From Geodermatophilus marinus (GTDB lineage: Bacteria > Actinomycetota > Actinomycetes > Mycobacteriales > Geodermatophilaceae), in the NCBI RefSeq assembly GCF_003428645.1, contig NZ_QVQH01000019.1, positions 1 through 64,000 on the forward strand: a DNA stretch of 64,000 nucleotides, in the 5' to 3' direction. Positions 1 to 64,000 of this stretch are shown in pieces. Each line of letters begins with the position of its first letter. Position 1 is the first letter of the stretch. The position numbers and the translations under genes are program-made. Below the pieces are notes generated by a model. That model saw nothing but the letters and a program-made list of their open reading frames with translations, was not told the origin of the DNA and ran no database searches.

Positions 1-146
1 TGGCGGACCAGGGCGATGGTGAGCAGCTCGGCGTCGCTGCAGGCCGGGGTCGGCCCCGGCCGGGCCGGGATGGTCACCTGCCCGGCGGCGATCGCATCGT
101 CGATGAGCACGTAGACGTGGACGAACAAGTCCTCGGTGGGGAGCAT
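1..146 (-). CDS. Transposase, N-terminal part only (cut by window edge)
   Basis: The first 48 codons of a gene that runs off the left edge. The start is the ATG at 144-146. The readable N-terminus (MLPTEDLFVHVYVLIDDAI, later CSDAELLTIALVR) resembles DDE transposases of the IS982/IS5-like group, which begin with a short helical region ahead of the catalytic core. The catalytic residues lie outside the window, so activity cannot be judged. A 13-bp inverted repeat lies directly upstream (151-203), consistent with an insertion-sequence end. Family assignment rests on resemblance only. Confidence 0.6.
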   Translation of the reverse strand, partial: MLPTEDLFVHVYVLIDDAIAAGQVTIPARPGPTPACSDAELLTIALVR

Positions 147-150
147 GAGA

Positions 151-203
151 GGCGCCTCTGCGGGCGAGGGGCTTCGACAACCACCACGCTCCGCAGAGGC
201 GCC
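151..203. repeat. 13-bp perfect inverted repeat next to the transposase start
   Basis: GGCGCCTCTGCGG at 151-163 is matched by its exact reverse complement at 191-203, leaving a 27-nt loop. It begins 4 bases upstream of the transposase start codon. It may be part of the insertion-sequence end or a hairpin that blocks read-through into the transposase gene. The far end of the element lies outside the window, so a terminal repeat cannot be confirmed. Confidence 0.6.
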
Positions 204-372
204 CTCATGTCAAGCCATCAGTTGCCGACGGCAACCCACATAACGCGCCTGAGGGATGGCCGCCCCTCCCCCCACACCTCGCACAAGGACCCCCCTGCCC
301 CCCGCCGCTCGCGAGCTCACGGCGGGACCCTGGAGGGGAGCCGGCGGGCCCCTGAGGGATCGCCGAGCTCAC
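204..372. other. Intergenic stretch with no recognisable gene
   Basis: Between the transposase hairpin and the 48-bp palindrome there is no reading frame with a recognisable product. Open frames on both strands look like chance frames of high-GC DNA. I see no RNA gene or regulatory motif here. Confidence 0.5.
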
Positions 373-420
373 CGTTGCCGGTCCTGGCTCACCACCGGTG
401 GTGAGCCAGGACCGGCAACG
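373..420. terminator. 48-bp perfect palindrome, probable terminator of hrcA-dnaJ-rsmE
   Basis: Two 24-base arms meet without a loop: 373-396 is the exact reverse complement of 397-420, with CACCACC/GGTGGTG at the centre. It starts 33 bases after the rsmE stop, where a terminator for the leftward operon is expected. There is no U-tract, which is usual for high-GC actinobacteria. Its length and perfection are greater than needed for a simple terminator. Confidence 0.6.
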
Positions 421-452
421 ACCAGGTCACCTGATCCCGGAGGGGCCCGCCG

Positions 453-1217
453 TCACCGCCAGCGCGTGCGGGCCGAGATCGCGGCCAGCGCGGCGGCACC
501 GGCGGTCGAGGTGCGCAGCACCTCGGGGCCCAGGCGCACGGGCCGCGCGCCCGCGGCGGCCAGCGCGACGACCTCGCCGTCGGTGAGCCCGCCCTCGGGG
601 CCGACGACGACCGCCACCGTGCCCCGGGCGGGCAGGTCGAGGCCGGCCAGCGGGTGGCGGGCCTGCTCGTGCAGGACCAGCGCGAGGTCGACGTCGGCCA
701 GCACCCCGCACACCTCGCGGATGGTCATCGGCCCGGTGACCTCCGGGACGCGCGGGCGCCGGGCCTGCTTGCTGGCGGCGCGGGCGGCCGAGCGCCACCG
801 CGCCAGACCCTTGTCGACGCGGTCGGCGCGCCAGCGGGTGATGCAGCGGGCCGCCGTCCAGGGCACCACGCGGTCGACGCCGAGCTCGGTGGCCAGCTCG
901 ACGGCCAGCGGGCCGCGGTCGCCTTTCGGCAGCGCCTGCACCAGGACGAGCTCCAGGGCCGGCGGGGGCACCTCGTGGCGGGCGGCGACCCCCACCCGCA
1001 GGCCGGCCGGGCCGGCGGCGGTCACCTCGCCCTCGACGAGGATGCCCCGGCCGTCCCCGACCCGGACCCGCTCGCCCGGTGTCAGCCGCAGGACGTCGAC
1101 GGCGTGGCGCCCCTCGGCCCCGTCGACCAGCACCTCGGGGGCGTCGGGCAGCTCCTCGAGCAGGAACAGCGGCGCGCCGTCGAGCTCGGGCAGGGATCGG
1201 TCGGCCACGCCCGTCAC
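453..1217 (-). CDS. rsmE: 16S rRNA (uracil1498-N3)-methyltransferase RsmE
   Basis: Methylates N3 of U1498 in 16S rRNA of the 30S subunit using S-adenosylmethionine. The 254-residue protein has the normal family length. An N-terminal PUA-like domain (about 1-80) is followed by a SPOUT methyltransferase domain. Conserved stretches are ALPKGDRG near 95-102, VGPEGG at 205-210 and the knot segment [12 protein letters not shown] at 228-239. The start is a GTG at 1215-1217 that overlaps the dnaJ stop by 4 bases (GTGA), so translation is probably coupled. It is the last gene of the hrcA-dnaJ-rsmE unit, an arrangement common in actinobacteria, and should follow the same heat-shock control. Confidence 0.93.
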
Positions 1218-2350
1218 TTGAACACGTCGCGGACGCGGGAGAACAGCCCGCCGTGCCCTTCCGGGTGGGCCGCGGCCGGGCGGTCCTCACCGCGCAGGGC
1301 GGCGAGCTCGCGCAGCAGCTTCTCCTGCTCGGCGTCCAGCCGGGTGGGGGTCTCGACCTCGACGTGCACCAGCAGGTTGCCCCGGCCGGTGGCGCGCAGC
1401 CGCGGCGCGCCCTGGGCCCGCAGCGTGAGCACGCTGCCGGACTGGGTGCCGGGCCGGATGTCGACCTCCTGCTCCCCGTCGAGCGTCTCGAGGGTGAGGG
1501 TGGTGCCCAGCGCGGCGGAGGTCATCGGCAGCGTGACCCGGCAGTGCAGGTCCTCGCCGTCGCGGGTGAAGACCGGGTGCGGGCGCTCGGCGATCTCCAC
1601 GTACAGGTCGCCGGCCGGGCCGCCACCGGGGCCGACCTCGCCGTGGCCGGTGAGCCGGATCCGCATGCCGTCCTCGACGCCGGCGGGCACCTTGACCGGG
1701 ATGGTGCGCCGGGCGCGGACCCGGCCGTCGCCCCCGCACTGCGCGCACGGCTCGGGGATGACCTGGCCGGTGCCCACGCAGGTCGGGCAGGTGCGCGAGG
1801 AGACGACCTGGCCCAGGAAGGAGCGCTGGACGCTCTGCACCTCGCCGCGGCCGGAGCACGTGGTGCAGGTGGTGGCGTGGGTGCCGGGCGCGGTGCCGGC
1901 ACCGGTGCACGCGTCGCAGAGGACGGCGGTGTCGACGGTGATCTCCTTGGTGGCGCCGAAGACCGTCTCGTCGAGGTCGAGGTCGAGACGGATCAGCGCG
2001 TCGCCGCCGGCGCGGACCCTGCTGCGCGGGCCGCGGGCGGTGGCGGCGCCGCCGAAGAAGGCGTCCATGATGTCGCCGAGGCCGCCGAACCCGGCCCCGC
2101 CGAACGGGCTGCCCGCCCCGGCACCCGGCCCGTTGTCGAACGGGTCGCCGCCGAGGTCGACGATGCGCCGCTTCTCCGGGTCGGTCAGGGCCTGGTAGGC
2201 GCGGCTGACCTCCTGGAAGCGCTCCTTGGCGCCCGGGTCGGGGTTGACGTCCGGGTGCAGGTCACGCGCCAGCCGCCGGTAGGCCTTCTTGATCTCGGCG
2301 TCGGAGGCCCCGCGGGCCAGGCCCAGCACGCCGTAGTAGTCGGTTGCCAT
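1214..2350 (-). CDS. dnaJ: Molecular chaperone DnaJ (DnaJ2 type)
   Basis: Hsp40 co-chaperone that stimulates DnaK ATPase and delivers unfolded clients. The 378 residues show a J domain (1-65) with the HPD motif at 32-34, a Gly/Phe-rich linker (about 70-105), four CxxCxGxG-type zinc repeats starting near residues 145, 162, 188 and 202, and the C-terminal substrate-binding domain. It lies 15 bases after hrcA on the same strand, the typical place for the second actinobacterial DnaJ. With no separate promoter visible, it should be derepressed with hrcA on heat shock. Confidence 0.95.
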
Positions 2351-2365
2351 CGAGAAGTCTCAGCC

Positions 2366-3388
2366 TCAGCTCCCGGCCAGGATCTGGCCGACGTAGCGGG
2401 CCACGGCGCGCACCGCGGCCATGTTGCCTGGGTAGTCCATGCGGGTGGGACCGACGATGCCCAGCCCCCCGAGTGCCCGGTCCTCCGTGCCGTAACCCAC
2501 GGAGACCACCGAGGCGCCCGTGAGGGCCTCGTGGGCGTTCTCCTCGCCGATGCGGACGAGGACCGCCCCGCCGGTGTCCACCTCCGAGATCAACCGCAGG
2601 ACCACCACCTGTTCTTCCAACGCCTCCAGCAGCGGCCGCAGGCTGCCCGGGAAGTCGGTGAGCCCGCGGGCGAGGTTCGCGGTGCCGCCGATGACCAGCC
2701 GGTCCTCGCCCGGCTCGACGAGCGTCTCCACCAGCGCGGCGCTGACCGCGGCGACCAGGGGCCGCAGGTGCGGGGGCGCGGTGTCGAGCAGGTCGGGGAC
2801 CTTGCCGGCCGCGTCGGTCAGCCTGGCCCCGGCGAAGGCGGTGTTCAGCAGGCTGCGCAGCTCGGCGACGTCGTCCCGGTCCAGCTCGGCCGAGCACTCG
2901 ACCACCCGCTGCTCGACCCGCCCGGTGTCGGTGATGAGCACCACCAGCAGGCGGGTGGTGGCCACCTGCACCACCTCGAGGTGCCGGACGGCGCTGCGCG
3001 AGAGCGTCGGGTACTGGACGACGGCCACCTGGTGGGTCAGCTGCGCGAGCAGGCGGACGGTGCGGCCGAGGACGTCGTGCAGGTCGAGCGCGCCGTCGAG
3101 GAAGCGCTCGATGGCCCGCCGCTCGGCCGCCGACAGCGGTTTGACCGCCGACAGCCGGTCGACGAAGAGCCGGTAGCCCTTGTCGGTGGGCACCCGCCCG
3201 GCGCTGGTGTGCGGCTGGGTGATGTACCCCTGCTCCTCCAGCACGGCCATGTCGTTGCGGATGGTCGCCGGCGAGACCCCCAGGTCGTGCCGCTCGGCCA
3301 GGGCCTTGCTGCCCACCGGGTCGTTGGTCGAGACGAAGTCCTGGACGATGGCCCGCAGCACCTGCAGACGGCGGTCCTCGTGGGCCAC
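2366..3388 (-). CDS. hrcA: Heat-inducible transcription repressor HrcA
   Basis: Repressor of class I heat-shock genes that binds CIRCE operators. The 340-residue protein starts with a winged-helix domain (about 1-75, including [18 protein letters not shown]), followed by the GAF-like dimerisation domain. The frame is open far upstream, but the start is set at the GTG at 3386-3388: GGAGG lies 7 bases ahead, and translation from there gives the family N-terminus [21 protein letters not shown] element sits 91 bases upstream, so the gene is autoregulated. Confidence 0.95.
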
Positions 3389-3479
3389 GGTGACACCTCC
3401 CCGTACCGGTCGACGCGTCGGACGGCACCCCGCGGCGGTCGCCCCCGCCCGGCCCGCCTCCCGGCGACCGCACGGCGAG

Positions 3480-3506
3480 CTGGCACTCGCACGGACAGAG
3501 TGCCAG
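3480..3506 (-). promoter_or_regulatory. CIRCE operator (HrcA binding site)
   Basis: CTGGCACTC-N9-GAGTGCCAG: two perfect 9-base arms (3480-3488 and 3498-3506) with exactly the 9-base spacer of CIRCE, and the core GCACTC/GAGTGC conserved. It lies upstream of hrcA. Confidence 0.92.
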
Positions 3507-3509
3507 GAC

Positions 3510-3515
3510 AGCATA
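3510..3515 (-). promoter_or_regulatory. Probable -10 box of the hrcA operon
   Basis: TATGCT on the minus strand directly upstream of CIRCE. The predicted transcription start, about 7 bases downstream, falls at the edge of the operator, so bound HrcA would block initiation. No good -35 hexamer is visible, so this is an inference from position and sequence. Confidence 0.5.
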
Positions 3516-3637
3516 CGTCCCGGGAGCCCGCCGGTCCCGCGGCTCGCGGCACCGGCCCGGGCCGGCCCGGGGGCGGCCGCTAGGGTTGGCCGCGGTCGCG
3601 CCAGCCCGGGCGAGCAGCAGGACGGAGGTCGGTCCCC

Positions 3638-3958
3638 CTGATCTTCAAAGCGGTCCGGGACGGCCGCCCGTACCCCGAGCACGGGCTGTCGACGAAGGAC
3701 TGGGCGATGATCCCGCCGCGGCAGATCCGGCTGGACGCGCTGGTCACGACCAAGCGCGAGCTGGCCCTCGACACGCTGCTGGCCGACGACTCGACGTTCT
3801 ACGGCGACCTGTTCCCGCACGCGGTGCAGTGGCAGGGCGACCTCTACCTCGAGGACGGCCTGCACCGGGCGCTGCGGGCGGCGCTGCAGCAGCGCAACGT
3901 CATCCACGTCCGGGTGCTCGACCTCGACGCGCTGATCCCCGCCGACCCCGCCCGCTGA
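3638..3958 (+). CDS. VapB-family antitoxin-like protein, apparent CTG start
   Basis: A protein of 106 residues resembling the conserved actinobacterial protein encoded divergently from hrcA and usually labelled VapB-family antitoxin. Typical stretches are [18 protein letters not shown] and [12 protein letters not shown]. No toxin gene is adjacent, so the antitoxin role is doubtful. The first ATG (3707) would delete 23 conserved N-terminal residues. The conserved segment begins [15 protein letters not shown], immediately preceded by CTG at 3638-3640 and by GGAGG at 3624-3628, 9 bases upstream. No ATG, GTG or TTG lies in frame between that ribosome site and the CTG, so CTG is the best start. 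Confidence 0.75.
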
Positions 3959-3981
3959 GACCCCGTGCCGGGTCCCGCTGG

Positions 3982-4240
3982 GGCCCCGTCCAGAGGCTCG
4001 CCCCGAGCCTGCGAGCGGTCGCACGGTCCCGCCCCGAGCCTGCGAGCGGTCGCACGGCCCCGTCCAGGGTCCCGCCCCGAGCCTGCGAGGGGTGGCACGG
4101 CCCCGTCCAGGGTCCCGCCCCGAGCCTGCGAGCGGTCGCACGGCCCCGTCCAGGGTCCCGCCCCGAGCCTGCGAGCGGTCGCACGGCCCCGTCCAGGGTC
4201 CCGCCCCGAGCCTGCGAGGGGTGGGGAGGACGGGGTCCTT
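3982..4240. repeat. 43-bp tandem repeat inside a dispersed intergenic element
   Basis: Six copies of the core CGCCCCGAGCCTGCGAG begin at 3999, 4030, 4073, 4116, 4159 and 4202. The last four steps are exactly 43 bases and the first is 31. Copies differ mainly by GCGGTCGCA versus GGGGTGGCA. The array is framed by GGCCCCGTCCAGAGGCTC (from 3982) and GGGGTGGGGAGGACGGGGTCC (to 4238). The same frame surrounds a single core at 63483-63540. The right end touches the stop codon of the response regulator gene, so the element may also act as its terminator. No unique spacers are present, so this is not a CRISPR array. Confidence 0.85.
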
Positions 4241-4846
4241 CTAGAGCCAGCCCTTCTCCTCGGCCACGCGCGCGGCCTCGACGCGGGTCCGCGCGCCGGT
4301 CTTGCCGATCGCGGAGGACAGGTAGTTGCGGACCGTGCCCTCGGAGAGGAACAGCCGGCGGGCGATGTCGGCGACGGTGGCGCCGTCCGCGGCCTCCCGC
4401 AGCACGTCGGCCTCCCGCGCCGACAGCGGGGTGGCGCCGAGCGCCAGCGCGGCCGCGGCGAGCTCCCGGTCGATGACCCGCTCCCCCGCCACGACCGCCC
4501 GGATCGCGCGGGCCAGCTCGGCGACCGGCGCGTCCTTGACCAGGAAGCCGGCCGCGCCGACCTCCATGGCCCGGCGCAGGAAACCCGGCCGGCCGAAGGT
4601 GGTGAGGACGACGGCACGGCAGCCCGGCACCGCGGTCGCCAGCTCGCGGGCCGCCTCGATGCCGTCCCGGCCGGGCATCTCGATGTCGAGCAGCGCCACG
4701 TCGGGCCGGTGGGCGCGGGCGGCGTCGACGACCTCGTCGCCCCGGCCGACCTCGGCGACCACCTCGATGTCCTCCTCGAGCTCCAGGAGGGCCCGCAGCG
4801 CGCCGCGCACCATCCCCTGGTCCTCGGCGACGAGCACCCGGATCAC
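4241..4846 (-). CDS. NarL/LuxR-family response regulator
   Basis: Response regulator of 201 residues. The receiver domain (1-about 120) has the phosphoacceptor Asp54 in ALLDIEMPG and the conserved Lys in FLVKDAP. A LuxR-type helix-turn-helix (about 138-201) contains LSAREADVL and GTVRNYLS. The GTG start overlaps the kinase stop by 4 bases, so it is co-translated with its cognate sensor. The stop is TAG; the C-terminus (EEKGWL) ends where family members normally end, so this UAG is a true stop although the organism appears to use UAG for selenocysteine. Its likely target is the adjacent ABC exporter operon. Confidence 0.9.
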   Translation of the reverse strand: MIRVLVAEDQGMVRGALRALLELEEDIEVVAEVGRGDEVVDAARAHRPDVALLDIEMPGRDGIEAARELATAVPGCRAVVLTTFGRPGFLRRAMEVGAAGFLVKDAPVAELARAIRAVVAGERVIDRELAAAALALGATPLSAREADVLREAADGATVADIARRLFLSEGTVRNYLSSAIGKTGARTRVEAARVAEEKGWL

Positions 4847-5955
4847 GGCGTGCCCACGCGGTCGGCGGCCGCCAGCGGCACCCGCGCGGCGAGCCGGAAC
4901 CCGCCGCCGGCCGCGGGGCCGTGCTGCAGCTCGCCGTCCAGCGCGGTCACCCGCTCGGCGAGCCCCGACAGCCCGGTGCCCGGCGTCCCGCCGGGGCCCC
5001 GCCCGTCGTCGGTGACGGTCAGCGCCGCCTCGCGGTCGCCGACCGCGACGTCGACGACGACGGCGCGGGCGCCGCTGTGCCGCAGCACGTTGGTCGTGGC
5101 CTCGCGCACCACCCAGCCCAGCACCGCGTCGACCGGGCCGGGCAGCACCGGCAGCGGGGACGGCGCCCGCAGCGCGACCCCGGCGGCCGACAGGGCGGCG
5201 CGGGCTTCGGCCAGGGCGACCGCGACGCCGATCTGCCGGTAGCCGCTGACCGCCTCGCGGACCTCGGCCAGCGCGCGCCGGGCGGCGGCCTCGACGTCGG
5301 CCATCTCGGCGCGGGCCCGGGCGGGGTCCCGCTCGGCCAGCCGGCCGGCGAGCTCGCTCTTGAGGGCGATCATCGACAGCGAGTGCCCGAGCAGGTCGTG
5401 CAGGTCCCGGGCGAAGCGCAGCCGCTCCTCGGCGACCGCCGAGCGGGCCAGCTCGTCGCGCGCCTCGGCCAGCTCGGCGTTGACCGAGATGAGGTAGCGG
5501 GTGCCGCGGAGGGCGAAGGCGCTCAGCACGCACAGGACCGGGAGGAAGAACAGCTCCCCGAGCATCCCGTCCGCGGCGAGGACGCCGGTGCAGACCGCCG
5601 TCGCCAGGGCGACCACCGGCCACACCCACCGCTCCGGGAGGCCGGCGGCCGCGGCCGTCGCCACGTAGATGAGCAACCCGACCCAGGAGGCCCCCAGCCC
5701 GACGGCGAGAGCGGCACCGAGCACCCCGACCGCCACCAGGGGGCGCCAGGGCACCGGGCGGCAGGGGGAGGTCATCCGGTCGAAGACCATGAGGTACGCG
5801 GCGGTGAACGCGACCAGCCCGAGGAGCGCGACCACCCGGACCCCGGCCGGCCGCGGGGTGCTGACCAGGTCGGACAGCGGGAAGGCCAGGAACAGCAGCC
5901 AGGGCAGCGTCCAGCCCAGCCGGTGCCGCCAGCGCGGGCGCGGTTCCACGGGCAC
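4843..5955 (-). CDS. Sensor histidine kinase, HisKA_3 (DesK/LiaS-like)
   Basis: Membrane histidine kinase of 370 residues. About five to six hydrophobic segments span residues 14-150, with no large extracellular domain. They are followed by the HisKA_3 dimerisation motif FARDLHDLLGHSLS with phosphorylated His186, and a HATPase_c domain with DDGRGPGG near 300. This architecture is typical of kinases that sense membrane stress through transmembrane segments. It stands 15 bases after the ABC permease gene and overlaps the regulator gene, giving the order ATPase-permease-kinase-regulator. The start is GTG (5953-5955); a second GTG two codons later is possible. Confidence 0.88.
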   Translation of the reverse strand: MPVEPRPRWRHRLGWTLPWLLFLAFPLSDLVSTPRPAGVRVVALLGLVAFTAAYLMVFDRMTSPCRPVPWRPLVAVGVLGAALAVGLGASWVGLLIYVATAAAAGLPERWVWPVVALATAVCTGVLAADGMLGELFFLPVLCVLSAFALRGTRYLISVNAELAEARDELARSAVAEERLRFARDLHDLLGHSLSMIALKSELAGRLAERDPARARAEMADVEAAARRALAEVREAVSGYRQIGVAVALAEARAALSAAGVALRAPSPLPVLPGPVDAVLGWVVREATTNVLRHSGARAVVVDVAVGDREAALTVTDDGRGPGGTPGTGLSGLAERVTALDGELQHGPAAGGGFRLAARVPLAAADRVGTP

Positions 5956-5970
5956 CGACGCTAGTCCCGC

Positions 5971-6717
5971 TCAGCCGGCGACGGCGTGCAGCGCCCGCCG
6001 CTGCGCCACCGCCGCGGCCAGCAGCGCGAAGGCCGCGGCGAACCCGGCCAGCGCCAGCACGGCCAGGGGCGCCGGCGCGCCACCGGCCGCCACGTCGCGG
6101 CCGAGCTCGGCGTACCAGTAGGAGGGCAGGGTGTGCGCCACCGCCCGCAGGGCCTCCGGGAAGAGCTGCACCGGTACCCACAGCCCGCCGAGCGCGGCCA
6201 GGATCGTGCCGAGGATGCCGATCGCACCGCCGGCGGCCTTCTCGTCGAGGGCGTGGCCGACCAGCAGGCCCAGCGCGACGAACGCGCCGGAGCCCAGCCA
6301 GAGCACCGCGACGAGCGCCGCCCAGGTGAGCGGGGGCAGGTCCACGCCGTTGACGAACCGGCCGACCGCGGCGACGACGACCAGGCCGGGCAGGGTGAGC
6401 AGCATGCCGACGGCGACGTCCACGGCGACCACGGAGGACGTCGGCACCGGGGTGATCCGCAGCTGGCGCAGCCACCCCGAGGCGCGGTCGAAGGAGACCC
6501 GGATGGTCGCACCGAGGGCGGCCCCGAGGGCGCCGTAGGCCATCATCGAGACCATGTAGGTGGTCGCGTACGCCTGCCGGTCGGCCGCGTCGCCGGCGAA
6601 CCCGCCGAAGACCTTCGTGAAGAAGACCGTGAACAGCGCCGGCATGAGCACGGTGAAGAAGAGGAACTGCCGGTTGCGCCCGACCCGGCGCAGCTGGAAG
6701 GCGAACAAGGGGTTCAT
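5971..6717 (-). CDS. ABC-2 type transporter permease
   Basis: Integral membrane half of an ABC exporter, 248 residues with about six hydrophobic segments. It begins MNPLFAFQLRRVGRNRQFLF, typical of ABC-2 permeases of multidrug or lipid exporters. The ATG start overlaps the stop of the ATPase gene by 4 bases (ATGA), indicating a two-gene transporter. Substrate cannot be read from the sequence. The coupled DesK-like two-component system suggests export linked to membrane or antibiotic stress. Confidence 0.85.
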   Translation of the reverse strand: MNPLFAFQLRRVGRNRQFLFFTVLMPALFTVFFTKVFGGFAGDAADRQAYATTYMVSMMAYGALGAALGATIRVSFDRASGWLRQLRITPVPTSSVVAVDVAVGMLLTLPGLVVVAAVGRFVNGVDLPPLTWAALVAVLWLGSGAFVALGLLVGHALDEKAAGGAIGILGTILAALGGLWVPVQLFPEALRAVAHTLPSYWYAELGRDVAAGGAPAPLAVLALAGFAAAFALLAAAVAQRRALHAVAG

Positions 6718-7631
6718 CGCGTGGCTCCGGTCGTGGTGCGGGTGGCGGTCAGGGAGAGGACGGCGTCCTCGAGGCTGGCCCCGTGGACCTCGAGGTCGGC
6801 CAGCCGGGTGCCGCGGGCGAGCAGGGCCTGCAGGGTGGCCTCGACGTCGTCGGTGGAGAGCACGACCCGGTCGCCCGCGCGGTCGAGCGCGGTGGTGCCG
6901 GGCAGGTCGTGCAGCGGAGTGCCGGGCGCGGCGGTGAAGGCCACGGTCCGGCCGCCGATGCCGGCCTTCACCGCGGCGGCCGGGCCGTCGGCGACCACCC
7001 GGCCGCCGGCCACGACCACCACCCGGTCGGCCACGGCGTCGGCCTCCTCCAGGTGGTGGGTGGCGAAGACGACCGTGGTGCCGCGGTCGGCCAGCGCGCG
7101 CATCGTCGTCCAGAAGGCGCGGCGTCCGGCGACGTCCATGGCCGAGGTGGGCTCGTCGAGCAGGAGCAGCGGCGGCTCCCCGGCCAGGGCGACGGCGAGC
7201 AGCACCCGCTGCCGCTGACCGCCCGAGAGGGCCTCCACCGGCCGGTCGAGCAGGCCGTCGATGCCGGCGGTGGCGACCAGGTCGTCCAGCGGCCAGGCGA
7301 TGGCCCGCCCGGCCCGCCCGAAGCTGCGGCGGACCAGCGCGAGCACCTCGCCGACGCGCGCCTCCCCGGGCAGCCCGCCGTGCTGCAGCATCGCGCCGAC
7401 GCACCCGGCCCGGACCGCCTCGCGCGGGTCGCGGCCGAGCACGCTGATCCGGCCCGACGAGGGCACCAGGCCGAGGACGGCGTTGACGACGGTCGACTTG
7501 CCGGCGCCGTTGGGGCCCAGCAGGGCCACGGTCTCGCCGCGGCGCAGCCGCAGGTCCAGGCCGTCGACGGCCACCGTGCCGCCGTAGCGGACGGTGAGGG
7601 ACTCCAGCTCGAGTGCGGTCTCGCGGGGCAT
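6714..7631 (-). CDS. ABC exporter ATP-binding protein
   Basis: Cytoplasmic ATPase of 305 residues that powers the adjacent permease. Visible motifs are Walker A GPNGAGKST, signature LSGGQRQR, Walker B LLLLDEPTSAMD and the switch His in ATHHLEEAD. The chosen ATG at 7629-7631 gives the usual N-terminus; a GTG 21 bases upstream (7652) lies in the same frame and is an alternative. It is the first gene of the ATPase-permease-kinase-regulator operon. An inverted repeat at 7689-7704 lies in the presumed promoter. Confidence 0.9.
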   Translation of the reverse strand: MPRETALELESLTVRYGGTVAVDGLDLRLRRGETVALLGPNGAGKSTVVNAVLGLVPSSGRISVLGRDPREAVRAGCVGAMLQHGGLPGEARVGEVLALVRRSFGRAGRAIAWPLDDLVATAGIDGLLDRPVEALSGGQRQRVLLAVALAGEPPLLLLDEPTSAMDVAGRRAFWTTMRALADRGTTVVFATHHLEEADAVADRVVVVAGGRVVADGPAAAVKAGIGGRTVAFTAAPGTPLHDLPGTTALDRAGDRVVLSTDDVEATLQALLARGTRLADLEVHGASLEDAVLSLTATRTTTGATR

Positions 7632-7688
7632 GCGCCCAGCCTGTCCGCGCACCTCCGGCCGGGGTAGTGCGGGACGTCGGGACCCCGA

Positions 7689-7704
7689 CCTGACGGATGT
7701 CAGG
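7689..7704 (-). promoter_or_regulatory. Inverted repeat CCTGAC-N4-GTCAGG, possible response-regulator site
   Basis: A perfect 6-base inverted repeat with a 4-base centre, 58 bases upstream of the ABC ATPase start. A weak -10 candidate (CACTAC on the minus strand, 7664-7669) would place the repeat over the -35 region. This fits activation by the NarL-type regulator encoded at the end of the operon. Assignment is inference from position and symmetry. Confidence 0.4.
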
Positions 7705-7731
7705 CCGGGCCTCCGGCCGGCGCGGGCACTG

Positions 7732-9483
7732 TCAGTCGGGCGGCCGGCCGTGCCGCGCGGCGTACCAGTCCCGGTACGCCGCCACCGCCGTCGGCAGGGT
7801 CGGGAAGACCCGGTCCTCGCCGACGCGGTCGAGCAGCCCGGCGGCGCCGAGGGCGTCGCGCAGGTCCTGCTTCACGCGCGCCATGGCGAACACCACGCCC
7901 CGGTCGGTGAGGGCGGCGCGCAGCTCGTCGAGGGCGTCCAGCCCGGTGAGGTCCACCTCGACGTTGGACTCGGCGTTGAGCAGGAACCACTCCGGGGGCG
8001 TCGGCGCCGCGTCGGCCGCGGCCAGGGCGCGGGTGCGGAAGTCCTCGGCGTTGGCGAACACCAGCGGGGAGTCGTAGCGGTAGACCACCAGGCCGGGGAC
8101 CAGCCGCGCGTGCGGGTGGTCGTCGACGTCGTGCATCCCGGCGATGCCGTCCACGTACCCGAGGATGCCGTCGTGCGGGCGGGCGACCCGTCGCATGAGG
8201 TCGGCGATCGACAGCGCGACCGCCACGCCGACGCCGGGGAGCACGCCGAGGGCGACGACGGCCGCGGTGGTGGCGAGGGCCAGCAGCAGCTCGCTGCGGC
8301 GGAAGGCGGCGAACCGGCGGAACTCGCCGACGTCGACCAGGCCGAGCGCGGCCCACACCACGACCGCCCCGAGCGCGGCGGTGGGGAACGCGGCGAGCAG
8401 GGGTCCCAGGGCGAGCACGGCGGCCCCGACGGCGCCGAGGGCGGCCAGCGAGTACAGCTGGCTGCGGCTGCCGAGCGCGTCGCCGACCACCGTGCGGCTG
8501 CCGCTGCTGCTCACCGGGAAGCCCTGGGTCAGCCCGACCGCGATGTTCGCGGCCCCGAGCGCGAGCAGCTCCTGGTCGGCGTCCACCCGCTCGTGCCGGC
8601 GCCCGGCGAATGCCCGGGCGGTGAGCACGTTGTCCGTGAAGCCGACGACGGCCACCCCGACCGCGGGCAGCAGCAGGGTGGTGAGGTCGTCGAGGGAGAC
8701 GCCCGGCCACGCCGGCAGCGGCAGGCCGACCGGCACCTCGCCGACGACGCCGACGCCGCTCTCCTGCAGGTCCCCCAGCGTGACCGCCGCCGCGGCGAGG
8801 ACCATGGCGATCAGCGGGGCCGGCGTCCGCGGGGACCACCGGTGCAGCGCCAGGAGCAGGACCAGCACGGCGGCGGCCAGGAGGGCCGTGGGCGGGTGCA
8901 CCCGGTCGAGGTTCTGCAGGAACGACCACACCTCCGCAGGGACGCCGGAGCCCTCCACGGGTACGCCGGTGACCCGCTCGAGCTGGCTGACCACCATGAG
9001 CACCGCGATGCCGGCCAGGTAGCCGACCAGCACCGGCTTGGAGAGCAGGTCGGCGAGGAACCCGACCCGCAGCAGGCGCGCCACCAGGCACACCGCGCCG
9101 ACGAGGAGGGCGAGCGCCGCGGCGAGCACCGCGTAGCGGGCGGGGTCGCCGGCCGCCAGCGGGCCGACGACGACCGCGGTCATGAGCGCGGTCGTCGACT
9201 CCGGGCCGACCGACAGCTGCCGGGAGGACCCGAGCACGGCGTAGACCAGCAGCGCCACCGAGACGGCCCAGAGGCCGGTGACCGGCGGCAGCCCGGCCAC
9301 CGTGGCGTAGGCCATGACCTGGGGCACCAGGTACGCGGCCACGCCCACCCCGGCGACCAGGTCACCCCGCAGCCAGGAACGGCGGTAGTGCACGAGCACG
9401 TGCAGGTTCGGGGCCAGCCGCCAGGCACCCGGCGACCCCACCGGCCGCGCACCTGCGCCGTCCGCCCTGCTCACGCCGGGCAT
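7732..9483 (-). CDS. SulP-family anion transporter with STAS domain
   Basis: Membrane transporter of 583 residues of the SulP/SLC26 family, which moves sulfate, bicarbonate or other anions. Roughly the first 400 residues are hydrophobic, with family stretches AYLVPQVMAYATVAGLPP and LGAANIAVGLTQGFPVSSSGSR. The C-terminal 140 residues form a STAS domain containing NAESNVEVDLTGLDALDEL. The substrate is not determined by sequence. The start is the ATG at 9481-9483; a start 27 bases upstream is also in frame. It is separated from the ABC exporter operon by 100 bases and appears to be a single-gene unit. Confidence 0.88.
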   Translation of the reverse strand: MPGVSRADGAGARPVGSPGAWRLAPNLHVLVHYRRSWLRGDLVAGVGVAAYLVPQVMAYATVAGLPPVTGLWAVSVALLVYAVLGSSRQLSVGPESTTALMTAVVVGPLAAGDPARYAVLAAALALLVGAVCLVARLLRVGFLADLLSKPVLVGYLAGIAVLMVVSQLERVTGVPVEGSGVPAEVWSFLQNLDRVHPPTALLAAAVLVLLLALHRWSPRTPAPLIAMVLAAAAVTLGDLQESGVGVVGEVPVGLPLPAWPGVSLDDLTTLLLPAVGVAVVGFTDNVLTARAFAGRRHERVDADQELLALGAANIAVGLTQGFPVSSSGSRTVVGDALGSRSQLYSLAALGAVGAAVLALGPLLAAFPTAALGAVVVWAALGLVDVGEFRRFAAFRRSELLLALATTAAVVALGVLPGVGVAVALSIADLMRRVARPHDGILGYVDGIAGMHDVDDHPHARLVPGLVVYRYDSPLVFANAEDFRTRALAAADAAPTPPEWFLLNAESNVEVDLTGLDALDELRAALTDRGVVFAMARVKQDLRDALGAAGLLDRVGEDRVFPTLPTAVAAYRDWYAARHGRPPD

Positions 9484-9574
9484 CCTGCCGCGCCCGGGCG
9501 GCCACCTCACCGACCGACAGCAGCTCCACGGGGCGCATCGTCACATGCCGGAGAGCCCGCCCGTCCCACCGCGG

Positions 9575-10795
9575 TCAGTCGGTGAGCTCCCGGACGACGG
9601 CGTCGGCGAGCAGCCGGCCCCGGTCGGTGAGCACCGCCCGGCCGCCCTCGTGCGCGACCGGGTCGAGCAGCCCGCGGGCCACCGCTACCGCCGCGCGCAG
9701 CCGACCGGCCGCCGACAGCGCGGTCAGCGGCAGCCCCGCGCGCAGGCGCAGCCCGAGCATCACCGTCTCCAGCGCGCGGTCGGCCTCGTCGAGCAGCTCG
9801 CTGTCCTGGACGGGGCTCTCCCCGCGCAGCAGCCGGCCGGCGTAGGCGGCCGGGTGCTTGACGTTCCACCAGCGCAGCCCCCCGACGTGGCTGTGCGCGC
9901 CCGGGCCGATGCCCCACCAGTTGGCGTTGGCCCAGTACAGCTCGTTGTGCCGGCAGCGGGCGGCCTCCGAGCGGGCCCAGTTGGAGACCTCGTACCAGTC
10001 GAAGCCCGCGGCCCGGAGGGTGGCGTCGGCCTGCTCGTAGCGGTCGGCGAGGACGTCGTCGTCGGGCATCGGCAGCTCCCCCCGGGCGACGCGCCGGGCC
10101 AGCCGGGTGCCCGGCTCGACGATGAGCGAGTAGGCGCTGACGTGGTCGACCGGGGCGGCGAGGACGGCGTCGAGCGAGGCCGCCCAGTCGGCGTCGGTCT
10201 CCCCCGGCGTGCCGTAGATCAGGTCGAGGTTAACGTGCTCGAAGCCGGCCGCGCGGGCTTCCCGGGCGGCCTCGGCGGCGCGGCCGGGGGTGTGCCGCCG
10301 GTCGAGCACGGCGAGCACGTGCTCGGCGGCCGACTGCATGCCGAGGCTGATCCGGGTGAACCCGGCCGCGCGCAGCCGGGCCAGGCCGGCGGGGGTGACC
10401 GTCTCGGGGTTGGCCTCGGTGGTGACCTCGACGTCGTCGGCGACGGGGAACAGCGCGCGGATGCCGTCGAGGACGGCGGCCAGGTCGTCGGCCGGCAGCA
10501 GTGTCGGGGTGCCCCCGCCGACGAACACGGTCGAGACCGGAGGCCGGTCGGGCCCCAGCAGGTCGGCGGCCTGGCGCAGCTCGGCCAGCGCCGTGCCCGC
10601 GTACTCGGCGCGGGCGGCACCGGACCCGAGCTCCTCGGCGGTGTAGGTGTTGAAGTCGCAGTAGCCGCAGCGGGTGGCGCAGAACGGCACGTGCACGTAG
10701 AGCCCGAACGGGGTGCCGGCCAGGCCGGCGCGGGCGGTGTCGGGAAGCCCGAAGGCCCGCGCGGGCGGGTCCGTGAGGGGCAGGGTGGTGCTCAT
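9575..10795 (-). CDS. hemW: Radical SAM heme chaperone HemW
   Basis: Radical SAM protein of 406 residues related to coproporphyrinogen III dehydrogenase HemN. The family member HemW binds heme and inserts it into respiratory proteins. The iron-sulfur motif CATRCGYCDF lies near residues 38-47 after YVHVPFC. Downstream are FVGGGTPTLL, EANPET, SLGMQS and the HemN C-terminal wheel domain. It has the HemW length and the short N-terminus lacking HemN-specific residues. The start is ATG, 47 bases from the divergent hydratase gene. Confidence 0.9.
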   Translation of the reverse strand: MSTTLPLTDPPARAFGLPDTARAGLAGTPFGLYVHVPFCATRCGYCDFNTYTAEELGSGAARAEYAGTALAELRQAADLLGPDRPPVSTVFVGGGTPTLLPADDLAAVLDGIRALFPVADDVEVTTEANPETVTPAGLARLRAAGFTRISLGMQSAAEHVLAVLDRRHTPGRAAEAAREARAAGFEHVNLDLIYGTPGETDADWAASLDAVLAAPVDHVSAYSLIVEPGTRLARRVARGELPMPDDDVLADRYEQADATLRAAGFDWYEVSNWARSEAARCRHNELYWANANWWGIGPGAHSHVGGLRWWNVKHPAAYAGRLLRGESPVQDSELLDEADRALETVMLGLRLRAGLPLTALSAAGRLRAAVAVARGLLDPVAHEGGRAVLTDRGRLLADAVVRELTD

Positions 10796-10842
10796 CTGCT
10801 CCCAGTGTGCCGCGCCGCGGGACGCCGGGCAGGATCCCTCCC

Positions 10843-11604
10843 GTGGCCGACGACCGGGTGCTGCAGGTGACCGTCTCGCACGGGGTGGCGACGCTGACGC
10901 TGGACTCCCCCGCCAACCGCAACGCCCTCTCGCGGGCGATGCGGGCCCAGCTGCGCGCGGCGCTGGCCGACGCGCTGGCCGACGACGCGGTGCGGGTGGT
11001 GGTCCTCGACCACACCGGCCGGGTCTTCTGCTCCGGGATGGACCTCTCCGAGGCCGCCGGGGGCGCCGCCGAGGACCAGGGCGTGCACGAGTTCCCGGAG
11101 ATCCTGGAAACGGTGTGGCGGGCGCCCAAGCCGGTGGTCGGCGCCGTCCGGGGCCCGGCCCGCGCCGGCGGGGTCGGGCTGCTGGCCGCCTGCGACGTGG
11201 TGGTCGCGGCCGAGTCGGCGACGTTCGCGTTCTCCGAGGTCCGCCTCGGCATCGTGCCGGCGGTCATCTCCGCGGTCGTCCTGCCGCGGATGGTGCCGCA
11301 CGTGGCGCACCGGCTGATGCTGACCGGGGAGGTCTTCGAGGCCGCGGAGGCGCTGGCCGGCGGGCTGGTCGACCGGGTCGTCGCCGGGGACGCGGTGGAC
11401 GAGGCCGTCGAGGTCCAGACCCGAGCGCTGGCCGCGGGCGCGCCGGCCGCGCTGGCCGAGACCAAGCGGCTGCTGCGGGCCGGCGGGCTGCGCGGGTCCT
11501 TCGACGAGCTGCTGGCGACCTCGGCGCGGTTCTTCGCCTCCGAGGAGGGGCAGGAGGGCATCGCCGCCTTCCGCGAGAAGCGCCCGGCCCGGTGGGTGCC
11601 CTGA
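10843..11604 (+). CDS. Enoyl-CoA hydratase/isomerase family protein
   Basis: Crotonase-fold enzyme of 253 residues, probably hydrating or isomerising an acyl-CoA intermediate. Visible family features are the N-terminal SPANRNALSRAM, the oxyanion-hole region AVRGPARAGGVGLLAACDVVVAAE and FSEVRLGIVPAVISAVVL. The typical catalytic Glu pair is not obvious from motif inspection, so the exact reaction is open. The GTG start at 10843 was chosen because upstream residues are not family-like. Transcribed divergently from hemW; the following oxidoreductase gene starts 52 bases downstream on the same strand. Confidence 0.82.
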   Translation: MADDRVLQVTVSHGVATLTLDSPANRNALSRAMRAQLRAALADALADDAVRVVVLDHTGRVFCSGMDLSEAAGGAAEDQGVHEFPEILETVWRAPKPVVGAVRGPARAGGVGLLAACDVVVAAESATFAFSEVRLGIVPAVISAVVLPRMVPHVAHRLMLTGEVFEAAEALAGGLVDRVVAGDAVDEAVEVQTRALAAGAPAALAETKRLLRAGGLRGSFDELLATSARFFASEEGQEGIAAFREKRPARWVP

Positions 11605-11656
11605 CGCGGCGGGGCGGCCCGGTGGCACCGGGACCGGCAGCGCCGGGGGCCGTGGC

Positions 11657-12595
11657 GTGAGGGCGGTGCGCCTGCACGGCGTGCGCTCCCGCCGGGTGTG
11701 CGTCGACGAGGTCCTCCCGCCCCGGGCCCCGCGCGCCGACCAGCTGCTGGTCCGGGTCGCCGCCTCCAGCGTCAACGGCACCGACCTCCGCCTCCTGCGG
11801 GGCGCCGTCCCCGTCACCGCGCTGCGCGGGCCGTTCCCCCTCGGCTTCGACGTCGCCGGGGAGGTCGTCGCCCGCGGCCCGGCCGTGACCTCGTACGAGG
11901 CCGGCGACCGGGTGCTCGGGCTGCTCGACCACGGCGGCGGCGGCCAGGCCGACCGGGTGCTCGTCCCGCAGTCGCGGGTCGCGCTGCTGCCCGCGGCCGT
12001 CGACCCGGCCGAGGCCGGCGCCCTCCCGCTGGCCGGGCTCACGGCGCTGCAGGCCCTGCACGGCGCGGCCGCCCTGCACGCCCGCCGCTCCCCGCGGGTC
12101 CTCGTCGTCGGGGCGGCCGGCGGCATCGGGTCCTACGCGGTCCAGCTGGCGAAGCTGGCGGGGGCGCACGTGACCGCGGTCGCCCGCCGCGAGCAGGCGG
12201 GGTGGCTGCGCGACCTGGGCGCCGACGAGGTGGCCGACCGGGACGACGGCCCGCTACCGGGCGGCGGGGAGCGGTGGGACGTCGTCCTGGACACACCCGC
12301 CGTCCTGCGCCTCGCCGAGGTCGGCCCGCAGCTGGCCGACGGCGGGGCCCTGGTGAGCACCGTCCCGCTGTCGGCGGACGTGCTGCGGGCCGGAGCCGGC
12401 CGGTTGCGGCGGCGCCGGGTGCGCTTCGCCGCGGTGCGCACCCGGGCCCGGCCCGCCGACCTCGCCCGGCTCGTCCGTCTGGTGGCCGCGGGCCGGCTGC
12501 GCGTCCCGGTGACCGGGCGGGTCCCGCTGGCCGGTGCCGCCGCGGCCTACGCCGACGGGGGCGCAGGGCGGGGCAAGCTCGTCGTCGTCATCTGA
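11657..12595 (+). CDS. Zinc-independent quinone oxidoreductase-like MDR protein
   Basis: Medium-chain dehydrogenase/reductase of 312 residues. The N-terminal GroES-like domain has PRADQLLVRVAASSVNGTDL and PLGFDVAGEVVARG. The nucleotide-binding domain has VLVVGAAGGIGSYAVQLAK. Structural zinc cysteines are absent, so it belongs with the quinone oxidoreductase-like NAD(P)H-dependent members; the substrate is unknown. Starts at GTG 11657. Followed 29 bases later by a 52-bp palindrome that separates it from the convergent selB. Confidence 0.8.
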   Translation: MRAVRLHGVRSRRVCVDEVLPPRAPRADQLLVRVAASSVNGTDLRLLRGAVPVTALRGPFPLGFDVAGEVVARGPAVTSYEAGDRVLGLLDHGGGGQADRVLVPQSRVALLPAAVDPAEAGALPLAGLTALQALHGAAALHARRSPRVLVVGAAGGIGSYAVQLAKLAGAHVTAVARREQAGWLRDLGADEVADRDDGPLPGGGERWDVVLDTPAVLRLAEVGPQLADGGALVSTVPLSADVLRAGAGRLRRRRVRFAAVRTRARPADLARLVRLVAAGRLRVPVTGRVPLAGAAAAYADGGAGRGKLVVVI

Positions 12596-12624
12596 GCCCG
12601 GACCGGCCGCACCGGTGCCCCCTC

Positions 12625-12676
12625 CCGGGGTCCTCCGTCTGTGAGTGCCATGGCACTCACAGACGGAGGACCCCGG
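12625..12676. terminator. 52-bp perfect palindrome between convergent genes
   Basis: Positions 12625-12650 are the exact reverse complement of 12651-12676, with GTGCCATGGCAC at the centre and no loop. It lies between the end of the oxidoreductase gene (12595, plus) and the end of selB (12708, minus), so it can end transcription from both sides. The RNA hairpin would have 26 pairs minus those lost in the turn. Confidence 0.75.
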
Positions 12677-12707
12677 ACGGCACACGAGGGCGGCCCGGGT
12701 CCGCGGG

Positions 12708-14483
12708 CTACCGCAGCCGGCGCGTGCTGTCGGGCAGCCGCTGGGTGACGCCGCGGGCGTCGAGCCACTCCATGAGCGGGACGGCGACCCGCCGCGTGGT
12801 GCCCCAGGCCGCCCGGGCCTGGCTGAGGGTGAACGGTGCGGGGAGGGCGACCAGCCGCTCCCGGGCGACCGCCTCGACCCCCGGCGCCAGGTAGACGCCC
12901 TCGGCGATGCGCACCAGCTGCCGCTCGCGGACGGCGGCGGCCAGCTCCCGCGGGCCCAGCGCGGCGGCGGCCAGGTCCCCGGCCTCGGGGGCGGCGAACG
13001 GGTCGGCGGCCAGCCGGGCCCGGATGCCGTCGACCGCGGCCTGCACCCGAGGCGGCAGCCCGGCGGCGGCCGCGACGACGCGGCCCTCCTGCAGGGCCAG
13101 CGGGGGCCGGACCGCGACCGGGACCAGCTCGGGGGCGGGCAGCTCGAGCGCGCGCTGGACCACGGCGACCGGCGGGCCGGGCTCCAGGGGGCGCAGCCGC
13201 CGGTAGCGGGTCACCACGTCCGGCAGGGCGGCCGCGAGCTCGTCGGGCAGGCCCGGGGCGAGCAGCCACGGCCCGACCTGCGCGGCGCCCTCCGGGACCG
13301 GCCAGCCCATCGCGGTGAAGTCGGCGGTGCGGACGACGCGGCGCCGGGCCAGGTCGGCCGCCGCCCCCGCCGCCCCGCCCGGCCGCGCGGAGAGCTCCGC
13401 GGCGCGCGCCCGCGCGGCCCCGCGGCGGCGCAGCTCGGGCGGGTCGACGTCGCGCACGTCGGCGCCGAGCACCCGGCGGGCGCCGGGGTCGCGGAGCAGC
13501 AGCCGGTCCCCCACGCGCAGCGGCAGCGGGCCGGCCAGCCGCAGCCGCACCGCCGCGCCGTCCAGCGGGCGGGTCCGGGCCGCCACCGCGGCCGAGCCCA
13601 CGTGCACCACCACCTCGGCCGGCAGCCGCGGGGCGTCCGCCGACCCCCACCCGCCCCCGGCCAGCAGGACGTCGACGTCGGAGGTGGCGCGGAAGGCCCC
13701 CGGGGTGAGCAGGGCGCTGCCGCGGGCGAGGTCCTCGACCGCCACGCCGCGCAGGTTCAGCGCCACGCGCGCGGTCGCCTCGGCCCGGCCGACCGGCTCC
13801 CCCAGCGACTGGACCCCGCGGACGGCCACCTCCCGGCCCCCGAGCAGCAGCCGGTCCCCGGCGGCGACCCGGCCGGCGGACAGCGTCCCGGTGACCACCG
13901 TGCCGGCGCCGCGGATCGGGAAGGCCCGGTCCACCCACAGCCGGACCGGTGCGGCGCGGTCGGGAGCGGGCAGGCCGGCCAGGAGGGCCTCCAGCGCCGC
14001 CGCGACCTCGGGGACGCCCCGGCCGGTGACCGCGCTGACCGCCACCCCGGGGACCTCGCCCATCGAGGTCGCGGCCAGCCGCTCCCGCGCGTCGGCCAGC
14101 ACCGGCGCGGTCGCGGCCAGGTCGGCCTTGGTGACCGCCAGCAGCGCGTGCCGCACGCCCAGGGCGTCGAGGACGGCGACGTGCTCGGCGGTCTGCGCCG
14201 ACCAGCCGTCGTCCGCGGCGACCACGACCAGCGCCGCCGGGACCGGGCCGACGCCGGCGAGCATGTTGCCGACGAACCGCTCGTGCCCGGGGACGTCGAC
14301 CACCGCCAGCCGGCGGCCCGAGGGCAGCGTCGTCCAGGCGAAGCCGAGGTCGATGGTCAGACCCCGGCGGCGCTCCTCCTCCCACCGGTCGGGCTCCATG
14401 CCGGTGAGCGCCCGGACCAGCGTGGACTTGCCGTGGTCGACGTGCCCGGCGGTGGCGACGACGTCCATGCCGGGCGGGCTCAC
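12708..14483 (-). CDS. selB: Selenocysteine-specific elongation factor SelB
   Basis: GTPase that brings Sec-tRNA to recoded codons carrying a SECIS hairpin. The 591-residue protein has the full layout: EF-Tu-like G domain (AGHVDHGKSTL near 12-22, DVPGHERFV, TKAD), domains II and III, and C-terminal winged helices that bind the mRNA hairpin, ending PLMEWLDARGVTQRLPDSTR. The GTG start overlaps the selA stop (GTGA); an ATG five codons later (14468) begins the strongly conserved part and is a fair alternative. The stop codon is UAG, the codon its own tRNA partner should decode. Reading through would add 16 residues before UGA. Confidence 0.93.
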   Translation of the reverse strand: MSPPGMDVVATAGHVDHGKSTLVRALTGMEPDRWEEERRRGLTIDLGFAWTTLPSGRRLAVVDVPGHERFVGNMLAGVGPVPAALVVVAADDGWSAQTAEHVAVLDALGVRHALLAVTKADLAATAPVLADARERLAATSMGEVPGVAVSAVTGRGVPEVAAALEALLAGLPAPDRAAPVRLWVDRAFPIRGAGTVVTGTLSAGRVAAGDRLLLGGREVAVRGVQSLGEPVGRAEATARVALNLRGVAVEDLARGSALLTPGAFRATSDVDVLLAGGGWGSADAPRLPAEVVVHVGSAAVAARTRPLDGAAVRLRLAGPLPLRVGDRLLLRDPGARRVLGADVRDVDPPELRRRGAARARAAELSARPGGAAGAAADLARRRVVRTADFTAMGWPVPEGAAQVGPWLLAPGLPDELAAALPDVVTRYRRLRPLEPGPPVAVVQRALELPAPELVPVAVRPPLALQEGRVVAAAAGLPPRVQAAVDGIRARLAADPFAAPEAGDLAAAALGPRELAAAVRERQLVRIAEGVYLAPGVEAVARERLVALPAPFTLSQARAAWGTTRRVAVPLMEWLDARGVTQRLPDSTRRLR

Positions 14484-15781
14484 CGGGCCGCCGCCAGCAC
14501 GGCGGCGGCCAGGCAGTCGTCGGCGGTGGGCGGCAGGCTGCGCAGGTCGAGCAGCGTGCGGTCGCCGGCGACGTGGCCGACGACCGGGGGCGTGCCCCGG
14601 CGCAGCGGCTCGGCGAACCCTGCCGGCAGCGAGACCGCGGCGCTGGGCAGCGGCTGCTCGGGCGCCCCGCCCCCGCCGACCCGCGCCCGGGAGCCCACCG
14701 CCACCGCGTCCACCCCGGCCGCGGACAGCCGGGCGGCCAGCGCCTCGGCCCGGCGGTGCAGCCCGGCGGCGTCCGCGGCGAGCATCTCCCCCACCGGCGG
14801 CAGCGGCCCGCGCAGGGTGGCCTCCAGCGCGGCCAGGGTCGTCTTGTCCACCCGCAGCGCCCGGTAGAGCGGGTGCCGGCGCAGCCGCTGCACCAGGTCG
14901 GCGCGGCCGAGCACCAGGCCGGCCTGCGGGCCGCCGAGGAGCTTGTCCCCGCTGGCCAGCACGAGGTCCGCGCCGTCGGCCAGCGTGCTCTGCAGGTCGG
15001 GCTCGTCGGGCAGCACCGGGTGCGGCCGCAGCAGGCCGGAGCCGACGTCGGCGACCAGCGGGACGCCGCGGCCGGCCAGCGCCCGGGCCAGCTCGGCGAC
15101 CGGCACAGCGCGGGTGAAGCCCCGGACGACGAAGTTCGACGGGTGCACCTTGAGCACCGCGCCGGTGCTGCCGGTGAGGGCGCCGAGGTAGTCGTCGAGG
15201 GCCACACGGTTCGTCGTCCCCACCTCGCGCAGGCGAGCGCCGGTGGCCTCGAGCAGCTCGGGGATGCGGAAGCCGTCGCCGATCTCGACCAGCTCGCCGC
15301 GGGCGATGACCAGCTCACCGCCCAGCGCCGTGGCGACCAGCGCCAGCGCGGCGGCGCAGTTGTTGACCACCAGGGCGGCCCCGGCCGCGGGCACCGCCTC
15401 GAGCAGCGCGGCCAGAGCGCCCACGCCGCGGGGGCCGCGGCGGCCGGTGCCCAGGTCCAGCTCGACGTCGGTGGTGCCGGCGGCGGCCGCCACCGCCTCC
15501 ACCGCCGCGGCCGACAGCGGGGCGCGGCCGAGGTTGGTGTGCACGAGGACCCCGGTGGCGTTGAGGACCGGCCGCAGGGACGACGCGGTGCCGGGCAGCG
15601 CGGCCACGACCGCGGCGACGGCGTCCCCGGGCACGACCTCGCCCTGCCGGACCCGCTGCTGCACCTCCCGGACGGCGACCTTCACCAGGTCCCGCCCCAG
15701 CCGGTCGGCGGCGGCCACCAGCCGCGGGTCGGCGAGCAGCGAGTCGGTGCGGGGCACCTGCCGCCGCGGGTCGGCGCTCAT
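14480..15781 (-). CDS. selA: L-seryl-tRNA(Sec) selenium transferase SelA
   Basis: PLP enzyme that converts Ser-tRNA(Sec) to Sec-tRNA(Sec) using selenophosphate. At 433 residues it is slightly shorter than the E. coli enzyme. The PLP lysine is Lys280 in ASGDKLLGGPQAGLVLG. Other family stretches are NATGVLVHTNLGRAPLS, VVNNCAAALALVATAL and VGTTNRVALDDY. It stands 50 bases downstream of the selenocysteine tRNA gene on the same strand and overlaps selB by 4 bases, so selC-selA-selB may be one transcript. Confidence 0.95.
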   Translation of the reverse strand: MSADPRRQVPRTDSLLADPRLVAAADRLGRDLVKVAVREVQQRVRQGEVVPGDAVAAVVAALPGTASSLRPVLNATGVLVHTNLGRAPLSAAAVEAVAAAAGTTDVELDLGTGRRGPRGVGALAALLEAVPAAGAALVVNNCAAALALVATALGGELVIARGELVEIGDGFRIPELLEATGARLREVGTTNRVALDDYLGALTGSTGAVLKVHPSNFVVRGFTRAVPVAELARALAGRGVPLVADVGSGLLRPHPVLPDEPDLQSTLADGADLVLASGDKLLGGPQAGLVLGRADLVQRLRRHPLYRALRVDKTTLAALEATLRGPLPPVGEMLAADAAGLHRRAEALAARLSAAGVDAVAVGSRARVGGGGAPEQPLPSAAVSLPAGFAEPLRRGTPPVVGHVAGDRTLLDLRSLPPTADDCLAAAVLAAAR

Positions 15782-15831
15782 CGACCGGAGCGTAGGCGCC
15801 GGGTGGGCGGGCGAGGGTGCGGGCGGGTGGT

Positions 15832-15927
15832 TGGCGGAGGCGGACGGGAATCGAACCCGCCTGACCGAGCTGCTCGGCCACGTCGGCTTTAGAGGCCGCG
15901 GGGGCCACCAGGCGCCCTGACGCCTCC
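15832..15927 (-). tRNA. selC: tRNA-Sec with anticodon CUA (reads UAG)
   Basis: A 96-nt tRNA on the minus strand, beginning GGAGGCG and ending with encoded CCA. The acceptor arm has 7 pairs (GGAGGCG/CGCCTCC) with discriminator G. The T arm closes on TTCGATT with 5-6 pairs, so acceptor and T arms stack to 13 pairs, as in bacterial tRNA-Sec. A long variable arm has a 7-pair stem (GGCCGAG/CTCGGTC, loop CAG). The anticodon stem CGGC/GCCG closes the 7-base loop CTCTAAA, where C32 U33 is followed by C34 U35 A36. The bacterial standard is CTTCAAA with anticodon UCA. It lies between selA and divergent selD, confirming identity. One base, A45, is unpaired in the 3' side of the anticodon stem. Confidence 0.92.
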
Positions 15928-15950
15928 GGGGCCCAGCCTACGGTGGGGCG

Positions 15951-16941
<991 letters not shown>

Positions 16942-16961
<20 letters not shown>

Positions 16962-17814
16962 TCGCCCACGCGGCCGCTCCGAGCAGGACGCCGTCGGGTG
17001 TCTCGTGGTCGGCGAGCGCCGCCCGCAGCTCCTCCAGGGCCGCCCGGCGGGTGCCGGCGTCGAGGCCGCCCAGCAGACCCCGCGCCGGGCCCAGCCCGGT
17101 GACGAACCCGAACGCGTCGTCGGTGTCGGCGCCCAGCCGCACCGCCCCCGGCAGGGCGGTGAGGTCGACCGCCGAGAACCCGGCGGCGGCGAGGACGCGG
17201 CGCACGTGGTCCGGGTCGGCCAGGCCGAACGGCCCGGGGGCGTCGCTCGGCGGCTCCGGCAGCGGGCGGCCGGCGGACAGCGTCCGGCGGATGACGAGCA
17301 GCCACTCGTTGCGGGCGAGCGGCTGCCAGGTCAGCAGCGCCAGCCGCCCGCCCGGCCGCAGGGCCCGCGCGACGTTGGCGAAGCCGGCCACCGGGTCGCC
17401 GAAGAACATGGCGCCGAAGCGGCTGATCGCGACGTCGTACGCCGCGGGGTCGAAGGGGTGGACCTGGGCGTCGGCCCAGACGAACGTCGTGTTCGCCAGC
17501 CCCGCCGCCGCGCTGCGCCGACGGGCCTCGGCCAGCAGCGGGGCCGACACGTCGACGCCGGTCGCGTGCCCGGCCGGCGCCGCGCGCGCCGCGGCGCGGG
17601 TCGAGGTGCCGGCGCCGCAGCCGACGTCGAGCACCCGGTCGGCCGCGGCGATGCCGGCGGCCCCGGCCAGGGCCGGGTCGAACGCCGCCGAGGCCGCGTC
17701 GAAGCGGTCGGCCCGCGCCGCCCAGTCCTCGCCCTCCGCGCCGTTCCAGGCCGCGGCCATGTCGGCGTTGCGGGCGTCGACGAGCGGGGCCTGCTGAGGT
17801 GTCGGCGCGGTCAT
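16942..17814 (-). CDS. Class I SAM-dependent methyltransferase
   Basis: Predicted methyltransferase of 290 residues with a Rossmann core: motif I VLDVGCGAGTSTRAAA, followed by ATGVDVS and the FDPAAYDVAISRFGAMFF segment of UbiE/COQ5-like and small-molecule enzymes. The substrate is unknown. The ATG at 17812-17814 has GGGAG about 8 bases upstream; open sequence further upstream is antisense to the next gene and was not used. It converges on selD and overlaps it by 20 bases. Confidence 0.82.
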
Positions 17815-17931
17815 CGCCGTCTCCCGTCGGGGCGGTTGCCGGTGTCCCCCGGATCGTCCCGCGCGCGAGGGTGCCCGCCCATCCCCCCGGTCGCGGTGCG
17901 ACCCCGAGGGGGGCAGTGACATAGTCCCGGC

Positions 17932-18897
17932 ATGCTCGCTGCCTTCGTCTCGACGCCCGCCCCGGAGGACCCCCTCTCCGTCCTGGAGGTGGGCGAGCGC
18001 CCGGACCCCGAGGTCCCCGACGGCTGGACGACGGTCCGGGTGCGGGCGGTCTCGCTCAACCACCACGACCTGTTCAGCCTGCGCGGGGTCGGCCTGCCGG
18101 CGGAGCGGATGCCGATGGTCCTCGGCACCGACGCCGCCGGCCTCGACGAGGACGGCAACGAGGTCATCGTGCACGGGGTGGTCGCCAGCCCCGGGTGGAC
18201 CGGCGACGAGACGCTGGACCCCCGGCGGAGCCTGTTCTCCGAGCTGCACCAGGGGACGATGGCCCAGCGGGTCGCCGTCCCCCGGCGCAACCTGGTGCCC
18301 AAGCCCGCCGAGCTGAGCTTCGCCGAGGCCGCCTGCCTGCCCACCGCCTGGCTGACCGCCTACCGGATGCTGTTCGTGAAGTCGGGGCTGCGGCCGGGCG
18401 CCACGGTGCTGGTGCAGGGCGCCAGCGGCGGCGTGGCCACCGCGCTGATCGCGCTCGGCCGGGCGGCCGGCTACCGGGTCTGGGTCACCGGCCGCAGCGA
18501 GGAGAAGCGCGCCGCGGCCCTCCGGCTGGGCGCCGAGCAGGCCTTCGAGACCGGCGCCCGGCTGCCCGAGCGGGTGGACGGCGTCATGGAGACCGTCGGC
18601 GAGGCGACCTGGGGCCACAGCGTCAAGTCGCTCAGGCCCGGCGGCGTCATCGTCACCTCCGGCGCGACGACGGGCTTCAACCCGGGTGCCGAGCTCAACC
18701 GGGTCTTCTTCACCCAGCTGTCGGTGATCGGCTCCACCATGGGCACCCGCGAGGAGCTCGAGTCGCTGGTCCGGATGTGCCTGGTCACCGGCGTCCGCCC
18801 GCTCATCGACGTCGAGCTGCCGCTCGCCGAGGCGCGGGAGGGCTTCGCGCGCATGCTCGAGGGGCGGACGGCGGGCAAGATCGTCTTCACCCCGTGA
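17932..18897 (+). CDS. Zinc-binding-type alcohol dehydrogenase/quinone oxidoreductase family protein
   Basis: MDR-superfamily oxidoreductase of 321 residues. The GroES-like half contains SLNHHDLFSLRG and MVLGTDAAG. The cofactor half contains VLVQGASGGVATALIALGRAAG and TGRSEEKRAAALRLGAEQAF, suggesting NADP binding. The lobe cysteines for structural zinc are absent. Substrate unknown. It overlaps the following YbaK gene by 4 bases (GTGA), so the two are cotranslated, though a functional link is not obvious. Confidence 0.8.
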   Translation: MLAAFVSTPAPEDPLSVLEVGERPDPEVPDGWTTVRVRAVSLNHHDLFSLRGVGLPAERMPMVLGTDAAGLDEDGNEVIVHGVVASPGWTGDETLDPRRSLFSELHQGTMAQRVAVPRRNLVPKPAELSFAEAACLPTAWLTAYRMLFVKSGLRPGATVLVQGASGGVATALIALGRAAGYRVWVTGRSEEKRAAALRLGAEQAFETGARLPERVDGVMETVGEATWGHSVKSLRPGGVIVTSGATTGFNPGAELNRVFFTQLSVIGSTMGTREELESLVRMCLVTGVRPLIDVELPLAEAREGFARMLEGRTAGKIVFTP

Positions 18898-19361
18898 GCG
18901 AGGGCCCGGTCGACCGGGTGCTGGCCGCGCTGCGGGAGGCCGGGGTGCCGGTCGAGGTCCGGCGCCTGACCGACCCGGTGCCCACGGCCGCGACGGCCGC
19001 GGCGGCGCTCGGCTGCCCGGTGGCCGCCATCGCCAACAGTCTCGTGTTCGACGCCGACGGCGAGCCGCTGCTGGTGCTCACCAGCGGCGCCCACCGGGTG
19101 GACACCGGCAAGGTCGCCGCCCTGGTCGGTGCCCGCCGGGTCCGCCGGGCGACGCCGGGGTTCGTGCTCGCCGCCACCGGCCAGGAGGTCGGCGGCGTGG
19201 CGCCCGTGGGCCACCCGGCACCGCTGCGCACCGTCGTCGACGCCGACCTCGCCGGCCACCCGCTGCTGTGGGCCGGCGGCGGCGACCACTGGACGATGCT
19301 CGGGCTCTCCTACGCCGACCTGCTCCGGGCCACCGGCGGCACGGGGGCCGCCGTCGCCTGA
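18894..19361 (+). CDS. YbaK/EbsC-family aminoacyl-tRNA deacylase
   Basis: Small single-domain protein of 155 residues of the YbaK/ProX editing family, which removes wrongly attached amino acids from tRNA (for example Cys-tRNA-Pro). Family features include AALGCPVAAIANSLVF, the conserved Lys in DTGKVAALVGARRVRRA and GGVAPVGHP. The exact tRNA cannot be told. Start GTG 18894 overlaps the preceding stop. Confidence 0.83.
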   Translation: MSEGPVDRVLAALREAGVPVEVRRLTDPVPTAATAAAALGCPVAAIANSLVFDADGEPLLVLTSGAHRVDTGKVAALVGARRVRRATPGFVLAATGQEVGGVAPVGHPAPLRTVVDADLAGHPLLWAGGGDHWTMLGLSYADLLRATGGTGAAVA

Positions 19362-19369
19362 CCGCGCTC

Positions 19370-19417
19370 CTGTCAACACGAGTTGACAGGATCCGCGCTG
19401 TCAACGTATGTTGACAG
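19370..19417 (+). promoter_or_regulatory. Twin operators CTGTCAAC-N4-GTTGACAG
   Basis: Two 20-bp palindromes with identical 8-base arms: CTGTCAACACGAGTTGACAG at 19370-19389 and CTGTCAACGTATGTTGACAG at 19398-19417. Their centres are 28 bp apart. Only the four central bases differ. The second ends two bases before the ATG of the HTH gene, which implies a leaderless or nearly leaderless transcript repressed by a protein binding both sites. The adjacent HTH protein is the obvious candidate. Confidence 0.8.
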
Positions 19418-19419
19418 CC

Positions 19420-19653
19420 ATGGCGGACACGGCAGCGGTGGCAGCAGCCGCCGGCAGCACGGACCCGTCGGTCGGCCTCGCGGCCGTCCGGTCGCTGCGC
19501 GTCCTCGTCGAGCGCCTGGAGGCCCTCCAGGTGGAGAACGCCCGCGGCCAGGGCTGGAGCTGGGAGCTGATCGCCCAGCACCTCGGCGTGAGCCGGCAGG
19601 CGGTGCACAAGAAGCACGCGGGCGGCCGCGGGCCGCTCCGGCGGGAGGAGTGA
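19420..19653 (+). CDS. Small helix-turn-helix protein
   Basis: A 77-residue protein. An Ala-rich N-terminus and a helix (LRVLVERLEALQVENARGQG) are followed by a helix-turn-helix (WSWELIAQHLGVSRQAVHKKH) and a basic tail. The start is the ATG at 19420; an ATG 12 bases upstream lies inside the operator and is less likely. Paired with the Clp-N protein 3 bases downstream, a gene couple found in many actinobacteria. Likely an autoregulator acting on the twin operators; this is inference. Confidence 0.75.
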   Translation: MADTAAVAAAAGSTDPSVGLAAVRSLRVLVERLEALQVENARGQGWSWELIAQHLGVSRQAVHKKHAGGRGPLRREE

Positions 19654-19656
19654 GCG

Positions 19657-20196
19657 GTGTTCGAGCGGTTCACCACCGAGGCCCGGCAGGTCGTCGTCGG
19701 CGCCCAGCAGGAGGCGCGCCGGCTGCGCGCCGACCGCGTCGGCACCGAGCACCTGCTGCTCGGCCTGCTGGCGTCGGAGGGCGGCGTCTCCGCCGGCGTC
19801 CTCACCCGGCACGGCCTGACGCGGGACGCGGTCGCCGGCGCGATCCGGGCGGCCACCGGCGAGGAGCTGGACGCCGACGCCCTCAGCGCGGTGGGCATCG
19901 ACCTGGACGCCGTCCGGGACACCGTCGAGGCGGCGTTCGGCCCGGGCGCCCTCGACGCCGGGCGGCCGCGCGGACCGGCACGGGGCGGGCACGTCCCGTT
20001 CACCCCGCGGGCGAAGAAGGTCCTCGAGCTCGCGCTGCGCGAGGCGATCGCCCTCCGGCACCGGCGGATCACCGACGGGCACGTCCTGCTCGGGCTGCTC
20101 CGCGAGGGCCAGGGCCTGGCGATGAAGGTGCTGCACGACCGCGGGGTGGACCCGGTGGCGCTGCGGCAGGACGTCAGGTCCGCGCTCGGCTCCTGA
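19657..20196 (+). CDS. Clp N-terminal domain protein (no ATPase domain)
   Basis: A 179-residue protein with two Clp-N repeats: about 1-70 (MFERFTTEARQVVVGAQQEA, GTEHLLLGLL) and about 110-175 (FTPRAKKVLELALREA, GHVLLGLLREGQGLAMKVL). It resembles the N-domain of ClpC but has no AAA+ module, so it cannot unfold proteins itself. It may capture substrates or compete for ClpC adaptors. GTG start, 3 bases after the HTH gene. Its last 23 bases overlap the end of the convergent MFS gene. Confidence 0.8.
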   Translation: MFERFTTEARQVVVGAQQEARRLRADRVGTEHLLLGLLASEGGVSAGVLTRHGLTRDAVAGAIRAATGEELDADALSAVGIDLDAVRDTVEAAFGPGALDAGRPRGPARGGHVPFTPRAKKVLELALREAIALRHRRITDGHVLLGLLREGQGLAMKVLHDRGVDPVALRQDVRSALGS

Positions 20197-21916
20197 GCTG
20201 CGGCGCCCGCAGCAGCAGCACGGAGGCCAGCGCGGCCAGGGCCGCGGCGACCGCCGCACCCGCGAAGACGGTGTGCAGCTGGGTGAGGACGGCGGCCGCC
20301 AGCGCGGCGTCGTACGCCGGGCAGGCGGCCGGGGTCCGCGGGCACAGCGCCACCGGCGAGCCGATGGCGGCGACCTCGGCGGTGAACCGGCGCAGCGCGA
20401 TCGCCGTGAGCAGCGAGAGGCCGACCAGCATGCCGACGGTGCGCGCCACGACGGCCAGCGCGCTGGCGCTGCCGTGCACCTCGGGGCCGGTGACCGCGAG
20501 CAGCACCGCGGTCACCGGGGCGATGGCCAGGCCGAACCCCAGCCCCGCGGCCAGGAGCACGACGGTCGACCAGCCGCCGTCCAGGGACCGCTCGTCCCAG
20601 CGCGTCATCGCGGCCAGTGCCAGCGCGGTGAGCGCCGTCCCGGCCGCCGCGACCGCGCGGGGCGGCGCGTGCCGGCAGAGCCAGCCGCCGGCGACCGCGC
20701 CCACGGGGACGGCCACGAGCAGCCGCAGCAGCACCAGGGCGGCGCCGAGCTGGTCCCCGGGGGTCGTGGTGGCCCGCGCGAACAGCGGCACGTCGACGAG
20801 CGCGGCCACCAGCGCCGCGCCGACCAGCAGGTTGACCAGCAGCGCGCCCCAGGCCCCGGCCGGCCGTAGTGCCCGCAGCGGGAGCACCGGCGCCGGGGTG
20901 CGCCGCTCGTGCAGCACGAACAGGACGGCGGCGGCCGCCGCGACCGGCAGCAGCACCGCGCCGTGCGCCACCACCTCGGTGGCCGGGTCGGCCGCGGCGA
21001 AGGCCCAGACCAGGCTGCCGAGCGCGACGACCACCAGCGCCGAGCCCAGCAGGTCGACCCCGGCGGCCAGCCGCGGCAGCCCCCGCAGCGGCAGCAGCGC
21101 CCCCTCGGGCACGGCGAGGCTGCGCGCGACGAGGGCTCCGCCGGCCAGGACGGCGACCAGCTGCAGCGGCGTCCCCACCCCGCCGACGGGCACCCACAGC
21201 AGCCCCACCGTGACGTCACCGGCCAGCGCCTCCGGCTCGGCCAGCTGCAGACCCAGCGCGGCGGCGGCGAGCGCGGCGAGGGCGAGCCCGACGGGGTCCG
21301 GCCGGCGGCCGCGGCCGGTGAGGACGACGCCGGCCGCCAGCCCCACGCCGAGCAGCAGGTTGAGCCAGAAGATCGCCCGCCAGTCGGCCAGGGCGAGCAC
21401 CGCGGCGCCGGCGAGCGGGCCGAGCACGGCGCCGGCCTCCTGGACCGCGCCGACGACCCCGAGCGGCACGGCTCGCCGCTCGGGTGGCCAGCGGTCCGCG
21501 ACCAGCGCCAGGGTGGCCGGCACCAGGCCGCCCGCCCCCACACCCTGCAGCCCGCGCCCGGCGACCGCGGTGCCCAGGCCGTCGGCGCCCGCGGTGAGCA
21601 GCGAGCCGAGCGCGAACAGCAGCAGGCAGCCCACGAGCACCGGCGTCCGACCGCGCAGGTCGGCCAGCCGGCCCAGCAGCGGGAGGGTGGCGGTGTAGCC
21701 GAGCAGGAAGCCGCCGATGATCGGCGTCGCGCGCTGCAGCTCGTCGACGCCGACGCCGACCCCGGTCAGGATGTCGGGCAGCGCGAGGACGACGACGTAG
21801 GTGTCGGCGGCGGTGACGAGCACCGCGAGCGTGGCCAGGACGACGAGGGGCAGCCCGGGGGCGGCGGCCCGCTCGCGCGCCGGGTCAGCCGGTCGGCGGC
21901 GCGGTGATGTCGACAT
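20174..21916 (-). CDS. MFS transporter (DHA2/P55-like efflux)
   Basis: Large membrane transporter of 580 residues with about 14 hydrophobic segments. Family stretches are ADTYVVVLALPDI near 38-50, the motif-A loop GRLADLRGRTPVL and GRGLQGVGAGGLVPATLALV. It follows an LprG-like lipoprotein gene and overlaps it by 32 bases. This is the arrangement of the mycobacterial lprG-Rv1410c operon, in which the pair moves triacylglycerides and lipoglycans and affects drug tolerance. A similar lipid-export role is inferred. The true start could be slightly downstream of the ATG at 21916. Confidence 0.85.
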   Translation of the reverse strand: MSTSPRRRPADPARERAAAPGLPLVVLATLAVLVTAADTYVVVLALPDILTGVGVGVDELQRATPIIGGFLLGYTATLPLLGRLADLRGRTPVLVGCLLLFALGSLLTAGADGLGTAVAGRGLQGVGAGGLVPATLALVADRWPPERRAVPLGVVGAVQEAGAVLGPLAGAAVLALADWRAIFWLNLLLGVGLAAGVVLTGRGRRPDPVGLALAALAAAALGLQLAEPEALAGDVTVGLLWVPVGGVGTPLQLVAVLAGGALVARSLAVPEGALLPLRGLPRLAAGVDLLGSALVVVALGSLVWAFAAADPATEVVAHGAVLLPVAAAAAVLFVLHERRTPAPVLPLRALRPAGAWGALLVNLLVGAALVAALVDVPLFARATTTPGDQLGAALVLLRLLVAVPVGAVAGGWLCRHAPPRAVAAAGTALTALALAAMTRWDERSLDGGWSTVVLLAAGLGFGLAIAPVTAVLLAVTGPEVHGSASALAVVARTVGMLVGLSLLTAIALRRFTAEVAAIGSPVALCPRTPAACPAYDAALAAAVLTQLHTVFAGAAVAAALAALASVLLLRAPQLRSRART

Positions 21917-22586
21917 CGGTCCCGTAACCGCTGAGCTCGAGGGTGTAGACGCCGTCCTCGCCCTCGGCGCTGAAGAACGGGCCGACCAGCTCGGCGCTGC
22001 GCAGCTCCCCGGTCTCCGGGTCGATGGACAGCCGCGCGTCGACCGGGCGCTGCGGGTCCTGGGTGGCGAGGACCTGCTCGACCAGGTCGCCGGGCAGGGT
22101 GGCGGTCACCTCGCGCACCACGGCGCCCTCCACCCGCCGCTCCTCGCCCAGCTCGGCGTCCTCCGCGCCCGCGAGCAGCCGGGTGATGCCGGTGTCGGGG
22201 TCGAGGAGGGCGCCGGGGTCGCCGACGCCGAACTCGGCGGGGTCGACCTCGGTGAAACCGCTGGTGAACGGCAGCTCGGCCCAGACGGTGCCGTCGACGC
22301 TGACGACCGGCAGGTCCACGGTCGTCCCGGCCGTGCGCACCTGGAGCGTGCCGGAGAACGACGCCGGCCGGGCGATGTCCCCCTCCCCGCCGACCAGCGC
22401 GGTGCCCGCCCCGGACGCGCCCTCGCTGGTGAGCACGAAGTGCACGCTGTCGGCCCCGTCGAGCGTCGCGCGGGCCTGCTCCAGCAGGCCCTCGGCCGTC
22501 ACGGCGGGCTCGTCGCTCCCGCAGCCGGCCGGGGCCGCGAGCAGCAGCCCGGCGACCAGGACGGCCACGGCGCGGTTCCTCGGCAT
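21885..22586 (-). CDS. LppX/LprAFG-family lipoprotein (LprG-like)
   Basis: Exported lipoprotein of 233 residues. The signal peptide (MPRNRAVAVLVAGLLLAAPA) is followed by Cys22 in a lipobox-like PAGC, and the mature part matches the LppX/LprAFG fold (SVHFVLTSEGA, repeated beta strands, TLELSGYGTDVDI). The ATG at 22584-22586 is preceded by GAGGGGGAG. LprG relatives bind triacylated lipids in a hydrophobic pocket and hand them to or from the adjacent MFS pump. The overlap with the pump gene supports joint function. Confidence 0.85.
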   Translation of the reverse strand: MPRNRAVAVLVAGLLLAAPAGCGSDEPAVTAEGLLEQARATLDGADSVHFVLTSEGASGAGTALVGGEGDIARPASFSGTLQVRTAGTTVDLPVVSVDGTVWAELPFTSGFTEVDPAEFGVGDPGALLDPDTGITRLLAGAEDAELGEERRVEGAVVREVTATLPGDLVEQVLATQDPQRPVDARLSIDPETGELRSAELVGPFFSAEGEDGVYTLELSGYGTDVDITAPPTG

Positions 22587-22730
22587 GCTCCCCCTCACGT
22601 CGGGCCGACCGTAGCGCGAGCCCGCCGGGTCGCACCGGGGCCGCGGCCCGGGCCGCGTGGCGGGCGGCACCCTCTCCCGCCCGGGGCCGGGGACCCCGTC
22701 AGCGGACGGTGGGCAGCTGCCCGGCCGGGC

Positions 22731-24575
<1,845 letters not shown>

Positions 24576-24668
24576 AGTGCCCCCATCGTCCCACGGGTCC
24601 GGGTGCCGTCCAGTCGGACGCCGGTCGCGTGCCGTCCCGCGGGGGCGGGTCCGCGCTCGGGGCTGGGC

Positions 24669-24698
24669 TTGGGGTGCCTCTCGCGACGCTGGTATCTT
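24669..24698 (+). promoter_or_regulatory. Probable rpsT promoter
   Basis: TTGGGG at 24669-24674 and TATCTT at 24693-24698, with an 18-base spacer, resemble -35 and -10 boxes of the main vegetative sigma factor. They lie about 80 bases upstream of rpsT. Position and sequence only; no transcript data. Confidence 0.5.
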
Positions 24699-24776
24699 GG
24701 CAGACCGGTCCGCTGGCGCTCGCCGTCCGGACGCACTGTCAGACTTCCCCTCCTTCGAGACACCCGAGGCTCACGC

Positions 24777-25037
24777 GTGGCGAACATCAAGTCCCAGATG
24801 AAGCGGATCAAGACGAACGAGAAGCGCCGTCAGCGCAACGTCGCCGTCAAGTCCGCCCTGAAGACGCACGTCCGGCGCTTCCGCACGGCCGCCGACGCCG
24901 GGGACGCCGCCGCCGCCGAGGAGGCCATGAAGCAGGCCGTCAAGGCACTCGACAAGGCCGCCAGCAAGGGCATCATCCACAAGAACCAGGCCGCCAACCG
25001 CAAGTCGGGCATGGCGCACCGCATCGCCGGTCTCTGA
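24777..25037 (+). CDS. rpsT: 30S ribosomal protein S20
   Basis: Primary 16S rRNA-binding protein of the small subunit, 86 residues. The N-terminus [20 protein letters not shown] and the stretch [20 protein letters not shown] are diagnostic. The protein is rich in Lys, Arg and Ala, forming a three-helix bundle. GTG start at 24777. It is monocistronic, ending at a strong hairpin 32 bases downstream that separates it from convergent holA. Confidence 0.97.
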
Positions 25038-25069
25038 GCCGCGCCGCCGCGCCCCCCGGCGCGGCCGGA

Positions 25070-25109
25070 CGAACGGAGCCCCTCCCCTCGCGGGACGGGG
25101 CTCCGTTCG
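25070..25109. terminator. Terminator hairpin between rpsT and holA
   Basis: CGAACGGAGCCCC (25070-25082) pairs perfectly with GGGGCTCCGTTCG (25097-25109), leaving a 14-base loop that can itself pair TCCC with GGGA. Symmetric, so it can serve both converging genes. Confidence 0.85.
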
Positions 25110-25154
25110 CGTTCCGGGGTCCGGGCGCGGCCGGGTCGCGCCGCCGGCGGCGGG

Positions 25155-26144
25155 TCAGCCGCGGCCGGAGCGGGTGGCCGCCCGGATGGCGACGATGCGC
25201 CGGACGGCGCTCTCCAGCGCGTAGTCGGCGCTGGCGGCGGCGCCCTTGACGCCGGCGTTGAGCTCGGCGGCCACGCCGATGGCCTGCTGCAGGCCCTCGA
25301 TGCTCCACCCCCGCGCCTGCTGCTGGGCCTTGCGCACCTTCCAGGGCGGCATCTTGAGGGTGCGCGCGAGATCGGCCGCGTTCGTGGTGCGCAGCGAGGT
25401 GACCCGCGCGGCGGTGCGCACCCCGTCGGCGATGGCGTCGGCGATCAGCACGTGCGCCACCCCCCGCTGCAACGCCCAGCGCAGCACCTCCAGCGACCCC
25501 TGGCGGTCGCCGACGAGCACCTTCTCGGCCACGGTGAAGCCGCTGACCTCGGCCTGACCGCGGTGGAAGCGGGCCACGGCGTCGGCGTCGACGGTGCCCC
25601 CGAAGTCGGAGACCAGCTGGCCGGCCGCCGAGGAGAGCTGGCGCAGGTCGGCGCCGACCGCCTCGACGAGCGCGGCCGCGGCATCGGGGGTGATCCGGCC
25701 GCCGGCCGTCCGCACGTCGTTGCGCACGAACGCGATGCGGTCCCCGACCGAGCTGACCCTGGGGCACTCGTCGACGGCGGCACCCGCGGCGACGAATGCC
25801 TTGACCAGGGCCTCGTTGCGCTTGCCGCCGTGGTGCACGACGACGAGGGTCAGCTCCGGGTCGGGATCGGCGAGGTAGGAGGTCAGCGCGTCGACGAGCG
25901 CGGTCGCGGCCTCGTGCACGCCGGTGACGACCACGAGGCGGTGCGCGCCGAACAGCGAGGGCGCCAGCACGTCGGCCAGCTGCCCGACCGGCAGCCCCTG
26001 GGCGGGCAGCTCGTGCAGCTCGGCGTCGGGGTGGCGGTCGAGCACGGCGGCGCGGACGGCGGAGACAGCCCGGGCGCGCAGCAGCTCCTCCTCCCCCACG
26101 ACCGCGCGGAGCCGGGAGGTCGGGGCGGGAGGTGCGGCGGCCAC
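25155..26144 (-). CDS. holA: DNA polymerase III subunit delta
   Basis: Clamp-loader subunit that opens the sliding clamp. A 329-residue protein with the AAA-like N-domain (RLRAVVGEEELLRARAV) and the C-terminal collar domain (MPPWKVRKAQQQARGWSIEGL, ALESAVRRIVAI). Walker residues are absent, as usual for delta. GTG start at 26142-26144. It follows comEC on the same strand; see the comEC entry for the unusual junction. Confidence 0.92.
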   Translation of the reverse strand: MAAAPPAPTSRLRAVVGEEELLRARAVSAVRAAVLDRHPDAELHELPAQGLPVGQLADVLAPSLFGAHRLVVVTGVHEAATALVDALTSYLADPDPELTLVVVHHGGKRNEALVKAFVAAGAAVDECPRVSSVGDRIAFVRNDVRTAGGRITPDAAAALVEAVGADLRQLSSAAGQLVSDFGGTVDADAVARFHRGQAEVSGFTVAEKVLVGDRQGSLEVLRWALQRGVAHVLIADAIADGVRTAARVTSLRTTNAADLARTLKMPPWKVRKAQQQARGWSIEGLQQAIGVAAELNAGVKGAAASADYALESAVRRIVAIRAATRSGRG

Positions 26145-28587
26145 CCCGGCATGGTGCCACGCGGCGCCGACGGTCCCCGGGCGTCGGCCGGGCCGCGTCG
26201 GCCGCCGCCGGGTCCGCTCCTCCGGGGTCCGCGCTGCCGACCGCGGCCGGCCCCCCGCGGGCGGCCACGCCCCACCGGTCGGCGGTCCCGGCCACGGCCA
26301 GGTCCCCCTGCAGGTCGGTGCGGTGGACGACCATGCCGAGCTGCGCCAGCCAGGTGAGCAGCCGCGGGGCGGGGTGGCCGTAGGTGTTGCCCGCTCCCAC
26401 CGAGACCAGCGCGGCGCGGGCGCCCGTGGCGGCGAGGAACGCCCGGTCGGCGTCCGCGCTGCCGTGGTGGGGCACCTTGAGCACGTCGGCGCGCAGGTCC
26501 ACGCCGCGGGCGTGGAGGCGGGCCTCCGCCTGCGCGCTCAGGTCACCGGTGAGCAGGACGCGCACCCCGTGCTGGGTCACCCGGACCACGAGGGACAGGT
26601 CGTTGGCCGTCGCCGTCGCCGTCGCGATCCCCGGCGGCGGGGCCAGCACCTCGACCAGCGCGGTCCCGACCGTGCGCCGCTGCCCGGGCACGAGCTCCGC
26701 GCGGGCACCCACCCCGGCCCGGCGCAGGACCGCCGTGAGCTGCGCCGCCCGGTCCTCCGCCGGGGAGAGCGTCCCGGTGGCCACCTCGCCGACCTGCCGA
26801 CCCGACAGCGCGCCGGCCAGCCCGCCCACGTGGTCGGCGTCCAGGTGGGTCAGCAGCACGAGCGGCAGCCGGTCGATCCCGAGCCGGTGCAGGCACCCGT
26901 CCACGGCGGCGACCTCGGCCCCGGTGTCGACCAGGATCCCCTCGCCCGGGCCGGTGGGCACGACCAGCGCGTCGCCCTGGCCGACGTCGCAGGCCACGAG
27001 CACCGTCTCCGCGGGGGGCCACCCGCCGGTGACCTGGCGCAGCGGCCAGCCGAGGACGACGACGCCGAGCAGCACGGCCACGGCGAGCGCCCGGGTGCGG
27101 GGGAAGCGCCACAGCAGCACCCCGGCGGCGAGCAGCAGCACGGTGAGCAGGACCGCGCCGCGGGTGCCGGCCGGCCACGCGGCGGCGCCGTCGGGCACGG
27201 CGGCGGCCTGCTCGGCGACGAGGACCAGCCAGCGGACCGGCCACCCGGCCAGCCAGGTGAGGGCGTCCCCCGCCGGCGTCCAGACCGCGCCCGCCACCGC
27301 GGCCCCCAGGCCCAGCACGGTCGCCGGTGGCACCGCCGGCGCGGCCAGCAGGTTGGCCGGCAGCGAGACCGGGCTGACCAGACCCGACAGCCCGGCGACC
27401 AGGGGCGCCGTGGCCAGGCCGGCCGCCGCGGCGACGGAGAGCGCGTCGGCCACGGGCCGGGGCACCCCGCGTCGGTGCAGGCGCCGGGACCACCCGGGTG
27501 CCAGCAGGACGATGGCCCCGGTCGCCACCACGGACAGCGCGAACCCGGCGTCCCGCGCCAGGGCGGGGTCGGCCAGCAGCAGCACGACCACCGAGCCGGC
27601 CAGCGCCGGCACCGCGGCCCGGGACCGGCCGGTCGCCAGCGCCAGCAGGGACACCGCGCCCATGGCGGCCGCCCGGACCACGCTGGCGGTCGGGCGGGCC
27701 AGCAGCACGAAGCCGACCAGCCCGGCCACCGCGACGAGGGCCTGCACCCTGCGGTCGACCGCCCGGCGGCGCAGCGGCGCCAGCAGCCCGGCCAGGACGA
27801 TCGCGACGTTCGCGCCGGAGACGGCGGTGAGGTGCGCCAGCCCGGCGCGCCGGAAGTCCTCGCGCAGGACCGGGTCCATCGCCCGCGTGTCGCCCACGAC
27901 CAGCCCCGGCAGCAGCCCGCCGGCCCGGTCGTCGAGCACGCGGGCCGCCGAGCCGGCCAGGCCGTCGCGCAGCCCGCCGGCGACCCGCTGGGCCGTCGGC
28001 GGCGGACCGAGGAGGGCCGGCGGGTCCCGGGCCGAGACCCGGGCCACCACGGCGTCGGCCGGGTCGGCCGGGGTGACCCACGCCCGCACCCGGAGCCGCT
28101 GCCCCGGCAGCAGGCCCAGCCACCCCTCGGCCGGGGCGAACAGCACGACGCCGTCCCCCGTCCGCGTGCGCCCCCCGGCGTGCTCGACGGCGGTGACCGT
28201 CGCGTCGGCGACCACGCGGCCCGGCCCGGGCCCACGCACCGGGCGCGGGTCCCCGTCGAGCGCGAGCTCCACGGTCACCGCACGCCCGGCACCGGCCACG
28301 GCCGTCAGCGGGGAGGCCTCCCGCGAGCCGGCCCGCACCGCGGCCGTGGCCGCCGTGACCGCCAGTGCGGCGAGCACCCCCAGCGCGACGACGGCCCCCG
28401 GGCCACGGCGCCGGGAGACCAGCACCCCCGCGGCGACGGCCCCGGCCGCGACCGCCCACGTCACGGGCGGGGACGACACCGGCGCGAGGAGGGAGCCGGC
28501 CCAGACGGTGACCGCCGCCGGGACCAGGCGCAGGTCGACCCAGCTCCAGCGCTCGGGGGTGGACGCGGCGGGACGCCCCGGACTCAC
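26145..28587 (-). CDS. comEC: ComEC/Rec2-family DNA uptake channel; no stop codon at its natural end
   Basis: Membrane channel for single-stranded DNA uptake. About 780 residues are family-like: an OB/DUF4131 region, the Competence helices (AGLAHLTAVSGANVAIVLAG), and a metallo-beta-lactamase domain (CDVGQGDALVV, LTHLDADHVGGL, PHHGSADADRAFL). The GTG start overlaps the comEA stop (GTGA). Family similarity ends near 26255 (DRWGVAARG), but the frame has no stop there. It stays open to 24973, running through holA in a different frame and encoding an Arg/Pro-rich tail with no domain. The lower coordinate given is therefore only the holA junction. A lost stop, a frameshift or a sequence error are possible. 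Confidence 0.82.
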
Positions 28588-29483
28588 ACCCGCACCAGCG
28601 GGGCCAGCTCGGCGTAGGTGGTCGGCCCGATGCCCGGGACGTCGTCGAGCTGCTCGACCGAGGTGAAGCGGCCGTGCTGGGCCCGGTGGTCGACGATGCG
28701 CCCGGCCAGCACGGGGCCGATGCCCGGCAGGGCGTCGAGGTCGGCCGCGGTCGCCGCGTTGAGGTCCACCGGGGAGGCGCCGCCGGCCCCCGCTCCCGCC
28801 CCCGCCGCGGCCGGGTCGGTGCCCGCACCGGCCCCCGGCACGCCGACGGCGATCTGCTGCCCGTCGGACACCACGGCCGCGTGGTTGACCGACGCCGGGT
28901 CGGCCTCCGGGAGGAGCCCGCCGGCGGCCGCCACCGCGTCGGCGACGCGGGCACCGGCCGGCAGGGTGACCAGGCCCGGCCGGACGACCTGGCCGACCAC
29001 CGACACCACCACCGCGCCGTCCGTGCCGGCGGCCTCGTCGACGGCGGGGGTGGCGGGTCCGGGGCTCGGCGCGGCCGCGGGTGGGGCCGACGGGGCCGGG
29101 CTCACGGCGGCGGGGGCCCCGGTGACCGGCTCCACCCGCGGGCGGTCCAGCCAGGTCCAGCCCGCGACCGCCAGGGCCGCCAGCAGGCCGGCCACCCACA
29201 GCGCCCGCGCCCCCCGCCGGCCGGGGTCCAGCCGGACGGCCGTCCCCGGCGCCCGGTGCCGGCCGAGCCCGCCGGGCAGCGCCGGGTTCTCGTCGTCCTC
29301 CCGTCCGGACCACGGGGGGCCGCCCCCGCCACCGGCCCCGTGGCGGTCCTCGCCGCCGTCCGCGTCCCCGGCCGGCGCCTCCTGCGGGACCCAGCCGGGC
29401 GGGGGTGGTTCCTGCGCGAGCAGGGCACGCAGCCGGGCGCGGATGACGTCGGCGTCCTCGTCGCGGCGGGTGGTCAGGCGCAC
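28584..29483 (-). CDS. comEA: ComEA-type helix-hairpin-helix DNA receptor
   Basis: Protein of 299 residues. A charged cytoplasmic N-terminus is followed by one membrane segment (ALWVAGLLAALAVAGWTWL, about 92-111), a Pro/Ala-rich linker, a SLBB domain (VSVVGQVVRPGLVTLPAGA) and two helix-hairpin-helix motifs at the C-terminus (ALPGIGPVLAGRIVDHRAQH and DVPGIGPTTYAELAPL). It should bind double-stranded DNA outside the membrane and pass it to ComEC, whose gene overlaps it by 4 bases. Confidence 0.9.
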   Translation of the reverse strand: MRLTTRRDEDADVIRARLRALLAQEPPPPGWVPQEAPAGDADGGEDRHGAGGGGGPPWSGREDDENPALPGGLGRHRAPGTAVRLDPGRRGARALWVAGLLAALAVAGWTWLDRPRVEPVTGAPAAVSPAPSAPPAAAPSPGPATPAVDEAAGTDGAVVVSVVGQVVRPGLVTLPAGARVADAVAAAGGLLPEADPASVNHAAVVSDGQQIAVGVPGAGAGTDPAAAGAGAGAGGASPVDLNAATAADLDALPGIGPVLAGRIVDHRAQHGRFTSVEQLDDVPGIGPTTYAELAPLVRV

Positions 29484-29580
29484 GCAGCGGACGCTAGGCA
29501 GCCCCGCGTGGACCGGCGCCGGTCGGCGCGGGTTGTGGACGGGACCCCTGGCTGTGGACGACGGGCCGGGTGCGCCGGCC

Positions 29581-29604
29581 GCACCGGGCAGGGTGGCCCG
29601 GTGC
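29581..29604 (-). terminator. Hairpin after degV
   Basis: GCACCGGGC (29581-29589) pairs with GCCCGGTGC (29596-29604) across a 6-base loop. It begins 2 bases after the degV stop and precedes the comEA gene, so it probably separates degV from the competence operon. Confidence 0.55.
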
Positions 29605-29606
29605 CC

Positions 29607-30593
29607 TCAGGACCGGTCCGCGCCCGGAGCGCCGCCCGCCGTGCCGTCGCCGCCCGTGCCCCCGCCGGCTGGGCCGTCGCTCGGGGCGCCCTGCTCCTCC
29701 TCGCCCGGCTGCTCCCCGTGCGGCGGGCCCGTCTCCCCGACCGGCTCGGTCGCCGGGGCCACCACCACCCCCACGGCGCCCGGGCCGACGTGGGCGCCGA
29801 TGGCGGCGCCCAGCTCGCTGAGGTGGCAGGCCCGCAGCTGCGGCAGCCGGGCCCGCAGGTCACCGGTCAGCCGGGCGGCCCGTTCGGGGGCGGCCAGGTG
29901 GTGCACGGCCACCGCCACCGGCTCCTCCCCGGCCTCCGCCCCCGCCAGCTGCACCAGCCGGGCCAGCGCGCGGGCCGACGTCCGCACCTTCTCCAGCGGC
30001 AGCACCCGCCCGTCGACGACGTGCAGGAGCGGCTTCATGGCGAGCGCCGTGCCGATCATGGACGCCGCGGAGCCGATCCGCCCGCCGCGGCGCAGGTGCT
30101 CGAGGGTGTCGACGACGAAGAACGTGCGGGTGCGGGCGGCGGTGTCCCGGGCCGCGGTGGCGGCCTCGTCGGCCGTGCCGCCGGAGGCGGCCGCCCGGGC
30201 CGCGGCGAGCACGGCGAACCCGTTGCCCATCGCGGCCGAGCGGGAGTCGACGACGGTGACCACGTGCTCACCCACCTGGGACGCGGCCAGCCGCGCCGCG
30301 TCGACGGTCCCGGAGAGCTCGGCCGACAGGTGCACCGAGACGATGCGGTCGGCGCCGGCGGCCAGCCGGCGCCGGTAGGCGGCGACGAAGTCCCCCGGCG
30401 TCGGGCGGGAGGTCGAGACCTGCTGCCCGCGGGTGGCCAGGGCGCGCGCCACGTCGGCGGGCCCGATGTCCTCCCCCTCGCGGCCGGACCGCCCGGTGGT
30501 CACGACGTACAGCGGCACGACCTCGATGCCGTGCGCGGCGACCAGCTCGGCGGGCAGGTAGGCCGTGGAGTCGGTGACCACGGCGACAGACAC
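29607..30593 (-). CDS. DegV-family fatty-acid-binding protein
   Basis: The 328-residue protein resembles DegV/FakB proteins, which bind a fatty acid and present it to a kinase. Visible are VVTDSTAYLP at the start, STSRPTPGDF, VSVHLSAELSGT, VDSRSAAMGNGF and LRRGGRIG. A Gly/Glu/Pro-rich tail of about 45 residues is not part of the fold. No FakA-like gene lies nearby, so the kinase partner is unknown. GTG start at 30591-30593. Confidence 0.85.
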   Translation of the reverse strand: MSVAVVTDSTAYLPAELVAAHGIEVVPLYVVTTGRSGREGEDIGPADVARALATRGQQVSTSRPTPGDFVAAYRRRLAAGADRIVSVHLSAELSGTVDAARLAASQVGEHVVTVVDSRSAAMGNGFAVLAAARAAASGGTADEAATAARDTAARTRTFFVVDTLEHLRRGGRIGSAASMIGTALAMKPLLHVVDGRVLPLEKVRTSARALARLVQLAGAEAGEEPVAVAVHHLAAPERAARLTGDLRARLPQLRACHLSELGAAIGAHVGPGAVGVVVAPATEPVGETGPPHGEQPGEEEQGAPSDGPAGGGTGGDGTAGGAPGADRS

Positions 30594-30680
30594 CGGCCGA
30601 GGCTAGCCCGCACGGGAGTCCCCGGGGTCCGGCCGGTCCGCAGGAGCACCCGGGCGGGTGGCCGGCCCGCCGGTAGAGGC

Positions 30681-31409
30681 TCAGGTGACCGCGTCGGCGT
30701 CCTGGACGGCGCCTGCGGCGCCCTCCTCCGGGCTCGCGCCGGCCCGCAGCGGCCCGAGGCCGGGTGCTCCCCCCGAGGCCGGGTCGGGCAGCCGCGGGGC
30801 GGCCGTGTTGTGCCGCAGCAGCCGCCACCGCCGGCCCTGGAAGGCCAGCTCGCTCCAGGCGCAGTTGGCCAGCGGCCCGAACAGCCTGCGGTGCTCGGGT
30901 CCCAGCCCCAGCAGCGCCTCCATCAGCCGGGCGGCCGTCCCCCCGTGGGTCACGACCACCGCCACCTCGGTCTCGGGCAGGTCGCGGAGCGCGGCGAGCG
31001 CCCGGCGCGGGACCTCGGCTACGTCCTCCCCGCCGCGCCCGCGCACCGGGCGCCCGGCGAGCCAGTCGGCGTACTGCTCGGGGTACCGGTCGGCGACCTC
31101 CTGCCGGGTGAGGCCCTCCCACGCGCCCATCCCGTGCTCCCGCAGCCGGGCGTCGAGCCGCAACGGCACGCCGAGCGCCTCGGTGAGGGCGGCGGCGGTC
31201 GACCGGGCCCGGTCCAGGTCGCTGGACACCACCACGGTCGCGTCCGCGGCGAGCCCGTCGGCGGCCAGGTGCGCGGCCGCGGCGGCGGCCTGGCGGCGGC
31301 CCTCGGGGTCCAGCGGCGGGTCGAGCTGGCCCTGGAACCGGCCGGTCGCGTTCCACTCGGTGCGCCCGTGCCGCCAGACCAGCAGCCGCGGGACGGGCAG
31401 CGGGGTCAC
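30681..31409 (-). CDS. Histidine phosphatase (phosphoglycerate mutase-like)
   Basis: Branch-1 histidine phosphatase of 242 residues. The phosphorylated His is in LLVWRHGRTEWNATGRFQG; SSDLDRARSTA and the second catalytic His in VVVTHGGTAARL are also present. It is not a glycolytic mutase by length or context. In actinobacteria a gene here, after nadD-rsfS, may encode a phosphatase such as glucosyl-3-phosphoglycerate phosphatase; the substrate is not certain. The GTG start overlaps the rsfS stop by 4 bases. About 35 C-terminal residues are low complexity. Confidence 0.85.
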   Translation of the reverse strand: MTPLPVPRLLVWRHGRTEWNATGRFQGQLDPPLDPEGRRQAAAAAAHLAADGLAADATVVVSSDLDRARSTAAALTEALGVPLRLDARLREHGMGAWEGLTRQEVADRYPEQYADWLAGRPVRGRGGEDVAEVPRRALAALRDLPETEVAVVVTHGGTAARLMEALLGLGPEHRRLFGPLANCAWSELAFQGRRWRLLRHNTAAPRLPDPASGGAPGLGPLRAGASPEEGAAGAVQDADAVT

Positions 31410-31987
31410 CGGCCGGCCGCCTCCGGGCCCGGGTCGTCCCCGGGCTCGCCGCCGTCCCCGGGCTCGTCGCCGTCCCCGGGCTCGCCGCCGTCCCCGGGCT
31501 CGCCGCCGTCCCCGGGTGCGGTGGGCTCCGGCGCCAGGGGGGTCGGGTCGGCGCTGCCGGGGTCGACGTCGTCGGCGGACAGCGTGCCCCCGGCCGGGGC
31601 GGTGGCGCGCGCACCGCCGTCCGGGGCGGCTGCGTCCACGAAGGGGATCGTCGGGCAGTCCTTCCACAGCCGCTCGAGCGCGTAGTAGGCCCGCTCCTCG
31701 GCGTGCTGCACGTGCACCACCACGTCGACGAAGTCCAGCAGCACCCAGCGGGCCTCGGCGACGCCCTCGCGCCGCACCGGCTTGACGCCGTGGGCGCGCA
31801 GCCGCTCCTCCACCTCGTCGACGATGGCCTGCACCTGCCGCTCGTTGGGGGCCGAGGCCAGGACGAAGGCGTCGGTGATGGCCAGCCGGTCGCTGACGTC
31901 GACGATCGACACGTCCGTGGCCAGCTTGTCGCTGGCGGCCTGCGCGGCCAGCAGGGCGGTCTCGCGCGCCTCGGCCGAGGCGGTCAT
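31406..31987 (-). CDS. rsfS: Ribosomal silencing factor RsfS
   Basis: Binds L14 on the 50S subunit and blocks subunit joining under nutrient limitation. The first 125 of 193 residues form the RsfS fold ([48 protein letters not shown]). The rest is an acidic low-complexity tail ending in GDGGEP repeats made by 18-bp DNA repeats at about 31435-31510. ATG start with AGGAGG upstream; it overlaps the nadD stop (ATGA). Confidence 0.92.
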
Positions 31988-32718
31988 CGGGGTACCTCCT
32001 GGAGATGGGGGGACGGCGGGTCGGCGGCCGGGCCGTTGCCGGCCGGCGGCCGGTCGTAGGGCCGGGCACCGGCGCGCGCCCCGTCGGCCGATGCCCCGGG
32101 CCGGCCCCCGGGCGGCGTGCGCGGGCCGGCAGCCCTGCGGTAGAGCCCGCGCTTCTCGATGTACTGGACGACGCCGTCGGGGACCAGGTACCAGACCGGC
32201 ATGCCGCGTCCGACCCGGTTCCGGCAGTCGCTGGAGCTGATCGACAGCGCAGGGACCTCCACCAGGCTCACCGTGCCCTCCGGCAGGTGGGCGTCGCCGA
32301 GGTCGAAGCCCGGCCGGGTGACGCCGATGAAGTGGGCCAGCGAGAAGCACCGGTCGCTGTCCCGCCAGCTGAGGATCTGGGAGAGCGCGTCCGCGCCGGT
32401 GATGAAGAACAGCTCGTCGTCCGGCCGCTGCCGCTGCAGGTCGGTGAGGGTGTCGATGGTGTAGGTCGGGCCGCCGCGGTCGATGTCGACCCGGCTCACC
32501 GAGAACCGCGGGTTGGAGGCCGTGGCGATCACCGTCATGAGGTAGCGGTCCTCCGCCGGGCTGACCTCCCGGTCGCTCTTCTGCCACGGCTGACCCGTGG
32601 GCACGAAGACGACCTCGTCCAGCCCGAACAGGCTGGCGACCTCGCTGGCCGCCACCAGGTGCCCGTGGTGGACCGGGTCGAACGTCCCGCCCATCACCCC
32701 GACCCGCCGTCCTGTCAC
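31984..32718 (-). CDS. nadD: Nicotinate-nucleotide adenylyltransferase NadD
   Basis: Makes nicotinic acid adenine dinucleotide from NaMN and ATP in NAD synthesis. The 244-residue protein has the nucleotidyltransferase motif [15 protein letters not shown] near the N-terminus, the TGADAL stretch and the C-terminal [10 protein letters not shown] motif. About 40 residues after GLYRRAAG are a low-complexity tail. GTG start at 32716-32718. First gene of nadD-rsfS-phosphatase, a widely conserved order. Confidence 0.94.
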
Positions 32719-32798
32719 CGATCGAGCGTATCCGCCGGTCGCCGCGGGGGCGGCCGGGCCCGGCCGACCCCCACGAGGAGGACCGGCCCGTCGGCCGG

Positions 32799-34238
32799 CT
32801 ACAGCGTCGTGACGAAGTCGGCGAGCTGGGCGGCGTTGCGGCACTCGACCATGTCGACGACCTCGCCGTACCGGTCGGCCGCCGAGTCGCCGCTGCCCCA
32901 CAGCCGGCGGGGCTCGGGGTTGAGCCAGTGCGCCGTGCGGGCCCGCCGGACCAGGTCGCCGAGCACCGGCAGGCCGGGCTGGCGGTAGTTGGTCCGGCCG
33001 TCGCCGAGCACCAGCAGCGAGGTCTTGGGGCCGACGGCGGTGGGCCACCGGTCGGCGAAGACCTCGAACGCGGTCCCGTAGTCGCTGTGCCCGTCGAACC
33101 CGACGACGGCGGCCTCCCGGCCGATCCGCTGCACCGCGTCGGCCACGTCGGCCCCGGGGCGGAAGAACCGGGTGACCTCGTCGGTGGTGTCGACGAAGGC
33201 GAAGGCCCGCACCCCGGAGAAGTGCTCGCGCAACGCCTGCGTGAGCATCAGCGTGAAGTGGCTGAACCCGGCCACCGAGCCGCTGACGTCGCACAGCACC
33301 ACGAGCTCGGGCTTGTGCACCTTCCGCGGCCGGTGGTGTGTCACGACCGGGACGCCGCCGGTGCCCAGCGAGGCACGCACGGTGCGCCGGAAGTCCAGCC
33401 GGCCCTCGCGGCCCATCCGCCGGCGCGCCGAGAGCCGCACCGCCAGCCGCCGGGCCAGCGGGGCCACGGTGCGGCGCAGCTCGGCGAGGTCGGCGGCCTG
33501 GGCGCGCAGGAAGTCGACCTGGTCGGCCAGCGGGCGCACCGCGTGCCTCGCCACCCGGTCCCGCCCGCGCTCGGCCGCCGTCCGCCGCCGGACCTCGGCC
33601 TCCACCGCGGCGCGGAAGGCCGCCAGCCGCTCGCGCACCGTCTGGCGGGCCACCTGCTCGGCCAGCCCGCCGCGCCCGCCGTCGCCGAGCAGGCCGGCCA
33701 GCAGCTGCGCGACCAGGGTGTCCGGCGACAGCGCCCGCATCACCCGGTAGCTGAAGAAGGACTGGCCCGACGGCGACGGCGTGGCCCGCCCCAGCTGGTC
33801 GACGGCCAGCCGGGCGAACCGGCGCAGCGCCTCGTCGTCCCCGTCGAGCAGCAGCCGGGCCAGCTCGGCGCGCATCAGCTCGGCGAGGTCGGCGCCGTCC
33901 GGGACGTCGAGCGTCGACTCCCCCGCCTCGCCGGGCTCCGCGTCCTCCTCACCGGGCGGCACGTCGGGCCGGTCGCCCAGCGGCCACCACAGGTCGAACA
34001 GGACGTCGTAGGCCGGTCGCTGGGCGGCCCGCTGCAGCAGGACCGCGGCCAGCCCGTGCCGCAGCTGCTCGCGGTCGAGCAGGTCGACGGCGGTGAGGAT
34101 CTCCGCGGCGTCGACGGCCTGGCTGATCCCGACCGGGATCCCGGCCTCGCGCACCGCGCGGACGAACCCGTCGAGGTGACCGGCGAGCCCACCGGGCTCC
34201 GGCGCCGGCGGCACGGCTGCGGACGCGGCGGCGGGCAT
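32799..34238 (-). CDS. VWA domain protein (CoxE-like), partner of MoxR ATPase
   Basis: The 479-residue protein has a C-terminal von Willebrand A/CoxE-like domain: the metal-binding motif [10 protein letters not shown] is near residue 318, with [10 protein letters not shown] and VLGDGRTNY further on. The N-terminal half is helical and charged. The start ATG overlaps the MoxR gene stop by one base. Such MoxR-VWA pairs act as chaperones that load metal cofactors or activate large enzymes; the client here is unknown. The stop codon is UAG. Confidence 0.82.
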
Positions 34239-35125
34239 CAGTTCAGCCGCAGCTCGGCCGCGGCCCGCTCCTGGTCGCTGGCGTGCTTGAGCACCACGCC
34301 CAGCGTCGAGCGGACCGCCGCCTCGTCGAGGGTGTCCAGGCCCAGCTCCAGCAGCGTCTGCGCCCAGTCGAGGGTCTCCGAGATCGACGGCGATTTCTTC
34401 AGCTCCAGGGCCCGCAGCGCCCGGATGGTGCGCACCAGCTGCTCGGCCAGGCCCGCGGCGAGGTCGGGCACCCGGGAGAGCACGATCTCGCGCTCCCGCT
34501 CGGCCGAGGGGTAGTCCAGGGCCAGGTAGAGGCAGCGCCGCTTGAGCGCCTCGGACAGCTCGCGGGTGGCGTTCGAGGTGAGCACCACCATGGGCCGCCG
34601 GGTCGCCGTCACCGTGCCCAGCTCGGGGATGGTGACCTGGAAGTCGCTGAGCACCTCCAGCAGCAGCCCCTCGACCTCGACGTCGGCCTTGTCGGTCTCG
34701 TCGACCAGCAGCACGGTCGGCTCGGTGCGCCGGATCGCGGTGAGCAGCGGCCGGGAGAGCAGGAACTCCTCGCCGAAGATGTCGTCGTGGACGGTGCCCC
34801 AGTCGGCGCCGTCGGTGCCCTGCGCGGCCTGGATGCGCAGCAGCTGCTTCTTGTAGTTCCACTCGTACAGCGCCCGGGCCTCGTCGAGGCCCTCGTAGCA
34901 CTGCAGCCGGATCAGCTCCGAGCCGGTCGCCGCGGCCAGCGCCTTGGCCAGCTCGGTCTTGCCGGTGCCGGCCGGGCCCTCGACCAGCAGCGGCTTGCCG
35001 AGCCGGTCGGCGAGGAAGACCGTGGTGGCGATCTGCCCGTCGGGCAGGTACCCGGCGGTGGACAGCCGCTTGCCGACGTCGGCGACCGAGGAGAACTGCG
35101 GGGACTGCGACGGGGGGCGGGGCAT
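34238..35125 (-). CDS. MoxR-family AAA+ ATPase
   Basis: AAA+ chaperone of 295 residues. Walker A is VEGPAGTGKTELAKALA near 50, Walker B is VLLVDETDKAD, sensor 1 is VLTSNATRELSEALKRRC. The lid domain follows. It pairs with the VWA protein encoded immediately downstream (one-base overlap). ATG start at 35123-35125. Confidence 0.88.
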   Translation of the reverse strand: MPRPPSQSPQFSSVADVGKRLSTAGYLPDGQIATTVFLADRLGKPLLVEGPAGTGKTELAKALAAATGSELIRLQCYEGLDEARALYEWNYKKQLLRIQAAQGTDGADWGTVHDDIFGEEFLLSRPLLTAIRRTEPTVLLVDETDKADVEVEGLLLEVLSDFQVTIPELGTVTATRRPMVVLTSNATRELSEALKRRCLYLALDYPSAEREREIVLSRVPDLAAGLAEQLVRTIRALRALELKKSPSISETLDWAQTLLELGLDTLDEAAVRSTLGVVLKHASDQERAAAELRLN

Positions 35126-35192
35126 GCGGCTCCGATCGGGACGGCGGGGTGCGTCAGCGGCGGGTGCGCGCGGTGGCCGGGGCCGGCCGCGG

Positions 35193-36446
35193 TCAGCGCA
35201 CGTGGCCGCTCCCCGTGACGACGTAGGTGGTGGAGGTCAGCTCCGGCAGGCCGAGCGGACCGCGGGCGTGCAGCTTCTGGGTGGAGATGCCGATCTCGGC
35301 GCCGAAACCGAACTCGCCGCCGTCGGTGAACCGGGTGGAGGCGTTCACCAGGACCGCGGCGGCGTCGACCCCGGCGGTGAACTCGGCGATCGCGCGGGCC
35401 GAGTCGGCCACGATCGCCTCGGAGTGCCCGCTCCCCCACCGCGCGATGTGGTCCAGCGCCTGCGGGAGGTCGTCGACGACCCGCACCGCCATGTCCATCG
35501 ACAGGTACTCGGTGGCCCAGTCCTCGTCGGTCGCGGGGACGACGGCGTCGTGGGCGGCCCGCGCGGCGGCGTCCCCGTGCAGCGTGACCCCGGCGTCGAC
35601 CAGGGCCGACAGCAGCCGCGGCAGGAACGGCGCGTCGCGGTGGACGAGCAGCGTCTCGGCGGAGTTGCAGACGCTCACCCGGTGCGTCTTGGCGTTGAGC
35701 ACGATCGCCTCGGCCATCGCGGGGTCGGCCGAGGCGTCGACGTAGACGTGGCAGTTGCCCTCGCCGGTCTCGATCACCGGGACCCGCGCCTCGCGCACCA
35801 CCCGCTGGATGAGCGAGGCACCGCCGCGCGGGATGACCACGTCGACGAAGCCGCGGGCGCCGAGCAGCTCCCCGACCGAGGCGCGGTCGGCGGGCAGCAG
35901 CTCGATCGACCCGGCCGGCAGGCCGGCCTTCTCGGCCGCCTCGGTGAGGACGGCGACCAGCGCGCTGTTGGTGCGGAACGCCGACGCCGACCCGCGCAGC
36001 AGCGCCGCGTTGCCGCTCTTGAGGCACAGCCCGGCGGCGTCGACGGTGACGTTGGGCCGGGCCTCGTAGACGATGCCGACCACGCCGAGCGGCACCCGCA
36101 CCTGGCGCAGCTGCAGGCCGTTGGGCAGCGTCGAGCCGCGGACGACGTCGCCGACCGGGTCGGGCAGCGCGACCAGCTGGCGCAGCGCGTCGGCCACCCC
36201 GGCGACGCGTCCGGCGTCCAGCCGGAGCCGGTCGAGGATCGCCGCCGGCGTGCCGTCGGCGGCCGCGGCCTCGACGTCCGCGGCGTTGGCGGCCAGCACC
36301 TCGTCGGCGCGCTCGACCAGCGCGTCGGCCATCGCCCGCAGCGCGGCGTCCTTGGTGTCGGTGGGCAGGGCGCGCAGCACCCGGGCGGCGGCGCGGGCAC
36401 GCAGCGCGGCGGCCCCGATCAGCGGCAGGCCGGAGACGTCGGACAC
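35193..36446 (-). CDS. proA: Gamma-glutamyl phosphate reductase ProA
   Basis: Second enzyme of proline synthesis, reducing gamma-glutamyl phosphate to the semialdehyde with NADPH. The 417-residue protein has the aldehyde dehydrogenase fold with [21 protein letters not shown], the catalytic Cys in [11 protein letters not shown] and [21 protein letters not shown]. The GTG at 36444-36446 gives the normal N-terminus ([18 protein letters not shown]); the frame stays open upstream but loses similarity. The first-step gene proB lies about 8 kb away in the window. Confidence 0.95.
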
Positions 36447-36504
36447 ACCGTGAGGGTACGCGCGGGCGCCCCCGGCGCCGGCCTCCACCCGCATCGCCAG
36501 CCGT

Positions 36505-36521
36505 GCGAGAATGATTCTCAT
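36505..36521 (+). promoter_or_regulatory. Zur box upstream of znuA
   Basis: GAGAATGATTCTC at 36507-36519 is a perfect 6-1-6 palindrome with the Zur/Fur core AATGATT. It lies over the start region of znuA, and a Fur-family gene closes the operon. Its position implies a transcript with almost no leader. Identification rests on motif and context. Confidence 0.8.
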
Positions 36522-37473
36522 GAATGCGAGGACCAGGGCGATCGCGGTGGTGGCGGCGGCCGCCGCGCTGGCGGCGAGCGGGTGCGGGGCCTCCGACGGC
36601 GACACCGCGTCCGCCGGGGACGGCGGCCTGGACGTGGTGGCCGGCTTCTATCCCCTGGAGTGGGCGGCGGAGCGGGTCGGGGGCGACCGGGTCGAGGTCA
36701 CCTCCCTGACGCCGCCGGGAGCCGAGGCGCACGACCTGGAGCTCACCCCGCAGGACGTCGGCGCGGTCAGCGACGCCGACCTCGTCGTCCACCTCGAGGG
36801 GTTCCAGGCCGCGGTGGACGAGGCGGCGCGGTCGGAGGCCTCCGGCACCGCGTGGGACGCCGGCCGGGCCGCCGACCTCTCGCTGACCGCCGCGGCCCAC
36901 GAGCACGAGGGCGAGGAGGAGCACGCCGAGGGCGAGCACGCCGGTGAGGAGGTCGCCGACCCGCACTTCTGGCTGGACCCGACCCGGCTGGCCGACGTCG
37001 GCGACGCCCTGGCCGACCGGCTCGCCGAGCTCGACCCCGACGGCGCCGAGGCCTACGAGGAGAACGCCGCCGCGCTGCGCGCCGACCTGGAGGCGCTGGA
37101 CGCCGACATGCAGGAGGGCCTCGGCGGCTGCACGGTGGACACCCTGGTCACCTCCCACGAGGCCTTCGGCTACCTCGCGGACCGCTACGGTCTCGAGGTG
37201 GTCGGCATCAGCGGGCTGAGCCCGAGCCAGGAGCCGAGCCCGGCCCAGCTGGCCGAGATCACCGAGCTGGTGCAGGAGCGCGGGGTGACCACCGTGTACA
37301 CCGAGACCCTCGTCGACCCGGCGGTCGCCGAGACGGTCGCGGCGGAGGCCGGCGCCCGGACCGCCGTCCTGGACCCGCTGGAGGGGCTGACCGACGAGTC
37401 GGCCGGGGAGGACTACCTCGAGGTCATGCGCGCCAACCTCGCCACGCTGCAGGAGGGCCAGTCCTGCTCGTGA
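36520..37473 (+). CDS. znuA: Zinc ABC transporter substrate-binding lipoprotein
   Basis: Cluster A-I metal-binding lipoprotein of 317 residues. Signal peptide with Cys22 in AASGC. Metal ligands typical of ZnuA are His in GAEAHDLEL, the acidic and His-rich loop around [18 protein letters not shown], His in ADPHFWLDP, His in TSHEAFGY and the Glu/Asp of the C-terminal lobe. An in-frame ATG at 36511 sits inside the Zur box, so the ATG at 36520 is preferred. The downstream genes encode its ATPase, permease and zinc regulator. Confidence 0.92.
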
Positions 37474-38276
37474 GCACCGCTCCCCGCCCGGAGCCGGGCC
37501 GCGACGGCGTCGCGGTCCGGCTCCGCGACGCGACCATCGGGTACGGCGACGTGCCGATCGTGTGCGGTGCCGACCTGACCGTGCGGCACGGCGAGGCCGT
37601 GGCCGTCCTGGGCTCCAACGGCTCGGGCAAGACGACGCTGGCCCGCGGGCTGCTCGGCCTGGCCACCGTGCTGGACGGGGCGGTGGAGGTGCTCGGCGCG
37701 CCGGTCGGCCGGCTGCGCGAGCGCGACCGGGTGGGCTACGTGCCGCAGCGGCACACCGTCAGCGGCGCGGTGCCGGCGACGGTGCGCGAGGTGGTCAGCG
37801 TGGGCCGCCTGCCCCGACTGGGGCTGGTCCGGCGGCTGGGCCGGGCCGACCGGGCCGCGGTGGCCGAGGCGGTCGCCGCCGTCGGCCTGGCCGACCGGAT
37901 CTCCGACCCGGTGGCCTCCCTCTCGGGCGGGCAGCAGCGCCGGGTGCTCGTGGCCCGCGCCCTGGCCGCGCAGCCGGACCTGCTGATCATGGACGAGCCC
38001 ACCGCCGGGGTGGACGCCGCCAGCCAGGAGGCGCTGGCCGGGGTGCTCGCCGGCGTGTCCGCCGCGGGGACGACGCTGCTCGTCGTCACCCACGAGAGCG
38101 GCCCGCTCGCCGGGGTGCTCACCCGCGCCGTGGTCGTCGACCACGGGCGGATCGACTACGACGGCCCCCTGGCAGAGGCGGGACCGCCCGGTGGCGACTG
38201 CCACCACCCCGCGGAGGACGCCCCCACCGGGTACCGGGTCGACCAGCTGCGGGTGACGACGGACGGGGGGCTGTGA
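37470..38276 (+). CDS. znuC: Zinc ABC transporter ATP-binding protein
   Basis: ATPase of 268 residues with Walker A LGSNGSGKTTLARGLLG, signature LSGGQQRRVLVARAL, Walker B LLIMDEPTAGVD and switch His in VTHESG. GTG start overlaps the znuA stop by 4 bases. It drives zinc (possibly also manganese) import through the znuB product. Confidence 0.92.
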   Translation: MSTAPRPEPGRDGVAVRLRDATIGYGDVPIVCGADLTVRHGEAVAVLGSNGSGKTTLARGLLGLATVLDGAVEVLGAPVGRLRERDRVGYVPQRHTVSGAVPATVREVVSVGRLPRLGLVRRLGRADRAAVAEAVAAVGLADRISDPVASLSGGQQRRVLVARALAAQPDLLIMDEPTAGVDAASQEALAGVLAGVSAAGTTLLVVTHESGPLAGVLTRAVVVDHGRIDYDGPLAEAGPPGGDCHHPAEDAPTGYRVDQLRVTTDGGL

Positions 38277-38277
38277 C

Positions 38278-39288
38278 ATGGAGCTGCTCGAGTACGGCTT
38301 CATGCAGCGGGCGCTGCTCGCCTCGCTGATGGTGGGCCTGGTGGCCCCGGCGGTCGGCGTCTTCCTGGTGCAGCGCCGGCTCTCGCTGCTCGGCGACGGC
38401 CTGGGCCACGTCGCCCTCACCGGCGTCGCGGTGGGCGTGCTCACCGCCACGGCGCCGGTCGGGACCGCGCTGGTGGCCGCCGTCCTCGGCGCGGTCCTCA
38501 TCGAGCTGATCCGCGCCCGCGGCCGCACCAGCGGGGACGTCGCCCTCGCCGTCCTCTTCTACGGCGGGATCGCCGGCGGCGTCGTCCTGCTCAGCCTCGC
38601 GCCCGAGGGGCGGGCGACCAACCTCGACGCCTACCTCTTCGGCGCGATCACCACCACCAGCACCGCCGACGTCGCCGTCTTCGCCGTCATCGCCGCCGTC
38701 GTGGTCACGGTCGTCTGGCTGCTCGGGCAGCGGCTGTACGCGGTCAGCGACGACGAGGAGTACGCCCGCGCCGTCGGGCTGCCGGTGCTCCCGCTCAACG
38801 TCGTGCTGGCCGCGCTCGTCGCCTCCACCGTGGTGCTCTCCATGCGGGTGGTCGGCCTGCTGCTCATCAGCGCCCTGATGATCCTGCCGAGCGCGGTGGC
38901 CCAGCTGCTCGGCCGCAGCTTCCGGCAGACGCTCCTGCTCGCCTGCGGCATCGGCCTCGTCGTGAGCGTCTCGGGCACCAGCGCCTCGTACTACGCCGGC
39001 ACCCCGTCGGGCGGCACCATCGTGCTGCTGGCCATCGCCGTCTTCCTGGTGGTCTCCGCGACCGTGGCCGCGCGGGAGACGACGGCCCGCCGCCGGCACC
39101 GGCGTAGGGTCGAGGTCCACGCGGCCCACCCGCACGAGCACGGTGCCGGGTGCGGGCACCCGGCGGTCCCGCACGGCGACCACGTGGACTACGACCACGA
39201 CGGGCACCTGCACGCCCCGCACCGGACCGGCGCGGGGGTGCACTACGACGAGCACGGCGCGCACGCCGGGCAGGGAGGACGACCGTGA
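38278..39288 (+). CDS. znuB: Zinc ABC transporter permease with His-rich C-terminus
   Basis: ABC-3 family permease of 336 residues with about eight to nine membrane segments (LGDGLGHVALTGVAVGV, VGLLLISALMILPSAVAQLL). The last 60 residues are unusually rich in His and Asp (HPHEHG, HGDHVDYDHDGHLHAPH), likely a cytoplasmic zinc-binding tail. ATG start one base after the znuC stop. Confidence 0.92.
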   Translation: MELLEYGFMQRALLASLMVGLVAPAVGVFLVQRRLSLLGDGLGHVALTGVAVGVLTATAPVGTALVAAVLGAVLIELIRARGRTSGDVALAVLFYGGIAGGVVLLSLAPEGRATNLDAYLFGAITTTSTADVAVFAVIAAVVVTVVWLLGQRLYAVSDDEEYARAVGLPVLPLNVVLAALVASTVVLSMRVVGLLLISALMILPSAVAQLLGRSFRQTLLLACGIGLVVSVSGTSASYYAGTPSGGTIVLLAIAVFLVVSATVAARETTARRRHRRRVEVHAAHPHEHGAGCGHPAVPHGDHVDYDHDGHLHAPHRTGAGVHYDEHGAHAGQGGRP

Positions 39289-39692
39289 GCACGCCGGCAC
39301 CGGAGACCCCCCGCCGGCAGACGCGCCAGCGCAGCGCGGTGCTCGCCCTCCTGGACGACCTCGACGACTTCCGCACCGCCCAGGAGCTGCACACCCTGCT
39401 GCGCGAGCGCGGGGACGCCGTCGGCCTCGCGACGGTGTACCGGTCGTTGCAGGCGCTGGTCGACGACGGGCTCGTCGACGTCCTGCGCACCGACGGGGAG
39501 GCGGCCTACCGGCGCTGCTCGGCCGCCCACCACCACCACCTGGTCTGCCGCGGGTGCGGGCGCACCGTCGAGGTCGCCGATCCCCCCGTCGAGCGCTGGG
39601 CCGCCCGGGTCGCCGCCGAGCACGGCTTCGCCGACGTGCAGCACCAGCTCGAGGTCTTCGGCACCTGCGCCGACTGCGTCGCCGCGCGCTGA
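39285..39692 (+). CDS. zur: Fur-family zinc uptake regulator Zur
   Basis: Repressor of 135 residues. A winged-helix domain (LATVYRSLQALVDDGLVDVL) is followed by the dimerisation domain with metal ligands: the AAHHHHLVCRGCGRTVEV segment and FGTCADC, which supply the His cluster and the two CxxC pairs of the structural zinc. Last gene of znuA-znuC-znuB-zur, GTG start overlapping the znuB stop and GGGAGG upstream. The Zur box at the front of the operon suggests autorepression when zinc is plentiful. Confidence 0.93.
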   Translation: MSTPAPETPRRQTRQRSAVLALLDDLDDFRTAQELHTLLRERGDAVGLATVYRSLQALVDDGLVDVLRTDGEAAYRRCSAAHHHHLVCRGCGRTVEVADPPVERWAARVAAEHGFADVQHQLEVFGTCADCVAAR

Positions 39693-39699
39693 GCCGCCG

Positions 39700-40137
39700 T
39701 CAGCGCCAGGGGTCGGTGACCTCCCGCAGCCGGGTCAGGATCGCCCGCAACCGGGCGGCGTCCTCCTCGCCGAGGTGGGCGGTCCACTCCGCCTCCACCG
39801 CGACCTCCACCCGGCGGGCCACCGCGAGGGCGGCCTCCCCCCGCTCGGCCAACCGCACCAGCCGGGCGCGGGCGTCGGTGGGGTCGGGCACCCGCCGCAC
39901 GTACCCGGTCCGCTCCAGCTGGTCGACCAGGTGCCCGGCGGTCTGCTTGGTGACCAGCGCCTGGGCGGCGAGGTCGGTCAGGCGGGTGCCGTCGGGGCCG
40001 ACGCGCGCAGCGATCCGGCCCTGGGCGGGCGTGAGGTCGTCGAACCCGGCCGCGGCGAGGCCGGCCAGGACCCGGGCCTCCATCGCCCGGTGCGGGTAGA
40101 AGCACAGCAGGCCGAGGTTCTGGTGCGTGTCGGCCAC
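39700..40137 (-). CDS. MarR-family transcriptional regulator
   Basis: Winged-helix regulator of 145 residues with TRLTDLAAQALVTKQTAGHLVDQLERTGYVRRVPDPTDARARL, where the last part is the wing. GTG start. It is transcribed away from the enzyme gene at 40204, and two inverted repeats lie between the two starts, so it probably regulates itself and that gene. Its ligand is unknown. The stop lies 7 bases from the zur stop (convergent). Confidence 0.87.
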   Translation of the reverse strand: MADTHQNLGLLCFYPHRAMEARVLAGLAAAGFDDLTPAQGRIAARVGPDGTRLTDLAAQALVTKQTAGHLVDQLERTGYVRRVPDPTDARARLVRLAERGEAALAVARRVEVAVEAEWTAHLGEEDAARLRAILTRLREVTDPWR

Positions 40138-40151
40138 GATCCCCCTTGACG

Positions 40152-40189
40152 GTCAGACGATCTGACGAGATGGTACGAGCATCGTACCA
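40152..40189. promoter_or_regulatory. Two inverted repeats between divergent MarR and enzyme genes
   Basis: GTCAGA-CGA-TCTGAC (40152-40166) and TGGTACGA-GCA-TCGTACCA (40171-40189). The second has perfect 8-base arms, the size expected for a MarR dimer site. TTGACG at 40146-40151 may be the -35 box of the rightward promoter. Assignment to the adjacent MarR protein is inference. Confidence 0.65.
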
Positions 40190-40203
40190 ATCGAGGAGAT
40201 GCC

Positions 40204-40856
40204 ATGGACGTCGACGAGGTCTGGCGGGCCATCGACACCGAGCGGGCAGCCCTGGCCGAGCTGTTCTGCGACCTGTCCCCCGAGGAGTGGGCGACCCCGT
40301 CCCTGTGCGCGGGGTGGCGGGTGGGCGACGTCGCCGTCCACCTCACCCAGGCGCACATGGGCCTCGGGAAGGCCCTCGTCGCCGCCGTCCGCGCGCGAGG
40401 GGACTTCGACCGGATGATCCGGGACTCGGCGCTGCGCGCCGGCCCGCTGCCACCCGCGGAGTGCGCCCGGCGGCTGCGGGCCATGGTCGGCTCCCGGCGC
40501 ACCGCGCCCTTCATCACCCCGATGGAGCCGCTCACCGACGTCCTGGTGCACGGCCAGGACGTCGCCGTCCCGCTGGGCCGGGACCACCCCGTGCCGGCGG
40601 CGGCCGCGGCCGCGGCCGCGACGCGGGTGTGGGGGACGGACTTCCCGTTCCACGCGCGGCGCCGGCTGGCCGGGCTGCGGCTGGTCGCCACCGACGCCGA
40701 CTGGGCCGTCGGCTCGGGCGCCCCGGTGGAGGGCCGGTGACCGCGCTCCTGCTGCTCCTCACCGGCCGGGACGCCGTGCTCGACCGGCTCTCCGGCGAGG
40801 GGGCGGCCCGCCTGTCCGCGCGCCGGCACGGCGACGCGCTCGGGAGCTCCCGGTGA
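40204..40856 (+). pseudogene. Mycothiol-dependent maleylpyruvate isomerase-family protein, frameshifted
   Basis: The first frame (40204-40740, 178 residues) has the DinB/MDMPI-like fold: FCDLSPEEWATPSLCAGWRVGDVAVHL, with the metal His in VAVHL, and VLVHGQDVAVPLGRDH. It stops at GGCCGGTGA. The expected C-terminus (PVTALLLLLTGRDAVLDRLSGEG) continues in another frame to 40856. One extra base near 40734-40738 would restore a protein of 217 residues. The restored end also overlaps the next gene by 4 bases (GTGA), showing that the original stop was at 40856. It may be a real mutation or a sequence error. Confidence 0.78.
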
Positions 40857-41158
40857 CCTGGGGCCTCGTCGTCGACGTCCCGGCACCGGTGGAGGTCTAC
40901 GACGCCGTGCACGCCGAACTGCTCCGTCGGACCGGCGGGGCGGTCGACGGCCTGCTCGTGCACCTCGCCCGCGCGATCGACGGGGGCTTCCAGGTGGTCG
41001 AGGTGTGGGAGTCGCGGCAGGCCCACGACCGCTACGAGGCCGAGGTGGTCGGCCCGGTGCTCGCCGAGGTCGGGGCGCAGGCCCCGACCGGCCCCCCGCC
41101 GGGGACGGAGTTCCAGGTCCGCGGCCTGGTGCTGCCCGGCTCGGGGCTGGCCCGCTGA
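40853..41158 (+). CDS. Small hypothetical protein
   Basis: A 101-residue protein, not confidently recognised. The pattern VYDAVHAELLRRTG, GLLVHLARAIDGGFQVVEVWESRQAHDRYEAEVV resembles dimeric alpha-beta barrel (ABM-like) proteins. GTG start coupled to the end of the preceding enzyme frame. Function unknown; possibly cotranscribed with the MarR-controlled enzyme gene. Confidence 0.65.
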   Translation: MTWGLVVDVPAPVEVYDAVHAELLRRTGGAVDGLLVHLARAIDGGFQVVEVWESRQAHDRYEAEVVGPVLAEVGAQAPTGPPPGTEFQVRGLVLPGSGLAR

Positions 41159-41183
41159 CCGCGCCGGTGCCGGCCCGCCCGGA

Positions 41184-42359
41184 TCAGACGAAGGCGCCGT
41201 GCCCGGTGATCGACCGGCCGACGATCAGCGTGTTGATCTCCCGGGTGCCCTCGTAGGAGTAGAGCGCCTCGGCGTCGGCGAAGTACCGGATCACGTCGTT
41301 GTCCAGGACGATGCCGTTGCCGCCGAGGACCTCCCGGGCCATGGCGACGGTCTCCCGGCCGCGGGTGGTCACGTAGCTCTTGGCCAGCGCCGCCTGGTCG
41401 TCGCGCAGGTCACCGGCCTCCTGCAGCTGGGCGACGCGGACCACCATGCCCAGCGACGCGGTGACGTTGCCGAGCATGCGCGCCAGCAGGTCCTGGACGA
41501 GCTGGAAGGACGCGATCGGCCGGCCGAACTGCTCGCGCTCGCCGGCGTACCGCAGCGCCGCCTCGTAGGCCCCCATCTGGCAGCCCACCCCGGACCACGC
41601 GACCCCCCCGCGGGTCACCTTGAGCACCTTGTTGACGTCCCGGAAGGTGTTGCCGCCCTCGAGCTTGTTCTCCGCCGGGATCCGGCAGCCGGTGAACGTC
41701 AGGTCGGCGTTCTGCACGGTGCGCAGCGAGAACTTGTCCTCGATCTTGGTGGCGGTGAAGCCGGGCGAGCCCTTGTCGACGACGAAGGTCTTGACCTGGT
41801 CGTCGGCGACGTCGCGGGCGAACACGACGACGTGGTCGGCGAAGGTGCCGTTGCCGATCCACCGCTTGGCCCCGTCGAGCACCCACTCGTCACCCTCGCG
41901 CCGCGCGGTGGTGCGCAGGCCTCGGGCGACGTCGGAGCCCCCCTCGGGCTCGGTGAGCGCGAACGCGCCGACGGCTTCCAGGCGCATCATCGCCGGGATC
42001 CAGCGCTGCCGCTGCTCCGCCGAGCCCAGGATCATGATCGAGCCCATCGCCAGGCCGTTGTGCACCCCCAGGAAGGTCGCCATCGACGGGTCGACCCGGG
42101 AGAGCTCGAGGGCCTGGAAGCCGTTGTAGAGCCGGGAGGTCGCCGGCCGGCCGTCCCACTCGTAGCCCCGGCCGACCGCGCCCACCTCGGCGAACCGCGG
42201 GATCAGGTCCATGGGGAACTCGGCGGCCGCCCAGGCCGCGTTCACCCGGGGACGGACCTCGGTCTCCAGGAAGTCCCGCAGCGCCCGCAGTTCCTTGCAC
42301 TCGTGCTCGGGCAGCAGCGACTCGTAGCCGAAGAAGTCCCCGGTCAGCAGATCGGACAT
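41184..42359 (-). CDS. Acyl-CoA dehydrogenase family protein (glutaryl-CoA-type)
   Basis: FAD enzyme of 391 residues. Signature stretches are FALTEPEGGSDVARGLRTTA and WVLDGAKRWIGNGTFADHVVVFA, and the C-terminal MAREVLGGNGIVLDNDVIRYFADAEALYSYEGT. The last contains the catalytic Glu (YEGT), placed as in glutaryl-CoA and short-chain dehydrogenases. Substrate unproven. Single-gene unit with ATG start. Confidence 0.87.
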   Translation of the reverse strand: MSDLLTGDFFGYESLLPEHECKELRALRDFLETEVRPRVNAAWAAAEFPMDLIPRFAEVGAVGRGYEWDGRPATSRLYNGFQALELSRVDPSMATFLGVHNGLAMGSIMILGSAEQRQRWIPAMMRLEAVGAFALTEPEGGSDVARGLRTTARREGDEWVLDGAKRWIGNGTFADHVVVFARDVADDQVKTFVVDKGSPGFTATKIEDKFSLRTVQNADLTFTGCRIPAENKLEGGNTFRDVNKVLKVTRGGVAWSGVGCQMGAYEAALRYAGEREQFGRPIASFQLVQDLLARMLGNVTASLGMVVRVAQLQEAGDLRDDQAALAKSYVTTRGRETVAMAREVLGGNGIVLDNDVIRYFADAEALYSYEGTREINTLIVGRSITGHGAFV

Positions 42360-42462
42360 GCGTCCACCCCTCGTGACGTCGTCGTCCCGGAGTGGCTACC
42401 CGCCGGTAGCCGGATCACGCGCCCGGGCTGCGCGCAACCGGTCACCCCTGCCCGCAGCGGGC

Positions 42463-42855
42463 TCACCACACCGTGCGGATCGCCGGGAACCCCAGGAGCG
42501 CAGCGTCGCTGGTCACGACGGGCAGGGACTCCAGCACCGCCTGGGCGACGATCACCCGGTCGAACGGGTCACGGTGGGCCCACTGCAGGCTGCCGGCGGT
42601 GAGCGCGTGGGCCCCGGTGATGGGGAGCTCCTCCGCGCGGAGCCTGGCGAGGTGCTCCCGGTACCCGTCCACCACGGCGGCCGCGCCCTGCAGCTTGCCG
42701 AGCCGGTGCTTCGTGGCGAGCTCCCAGGCACTGGCCGCGGACACGTACACGGTGGTCCCCGGCGCCCGGAGGGAGTCGAGGGTCGCCGCCGGGATGCGTC
42801 GTGGCTCCAGCAGGACCCACAGCAGGGCGTGGGTGTCGAGGAGGAGCGAGCTCAC
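42463..42855 (-). CDS. vapC: Type II toxin VapC (PIN domain)
   Basis: PIN-domain ribonuclease of 130 residues. Acidic metal-binding residues are visible: Asp in LLLDTHALLW, Glu in AASAWELATKHRLG, Asp in HRDPFDRVIVAQA and Asp in VVTSDAALL. The GTG at 42853-42855 overlaps the antitoxin stop by 4 bases, supporting this start over the GTG two codons upstream. Confidence 0.88.
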   Translation of the reverse strand: MSSLLLDTHALLWVLLEPRRIPAATLDSLRAPGTTVYVSAASAWELATKHRLGKLQGAAAVVDGYREHLARLRAEELPITGAHALTAGSLQWAHRDPFDRVIVAQAVLESLPVVTSDAALLGFPAIRTVW

Positions 42856-43073
42856 TCCCACCGGGCCAGTTCGTCCTCCGGCAGCGGCTCGAAGAAGGAC
42901 TCGGGGACGGAGCCCACCACGAAGCCGACCGGCCGGGGTGCGGGTTCGTCGACCGGCACGAGCCGCACCACCGGGCGGCCGCCGCGCGCGATGACGACCT
43001 CCTCGCCGCGCTCGGCGGCCGCGAGCAGCTGGGACAGCCGCGTCTTGGCCTCCTGCACGTTGACGTACGTCAC
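42852..43073 (-). CDS. Type II antitoxin, Phd/YefM family (VapB role)
   Basis: A 73-residue protein with the Phd/YefM N-terminus YVNVQEAKTRLSQLLAAAERGEEVVIARGG, which binds DNA, and an acidic C-terminus (PESFFEPLPEDELARWE) that should wrap the toxin. GTG start at 43071-43073 (VTYVNVQEAK). Located directly before the PIN toxin gene as a standard antitoxin-toxin pair, probably self-repressing. Confidence 0.87.
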   Translation of the reverse strand: MTYVNVQEAKTRLSQLLAAAERGEEVVIARGGRPVVRLVPVDEPAPRPVGFVVGSVPESFFEPLPEDELARWE

Positions 43074-43135
43074 GGGTCGACGGTAGGGCAGGTCAGCCAA
43101 CCTGGCCAGCCCAGCTTGGCCAACCTGCTCCGGAG

Positions 43136-43912
43136 TCAGTTGAGCACGCGGGTGCCGGCCGGGAGGGTGCCGCCCGCGACGATGCCGGCGGTGGCGTCCT
43201 GCAGGGCGGTGAGGGCGACCCGCTGGGTGAACGGGCCGGTCGAGACGCGGGCGACGCCGAGGTCCTGCAGCTCGCGGGCCGGCAGCGAGGCGCCCGGGAC
43301 GCTGATCAGGCTCAGCGTCCCGCGGCCCAGCCCCTCGACGAGGGTCTCGACCTCCTCCCGGGCGACCACGCCGGGGACGAAGACGACCGGGGCCCCGGCC
43401 GCCAGGAAGGCCCGGCCGCGGCGCACCGCCTCGGCCAGCGCGCGGTCCCGGTCGCCGTCGGCGTGGAGGACGGCGTCGGTGCGGGCGTTGAGCACGAAGT
43501 CGATCCCGGCGTCCCGGCCGGCGCCCAGCACCGCCTCGACGGCGGCCACCGCGTCGTCGAGGGGCCGCATCCCGTCCTCGAGGTTGCCGCCCACGACACC
43601 GGCCTCGACGGCCCGGCGGGTGGTCTCCCCCGCGTCGCCGTAGCCGGCCTCCATGTCCATGCTCACCGGCAGGTCCACGGCGGCGGTGATCCGCCGGACC
43701 ATGTCCAGGTGCAGGTCGAGCGGGATGTTCTCGCCGTCCTCGTAGCCGAAGGTCGCGGCGATGCCGTGGCTGGCGGTGGCCAGGGCGCGGACGCCCTCGG
43801 TGGCGGCGACGACCCGGGCGGAGACGACGTCCCACACGTTGGCGAGCACCAGGATCTGCGGCGCGGCGTGCAGGTCGGCGAGGGCGCGGGCGCGGGCGGC
43901 GAGGTCGGTCAC
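43136..43912 (-). CDS. Isocitrate lyase/PEP mutase family protein
   Basis: TIM-barrel enzyme of 258 residues. Family features: NVWDVVSARVVAATEG, ATASHGIAATFGYEDGENIP, SMDMEAGYGDAGET and NLEDGM, with metal-binding acidic residues in MDMEAGYG. The catalytic Cys of true isocitrate lyases (KKCGH) is absent. Activity may be a C-C lyase such as methylisocitrate or oxaloacetate type. GTG start. Confidence 0.83.
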   Translation of the reverse strand: MTDLAARARALADLHAAPQILVLANVWDVVSARVVAATEGVRALATASHGIAATFGYEDGENIPLDLHLDMVRRITAAVDLPVSMDMEAGYGDAGETTRRAVEAGVVGGNLEDGMRPLDDAVAAVEAVLGAGRDAGIDFVLNARTDAVLHADGDRDRALAEAVRRGRAFLAAGAPVVFVPGVVAREEVETLVEGLGRGTLSLISVPGASLPARELQDLGVARVSTGPFTQRVALTALQDATAGIVAGGTLPAGTRVLN

Positions 43913-43943
43913 GGGCCCACCGTAGGGGCCCCGGCCCGCCGGG

Positions 43944-44429
43944 TCAGGCGCGCTCGCGCAGCGCGCGCAGGGCTGCCTTCCGGGCGTCGCCGGTCAGCCG
44001 GTCCAGGAAGACCCTGCCGTCGAGGTGGTCGACCTCGTGCTGCAGCGCCCGGGCCATGAGGCCGCTGCCCTCGAGCCGGACCGGCTCGCCGTGGACGTCG
44101 AAGCCCTCGACCACCGCGTGCATCGCCCGCACTGTCGGCGCCCAGATGCCGGGGATGGACAGGCAGCCCTCGTCGCCGTCCTGGGTCTCCTCGGACAGCT
44201 CGACGACCCGCGGGTTGACGACGTGGCCGATGCGCCCGTCCACGTTGTACGAGAACGCGCGCAGCCCGACCCCGATCTGCGGGGCGGCGACGCCGGCCCG
44301 CCCGGGGTGGTCGACCGTCTCCTCGAGGTCGCGGACCAGGGCGGCGAGCTCCTTGTCGAACGAGCGCACCTCGTCGGCGGGGGTGCGCAGGACCGGGTCG
44401 CCGAGCTCGCGGATGGGGCGGACTGTCAC
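43944..44429 (-). CDS. def: Peptide deformylase
   Basis: Removes the formyl group from nascent N-terminal Met. The 161-residue metalloenzyme has all three motifs: GVAAPQIG, EGCLSIPG (metal Cys) and QHEVDHLDG (two metal His and catalytic Glu). GTG start at 44427-44429 follows the proB stop by 13 bases. An upstream in-frame extension was rejected because it lies in proB. Confidence 0.95.
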   Translation of the reverse strand: MTVRPIRELGDPVLRTPADEVRSFDKELAALVRDLEETVDHPGRAGVAAPQIGVGLRAFSYNVDGRIGHVVNPRVVELSEETQDGDEGCLSIPGIWAPTVRAMHAVVEGFDVHGEPVRLEGSGLMARALQHEVDHLDGRVFLDRLTGDARKAALRALRERA

Positions 44430-44442
44430 GCCGCGCAGTCTC

Positions 44443-45564
44443 TCAGCCGCGGGTGCGCCGACCGACGAGGACCATCTCGTCGCGGTGCACCACCTCGCGG
44501 CGGTACTCGGGGTCGAGCTCGCCGGTCTTGCGGCCGAAGAGCGCGGGCATCTCCCGGGCGTCGTAGGCGACCAGCCCGCGGGCCACGACCGCCCCGTCCG
44601 GCCCGACCAGCTCCACCGGGTCGTCGGCGAGGAAGTCACCGGTCGCACCGGTGATGCCGGCGGCCAGCAGCGAGGCGCCGCGCTCGCGCAGCGCGCGCAC
44701 CGCCCCCTCGTCGAGCAGCAGCCGGCCCCGGGGGCGGCTGGCGTAGCGCAGCCAGAACTGCCGGGCGCCGGGACGGCGGCCGGCCACGGCGAACATCGTG
44801 CCGACCCGCTCCCCCGCCAGCGCGGCCGCCGCCTGCGCGGTGGAGGTGACGACGACGGGCACCCCGGCGTGCGCGGCGATGAGCGCGGCCTCGACCTTGG
44901 TGGCCATCCCCCCGGTGCCCACCCCGTTGCGGCGCGCCGACCCCAGGGTGACCGCGGCGAGGTCGTCGGGGTCGCGGACGGTGTCGAGCAGCCGCGCCGG
45001 GCCGGTCCGCGGGTCGCCGTCGTAGACGCCGTCGACGTCGGAGAGCAGCAGCAGCGCGTCGGCCTGCGCCACGTGCGCCACGAGCGCGGCCAGGCGGTCG
45101 TTGTCGCCGAAGCGGATCTCCTCGGTGGCGACCGTGTCGTTCTCGTTGACGATCGGCAGCACGCCCAGGGTGAGCAGCCGCTCCACGGTGCGGTGCGCGT
45201 TGCGGTAGTGGCTGCGGCGGGTCAGGTCGTCGGCGGTCAGCAGCACCTGGCCGACGGTGACCCCGTGCCGGGCGAACGCGTCGGCGTAGGTCTGCACCAG
45301 CCGCAGCTGCCCGACGCTGGCGGCGGCCTGTGCGGTGGCCAGGTCGCGGGGCCGCCCGACGACGCCCAGCGGGGCCAGCCCGGCGGCGATGGCGCCGGAG
45401 GAGACGAGGACGACCTCGCGCCCGGCGACCCGCTGGGCCCCGAGGACGTCGACCAGCGCCGCCAGCCGGGCCCGGTCGAGGCCGCCGGGCAGCGTGGTCA
45501 GCGACGACGAGCCGACCTTGACGACGACCCGGCGGGCGCCGGCGATCTCCTGGCGGACGCTCAC
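44443..45564 (-). CDS. proB: Glutamate 5-kinase ProB
   Basis: First enzyme of proline synthesis, feedback-inhibited in the family. The 373-residue protein has the amino-acid kinase domain ([65 protein letters not shown]) and a C-terminal PUA domain. GTG start overlaps the obg stop by 4 bases. Obg-ProB order is standard in actinobacteria. Confidence 0.96.
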
Positions 45565-47051
45565 GCCTCGCCGTCCCCCTGGTCGTCCCCCGCGTCCGGC
45601 AGGTCCTCGTCCGACCACGTGTCGGTCAGCTCGTAGGGCACCCGGCGGGCGCGCTTGGCGGCCAGCCGCTCCTCGGCCCGCACCCGGTGCGAGGACTCCA
45701 GGCGGGTGTCGGTGCCGCGGCCGCCGAGCCCGGCGACCTCCTCGGCCGACAGGGTGCCCGCCGGCAGGGTCGGCACGAAGTCGAAGGTGACCTCGCCGAT
45801 GGTGACCGCGTCCCCCTCCACCGCCCCGGCCCCGGCCAGGGCCTCCTCGACCCCGAGCCGGTTGAGCCGGTCGGCGAGGAAGCCGACCGCCTCGTCGTTG
45901 CTGAAGTCGGTCTGCCGCACCCAGCGCTCGGGCTTCACGCCGCGGACGAGGTAGCCGCCGTCCGCGTCCCGGGTGACGGTGAAACCGGTGTCGTCGACCG
46001 CGCGCGGCCGCAGGGTGATCCGCTCCGGCTCCGGCTCGGGCAGCGCGGCGCGGTGCTCCTCGACCGCGGCGGCGAGGGCGAAGCCGAGCTCGCGCAGCCC
46101 CTCCCCCGTCGCGGCGCTGACCGGGAAGACCGCGAGCCCGCGCTCCTCGATCGAGCCGCGGACCAGGTCGACCAGCTCCCGGCCGTCGGGCACGTCCACC
46201 TTGTTGAGGACGGCGACCCGCAGCCGCTCCACCAGGTCGGCCCGGTACTGGGCCAGCTCGTGCTGCAGCGCCTCGATGTCGCTCTCCGGGTCGCGCCCGG
46301 GCTCCAGGGTGGCCATGTCGACGACGTGCACCAGCACGGCGCAGCGCTCGATGTGGCGGAGGAACTCCAGGCCCAGCCCCCGCCCCTGGGACGCCCCGGG
46401 GATGAGACCGGGCACGTCGGCCATGGTGAACGTCGTGTCGCCGGCGCGGACCACGCCGAGGTTGGGGGCCAGCGTGGTGAACGGGTAGTCGGCGATCTTC
46501 GGGCGCGCTGCGGACATGGCCGCGATCAGCGAGGACTTGCCGGCCGAGGGGAACCCGACGAGGCCGACGTCGGCGATGCTCTTGAGCTCGATGACGGCGT
46601 CGAGGGCCTCGCCGGGCTCGCCGAGCAGCGCGAAGCCGGGCGCCTTGCGGCGGGTGTTGGCCAGCGCGGCGTTGCCGAGGCCACCGCGGCCGCCGTGCGC
46701 CAGCACGACGCGGGTGCCGGCGCCGACGAGGTCGGCGATCACCTCGCCGTCGGGGGTGCTGACCACGCTCCCGGCGGGGACGCGCAGCACCCGGTCCTCG
46801 CCGCGGGCGCCGTTGCGGTGGCTGCCCTCGCCGGGCCGGCCGTTGCCGGCCTTCTGGTGCGGCCGGTGGTGGAAGTCCAGCAGGGTGTGCACGTTCGGGT
46901 CGACCTCGAGGACGACGTCGCCCCCGTTTCCGCCGTTGCCACCGTCGGGGCCGCCGAGCGGCTTGAACTTCTCCCGGTGGATCGACGCGACGCCGTGGCC
47001 GCCGTTGCCGGCGGCGACGTGGACGACGACCCGGTCGACGAACGCGGCCAT
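45561..47051 (-). CDS. obg: GTPase ObgE/CgtA
   Basis: Essential 50S-associated GTPase of 496 residues. The Gly-rich Obg fold ([32 protein letters not shown]), the G domain ([24 protein letters not shown]) and the OCT C-terminal domain ([15 protein letters not shown]) are followed by an acidic tail. ATG start at 47049-47051. A 38-bp palindrome lies between this gene and rpmA upstream. Confidence 0.96.
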
Positions 47052-47084
47052 CTCTGCTCTACCTGCTCACTCGCTCGTGAACGC

Positions 47085-47122
47085 CGACGAGCGCACGGGC
47101 CGGCCGGCCCGTGCGCTCGTCG
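47085..47122. terminator. 38-bp perfect palindrome between rpmA and obg
   Basis: The 19-base arms 47085-47103 and 47104-47122 are exact reverse complements (CGACGAGCGCACGGGCCGG then its mirror), with no loop. It lies 22 bases after the rpmA stop and 33 bases before the obg start. Most likely a terminator or attenuator limiting read-through from the ribosomal protein genes into obg. Confidence 0.65.
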
Positions 47123-47144
47123 CGTGCTGCCTGGAGGTGCCTGC

Positions 47145-47402
47145 TCAGGCCTCGACGGCGGTGACCGAGACGGTCTTGCGGCCGCGCCGCGTACCGAAGG
47201 TCACCGCGCCCGGCTGCAGGGCGAACAGCGTGTCGTCGCCACCGCGGCCGACACCGAGACCCGGGTGGAAGTGGGTGCCGCGCTGCCGGACGATGATCTC
47301 GCCTGCCTTGACGACCTGGCCGCCGAAGCGCTTGACGCCGAGCCGCTGGGCGTTGGAGTCGCGGCCGTTGCGGGAGGACGAGGCGCCCTTCTTGTGTGCC
47401 AT
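47145..47402 (-). CDS. rpmA: 50S ribosomal protein L27
   Basis: An 85-residue protein beginning [20 protein letters not shown], with [20 protein letters not shown] further on. It has a flexible N-terminal tail reaching the peptidyl transferase centre. ATG start, 7 bases after rplU. Confidence 0.97.
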
Positions 47403-47409
47403 GTCGACG

Positions 47410-47721
47410 TCAGCCCTTCGTGATGTCGCGGACGACCACGTCGGTCAGGGGCTGACGGTGCCCCTGGCGCTTGTGGTACCCGGTCTTGTTCTTGAACTTG
47501 TGGATGCGGATCTTCGGGCCCTTGCCGTGGCCGACGATCTCGCCGGTCACGGTCACGCCCGCCAGGGCCTGCGCGTCGCTGGTGACGGTGTCCCCGTCGA
47601 CCAGGAGCAGGGCCGGGAGCGTGACGGTGTCGCCCGCCTCGCCGGCGAGGCGGTTGACCGTGAACCGGTCGCCCACGGCCACCTTGTGCTGACGGCCACC
47701 GGCCTTGACGACTGCGTACAC
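47410..47721 (-). CDS. rplU: 50S ribosomal protein L21
   Basis: A 103-residue protein with [17 protein letters not shown] at the start and [16 protein letters not shown] near the end. Two adjacent GTG codons (47722-47724, 47719-47721) could start it; the second gives the standard N-terminus and lies 5 bases after AGGAG. Forms the usual rplU-rpmA unit. Confidence 0.95.
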
Positions 47722-47901
47722 CACAACTCCTCGATCGCTTCTGGCGTGTCCTGCGCGCACCCCGGCACGGGGCGCCGGGTGCGGGACGGGCTGCGCTCGC
47801 CTCCCGGGCGGCACCGGTCGGTGCCCGCACCGGGGCGGTGCAACCCGACCAGCGTACCCGAGCCCCGACGGCCCCGCCGCGGGGTCCCGCCGGGTCCTGC
47901 C

Positions 47902-50900
47902 TCAGGAGGCGGGCGGTCCGGCCGGTCGGCTGGCCGCCCGGCGGCGGCGCGGCCGGGTCCCGGTCGGGGCGGTCTCCGCCCCGGCCGGCGCGGTCCGGGC
48001 CGCCTGGTCCTCCCCGGCCTGCTCGGTCGGCTCGTCGGCCGGCCCCGGGTCGTCGGGCCCGGCGCCGGGCGGGACGGCCTCCTCCTCGGCCTCCCCGTCG
48101 GTGCCGGCCGCGGCCGGCGCCGGGGGCAGCGGGGCGACCACCCGCACGACAGCCGTCGCCGCCGCGTCGGCCCCCGGGGCGGGGGCGGCCCCGTGCTCGG
48201 GGGCGGTGTCGGGCCGGTCGGCCGGTGCCGCGGTCCCGGCCGGGACGTCCCCGCCCGGCACCGGGAGATCGCCGCCCGGCGTCGCGACGTCGGCCGTGAC
48301 CGCGTCGGCCGGCTGGGCACGCCCCGGCTCGGCGGCCACCGGCTCGGTGCTCACCGGCTCGGTGCTCACCGGCTCGGCGGCCGGCGCCTCGCCGGTGTCG
48401 TCCCCGGCCGCGCCGGAGACGATCGCGGCGTCCTCGGCCGCCCGTTCCTCGCCGGCCTGGCTGCGGTTGCGCCGCCCGCGGCTGCGCCGGCCGCCCGAGC
48501 GCTGCCCCTCGCCCTCGCCCTCGGCATCCTGGGCGCCCCGGCCGCCGGGCTCCGCGGCCCCGGCGTCCTTGCCGGCGGGCTCCTTGCCGGCGGGCTCCCT
48601 GCCGGCGGGCTCCTTGCCGGCGGGCTCCTTGCCGGCGGGCTCCTTGCCGGCCGGCTCCTTGGCCGAGCCGCCGCGGCCCGGCTCCCGGCGGCCGTTGCCG
48701 CCGCCGTTGCCGCCCCGGCGCCGCTCGTCGACGGGGTCGGTGTGCACCAGCACGCCGCGGCCCCGGCAGTGCTCGCACGGCTCGGAGAAGACCTCGAGCA
48801 GGCCCTGGCCGACCCGCTTGCGGGTCATCTGCACCAGGCCCAGCGAGGTGACCTCGGCGACCTGGTGCTTGGTGCGGTCCCGGCCCAGGCACTCGGTCAG
48901 CCGCCGCAGCACCAGGTCCCGGTTGCTCTCCAGCACCATGTCGATGAAGTCGATGACGATGATGCCGCCGATGTCGCGCAGCCGGAGCTGGCGGACGATC
49001 TCCTCGGCCGCCTCCATGTTGTTCCGCGTGACGGTCTGCTCGAGGTTGCCGCCGGAACCGGTGAACTTCCCGGTGTTGACGTCCACCACGGTCATCGCCT
49101 CGGTGCGGTCGATGACCAGCGAGCCGCCCGAGGGCAGCCACACCTTCCGGTCGAGGGCCTTGGCCAGCTGCTCGTCGATCCGCAGGGCGGAGAAGACGTC
49201 CCCCTCGCCGGTGTGGCGGGTCAGCCGGCCCGACAGCTCCGGGGAGACGTGCGCGACGTAGGCCTCGACGGTGTCCCAGGCGTCGTCACCCTGGACGACG
49301 AGCTCCTTGAAGTCCTCGTTGAAGACGTCGCGGATGACGCGGATCGCGAGGTCCGGCTCGCCGTACAGCAGCGACGGCGCCCCGCCGGACCCGTTCTGCG
49401 CGGCCTCGGCCTTCGTCTCGATGACCTCCCACTGCGCCTTGAGCCGGTTGACGTCGCGGGTCAGCTCCTCCTCCGAGGCCCCCTCGGCGGCGGTGCGGAT
49501 GATCACGCCGGCGTCCTCGGGGACGATCTTCTTGAGGATGTCCTTGAGCCGCTGCCGCTCGGTGTCGGGCAGCTTGCGGCTGATGCCGGTCATCGAGCCG
49601 CCGGGCACGTAGACCAGGAATCTGCCGGGGAGGTTGACCTGCTGGGTCAGCCGGGCGCCCTTGTGGCCGATCGGGTCCTTGGTGACCTGCACGAGGACCT
49701 TGTCCCCGGACTTGAGCGCCTGCTCGATGGAGCGCTGCTTGCCGGACAGGCCCGCGGCGTCCCAGTTCACCTCACCGGCGTAGAGGACGGCGTTGCGGCC
49801 CTTGCCGATGTCGATGAAGGCCGCCTCCATGGAGGGCAGCACGTTCTGCACCCGGCCGAGGTACACGTTCCCGGCGAAGGACGTCGCCTGCGCCTGGGTG
49901 ACGTAGTGCTCGACGAGCACGTCGTCCTCGAGGACGGCGATCTGGGTGCGCTCGCCGCGCTGGCGGATGACCATCGTGCGGTCCACGGCCTCGCGACGGG
50001 CGAGGAACTCGGCCTCGGTCAGGATCGGCGCGCGCCGGCGCCCGCTGTCCCGGCCGTCCCGCCGGCGCTGCCGCTTGGCCTCGAGCCGGGTGGAGCCGGT
50101 GACGCCCCGGACGTCGTCGTCGCTGGTGGTCCGCCCGTCCCGGCCGGCGCGCTCGGGGCGCTCCTCCTCGCCGTTCTCGGCCCGCTCCTCGGCGCTCCCC
50201 CGGCGCCGGCGGCGACGGCGGCGCCGGGTGCTCGTGCCGCCCTCGTCGCCCTCGGCGGTGTCGGTGTCGGTGTCGTCCTCGTCGTCGGCCCCGGCGGCCT
50301 GCTCCTCGTCGGCGTCCTCGGCCTCGTCGGTGTCCTCGCCGTCGGCGCTGTCGGCGGTGTCGTCCCCGCTGCGCCCGCGGCCCCGGCCGCGGCGGCCCCG
50401 GCGCCGGCGCCGGCTGCCGCCCGCGGCGCCCTCGTCGCGGTCCTCCGCCTCGTCGGTGTCGGTGTCGTCCTCGTCGGCGGCGGCCGGCTCCGCGTCCGCG
50501 CCGGCGTCCTGGGCCCCGGTGCCGGCCTCGTCGCCGCCGGAGCGCCGGCGGGAACGGCTGCGCCGCGACCGCGGGGCGCGGGTCTCCTCGTCGGCGCCCG
50601 GGGTCTCGGCGTCCCCGGTGTCCGGGGTGTCGTCGCGGTCCTCGTCCTCGACCGCGGGGGACTCGGCCTGGGTGCGGCGGCTGCGCCGGCGCGGCGGCGG
50701 GGGCTCGTCGGCCTCGGCCGGTGCGACGAAGCTGACGAACGCCGGCACGGTCGGGGACACCGGCGGCGGCGCGGGGTGGTCACCCGGCTCGGCCGCCCCC
50801 GCCGGGCGGGTCGCCCGCCGGCGGGGCCGGGCCACGACCGCGGTCGGCTCCGGCGAGCTGAAGTGCGCACCGAACCGGCTGAACGGGGTCTCCTCCGGCT

Positions 50901-51240
50901 CGGCGGGCTCGGCGGCCTCGGCCGTGGCGGCGGGCTGCTCGGTCGCCTCCGGGGTGCCCCGGTCGCCGTCGACCCCGGCCGCGGGGTCGGCCTCGTCCTC
51001 GGCCCCCTCCTCGGGTTCCTCCTCCGCCGGGCCCCCGGCGGGGACCTCCGCCGCCGGGTCGTCGGGCAGCGCCGCCGGGTCGTCGGGCAGCGCCGCCGGG
51101 TCGTCGGGCAGCGCCGCCGGGTCGTCGGGCAGCGCCGCCGGGTCGAGGCCCTCGTCGGCGGGCGCCGGCCCGGCCGGGAGGGCCTCCGGAGCGCTCCCCT
51201 CGGCGGCGGTGCGGGTGCTGTCGTCGTCCTGGTCGGCCAC
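47902..51240 (-). CDS. rne: Ribonuclease E/G with long disordered arms
   Basis: Endoribonuclease of 1112 residues. The catalytic core begins in the middle: S1 domain (VYLGRVQNVLPSMEAAFIDI, YAGEVNW), the DNase-I-like part (DVNTGKFTGSGGN, LRDIGGIIVIDFIDM with catalytic Asp residues) and the zinc link CEHCRGRG. Actinobacterial enzymes carry disordered arms on both sides. The N-terminal arm of over 400 residues is acidic, with Arg-rich blocks and four ALPDDPA repeats. The C-terminal arm has KEPAG repeats and an Arg-rich patch (GGRRSRGRRNR) that may bind RNA. The GTG at 51238-51240 has AGGAGG upstream. Upstream in-frame residues have no coding character. Confidence 0.92.
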   Translation of the reverse strand: MADQDDDSTRTAAEGSAPEALPAGPAPADEGLDPAALPDDPAALPDDPAALPDDPAALPDDPAAEVPAGGPAEEEPEEGAEDEADPAAGVDGDRGTPEATEQPAATAEAAEPAEPEETPFSRFGAHFSSPEPTAVVARPRRRATRPAGAAEPGDHPAPPPVSPTVPAFVSFVAPAEADEPPPPRRRSRRTQAESPAVEDEDRDDTPDTGDAETPGADEETRAPRSRRSRSRRRSGGDEAGTGAQDAGADAEPAAADEDDTDTDEAEDRDEGAAGGSRRRRRGRRGRGRGRSGDDTADSADGEDTDEAEDADEEQAAGADDEDDTDTDTAEGDEGGTSTRRRRRRRRRGSAEERAENGEEERPERAGRDGRTTSDDDVRGVTGSTRLEAKRQRRRDGRDSGRRRAPILTEAEFLARREAVDRTMVIRQRGERTQIAVLEDDVLVEHYVTQAQATSFAGNVYLGRVQNVLPSMEAAFIDIGKGRNAVLYAGEVNWDAAGLSGKQRSIEQALKSGDKVLVQVTKDPIGHKGARLTQQVNLPGRFLVYVPGGSMTGISRKLPDTERQRLKDILKKIVPEDAGVIIRTAAEGASEEELTRDVNRLKAQWEVIETKAEAAQNGSGGAPSLLYGEPDLAIRVIRDVFNEDFKELVVQGDDAWDTVEAYVAHVSPELSGRLTRHTGEGDVFSALRIDEQLAKALDRKVWLPSGGSLVIDRTEAMTVVDVNTGKFTGSGGNLEQTVTRNNMEAAEEIVRQLRLRDIGGIIVIDFIDMVLESNRDLVLRRLTECLGRDRTKHQVAEVTSLGLVQMTRKRVGQGLLEVFSEPCEHCRGRGVLVHTDPVDERRRGGNGGGNGRREPGRGGSAKEPAGKEPAGKEPAGKEPAGREPAGKEPAGKDAGAAEPGGRGAQDAEGEGEGQRSGGRRSRGRRNRSQAGEERAAEDAAIVSGAAGDDTGEAPAAEPVSTEPVSTEPVAAEPGRAQPADAVTADVATPGGDLPVPGGDVPAGTAAPADRPDTAPEHGAAPAPGADAAATAVVRVVAPLPPAPAAAGTDGEAEEEAVPPGAGPDDPGPADEPTEQAGEDQAARTAPAGAETAPTGTRPRRRRAASRPAGPPAS
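48565..48660 (-). repeat. 15-bp repeats in rne (KEPAG)
   Basis: About six units of CCTTGCCGGCGGGCT on the plus strand encode KEPAG/REPAG in the C-terminal arm of RNase E. In-frame and nearly identical in DNA, so probably recent slippage expansion. Confidence 0.8.
51050..51142 (-). repeat. 21-bp repeats in rne (ALPDDPA)
   Basis: Four nearly identical 21-bp units (GCCGCCGGGTCGTCGGGCAGC on the plus strand, split here as 20 bases plus C) encode ALPDDPA in the N-terminal arm of RNase E. Confidence 0.8.
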
Positions 51241-51543
51241 GAGTGGCTCGCCTCCTGTGTGGTGCCCCCGGGCGCCGGTCGGTACTGCGACAGGCGGCCG
51301 CGCAGGAGCACGGGTTGGGCGGGTCGGGCGGCGGGCGCCGGGGTGCGGCGGCTGCGTCCGGCCCACGAAGTCTGTGGGTGGCGCCCGGGTGCGAGGTCGT
51401 CGCGCCCGGGTGCCGGTGCTGCGGTGGTGCTGGTCTGCGGTGGTGCTGGTCTGCGGTGGTGCTGGTCTGCGGGGTGCGAGATCCGGGGTGCGTCACGCCT
51501 GGCAGCCGTGCCGCGCGACGGCGTGCGGCCCGGGGACCCCCGG
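51241..51543. other. Leader/promoter region of rne with a 16-bp tandem repeat
   Basis: No gene is seen in these 303 bases between the DUF2344 gene and rne. Three exact copies of GCGGTGGTGCTGGTCT occupy 51421-51468, followed by a partial copy. In actinobacteria and enterobacteria the rne leader can be long and regulatory, so this may be the transcribed leader. No clear promoter hexamers found. Confidence 0.5.
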
Positions 51544-52311
51544 TCAGACCGTCGCACGCTCCCCCTGGCAGCGGGCGCGCGCGGCGCGGTCCGGACCGAG
51601 CGGGTCGGCCACCGTCCCACTGTCGTCGAGCCGGCCCTGCGCCTCACGCACGGCCCGAGGGGGCAACGGCGGGCGCAGGTCGGCGACGGCAGTCAGAGCG
51701 GCCAACACGTCGTCGGGTCGAACGGCGGGCGTCACCTGCCGGACGACCAGGCTCAGTATGGCACAACCTGCTGTCCCGCCCGCCGAAGCGGCGGCCACGG
51801 CGGCCCGCGCGTCGACGTCCCGCAGGCCGTTCTTGGTGCGCTTGGCGACCGTCACCTCCTCACGGGCCAGGAACGCCGCGACCGCCGCGGCCAGGTCCTC
51901 CGGCTCGACGCCGGGCAGCTCGACCCGCCAGGCGGCGGCGTCGATCCGGTCGGCCAGCGACCCGCCGCCCTCGGCGGCCTCCACGCACTCGAGGACGTCG
52001 ACGCCCGGCGGCAGCGACGCGTCGAGGGCCGCGCGCACCTCGTCGGGGTCACGGACCTCGGCCAGGCCGATCTCCACGTACTCGGCCTCGCTGGCCGCAC
52101 CGGTCGGCGCGGCACCCACGTAGGAGATCTTCGGGTGCGGGCTGAAGCCGGCCGAGAAGGCCATGGGCACCCGCGCCCGGCGCAGCGCCCGCTCCAGCGC
52201 CCGCGCGAGGTCGCGGTGGGAGGCGAAGCGCAGCGGGCCGCGCTTGGTGTAGCGCAGCCGCAGCCGCTGGACCGTGGGCGGCGGGGGCGGCCCGGTGGGC
52301 TGGCGGGCCAC
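51544..52311 (-). CDS. DUF2344 / radical SAM-linked protein (TIGR03936-like)
   Basis: A 255-residue protein with the family N-terminus RLRYTKRGPLRFASHRDLARALERALRRA and PMAFSAGFSPHPKISYVGAAPTG. Function is not established. The GTG start overlaps the UAG stop of the preceding radical SAM gene by one base, and the pair lies immediately upstream of rne. The same trio occurs in many bacteria, suggesting a role in RNA or ribosome modification; this is inference. Confidence 0.83.
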   Translation of the reverse strand: MARQPTGPPPPPTVQRLRLRYTKRGPLRFASHRDLARALERALRRARVPMAFSAGFSPHPKISYVGAAPTGAASEAEYVEIGLAEVRDPDEVRAALDASLPPGVDVLECVEAAEGGGSLADRIDAAAWRVELPGVEPEDLAAAVAAFLAREEVTVAKRTKNGLRDVDARAAVAAASAGGTAGCAILSLVVRQVTPAVRPDDVLAALTAVADLRPPLPPRAVREAQGRLDDSGTVADPLGPDRAARARCQGERATV

Positions 52312-54239
52312 TACCGGCCGACGACCGTGAGCGGGAGCAGGCTGCGCCCGGTCGGCCCGATCTGGATCTCGGTGCCGTTGGTCGGGCAGACCCCGCAGTC
52401 GTAGCAGGGGGTCCACCGGCAGTCGGCGACCTCTTCCTCGGAGAGCGCGTCCTGCCAGTCGTCCCAGAGCCACTCCTTGTCCAGCCCGGAGTCCAGGTGG
52501 TCCCAGGGCAGCACCTCGTGCTCGATCCGCTCGCGGGTGGTGTACCAGTCGAGGTCGACACCGAGCGGGGGCAGCTCGGCGGCGGCCGCGGCGGTCCAGC
52601 GCTCGTAGGAGAAGTGCTCGCTCCAGCCGTCGAACCGGCCGCCCTCGCGCCAGACCCGCTCGACGACCCGGCCGACCCGCCGGTCGCCCCGGGAGAGCAG
52701 CCCCTCGACGATGCCGGGCTCGCCGTCGTGGTAGCGCAGCCCGATGGAGCGGCCGATGCGGCGGTCGGCGTTGATGGCCTGCCGCAGCAGCCTCAACCGG
52801 GAGTCGATGGTCTCCGCGCTCGCCTGCCCGGCCCACTGGAACGGGGTGTGCGGCTTGGGCACGAACCCGCCGATGGAGACCGTGCAGCGGATGTCCTTGC
52901 GGCCGCTGGCCGCCCGGCCGGCGCGGATCACCTCGACCGCCAGGTCGGCGATCTCCAGCACGTCCTCGTCGGTCTCGGTCGGCAGGCCGCACATGAAGTA
53001 GAGCTTCACCTGCTGCCAGCCGTTGGCGTAGGCGGTCGTGACGGTGCGGACCAGGTCGTCCTTGGACACCGTCTTGTTGATCACCCGGCGGATCCGCTCG
53101 CTGCCGCCCTCGGGGGCGAAGGTGAGCCCCGAGCGACGGCCGTTGCGGGAGAGCTCGTTGGCGAGGGTGACGTTGAAGGCGTCGACGCGGGTCGAGGGCA
53201 GCGACAGCCCGGTGTTGGTGCCCTCGTAGCGGTCGGCCAGCTCCTTGGCGAGCTGCCCGATCTCGGAGTGGTCGGCGCTGGAGAGGGAGAGCAGCCCCAC
53301 CTCCTCGTAGCCGGTCGCGCGCAGGCCCTGGTCGACCATCGAGCCGATCCCGGTGATGGTCCGCTCCCGCACCGGGCGGGTGATCATGCCGGCCTGGCAG
53401 AACCGGCAGCCGCGGGTGCAGCCGCGGAAGATCTCCACGCTCATCCGCTCGTGCACGCTCTCGGCCATCGGCACCAGCGGCTGCTTGGGGTAGGGCCACT
53501 CGTCGAGGTCCATGACGGTGCGCTTGCCGACCCGCGCGGGGACGTCGTCCCGGGTGCGGGTGACGGCGGCGATCGCGCCGTCCGGGCCGTAGGAGACCGC
53601 GTAGAAGCGGGGCACGTAGACGCCCTCGACGCGCGCGAGGCGGGCGAGCAGCTCCTCGCGGCCGCCGGGCCGGCCCTGCTCCTTCCAGGCCCGCACCACG
53701 TCGGTGATGTCGCCGACGACCTGCTCGCCGTCGCCGAGGACCGCGCAGTCGACGAAGTCGGCGATCGGCTCGGGGTTGAACGCCGCGTGCCCGCCGGCCA
53801 CCACGACCGGGTGGCTCGCGTCGCGGTCGACCGCGTGCAGCGGGACGCCGGCCAGGTCGAGCGCCTCGAGCAGGTTGGTGTAGCCCAGCTCGGTGGCGAA
53901 GCTGACGCCGAGCAGATCGAAGTCGGCGACCGGGCGGTGGGCGTCGACGGTGAACTGGCCGACGCCGTGCTCCCGCATGAGCGCGGCGAGGTCGGGCCAG
54001 ACGGCGTAGGTGCGCTCGGCGAGGGCGTCGTCGCGCTCGTTGAGCACCTCGTAGAGGATCATGAGGCCCTGGTTGGGCAGCCCGACCTCGTAGGCGTCCG
54101 GGTACATCAGCGCCCAGTGGACGGCGACGTCGTCCCACGCCTTGACCTGCGCGTTCAGCTCGCCGCCGACGTACTGGATCGGCTTCTGCACCTGCGCGAG
54201 CAGGGGCTCCAGTCGGGGGTACAGGGTCTCACCGCTCAT
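52311..54239 (-). CDS. TIGR03960-family B12-binding/radical SAM protein
   Basis: The 642-residue protein has an N-terminal cobalamin-binding-like region (GVSFATELGYTNLLEALDLAG, VVAGGHAAFNPEPIADFVD) and a radical SAM core with the cluster motif CTRGCRFCQAG. GLTFAPEGGSERIRRVINK and YFMCGLPTETDEDV follow. A Cys-rich C-terminal segment (CRWTPCYDCGVCP) suggests a second metal site. The substrate is unknown. Start ATG, stop UAG. Coupled to the DUF2344 gene by a one-base overlap. Confidence 0.87.
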   Translation of the reverse strand: MSGETLYPRLEPLLAQVQKPIQYVGGELNAQVKAWDDVAVHWALMYPDAYEVGLPNQGLMILYEVLNERDDALAERTYAVWPDLAALMREHGVGQFTVDAHRPVADFDLLGVSFATELGYTNLLEALDLAGVPLHAVDRDASHPVVVAGGHAAFNPEPIADFVDCAVLGDGEQVVGDITDVVRAWKEQGRPGGREELLARLARVEGVYVPRFYAVSYGPDGAIAAVTRTRDDVPARVGKRTVMDLDEWPYPKQPLVPMAESVHERMSVEIFRGCTRGCRFCQAGMITRPVRERTITGIGSMVDQGLRATGYEEVGLLSLSSADHSEIGQLAKELADRYEGTNTGLSLPSTRVDAFNVTLANELSRNGRRSGLTFAPEGGSERIRRVINKTVSKDDLVRTVTTAYANGWQQVKLYFMCGLPTETDEDVLEIADLAVEVIRAGRAASGRKDIRCTVSIGGFVPKPHTPFQWAGQASAETIDSRLRLLRQAINADRRIGRSIGLRYHDGEPGIVEGLLSRGDRRVGRVVERVWREGGRFDGWSEHFSYERWTAAAAAELPPLGVDLDWYTTRERIEHEVLPWDHLDSGLDKEWLWDDWQDALSEEEVADCRWTPCYDCGVCPTNGTEIQIGPTGRSLLPLTVVGR

Positions 54240-54282
54240 GACCCGTCCAGGGTAGCCGGGTCATCCCGGGCCCCGGCCGGCG

Positions 54283-54343
54283 GCGGCCCCCTCGCAGGGG
54301 CCCGCCGCGAGCGTGCGAGTGGCGGGGGCGAGGGGGTCCTCGT
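54283..54343. terminator. Hairpin element after ndk, divergent member of the intergenic family
   Basis: GGCCCCCTCGC pairs with GCGAGGGGGTCC around an inner stem CCGCC/GGCGG. The right end, GGGGGTCCTCGTTCAG, closely matches the end of the element at 63483-63543 and directly follows the ndk stop. Probably the ndk terminator. Confidence 0.6.
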
Positions 54344-54754
54344 TCAGCCCAGCTGCGGGAAGAACAGGCCGATCTCGCGGGCGGCCGACTCGCCGGAGTC
54401 CGAGCCGTGCACGATGTTGCTCTGCACCTCCAGGGCGAAATCGCCGCGGATGGTGCCGGGGGTGGCCTTGACCGGGTCGGTGGCGCCGGCCAGCGCGCGG
54501 AACGCCTCGACCGCCCGGGGGCCCTCGACCACCAGGGCCAGCAGCGGGCCGCCGGTGATGAACTCGACGAGGGAGCCGAAGAACGGCTTCTCCCGGTGCT
54601 CGCCGTAGTGCTGCTCGGCGACCTCGCGGGTCAGCGTGCGCAGCTCGGCGGCCACCAGGCGCAGGCCCTTGGCCTCCAGGCGCGAGATCACCTCGCCGAC
54701 GAGACCGCGGGCGACGCCGTCGGGCTTGACCAGGACCAGGGTGCGTTCCGTCAC
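54344..54754 (-). CDS. ndk: Nucleoside diphosphate kinase
   Basis: Transfers the gamma-phosphate between NTPs and NDPs. The 136-residue protein contains the catalytic His in [17 protein letters not shown], and [20 protein letters not shown] at the N-terminus. GTG start at 54752-54754. Terminal gene of the leftward folC-DUF4233-ndk unit. Confidence 0.96.
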
Positions 54755-54765
54755 GGGGCGGCAGC

Positions 54766-55176
54766 CTACGGGGCGCCGTCACCGGCGGCGTCGCCGTCCT
54801 CCCGGGGGCCCGGCGCCGCGGGATCGCGGAAGGGGTGGCCGAGCAGCTCCCTGCGGACCTGCAGCAGGTAGGCCCAGATGAGCACGAACGCCCAGCCGAC
54901 GAACCACATCACGCCGTTGAGCAGGCCGGTGAGCAGCAGCGGGACCTGCAGCACGGTGCCGACGACCAGCCCGGCGGGACGGCGCTGCACCCCCGCGGCG
55001 AGCACCAGGACCGCCGCCAGCACCAGCAGCACCGTGAGCCGGCCGCCGGTCAGCCCCGGGCCGCTCTGCGCGATGCCCCGCGGCACGAAGAGGACGGCGA
55101 TGCCCTCGAGCACCAGGATCGCGGCCGCCACCCCGCGCAGCGCCCGGGCCGCGCGGGCGGGGTCGGGTGCGGTCAC
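54766..55176 (-). CDS. DUF4233 membrane protein
   Basis: A 136-residue protein with four hydrophobic segments, beginning [21 protein letters not shown] and ending in an acidic tail. Matches the small actinobacterial DUF4233 proteins encoded between folC and ndk. Function unknown. The GTG start overlaps the folC stop by 4 bases. Confidence 0.8.
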
Positions 55177-56552
55177 GGGGCCTGCCCGCCGAGCAGGGTG
55201 CGGGCCTCCCCCGCCGTGATCACGCTGCCGGTGACCAGCACGCCCGAGCCGCCGAGGGCGTCGTCCGGGCCGGCCTCGGCCAGCTCGATCGCCTCGGTGA
55301 GCGCGTCGGGCAGCCGCGGGGTGACGCTGACCCGGTCGGCGCCGAAGACGTCGACGGCCAGCGCCCCGAGCTCGTCGGCGGGCATCGCCCGCGGCGAGCT
55401 GTTCCGGGTGACGACGAGCTCGGCGCAGAGGTCCTCGAGCTCGCCCAGCATGCCGCCGACGTCCTTGCCCCGGACCACGCCGACGACCCCGATCAGCCGG
55501 GTGAAGTCGAAGGACTCCCGGATCGCGTCGACGGTGGCGGCCATGCCGGCCGGGTTGTGCGCGGCGTCGACCAGCACGGTCGGGCTGGTGCGCACCCGCT
55601 CGAGCCGGCCGGGCGAGCGCACGGCGGCGAACGCGGCCCGCACCGTGCCGGGGTCGATCGGGCCGGTCGTCGACCCGGCGCCGAGGAACGCCTCGACGGC
55701 GGCCAGGGCGGTGGCCGCGTTCTGCGCCTGGTGGGCGCCGAACAGCGGCAGGAAGACGTCCTCGTACTCCCCGCCGAGGCCCTGCAGGCGCAGCTGCTGG
55801 CCGCCGACGGCGACCCGGCGCTCCAGCACGCCGAACTCGGTGCCCTCCCGGGCGACGACCGCCTCGACCTCCACCGCGCGGCGGACCAGGGTGTCGAGCG
55901 CGGCCGGCTGCTGGCGGGCGAGGACGGCGACCGCGTCGGCCTTGATGATCCCGGCCTTCTCGCCGGCGATCGTGCCGACGTCCGGCCCCAGGTACTCCGC
56001 GTGGTCCAGCGCCACCGGGGTGACGACGGCGACCCGCCCGTCGGCGACGTTGGTGGCGTCCCAGGTGCCGCCCATGCCGACCTCGACGACCGCGACGTCG
56101 ACCGGCGCCTCGGCGAAGGTGGCGAAGGCCAGGCCGACCATGACCTCGAAGAAGCTCATCGGGTGCTCGCCGGCGGCGTCGACCATCGCCACGTAGGGGG
56201 CGATGTCGTCGTAGGTCTCGACGAAGCGCTCGGCGCCGACCGGCTCCCCGTCGAGCACGACCCGCTCCCGCACCGACTGCAGGTGGGGGCTGGTGAACCG
56301 GCCCACCCGCAGGCCGAAGCCGCGCAGCAGCTCGTCGACCATGCGGGCGGTCGTCGTCTTCCCGTTCGTGCCGGCGACGTGCACGACCGGCATCGCGCGG
56401 TGCGGCGAGCCGAGCAGGTCGACCAGCGCGGAGATCCGGGTCAGCGAGGGTTCCAGGCGGCTCTCGGGCCAGCGGGCGAGCAGCTCCGCCTCGACGCGGG
56501 CCAGCTCGGCGTCCCCGCCGTCCACCCGCCCGGTCCCCAACCCTGCGCTCAT
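55173..56552 (-). CDS. folC: Folylpolyglutamate/dihydrofolate synthase
   Basis: Adds glutamates to folates, and in bacteria usually also makes dihydrofolate. The 459-residue Mur-ligase-type enzyme has [46 protein letters not shown] and [16 protein letters not shown]. The ATG at 56550-56552 has GAGCAGG upstream. The reading frame stays open antisense through valS, but that extension has no coding character. Divergent from valS with 42 bases between starts. Confidence 0.94.
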
Positions 56553-56594
56553 CCTGCTCAGGATGCCAGCCGCCGGGTTCCTAGGATGAGGGGC

Positions 56595-59180
56595 ATGACC
56601 ACCGACATCCAGATCCCGGAGACCACCGTCCCCGGAGCGGGCGCCGGTGTACCCGACAAGCCCTCGCTCGACGGCCTCGAGGAGAGGTGGGTGGCGCGCT
56701 GGGCCGACACCGACACCTACGCCTTCGACCGCCCGGCCGCCCTGGCCGCGCCGCGCGAGCAGGTCTACTCGATCGACACCCCGCCGCCGACCGCCAGCGG
56801 GTCGCTGCACGTGGGCCACGTGTTCAGCTACACGCACACCGACATCGTCGCCCGCTACCAGCGCATGCGGGGCAAGCACGTCTTCTACCCGATGGGCTGG
56901 GACGACAACGGCCTGCCCACCGAGCGCCGGGTGCAGAACTACTACGGCGTGCGCTGCGACCCCTCGCTGCACTACGACCCGTCGTTCGAGCCGCCGGCCA
57001 AGCCGGACAAGGACCAGCAGCCGGTCTCCCGGCAGAACTTCGTCGAGCTCTGCGAGAAGCTGACCGAGGACGACGAGCGCGCCTTCGAGCAGCTGTGGCG
57101 CCGGGTCGGCCTGTCGGTGGACTGGTCGAACGTCTACCGGACGATCTCGGCGTCCTCCCGCGCCACGGCGCAGAAGATGTTCCTGCACAACCTGGCCCGC
57201 GGCGAGGCCTACGCGCAGGAGGCCCCGACCCTCTGGGACGTCAGCTTCCGGACGGCGGTCGCCCAGGCCGAGCTCGAGGACCGCGAGCGCCCCGGCGCCT
57301 ACCACCGGATCTCCTTCGCCGGCCCGTCCGGCCCGGTGTTCATCGAGACCACCCGCCCCGAGCTGCTGCCCGCCTGCGTCGCGCTGGTCGCCCACCCCGA
57401 CGACGAGCGCTACCGGCCGCTGTTCGGGCAGACGGTCCGGACGCCGGTCTTCGGGGTGGAGGTGCCCGTGGTGGCGCACCGCCTCGCCGAGCCGGACAAG
57501 GGCTCGGGCATCGCGATGATCTGCACCTTCGGCGACCTCAACGACGTCACCTGGTGGCGGGAGCTGCAGCTGCCGACCCGCGCGGTCGTGGGCCGGGACG
57601 GCCGGATGGTCGCCGACGCCCCGGCCGGGGTGCCCGCGGAGCCGTACGCGGAGCTGGCCGGCAGGACCGTGTTCAGCGCCCAGCAGCGCATGGTCGAGCT
57701 GCTGCGCGGGTCCGGCGACCTGCACGGCGAGCCGACGGCGATCACCCACCCGGTCAAGTTCTACGAGAAGGGCGACCGGCCGCTGGAGATCGTGACGACC
57801 CGCCAGTGGTACATCCGCAACGGCGGGCGCTCGTCCGAGCTGCGGGAGGCGCTGGTCGCCCGGGGCCGGGAGATCCAGTGGGTGCCCGAGCACATGCGCT
57901 ACCGCTACGAGAACTGGGTCGAGGGCCTCAACGGCGACTGGCTGATCAGCCGGCAGCGGTTCTTCGGCGTCCCGTTCCCGGTCTGGTACCGGCTGGACGA
58001 CGCGGGCGAGCCGATCCACGACGACCCGATCGTGGCGGCCGAGGAGACGCTGCCGGTCGACCCGTCCTCCGACGTCCCGCCGGGGTTCAGCGAGGAGCAG
58101 CGCGGCGAGCCGGGCGGGTTCGTCGGCGACCCCGACGTCATGGACACGTGGGCGACGTCGTCCCTCTCGCCGCAGGTCGCCTCGGGCTGGGAGACCGACC
58201 CGGAGCTGTTCGCGCACGTCTTCCCGATGGACCTGCGCCCCCAGGCGCACGACATCATCCGGACCTGGCTGTTCTCCACCGTGGTGCGCTCGCACTACGA
58301 GCACGGGACGGTGCCGTGGTCGCACGCGGCGATCTCCGGGTTCGTGGTCGACCCCGACCGCAAGAAGATGTCGAAGTCCAAGGGCAACGTGGTCACCCCG
58401 ATCGACGTGCTGGAGCGCTACGGCACCGACGCGGTGCGCTGGCGGGCCGCCGGTGCCCGGCCGGGGGCGGACTCGCCGTTCGACGAGGCGCAGATGAAGG
58501 TCGGCCGCCGGCTGGCCATCAAGATCCTCAACGTCGGCAAGTTCGTGCTGGGCCTGGGGGCGTCCGCCGGCCTGTCCGCCTCGGCCGCGACCGAGCCGGT
58601 CGACCGCAGCATGCTGGCCGGGCTGGCCGCGGTCGTGGACGAGGCGACCGCGGCGATGGACGCCTACAACTACACCCGCGCACTCGAGGTCACCGAGGCG
58701 TTCTTCTGGTCGTTCTGCGACGACTACGTGGAGCTGGTGAAGTCCCGCGCCTACGGGTCCGGGCCCGCCGCCGAGTCGGCCCGGGCGGCGCTGGCGACCG
58801 CGCTGTCGGTGCAGCTGCGGCTGTTCGCCCCGGTGCTGCCGTTCGTCACCGAGGAGGTCTGGTCGTGGTGGCAGCCCGGCTCGGTGCACCGGGCGCTCTG
58901 GCCGACGGCGAGCGAGCTGCCGACCGGCGGCGACCCGGCGCTGGTCGGGGTGGTCGCCACGGCGCTGGCCGGGGTGCGCAAGGCCAAGTCCGACGCCAAG
59001 CAGTCGATGCGGGCCGACGTCGCCTCGGCGACCGTGACCGCGCCGGCGGTGCAGGTGCCCCTGGTGGAGGCCGCGCGCGGTGACCTGGCCGAGGCCGGCC
59101 GGATCGCCGAGCTGACCGTCGTCGCCGGCGAGGGCCCGCTCGCCGTGGACGTCGTCCTGGCCGCCCCGACGGAGGCCTGA
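56595..59180 (+). CDS. valS: Valyl-tRNA synthetase
   Basis: Class I synthetase of 861 residues. The HIGH motif appears as [16 protein letters not shown] and the KMSKS motif as [13 protein letters not shown]. The editing domain lies between them and [18 protein letters not shown] is a family block. The ATG at 56595 is preceded by GAGGGG; an ATG 9 bases earlier is in the same frame. Short C-terminus without an extended coiled-coil. Ends before a strong hairpin. Confidence 0.95.
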
Positions 59181-59244
59181 CCGCCGGGTCTCGGCGGGCG
59201 CCGCCCGCCACCCGCCGCCCGCCGCCCGCCGCCCGCCTTGGGAT

Positions 59245-59299
59245 CGTCGTCCCCCTGCCGGACATCTCGTCGCACCGGGTGTCCGGCAGGGGGACGACG
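59245..59299 (+). terminator. Terminator hairpin after valS
   Basis: The 20-base arm 59245-59264 (CGTCGTCCCCCTGCCGGACA) is the exact reverse complement of 59280-59299, with a 15-base loop. It lies 64 bases after the valS stop, beyond a CCGCCCG simple repeat at about 59202-59236. Confidence 0.8.
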
Positions 59300-59367
59300 T
59301 CGCGGTCGCCGTCCACAGATCTGTCCGCAGCGGACCGGGCGGACCGTCCGCCGACGAGGCTGCGCGG

Positions 59368-60278
59368 GTGCACGACATCGCCGCGCTGCTCGGCCCCGCC
59401 CGGACGGCCTCCCTCGCCGCCCTGTCGGCCGAGGTCAGCCCCCGCACCCTGACCCGGTGGCTCGGCGCCGGCCGGCTGGTGCGGCTGCACCCCGGCTGGG
59501 TGACGCTGCCCGAGTGCGTCGACGACTGGTCCGTCCGGCGCATGCGGCGACCGGCTACGCGGGCGGGCCACTGAGCCACCTCAGCGCGCTCGCCGTCCAC
59601 GGGCTGGCGCACGAGGCGACCCGGCTGCACGTCACGGTGCGGGAGACCGACCGGCTGCGCTCGTCCCGGCTGCTGCGCGTCCACCGGACCTCCCGTCCCC
59701 CGGTGCTCGCCGGAGCGCGCGGTCTGCCCACGACGACGGTCCCCCGCGCGCTGGTGGAGACGTGGGGCGACGCCCACCGGACGGGGGCCGTGCGCGGATA
59801 CGCCGACGTGGCCGGGAACGCGGTCCTCCAGGCGGTCCGGGAGCGGCTGGTGACCGCGGACGAGGTGGCCGCCGAGCTCGCCGCCCTCCCCCGCCTGCCC
59901 GGTCGCGCCGCACTGCGCGACCTGGTCTCCCTCGTGCGCGGCGGCGCGCGCAGCTGGCTGGAGGTCTCGGCCGCCAGGGGCCTCCTCGACGTCCCCGGGC
60001 TGCCGCCGTGCACCAAGCAGTTCCGCGTGCTGCTCCCGGACGGGCCGGTCCTGCTCGACGCGGCCTGGCCCGAGGTGCGGCTGGCCGTCGAACTGGACGG
60101 GGCGGCGTTCCACGCCGGCCCGCGGGAGCGCGAACGGGACCTGCGGCGGGACGCCGCCCTGGCCGCGCTGGGCTGGCTGACGCTGCGGTTCAGCTACCTC
60201 CGGGCGACCGGGGACGCCGACGCCTGCCGGGCGCAGATCGCCGCCGTCTACCGCGCCCGGCTGATCGGTGTCCCGTGA
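59368..60278 (+). pseudogene. AbiEi-like/DUF559 domain protein, frameshifted
   Basis: The N-terminal part (59368-59574) reads HDIAALLGPARTASLAALSAEV with the usual regulator-like TLTRWLGAGRLVRLHPGWVTLP, then runs off-frame and stops. From about 59540 another frame continues the expected protein: HAATGYAGGPLSHLSALAVHGL, then a C-terminal DUF559 nuclease-like domain (LDAAWPEVRLAVELDGAAFH, RERERDLRRDAALAALGW) to 60278. A single missing base near 59535-59550 would restore about 303 residues. Such proteins are common and variable in actinobacteria; function uncertain. Confidence 0.75.
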
Positions 60279-60347
60279 CCGGACACGACCCGGCCGCCGA
60301 TGTCCGGCCGGCGGACGACGATTCCTCGGCGGCTGGCGGAGCGCTGA

Positions 60348-60390
60348 ACGCGAGAGGCCCGGGACCTCGCCGGTCCCGGGCCTCTCGCGT
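60348..60390. terminator. Terminator hairpin between DUF559 gene and clpX
   Basis: ACGCGAGAGGCCCGGGACC (60348-60366) pairs perfectly with 60372-60390 around the loop TCGCC. Lies 18 bases after the clpX stop, serving convergent genes. Confidence 0.85.
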
Positions 60391-60407
60391 GCAGTGCTGG
60401 GGTCGTT

Positions 60408-61679
60408 TCAGGCGCTCTTCTCGCGGGGGGCACGGGATGGCTTGCGGGGCACGATGGTCGGGTTGACGTGCTCCAGCACGACCTCCTTGGTGATCACCAC
60501 GGAGGCGACGTCGTCCCGGCTGGGGACGTCGTACATCACCGACTGCAGCACCTCCTCCATGATCGCGCGCAGGCCGCGGGCGCCGGTGCCGCGGAGGATC
60601 GCCTGATCCGCGATCGCCTCGAGGGCGTCGTCGCTGAACTCCAGCTCCACCCCGTCGAGCTCGAACAGCCGCCGGTACTGCCGCACCAGGGCGTTCTTCG
60701 GCTCGGTGAGGATGTTGATCAGCGCCTCGCGGTCCAGCTTCTGCACGCTGGTGATCACCGGGAGCCGGCCGATGAACTCGGGGATCATGCCGAACTTCAG
60801 CAGGTCCTCGGGCATGACCTCGGCGAAGGCGTTGGCCTCCTCGATCTCGGCCTTGCTGCGGACCTCGGCGCCGAAGCCGATGCCCTGCTTGCCGATGCGC
60901 TGCTCGATGACCTTCTCCAGGCCGGCGAACGCGCCACCCACGATGAACAGGACGTTCGTCGTGTCGATCTGGATGAACTCCTGGTGCGGGTGCTTGCGGC
61001 CGCCCTGCGGGGGCACCGACGCCGTCGTCCCCTCGAGGATCTTCAGCAGCGCCTGCTGCACGCCTTCGCCGGAGACGTCGCGGGTGATCGACGGGTTCTC
61101 GCTCTTGCGGGCGATCTTGTCGACCTCGTCGATGTAGATGATGCCGGTCTCGGCCCGCTTGACGTCGTAGTCGGCGGCCTGGATCAGCTTGAGCAGGATG
61201 TTCTCGACGTCCTCACCGACGTAGCCGGCCTCGGTCAGCGCCGTGGCGTCGGCGATGGCGAAGGGGACGTTGAGCATCCGGGCCAGGGTCTGCGCCAGGT
61301 GGGTCTTGCCGCACCCGGTGGGGCCCATCAGCAGGATGTTGGACTTGGCCAGCTCGACCGAGTCGTCGCGGTTGCCGGCGTTGCCGGCCTGCACCCGCTT
61401 GTAGTGGTTGTACACCGCGACGGAGAGCGTGCGCTTGGCCTTCTCCTGGCCGATGACGTACTGCTCGAGGAAGTCGTGGATCTCCTTGGGCTTCGGCAGC
61501 TCGTCGAACTTGAGGTCCGACGACTCCGAGAGCTCCTCCTCGATGATCTCGTTGCAGAGGTCGATGCACTCGTCGCAGATGTAGACCCCGGGGCCCGCGA
61601 TGAGCTTCTTGACCTGCTTCTGGCTCTTCCCGCAGAACGAGCACTTGAGCAGGTCACCGCTCTCACCGATTCGTGCCAC
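60408..61679 (-). CDS. clpX: ATP-dependent Clp protease ATP-binding subunit ClpX
   Basis: AAA+ unfoldase of 423 residues that feeds the ClpP1P2 peptidase. It has an N-terminal C4 zinc domain ([19 protein letters not shown]), Walker [18 protein letters not shown], Walker [12 protein letters not shown], sensor FIGRLPVI and the ClpP-binding IGF-type loop region ([13 protein letters not shown]). GTG start with GGAGG upstream. Separated from clpP2 by 278 bases, so it probably also has its own promoter. Confidence 0.96.
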
Positions 61680-61957
61680 CTGCTGACCTCCACCTCGGGG
61701 GAACCAGGCGCCGGGAACCGGTGCCTGCGTGTGAACTCTGCCGATGTCGCGTCTGTCGGCCCCGCCTGGTCATCTCACTCCGCGAGGCTCTCGCCCCGGC
61801 TCGGTCGGCCGGGGGTCGGGCGCTCGCCGACGGTACCTGCCGTGACCTGCCCGCCGGGGCGATGACTCGCCCGGTGTGCGGTCCCGACCACATCCGTCCC
61901 GTCCCTCCCGACGGTACGGGTCGGAGGCGCGACACGCGCGCCCCCGGCCCGGATCCG
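61680..61957. other. Intergenic region between clpP2 and clpX
   Basis: No gene seen. An imperfect inverted repeat AGGCGCCGG-GAA-CCGGTGCCT lies at about 61707-61727 and could be a site regulating clpX. No confident promoter was identified. Confidence 0.4.
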
Positions 61958-62584
61958 TCAGGACGGGAGGGCGTTCAGCTTCCGGCTCTGGATCACCTGG
62001 TCGACCAGGCCGTACTCCTTGGCCTCCTCCGCGGTAAGGATCTTGTCACGGTCGATGTCGGTGCGGACCTGCTCGATGGACCGCCCGCTGTGCCGGGCCA
62101 GGATCTCCTCCATCTGGGTCCGCACCCGCTGGATCTCCGCGGCGTGGATCTCCAGGTCGGACACCTGCCCGCCGGCCTCACCGGAGGGCTGGTGGATGAG
62201 CACCCGGGAGTAGGGCAGCGCCAGCCGCTTGCCGGGGGTGCCGGCGGCGAGCAGGACGGCGGCGGCCGAGGCGGCCTGGCCCATGCACACGGTCTGGATG
62301 TCGGGCCGGACGAACATCATCGTGTCGTAGATGGCCATCAGCGAGGTGAAGGAGCCACCGGGCGAGTTGATGTAGATGGTGATGTCGCGGTCCGGGTCGG
62401 CCGACTCGAGCGTGATGAGCTGGGCCATCACGTCGTTGGCCGACGCGTCGTCGATCTGCACCCCGAGGAAGATGATGCGCTCCTCGAAGAGCTTGTTGTA
62501 CGGGTTGGACTCCTTCATGCCGTAGCTCGTGCGCTCCACGAAGGAGGGCAGGATGTAGCGGCTGGAGGGCATCTGGAAGCTCAT
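61958..62584 (-). CDS. clpP2: ClpP peptidase subunit (ClpP2)
   Basis: Serine peptidase of 208 residues. Catalytic Ser in [13 protein letters not shown], His in RVLIHQPSG and Asp in [14 protein letters not shown] region. It starts with a 15-20 residue extension ([20 protein letters not shown]) typical of actinobacterial ClpP2. Assembles with ClpP1 as a mixed double ring. ATG start, 20 bases after clpP1. Confidence 0.95.
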
Positions 62585-62604
62585 GGTCGGTCTCCTCCGA
62601 GCCG

Positions 62605-63240
62605 TCAGTTGTCGGTGACCGGGTTGGACTGGTCGGTCATGGTGGCGCGGGTGACCACGTGGTCGACGAAGCCGTACTCGAGGGCCTCCTGCGCGGTGAA
62701 CCAGCGGTCGCGGTCGGAGTCGCGTTCGATCTGCTCGATGGGCTGCCCGGTGTGGAAGGACTGCAGCTCGTTGAGCTCGCGCTTGGTCCGCCGGAACAGG
62801 TCGGCCTGGATGGCGATGTCGGCCGCGGTGCCGCCGACGCCGGCCGAGGGCTGGTGCATCATGATCCGCGCGTGCGGCAGGGCGTAGCGCTTGCCCTTGG
62901 TGCCGGCGGTGAGCAGGAACTGGCCCATGGAGGCGGCCAGACCCATGCCGTAGGTGGCCACGTCGCAGTCGATGAACTGCATCGTGTCGTAGATGGCCAT
63001 GCCGGCGCTGACCGAGCCGCCGGGCGAGTTGATGTACAGGTGGATGTCCTGCTTCGGGTCCTCGGCCGACAGCAGCAGCATCTGGGCGGCCAGCTGGTTG
63101 GCGATGGTGTCGTCGACCTGGGTGCCGAGGAAGATGATGCGCTCGCGCAGCAGGCGCTCGTAGACCGAGTCGTTGAGGTTCATCCCCCCGGCGGCGCCGC
63201 GCAGCAGGGGCGCGCTCGCCGGGTTCGGGTTGGTGCTCAC
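62605..63240 (-). CDS. clpP1: ClpP peptidase subunit (ClpP1)
   Basis: Serine peptidase of 211 residues. Catalytic Ser in [13 protein letters not shown], His in [13 protein letters not shown] and Asp in [14 protein letters not shown]. The GTG at 63238-63240 has GGAGG upstream; a Met at codon 20 ([11 protein letters not shown]) marks the processed core and is a second possible start. First gene of clpP1-clpP2. Confidence 0.94.
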
Positions 63241-63358
63241 GGGTGTGGTGACCTCCGTAGGACTGTGGGGCCGGTCGGTCTCGTCGGGTCTGGGGTGGTG
63301 CGGACCGGGGGCGCTCTCCGCCGGTCGCGGTAGCCGGTGCCCGCCGAGGTCTGCGTCG

Positions 63359-63416
63359 ACCCTAACGCGCACCGCGGGGGCGGCAGTCCCGGTGCGGGCG
63401 GTGTTCGCCGTGGGCG
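63359..63416 (-). promoter_or_regulatory. clpP1 promoter with ClgR-like box
   Basis: On the minus strand, TAGGGT (63359-63364) is a good actinobacterial -10 box with a weak -35. Upstream, GTTCGC-CGTGG-GCG (63403-63416, plus strand) matches the CGC-N5-GCG pattern bound by ClgR, the known activator of clp genes. The box would be centred near -57, suitable for an activator. Inference from motif and position. Confidence 0.5.
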
Positions 63417-63482
63417 CAGCCCGAGCCCGGGACGACGGACGCCGCCCACCCCCGGGAACGGGGGCGGGCGGCGTCCGGGCGT

Positions 63483-63543
63483 TCGGCCCCGTCCAGAGGC
63501 TCACCCCGGAGCTCGCTCGGGGTGGGGAGGACGGGGTCCTCGC
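63483..63543. repeat. Single-copy dispersed intergenic element, probable tig terminator
   Basis: Starts CGGCCCCGTCCAGAGGCTC and ends GGGGTGGGGAGGACGGGGTCC, the same borders as the array at 3982-4240, but holds only one core (CCCCGGAGCTCGCTCGGGG), which is itself a hairpin. The outer GGCCCCGTCC pairs with GGACGGGGTCC. It lies directly after the tig stop codon. Confidence 0.8.
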
Positions 63544-64000
63544 TCAGCCCTTGGTGACGTCCTCGGTGTCCTCGGTGGCGCCCTCGGCGGCCTCGACGGC
63601 GACGGCGTCGACGACCTCGGCCTCGGGGCCCTCGTCGGCGGCGTCGTCCGCAACGGCGTCGTCCGCAACGGCCTCGTCCGCAGCGGCGTCGTCCTCGGCG
63701 GCCGGCGCCGCCGGGGCCTGCGCGGTCTTCGGCCGGAGGGCCTCGAGGTCGACGGGGTTGCCCGACGCGTCGGTGATCGTCGTCTGCTCCAGCAGCTGGG
63801 CCAGCGTCTTGGTGCGGCGGACGTCGGCGACGAACTCGGCGATGTTGCCGCCCTGCTGCAGCTGCTGCGCGTACTGCTCCGGGCTCATCCGGTTGCGCTG
63901 CGCCTGGGCGACGACCTGCGCGGAGAGGTCGTCATTGTCGACGGTGACCTCGCGGGCGTCGGCGATCGCGTCCAGGACGAACTGGGTCTTGACCGCCTCC
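63544..64000 (-). CDS. tig: Trigger factor, C-terminal part (cut by window edge)
   Basis: The last 151 codons of the ribosome-bound chaperone; the gene continues past the right edge. The C-terminal helical domain is visible (AVKTQFVLDAIADAREVTV, MSPEQYAQQLQQGGNIAEFV, VRRTKTLAQLLEQTTITD). It is followed by an Ala/Asp/Glu-rich tail with ADDAVADDAADE repeats, common in actinobacteria. The position ahead of clpP1-clpP2-clpX is the standard order. Confidence 0.93.
   Translation of the reverse strand, partial: EAVKTQFVLDAIADAREVTVDNDDLSAQVVAQAQRNRMSPEQYAQQLQQGGNIAEFVADVRRTKTLAQLLEQTTITDASGNPVDLEALRPKTAQAPAAPAAEDDAAADEAVADDAVADDAADEGPEAEVVDAVAVEAAEGATEDTEDVTKG

Follow-up and report, generated by a model that had tools for sequence, protein, structure and literature searches.

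Selenocysteine tRNAs with CUA and UCA anticodons in one Geodermatophilus genome may point to two selenocysteine codons

The window analysed in this study, a 64,000-nucleotide stretch of the Geodermatophilus marinus genome, carries a tRNA with a CUA anticodon amid genes for selenocysteine (Sec) synthesis (Table 1), and the question that it raises is which codon, or which codons, this genome uses for Sec. The window is part of a 5.23-Mb genome of 71 contigs, which is reported to be 100% complete with a contamination of 0.02. In the initial annotation, the gene was described as a 96-nt tRNA-Sec with encoded CCA and a CUA anticodon, and this is borne out by ARAGORN, by Rfam and by the sequence itself. 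The tRNA-Sec-aware prediction that had been proposed as a check gave a full-length match to RF01852 at 15836-15927 (65.3 bits, gathering score 47, E 4.7e-11). The long variable arm was recognised correctly as well, but not its length, since the stem has up to 8 pairs, one of them G-U (by eye), where 7 bp had been given. The anticodon loop reads CTCTAAA in the window tRNA and CTTCAAA in seven UCA-only genomes of the Geodermatophilaceae, as had been stated for the standard loop; what had been missed is that the closing pair of the anticodon stem is also altered, from U-A to C-G.

Table 1. Positions of the Sec-related features; positions without a prefix refer to the window.
Feature	Position	Strand	Evidence and remarks
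tRNA-Sec, anticodon CUA, encoded CCA, resident selC	15832..15927	-	ARAGORN CTA; Rfam RF01852
selA, L-seryl-tRNA(Sec) selenium transferase	14480..15781	-	TIGR00474, 406.5 bits (cut-off 267.9); PF03841
selB, Sec-specific elongation factor	12708..14483	-	TIGR00475, 268.8 bits (cut-off 242.25); stop = TAG
selD, selenide water dikinase	15951..16961	+	TIGR00476, 379.8 bits (cut-off 125)
tRNA-Sec, anticodon TCA (UCA)	C17:1169-1263	-	Rfam, 81.8 bits; all arms; encoded CCA
AhpD-like gene, 192 residues	L027:1579-2157	divergent from tRNA-Sec(UCA)	starts 315 bp away

The placement of the tRNA between selA and selD agrees with the coordinates and the NCBIfam matches. The genes follow the order selB-selA-[tRNA]-selD, and selA, selB and selD each exceed their NCBIfam cut-offs. 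The N-terminal redox site of selD, inspected by eye, has Cys and not Sec. No sigma-70-like promoter site was found around the window tRNA. Elsewhere in the window, ARAGORN reported a 96-nt tRNA-Glu(CTC) at 38383-38478, where no Rfam family reached its gathering score, and GC-rich DNA seems to have given a false positive here.

Two genes of this genome carry TAG at a Sec position. The formate dehydrogenase gene fdhA, located on contig C70 (NF041513, 1983.6 bits), contains one in-frame TAG, which falls where Sec is known to stand (NQARI*HSATVPG); 18 nt past it, the motif GGTCT forms the apical loop in a hairpin predicted to have 7 pairs. Another gene belongs to the UGSC family (NF041046, 139.3 bits, cut-off 125) and has one TAG, at the U of UGSC (ALAD*GSC). 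These are the selenoprotein homologues with in-frame TAG for which a search of the genome had been suggested. The initial claim that Sec is read from UAG holds, with TAG at the Sec site of both FdhA and the UGSC-family protein and with the TAG of fdhA conserved family-wide, and UAG as Sec in this genome is well supported.

The stop codons of 74 heuristically picked genes comprise 70 TGA, 3 TAG and 1 TAA, and selB also ends in TAG. A genome-wide reassignment of UAG was rejected on these grounds, UAG still terminating 3 of the 74 picked genes and selB. Since UAG still ends genes, Sec insertion at either codon must depend on context. The TAG stop of selB (window 12708-12710, minus strand) recurs at 12 of 36 other selB ends in the family, against 3 of 74 among the picked genes, a count made on related and hence not independent sequences. 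That the gene of the elongation factor for UAG-Sec itself terminates in UAG may merit closer attention.

The CUA anticodon is widespread in the family. The tRNA-Sec search covered 112 family genomes (E<=1e-9, with strict filters by which weak matches may be lost) and found tRNA-Sec in 108 of them, the remaining four genomes being 72-82% complete. The anticodon was determined in all 108, in 22 genomes by exact pattern and in the others by ARAGORN on 29 loci and on 58 stretches (57 further genomes). CUA is present in 101 and UCA in 8, and this genome alone belongs to both groups. A sequencing error in the loop, named in the initial annotation as something that would undo its reading, is very unlikely because CUA is common to so many of these genomes.

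The fdhA gene was found at E<=1e-100 in 98 of the 108 family genomes searched. All 30 inspected loci have TAG at the Sec site (NQARI*H) and the GGTCT loop 18 nt after it, and, by a reading of the search table, a row covering the Sec codon with one TAG is present for 96 of the 98 genomes. G034 has only an fdhA fragment, in which the Sec site is not included. In G079, an fdhA fragment (C4:95-2353) begins after the Sec codon, yet one in-frame TAG is listed for it. An extra TGA is listed in two fdhA rows (G009 and G029), the one in G009 (L147) being the gene's regular stop codon.

Scanning the GTDB species genomes with the CUA pattern gave 71 stretches, 65 of which come from Geodermatophilus, Blastococcus, Modestobacter, Klenkia, Trujillonella, Goekera or genomes bearing the family name only. 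Another stretch, L067, comes from a 'Frankiales' MAG, and its tRNA scores as tRNA-Sec in Rfam. The pattern matches outside the family in L047, L061, L068, L076 and L082 have no Rfam tRNA-Sec match, look like chance and were discarded. Among the 66 retained stretches, Rfam was run on L042, L055, L067 and L070, and the remaining stretches were assessed from the sequence that surrounds the match.

A tree of 29 SelA rows places the CUA-bearing sequences on one side of a 100/100 branch, with the three UCA-bearing family members that it includes lying outside. The tree fits, though it does not prove, a single change of the anticodon, which probably took place in the ancestor of most Geodermatophilaceae. 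From UCA to CUA, this change would have comprised the loop (CTTCAAA to CTCTAAA) together with the closing stem pair described above.

Additional copies of tRNA-Sec were observed in a few family genomes. Two different CUA tRNA-Sec genes lie about 59 kb apart on contig NZ_JABGCI010000003.1 of Blastococcus endophyticus (L089, L101), and their flanks are 85-88% similar, as if the sel region had been duplicated on this contig. G037 has two CUA tRNA-Sec genes on separate contigs, the second at C25:205-296 on a contig of 5.6 kb. G072 and G074 (L109, L110) each have a second UCA pattern match near a contig end, where ARAGORN finds no tRNA-Sec, and these matches are probably cut-off copies.

The second tRNA-Sec of this genome, with the anticodon UCA, lies on contig C17. 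In an alignment with the CUA tRNA-Sec, 34 of the first 66 columns agree and the last 30 (T arm and 3' acceptor side) are identical, this identical 3' part of both tRNAs being widely conserved in the search of 396 phylum genomes. The best match to the UCA tRNA in those 396 genomes has 87% identity over 81 of its 95 bases and comes from another family of the class, and for this reason the tRNA looks foreign. The gene is preceded by a sigma-70-like site with an extended -10, whose end lies 8 nt before the first base of the tRNA; this is the one site found in the 1.2-kb region, where 0.2 were expected. The stretch with the tRNA and the neighbouring ahpD has no phage match, and its plasmid matches, in 5 records, cover the tRNA part only.

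This tRNA and a gene with in-frame TGA beside it bear on the initial view that the genome reassigns Sec to UAG, which stands for UAG as a Sec codon but is incomplete. A tRNA-Sec(UCA) and a homologue with in-frame TGA had both been named as findings that would speak against the UAG reading. Both are present, and they would add a second Sec codon while leaving UAG unrefuted.

The gene in question is AhpD-like; its CxxC motif has a TGA, the only one in frame, in place of the second Cys codon (NRCFY*MESHAEF), and 94 open codons follow. The protein scores 105.1 bits against TIGR01926, above the cut-off of 81.8, and 43.3 bits against AhpD_rel_CFYUT (NF041238), below the cut-off of 175. The read-through protein is predicted to fold as AhpD with a mean pLDDT of 88.3, and its best PDB match is 6k40, with 2oyo also matched. 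The TIGR01926 proteins with CxxU are listed as a selenoprotein family in the accessible text of one study (PMC13188914).

Homologues of this protein (E<=1e-15) occur in 22 of the 396 phylum genomes, in 27 rows. Exactly one TGA is present in 19 of these rows (16 genomes) and none in the other 8; when both rows of this genome itself are excluded, one TGA is present in 18 of 25. Among the 26 rows inspected (L203, in which the motif search did not find the motif, was left out of the motif count and the alignment), the CxxU position has TGA in 18 and TGC or TGT in 8, and one of these Cys-type rows is this genome's own paralogue on contig C23. The columns invariant in the 26 aligned rows are E83, S90, C95, the Sec/Cys site, H102, G161 and R182, all of which are kept in the AhpD-like gene. 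Decay is an unlikely source of the TGA, because there would be no reason for it to strike at this codon, to produce TGA, and to do so beside a UCA tRNA-Sec. The gene has a GC content of 60%. At E<=1e-25, no close relative other than the gene itself was found in 397 genomes of the order, and the protein matches in 68 plasmid records are all below 60% identity.

In an unrelated genome of the phylum, G540, the stretch L196 1462-2970 has an AhpD-UGA gene flanked by the end of selB on one side and a tRNA-Sec(UCA) on the other. When 26 AhpD homologue loci were scanned for tRNAs, tRNA-Sec was found in the fetched flanks only at L196. Because of the arrangement in G540, the ahpD/tRNA pair may have been derived from a sel locus of this kind.

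The hairpins after the Sec codons differ in their statistics. In ahpD, a 7-pair hairpin with a GUU loop occurs at about the same distance from the codon as in fdhA, but it is not more stable than shuffled sequences (z -0.11), and an equally long stem is present in 1395/20000 synonymous variants, so that we regard it as at most compatible with a SECIS element. The fdhA hairpin is itself modest (z -1.06; 1604/20000 synonymous variants), and its support is the conserved GGTCT loop, at the same place in 30 of 30 inspected loci. The hairpin of the UGSC-family gene is better than those of ahpD and fdhA (112/20000 synonymous variants).

At E<=1e-100, the 69-kb contig C17 holds the genome's only dxs, which is 85-89% identical to the dxs of the 25 other genomes of the genus, and C17 can be regarded as native because of this gene. 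The GC content of C17 is 0.754-0.765 from 20 kb on, the window having 0.764; it is 0.697 overall in the first 20 kb and 0.59-0.65 over C17:1000-6000. Transposase genes lie beyond ahpD; Pfam places one of them in the IS21 type and gives integrase-core and HTH domains for others, which we take to be of the IS30 and IS3 types. A desampylase-like gene is located next to ahpD (L027 2476-2985, minus strand; NF041370, 57.6 bits, below the cut-off of 130), and two further genes of the island have no Pfam or NCBIfam match. Furthermore, tblastn found no selA, selB or selD on C17, so the second (UGA) set has no such genes of its own there, and the only SelB in the genome above the TIGR00475 cut-off is that of the window, other SelB matches falling below it. 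A comparison of stretches for an insertion sequence shared by C17 and other contigs gave a single match, of 71 bases, and dxs served as the link instead. We conclude from the sequence that the tRNA-Sec(UCA)/ahpD stretch is a putative horizontally acquired island in a native chromosome.

The explanation that we consider likely is that a host with UAG-Sec acquired a UGA-Sec gene together with its own tRNA, both systems being served by one SelA, SelB and SelD. It is extremely improbable that the window tRNA is instead a tRNA-Pyl or a general amber suppressor and that UAG does not mean Sec. ARAGORN does name this tRNA (15832-15927, minus strand) tRNA-Pyl, a label given because of the CTA anticodon alone, while the full-length RF01852 match, the long variable arm, the location between selA and selD, and the occurrence of TAG where fdhA and the UGSC gene are known to have Sec all stand against it; the tRNA-Pyl identity was rejected on the Rfam match and the sel neighbourhood. 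A general amber suppressor is also at odds with UAG remaining an ordinary stop in the picked genes and selB. That the second tRNA is an assembly artefact or a contaminant, the genome having only the CUA tRNA, can be considered for a draft of 71 contigs in which some 1.2 kb separates the UCA tRNA from a contig end, the start of C17 seems (by eye) to lie within a transposase gene, and the GC content over C17:1000-6000 is anomalous; as far as the assembled sequence by itself can tell, the island may have been joined falsely to the remainder of C17. We hold this very doubtful in view of the low reported contamination and of the contig itself, which carries the only dxs, close to that of the genus, and has the GC content of the genome from 20 kb on.

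More weight can be given to another possibility, still an unlikely one, in which the UAG system is the sole working one, a transferred sel region has left the UCA tRNA and the AhpD-like gene behind as an inert remnant, and the UGA of that gene simply ends translation. The IS-rich, low-GC surroundings near the contig end would suit such a remnant, as would the weak statistics of the ahpD hairpin, the lack of selA, selB and selD on C17, and the occurrence of tRNA-Sec(UCA) beside CUA in this genome alone among the 112 searched. It is harder to reconcile with a UCA tRNA that has all arms and an encoded CCA and scores higher in Rfam than the window tRNA (81.8 vs 65.3 bits), with the promoter-like site well placed before it, and with an AhpD-like gene of full length that has no other stop and keeps the invariant columns.

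In the explanation that we consider likely, the resident tRNA-Sec(CUA) would be charged with serine and then converted by SelA with selenophosphate from SelD, and SelB would deliver it to UAG followed by a SECIS hairpin in fdhA and in the UGSC-family gene. The UAG code would have arisen once, in the ancestor of most Geodermatophilaceae, and the tRNA-Sec(UCA) would have been gained later by horizontal transfer along with the AhpD-like CxxU gene, which kept the ancestral Sec codon UGA. What SelA and SelB read on tRNA-Sec is its body and its acceptor/T side, and SelB also attaches to the SECIS hairpin; the choice of the Sec codon can thus be left to the anticodon alone. Both tRNAs could therefore share the single SelB and the resident SelA and SelD, each anticodon selecting its own stop codon. 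We infer that the UCA tRNA is produced, charged and put to use, and likewise that the UGA of the AhpD-like gene is decoded. The claim as a whole, that UAG and UGA both mean Sec in one cell, whose ancestors switched to UAG and which regained UGA with an imported gene and tRNA on one SelA/SelB/SelD, is one towards which we lean with moderate confidence.

UAG-programmed selenoprotein synthesis was reportedly described in Geodermatophilus and Blastococcus by Mukai et al. in 2016. The initial annotation had pointed to published UAG-Sec in these two genera, and the precedent in the Geodermatophilaceae is confirmed by the accessible text of PMC5330540, in which, with a citation of Mukai et al., CUA tRNA-Sec is given for three genomes of the family and UAG for one AhpC as well as for formate dehydrogenases and UGSC proteins. 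The window adds one more locus to this published system, with the same CUA tRNA-Sec and TAG at the Sec sites of fdhA and the UGSC gene. Unlike that system, for which a second anticodon is not mentioned in the accessible text (PMC5330540), this genome also has a tRNA-Sec(UCA) and a TGA gene. Genomes with multiple tRNA-Sec genes, also treated in PMC5330540, resemble it in having two tRNA-Sec genes per genome. In those genomes the extra copies are identical or have pairing-preserving changes, with two anticodons not mentioned in the accessible text, whereas the two tRNA-Sec genes here have different anticodons, and a gene that fits is present for each of them. The AhpD-like gene shares with the TIGR01926 CxxU family, as far as the accessible text of PMC13188914 describes it, the score above the cut-off, the CxxU motif, the UGA Sec codon and Cys-containing relatives. 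It differs in being found in a UAG-Sec host with its own tRNA-Sec(UCA). No published genome with both CUA and UCA tRNA-Sec was found in the accessible text of the open-licence literature searched, and as far as these searches show, a natural genome with both UAG and UGA for Sec would be new, while UAG-Sec in the family is already known.

The natural spelling of Sec by both UAG and UGA, if true, bears on how codon meanings change. Ideas on codon reassignment invoke a two-tRNA state, and such a state could be grown and tested in this organism. It would also be testable whether SelB makes its choice from the mRNA hairpin and the tRNA body only, leaving the codon to the anticodon. If the explanation is true, selenoprotein genes arriving by horizontal transfer would meet a barrier in the changed Sec codon, and this barrier was crossed here because the tRNA came with the gene; whether a private Sec codon has such an effect would be testable as well. 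In practice, if all three codons were annotated as stops, fdhA and the UGSC gene would be cut short at TAG, and the same would happen to the AhpD-like gene at TGA.

The gene order of the window, with tRNA-Sec(UCA) in place of CUA (selB-selA-[tRNA-Sec(UCA)]-selD), is also seen on plasmids of Tsukamurella (NZ_LR134459, L250) and Arthrobacter (NZ_CP110115, L251). These plasmid cassettes have UCA and a formate dehydrogenase, with no AhpD-like gene annotated in the stretch seen. The Arthrobacter plasmid NZ_CP110115, which bears one of the sel cassettes, is typed as conjugative.
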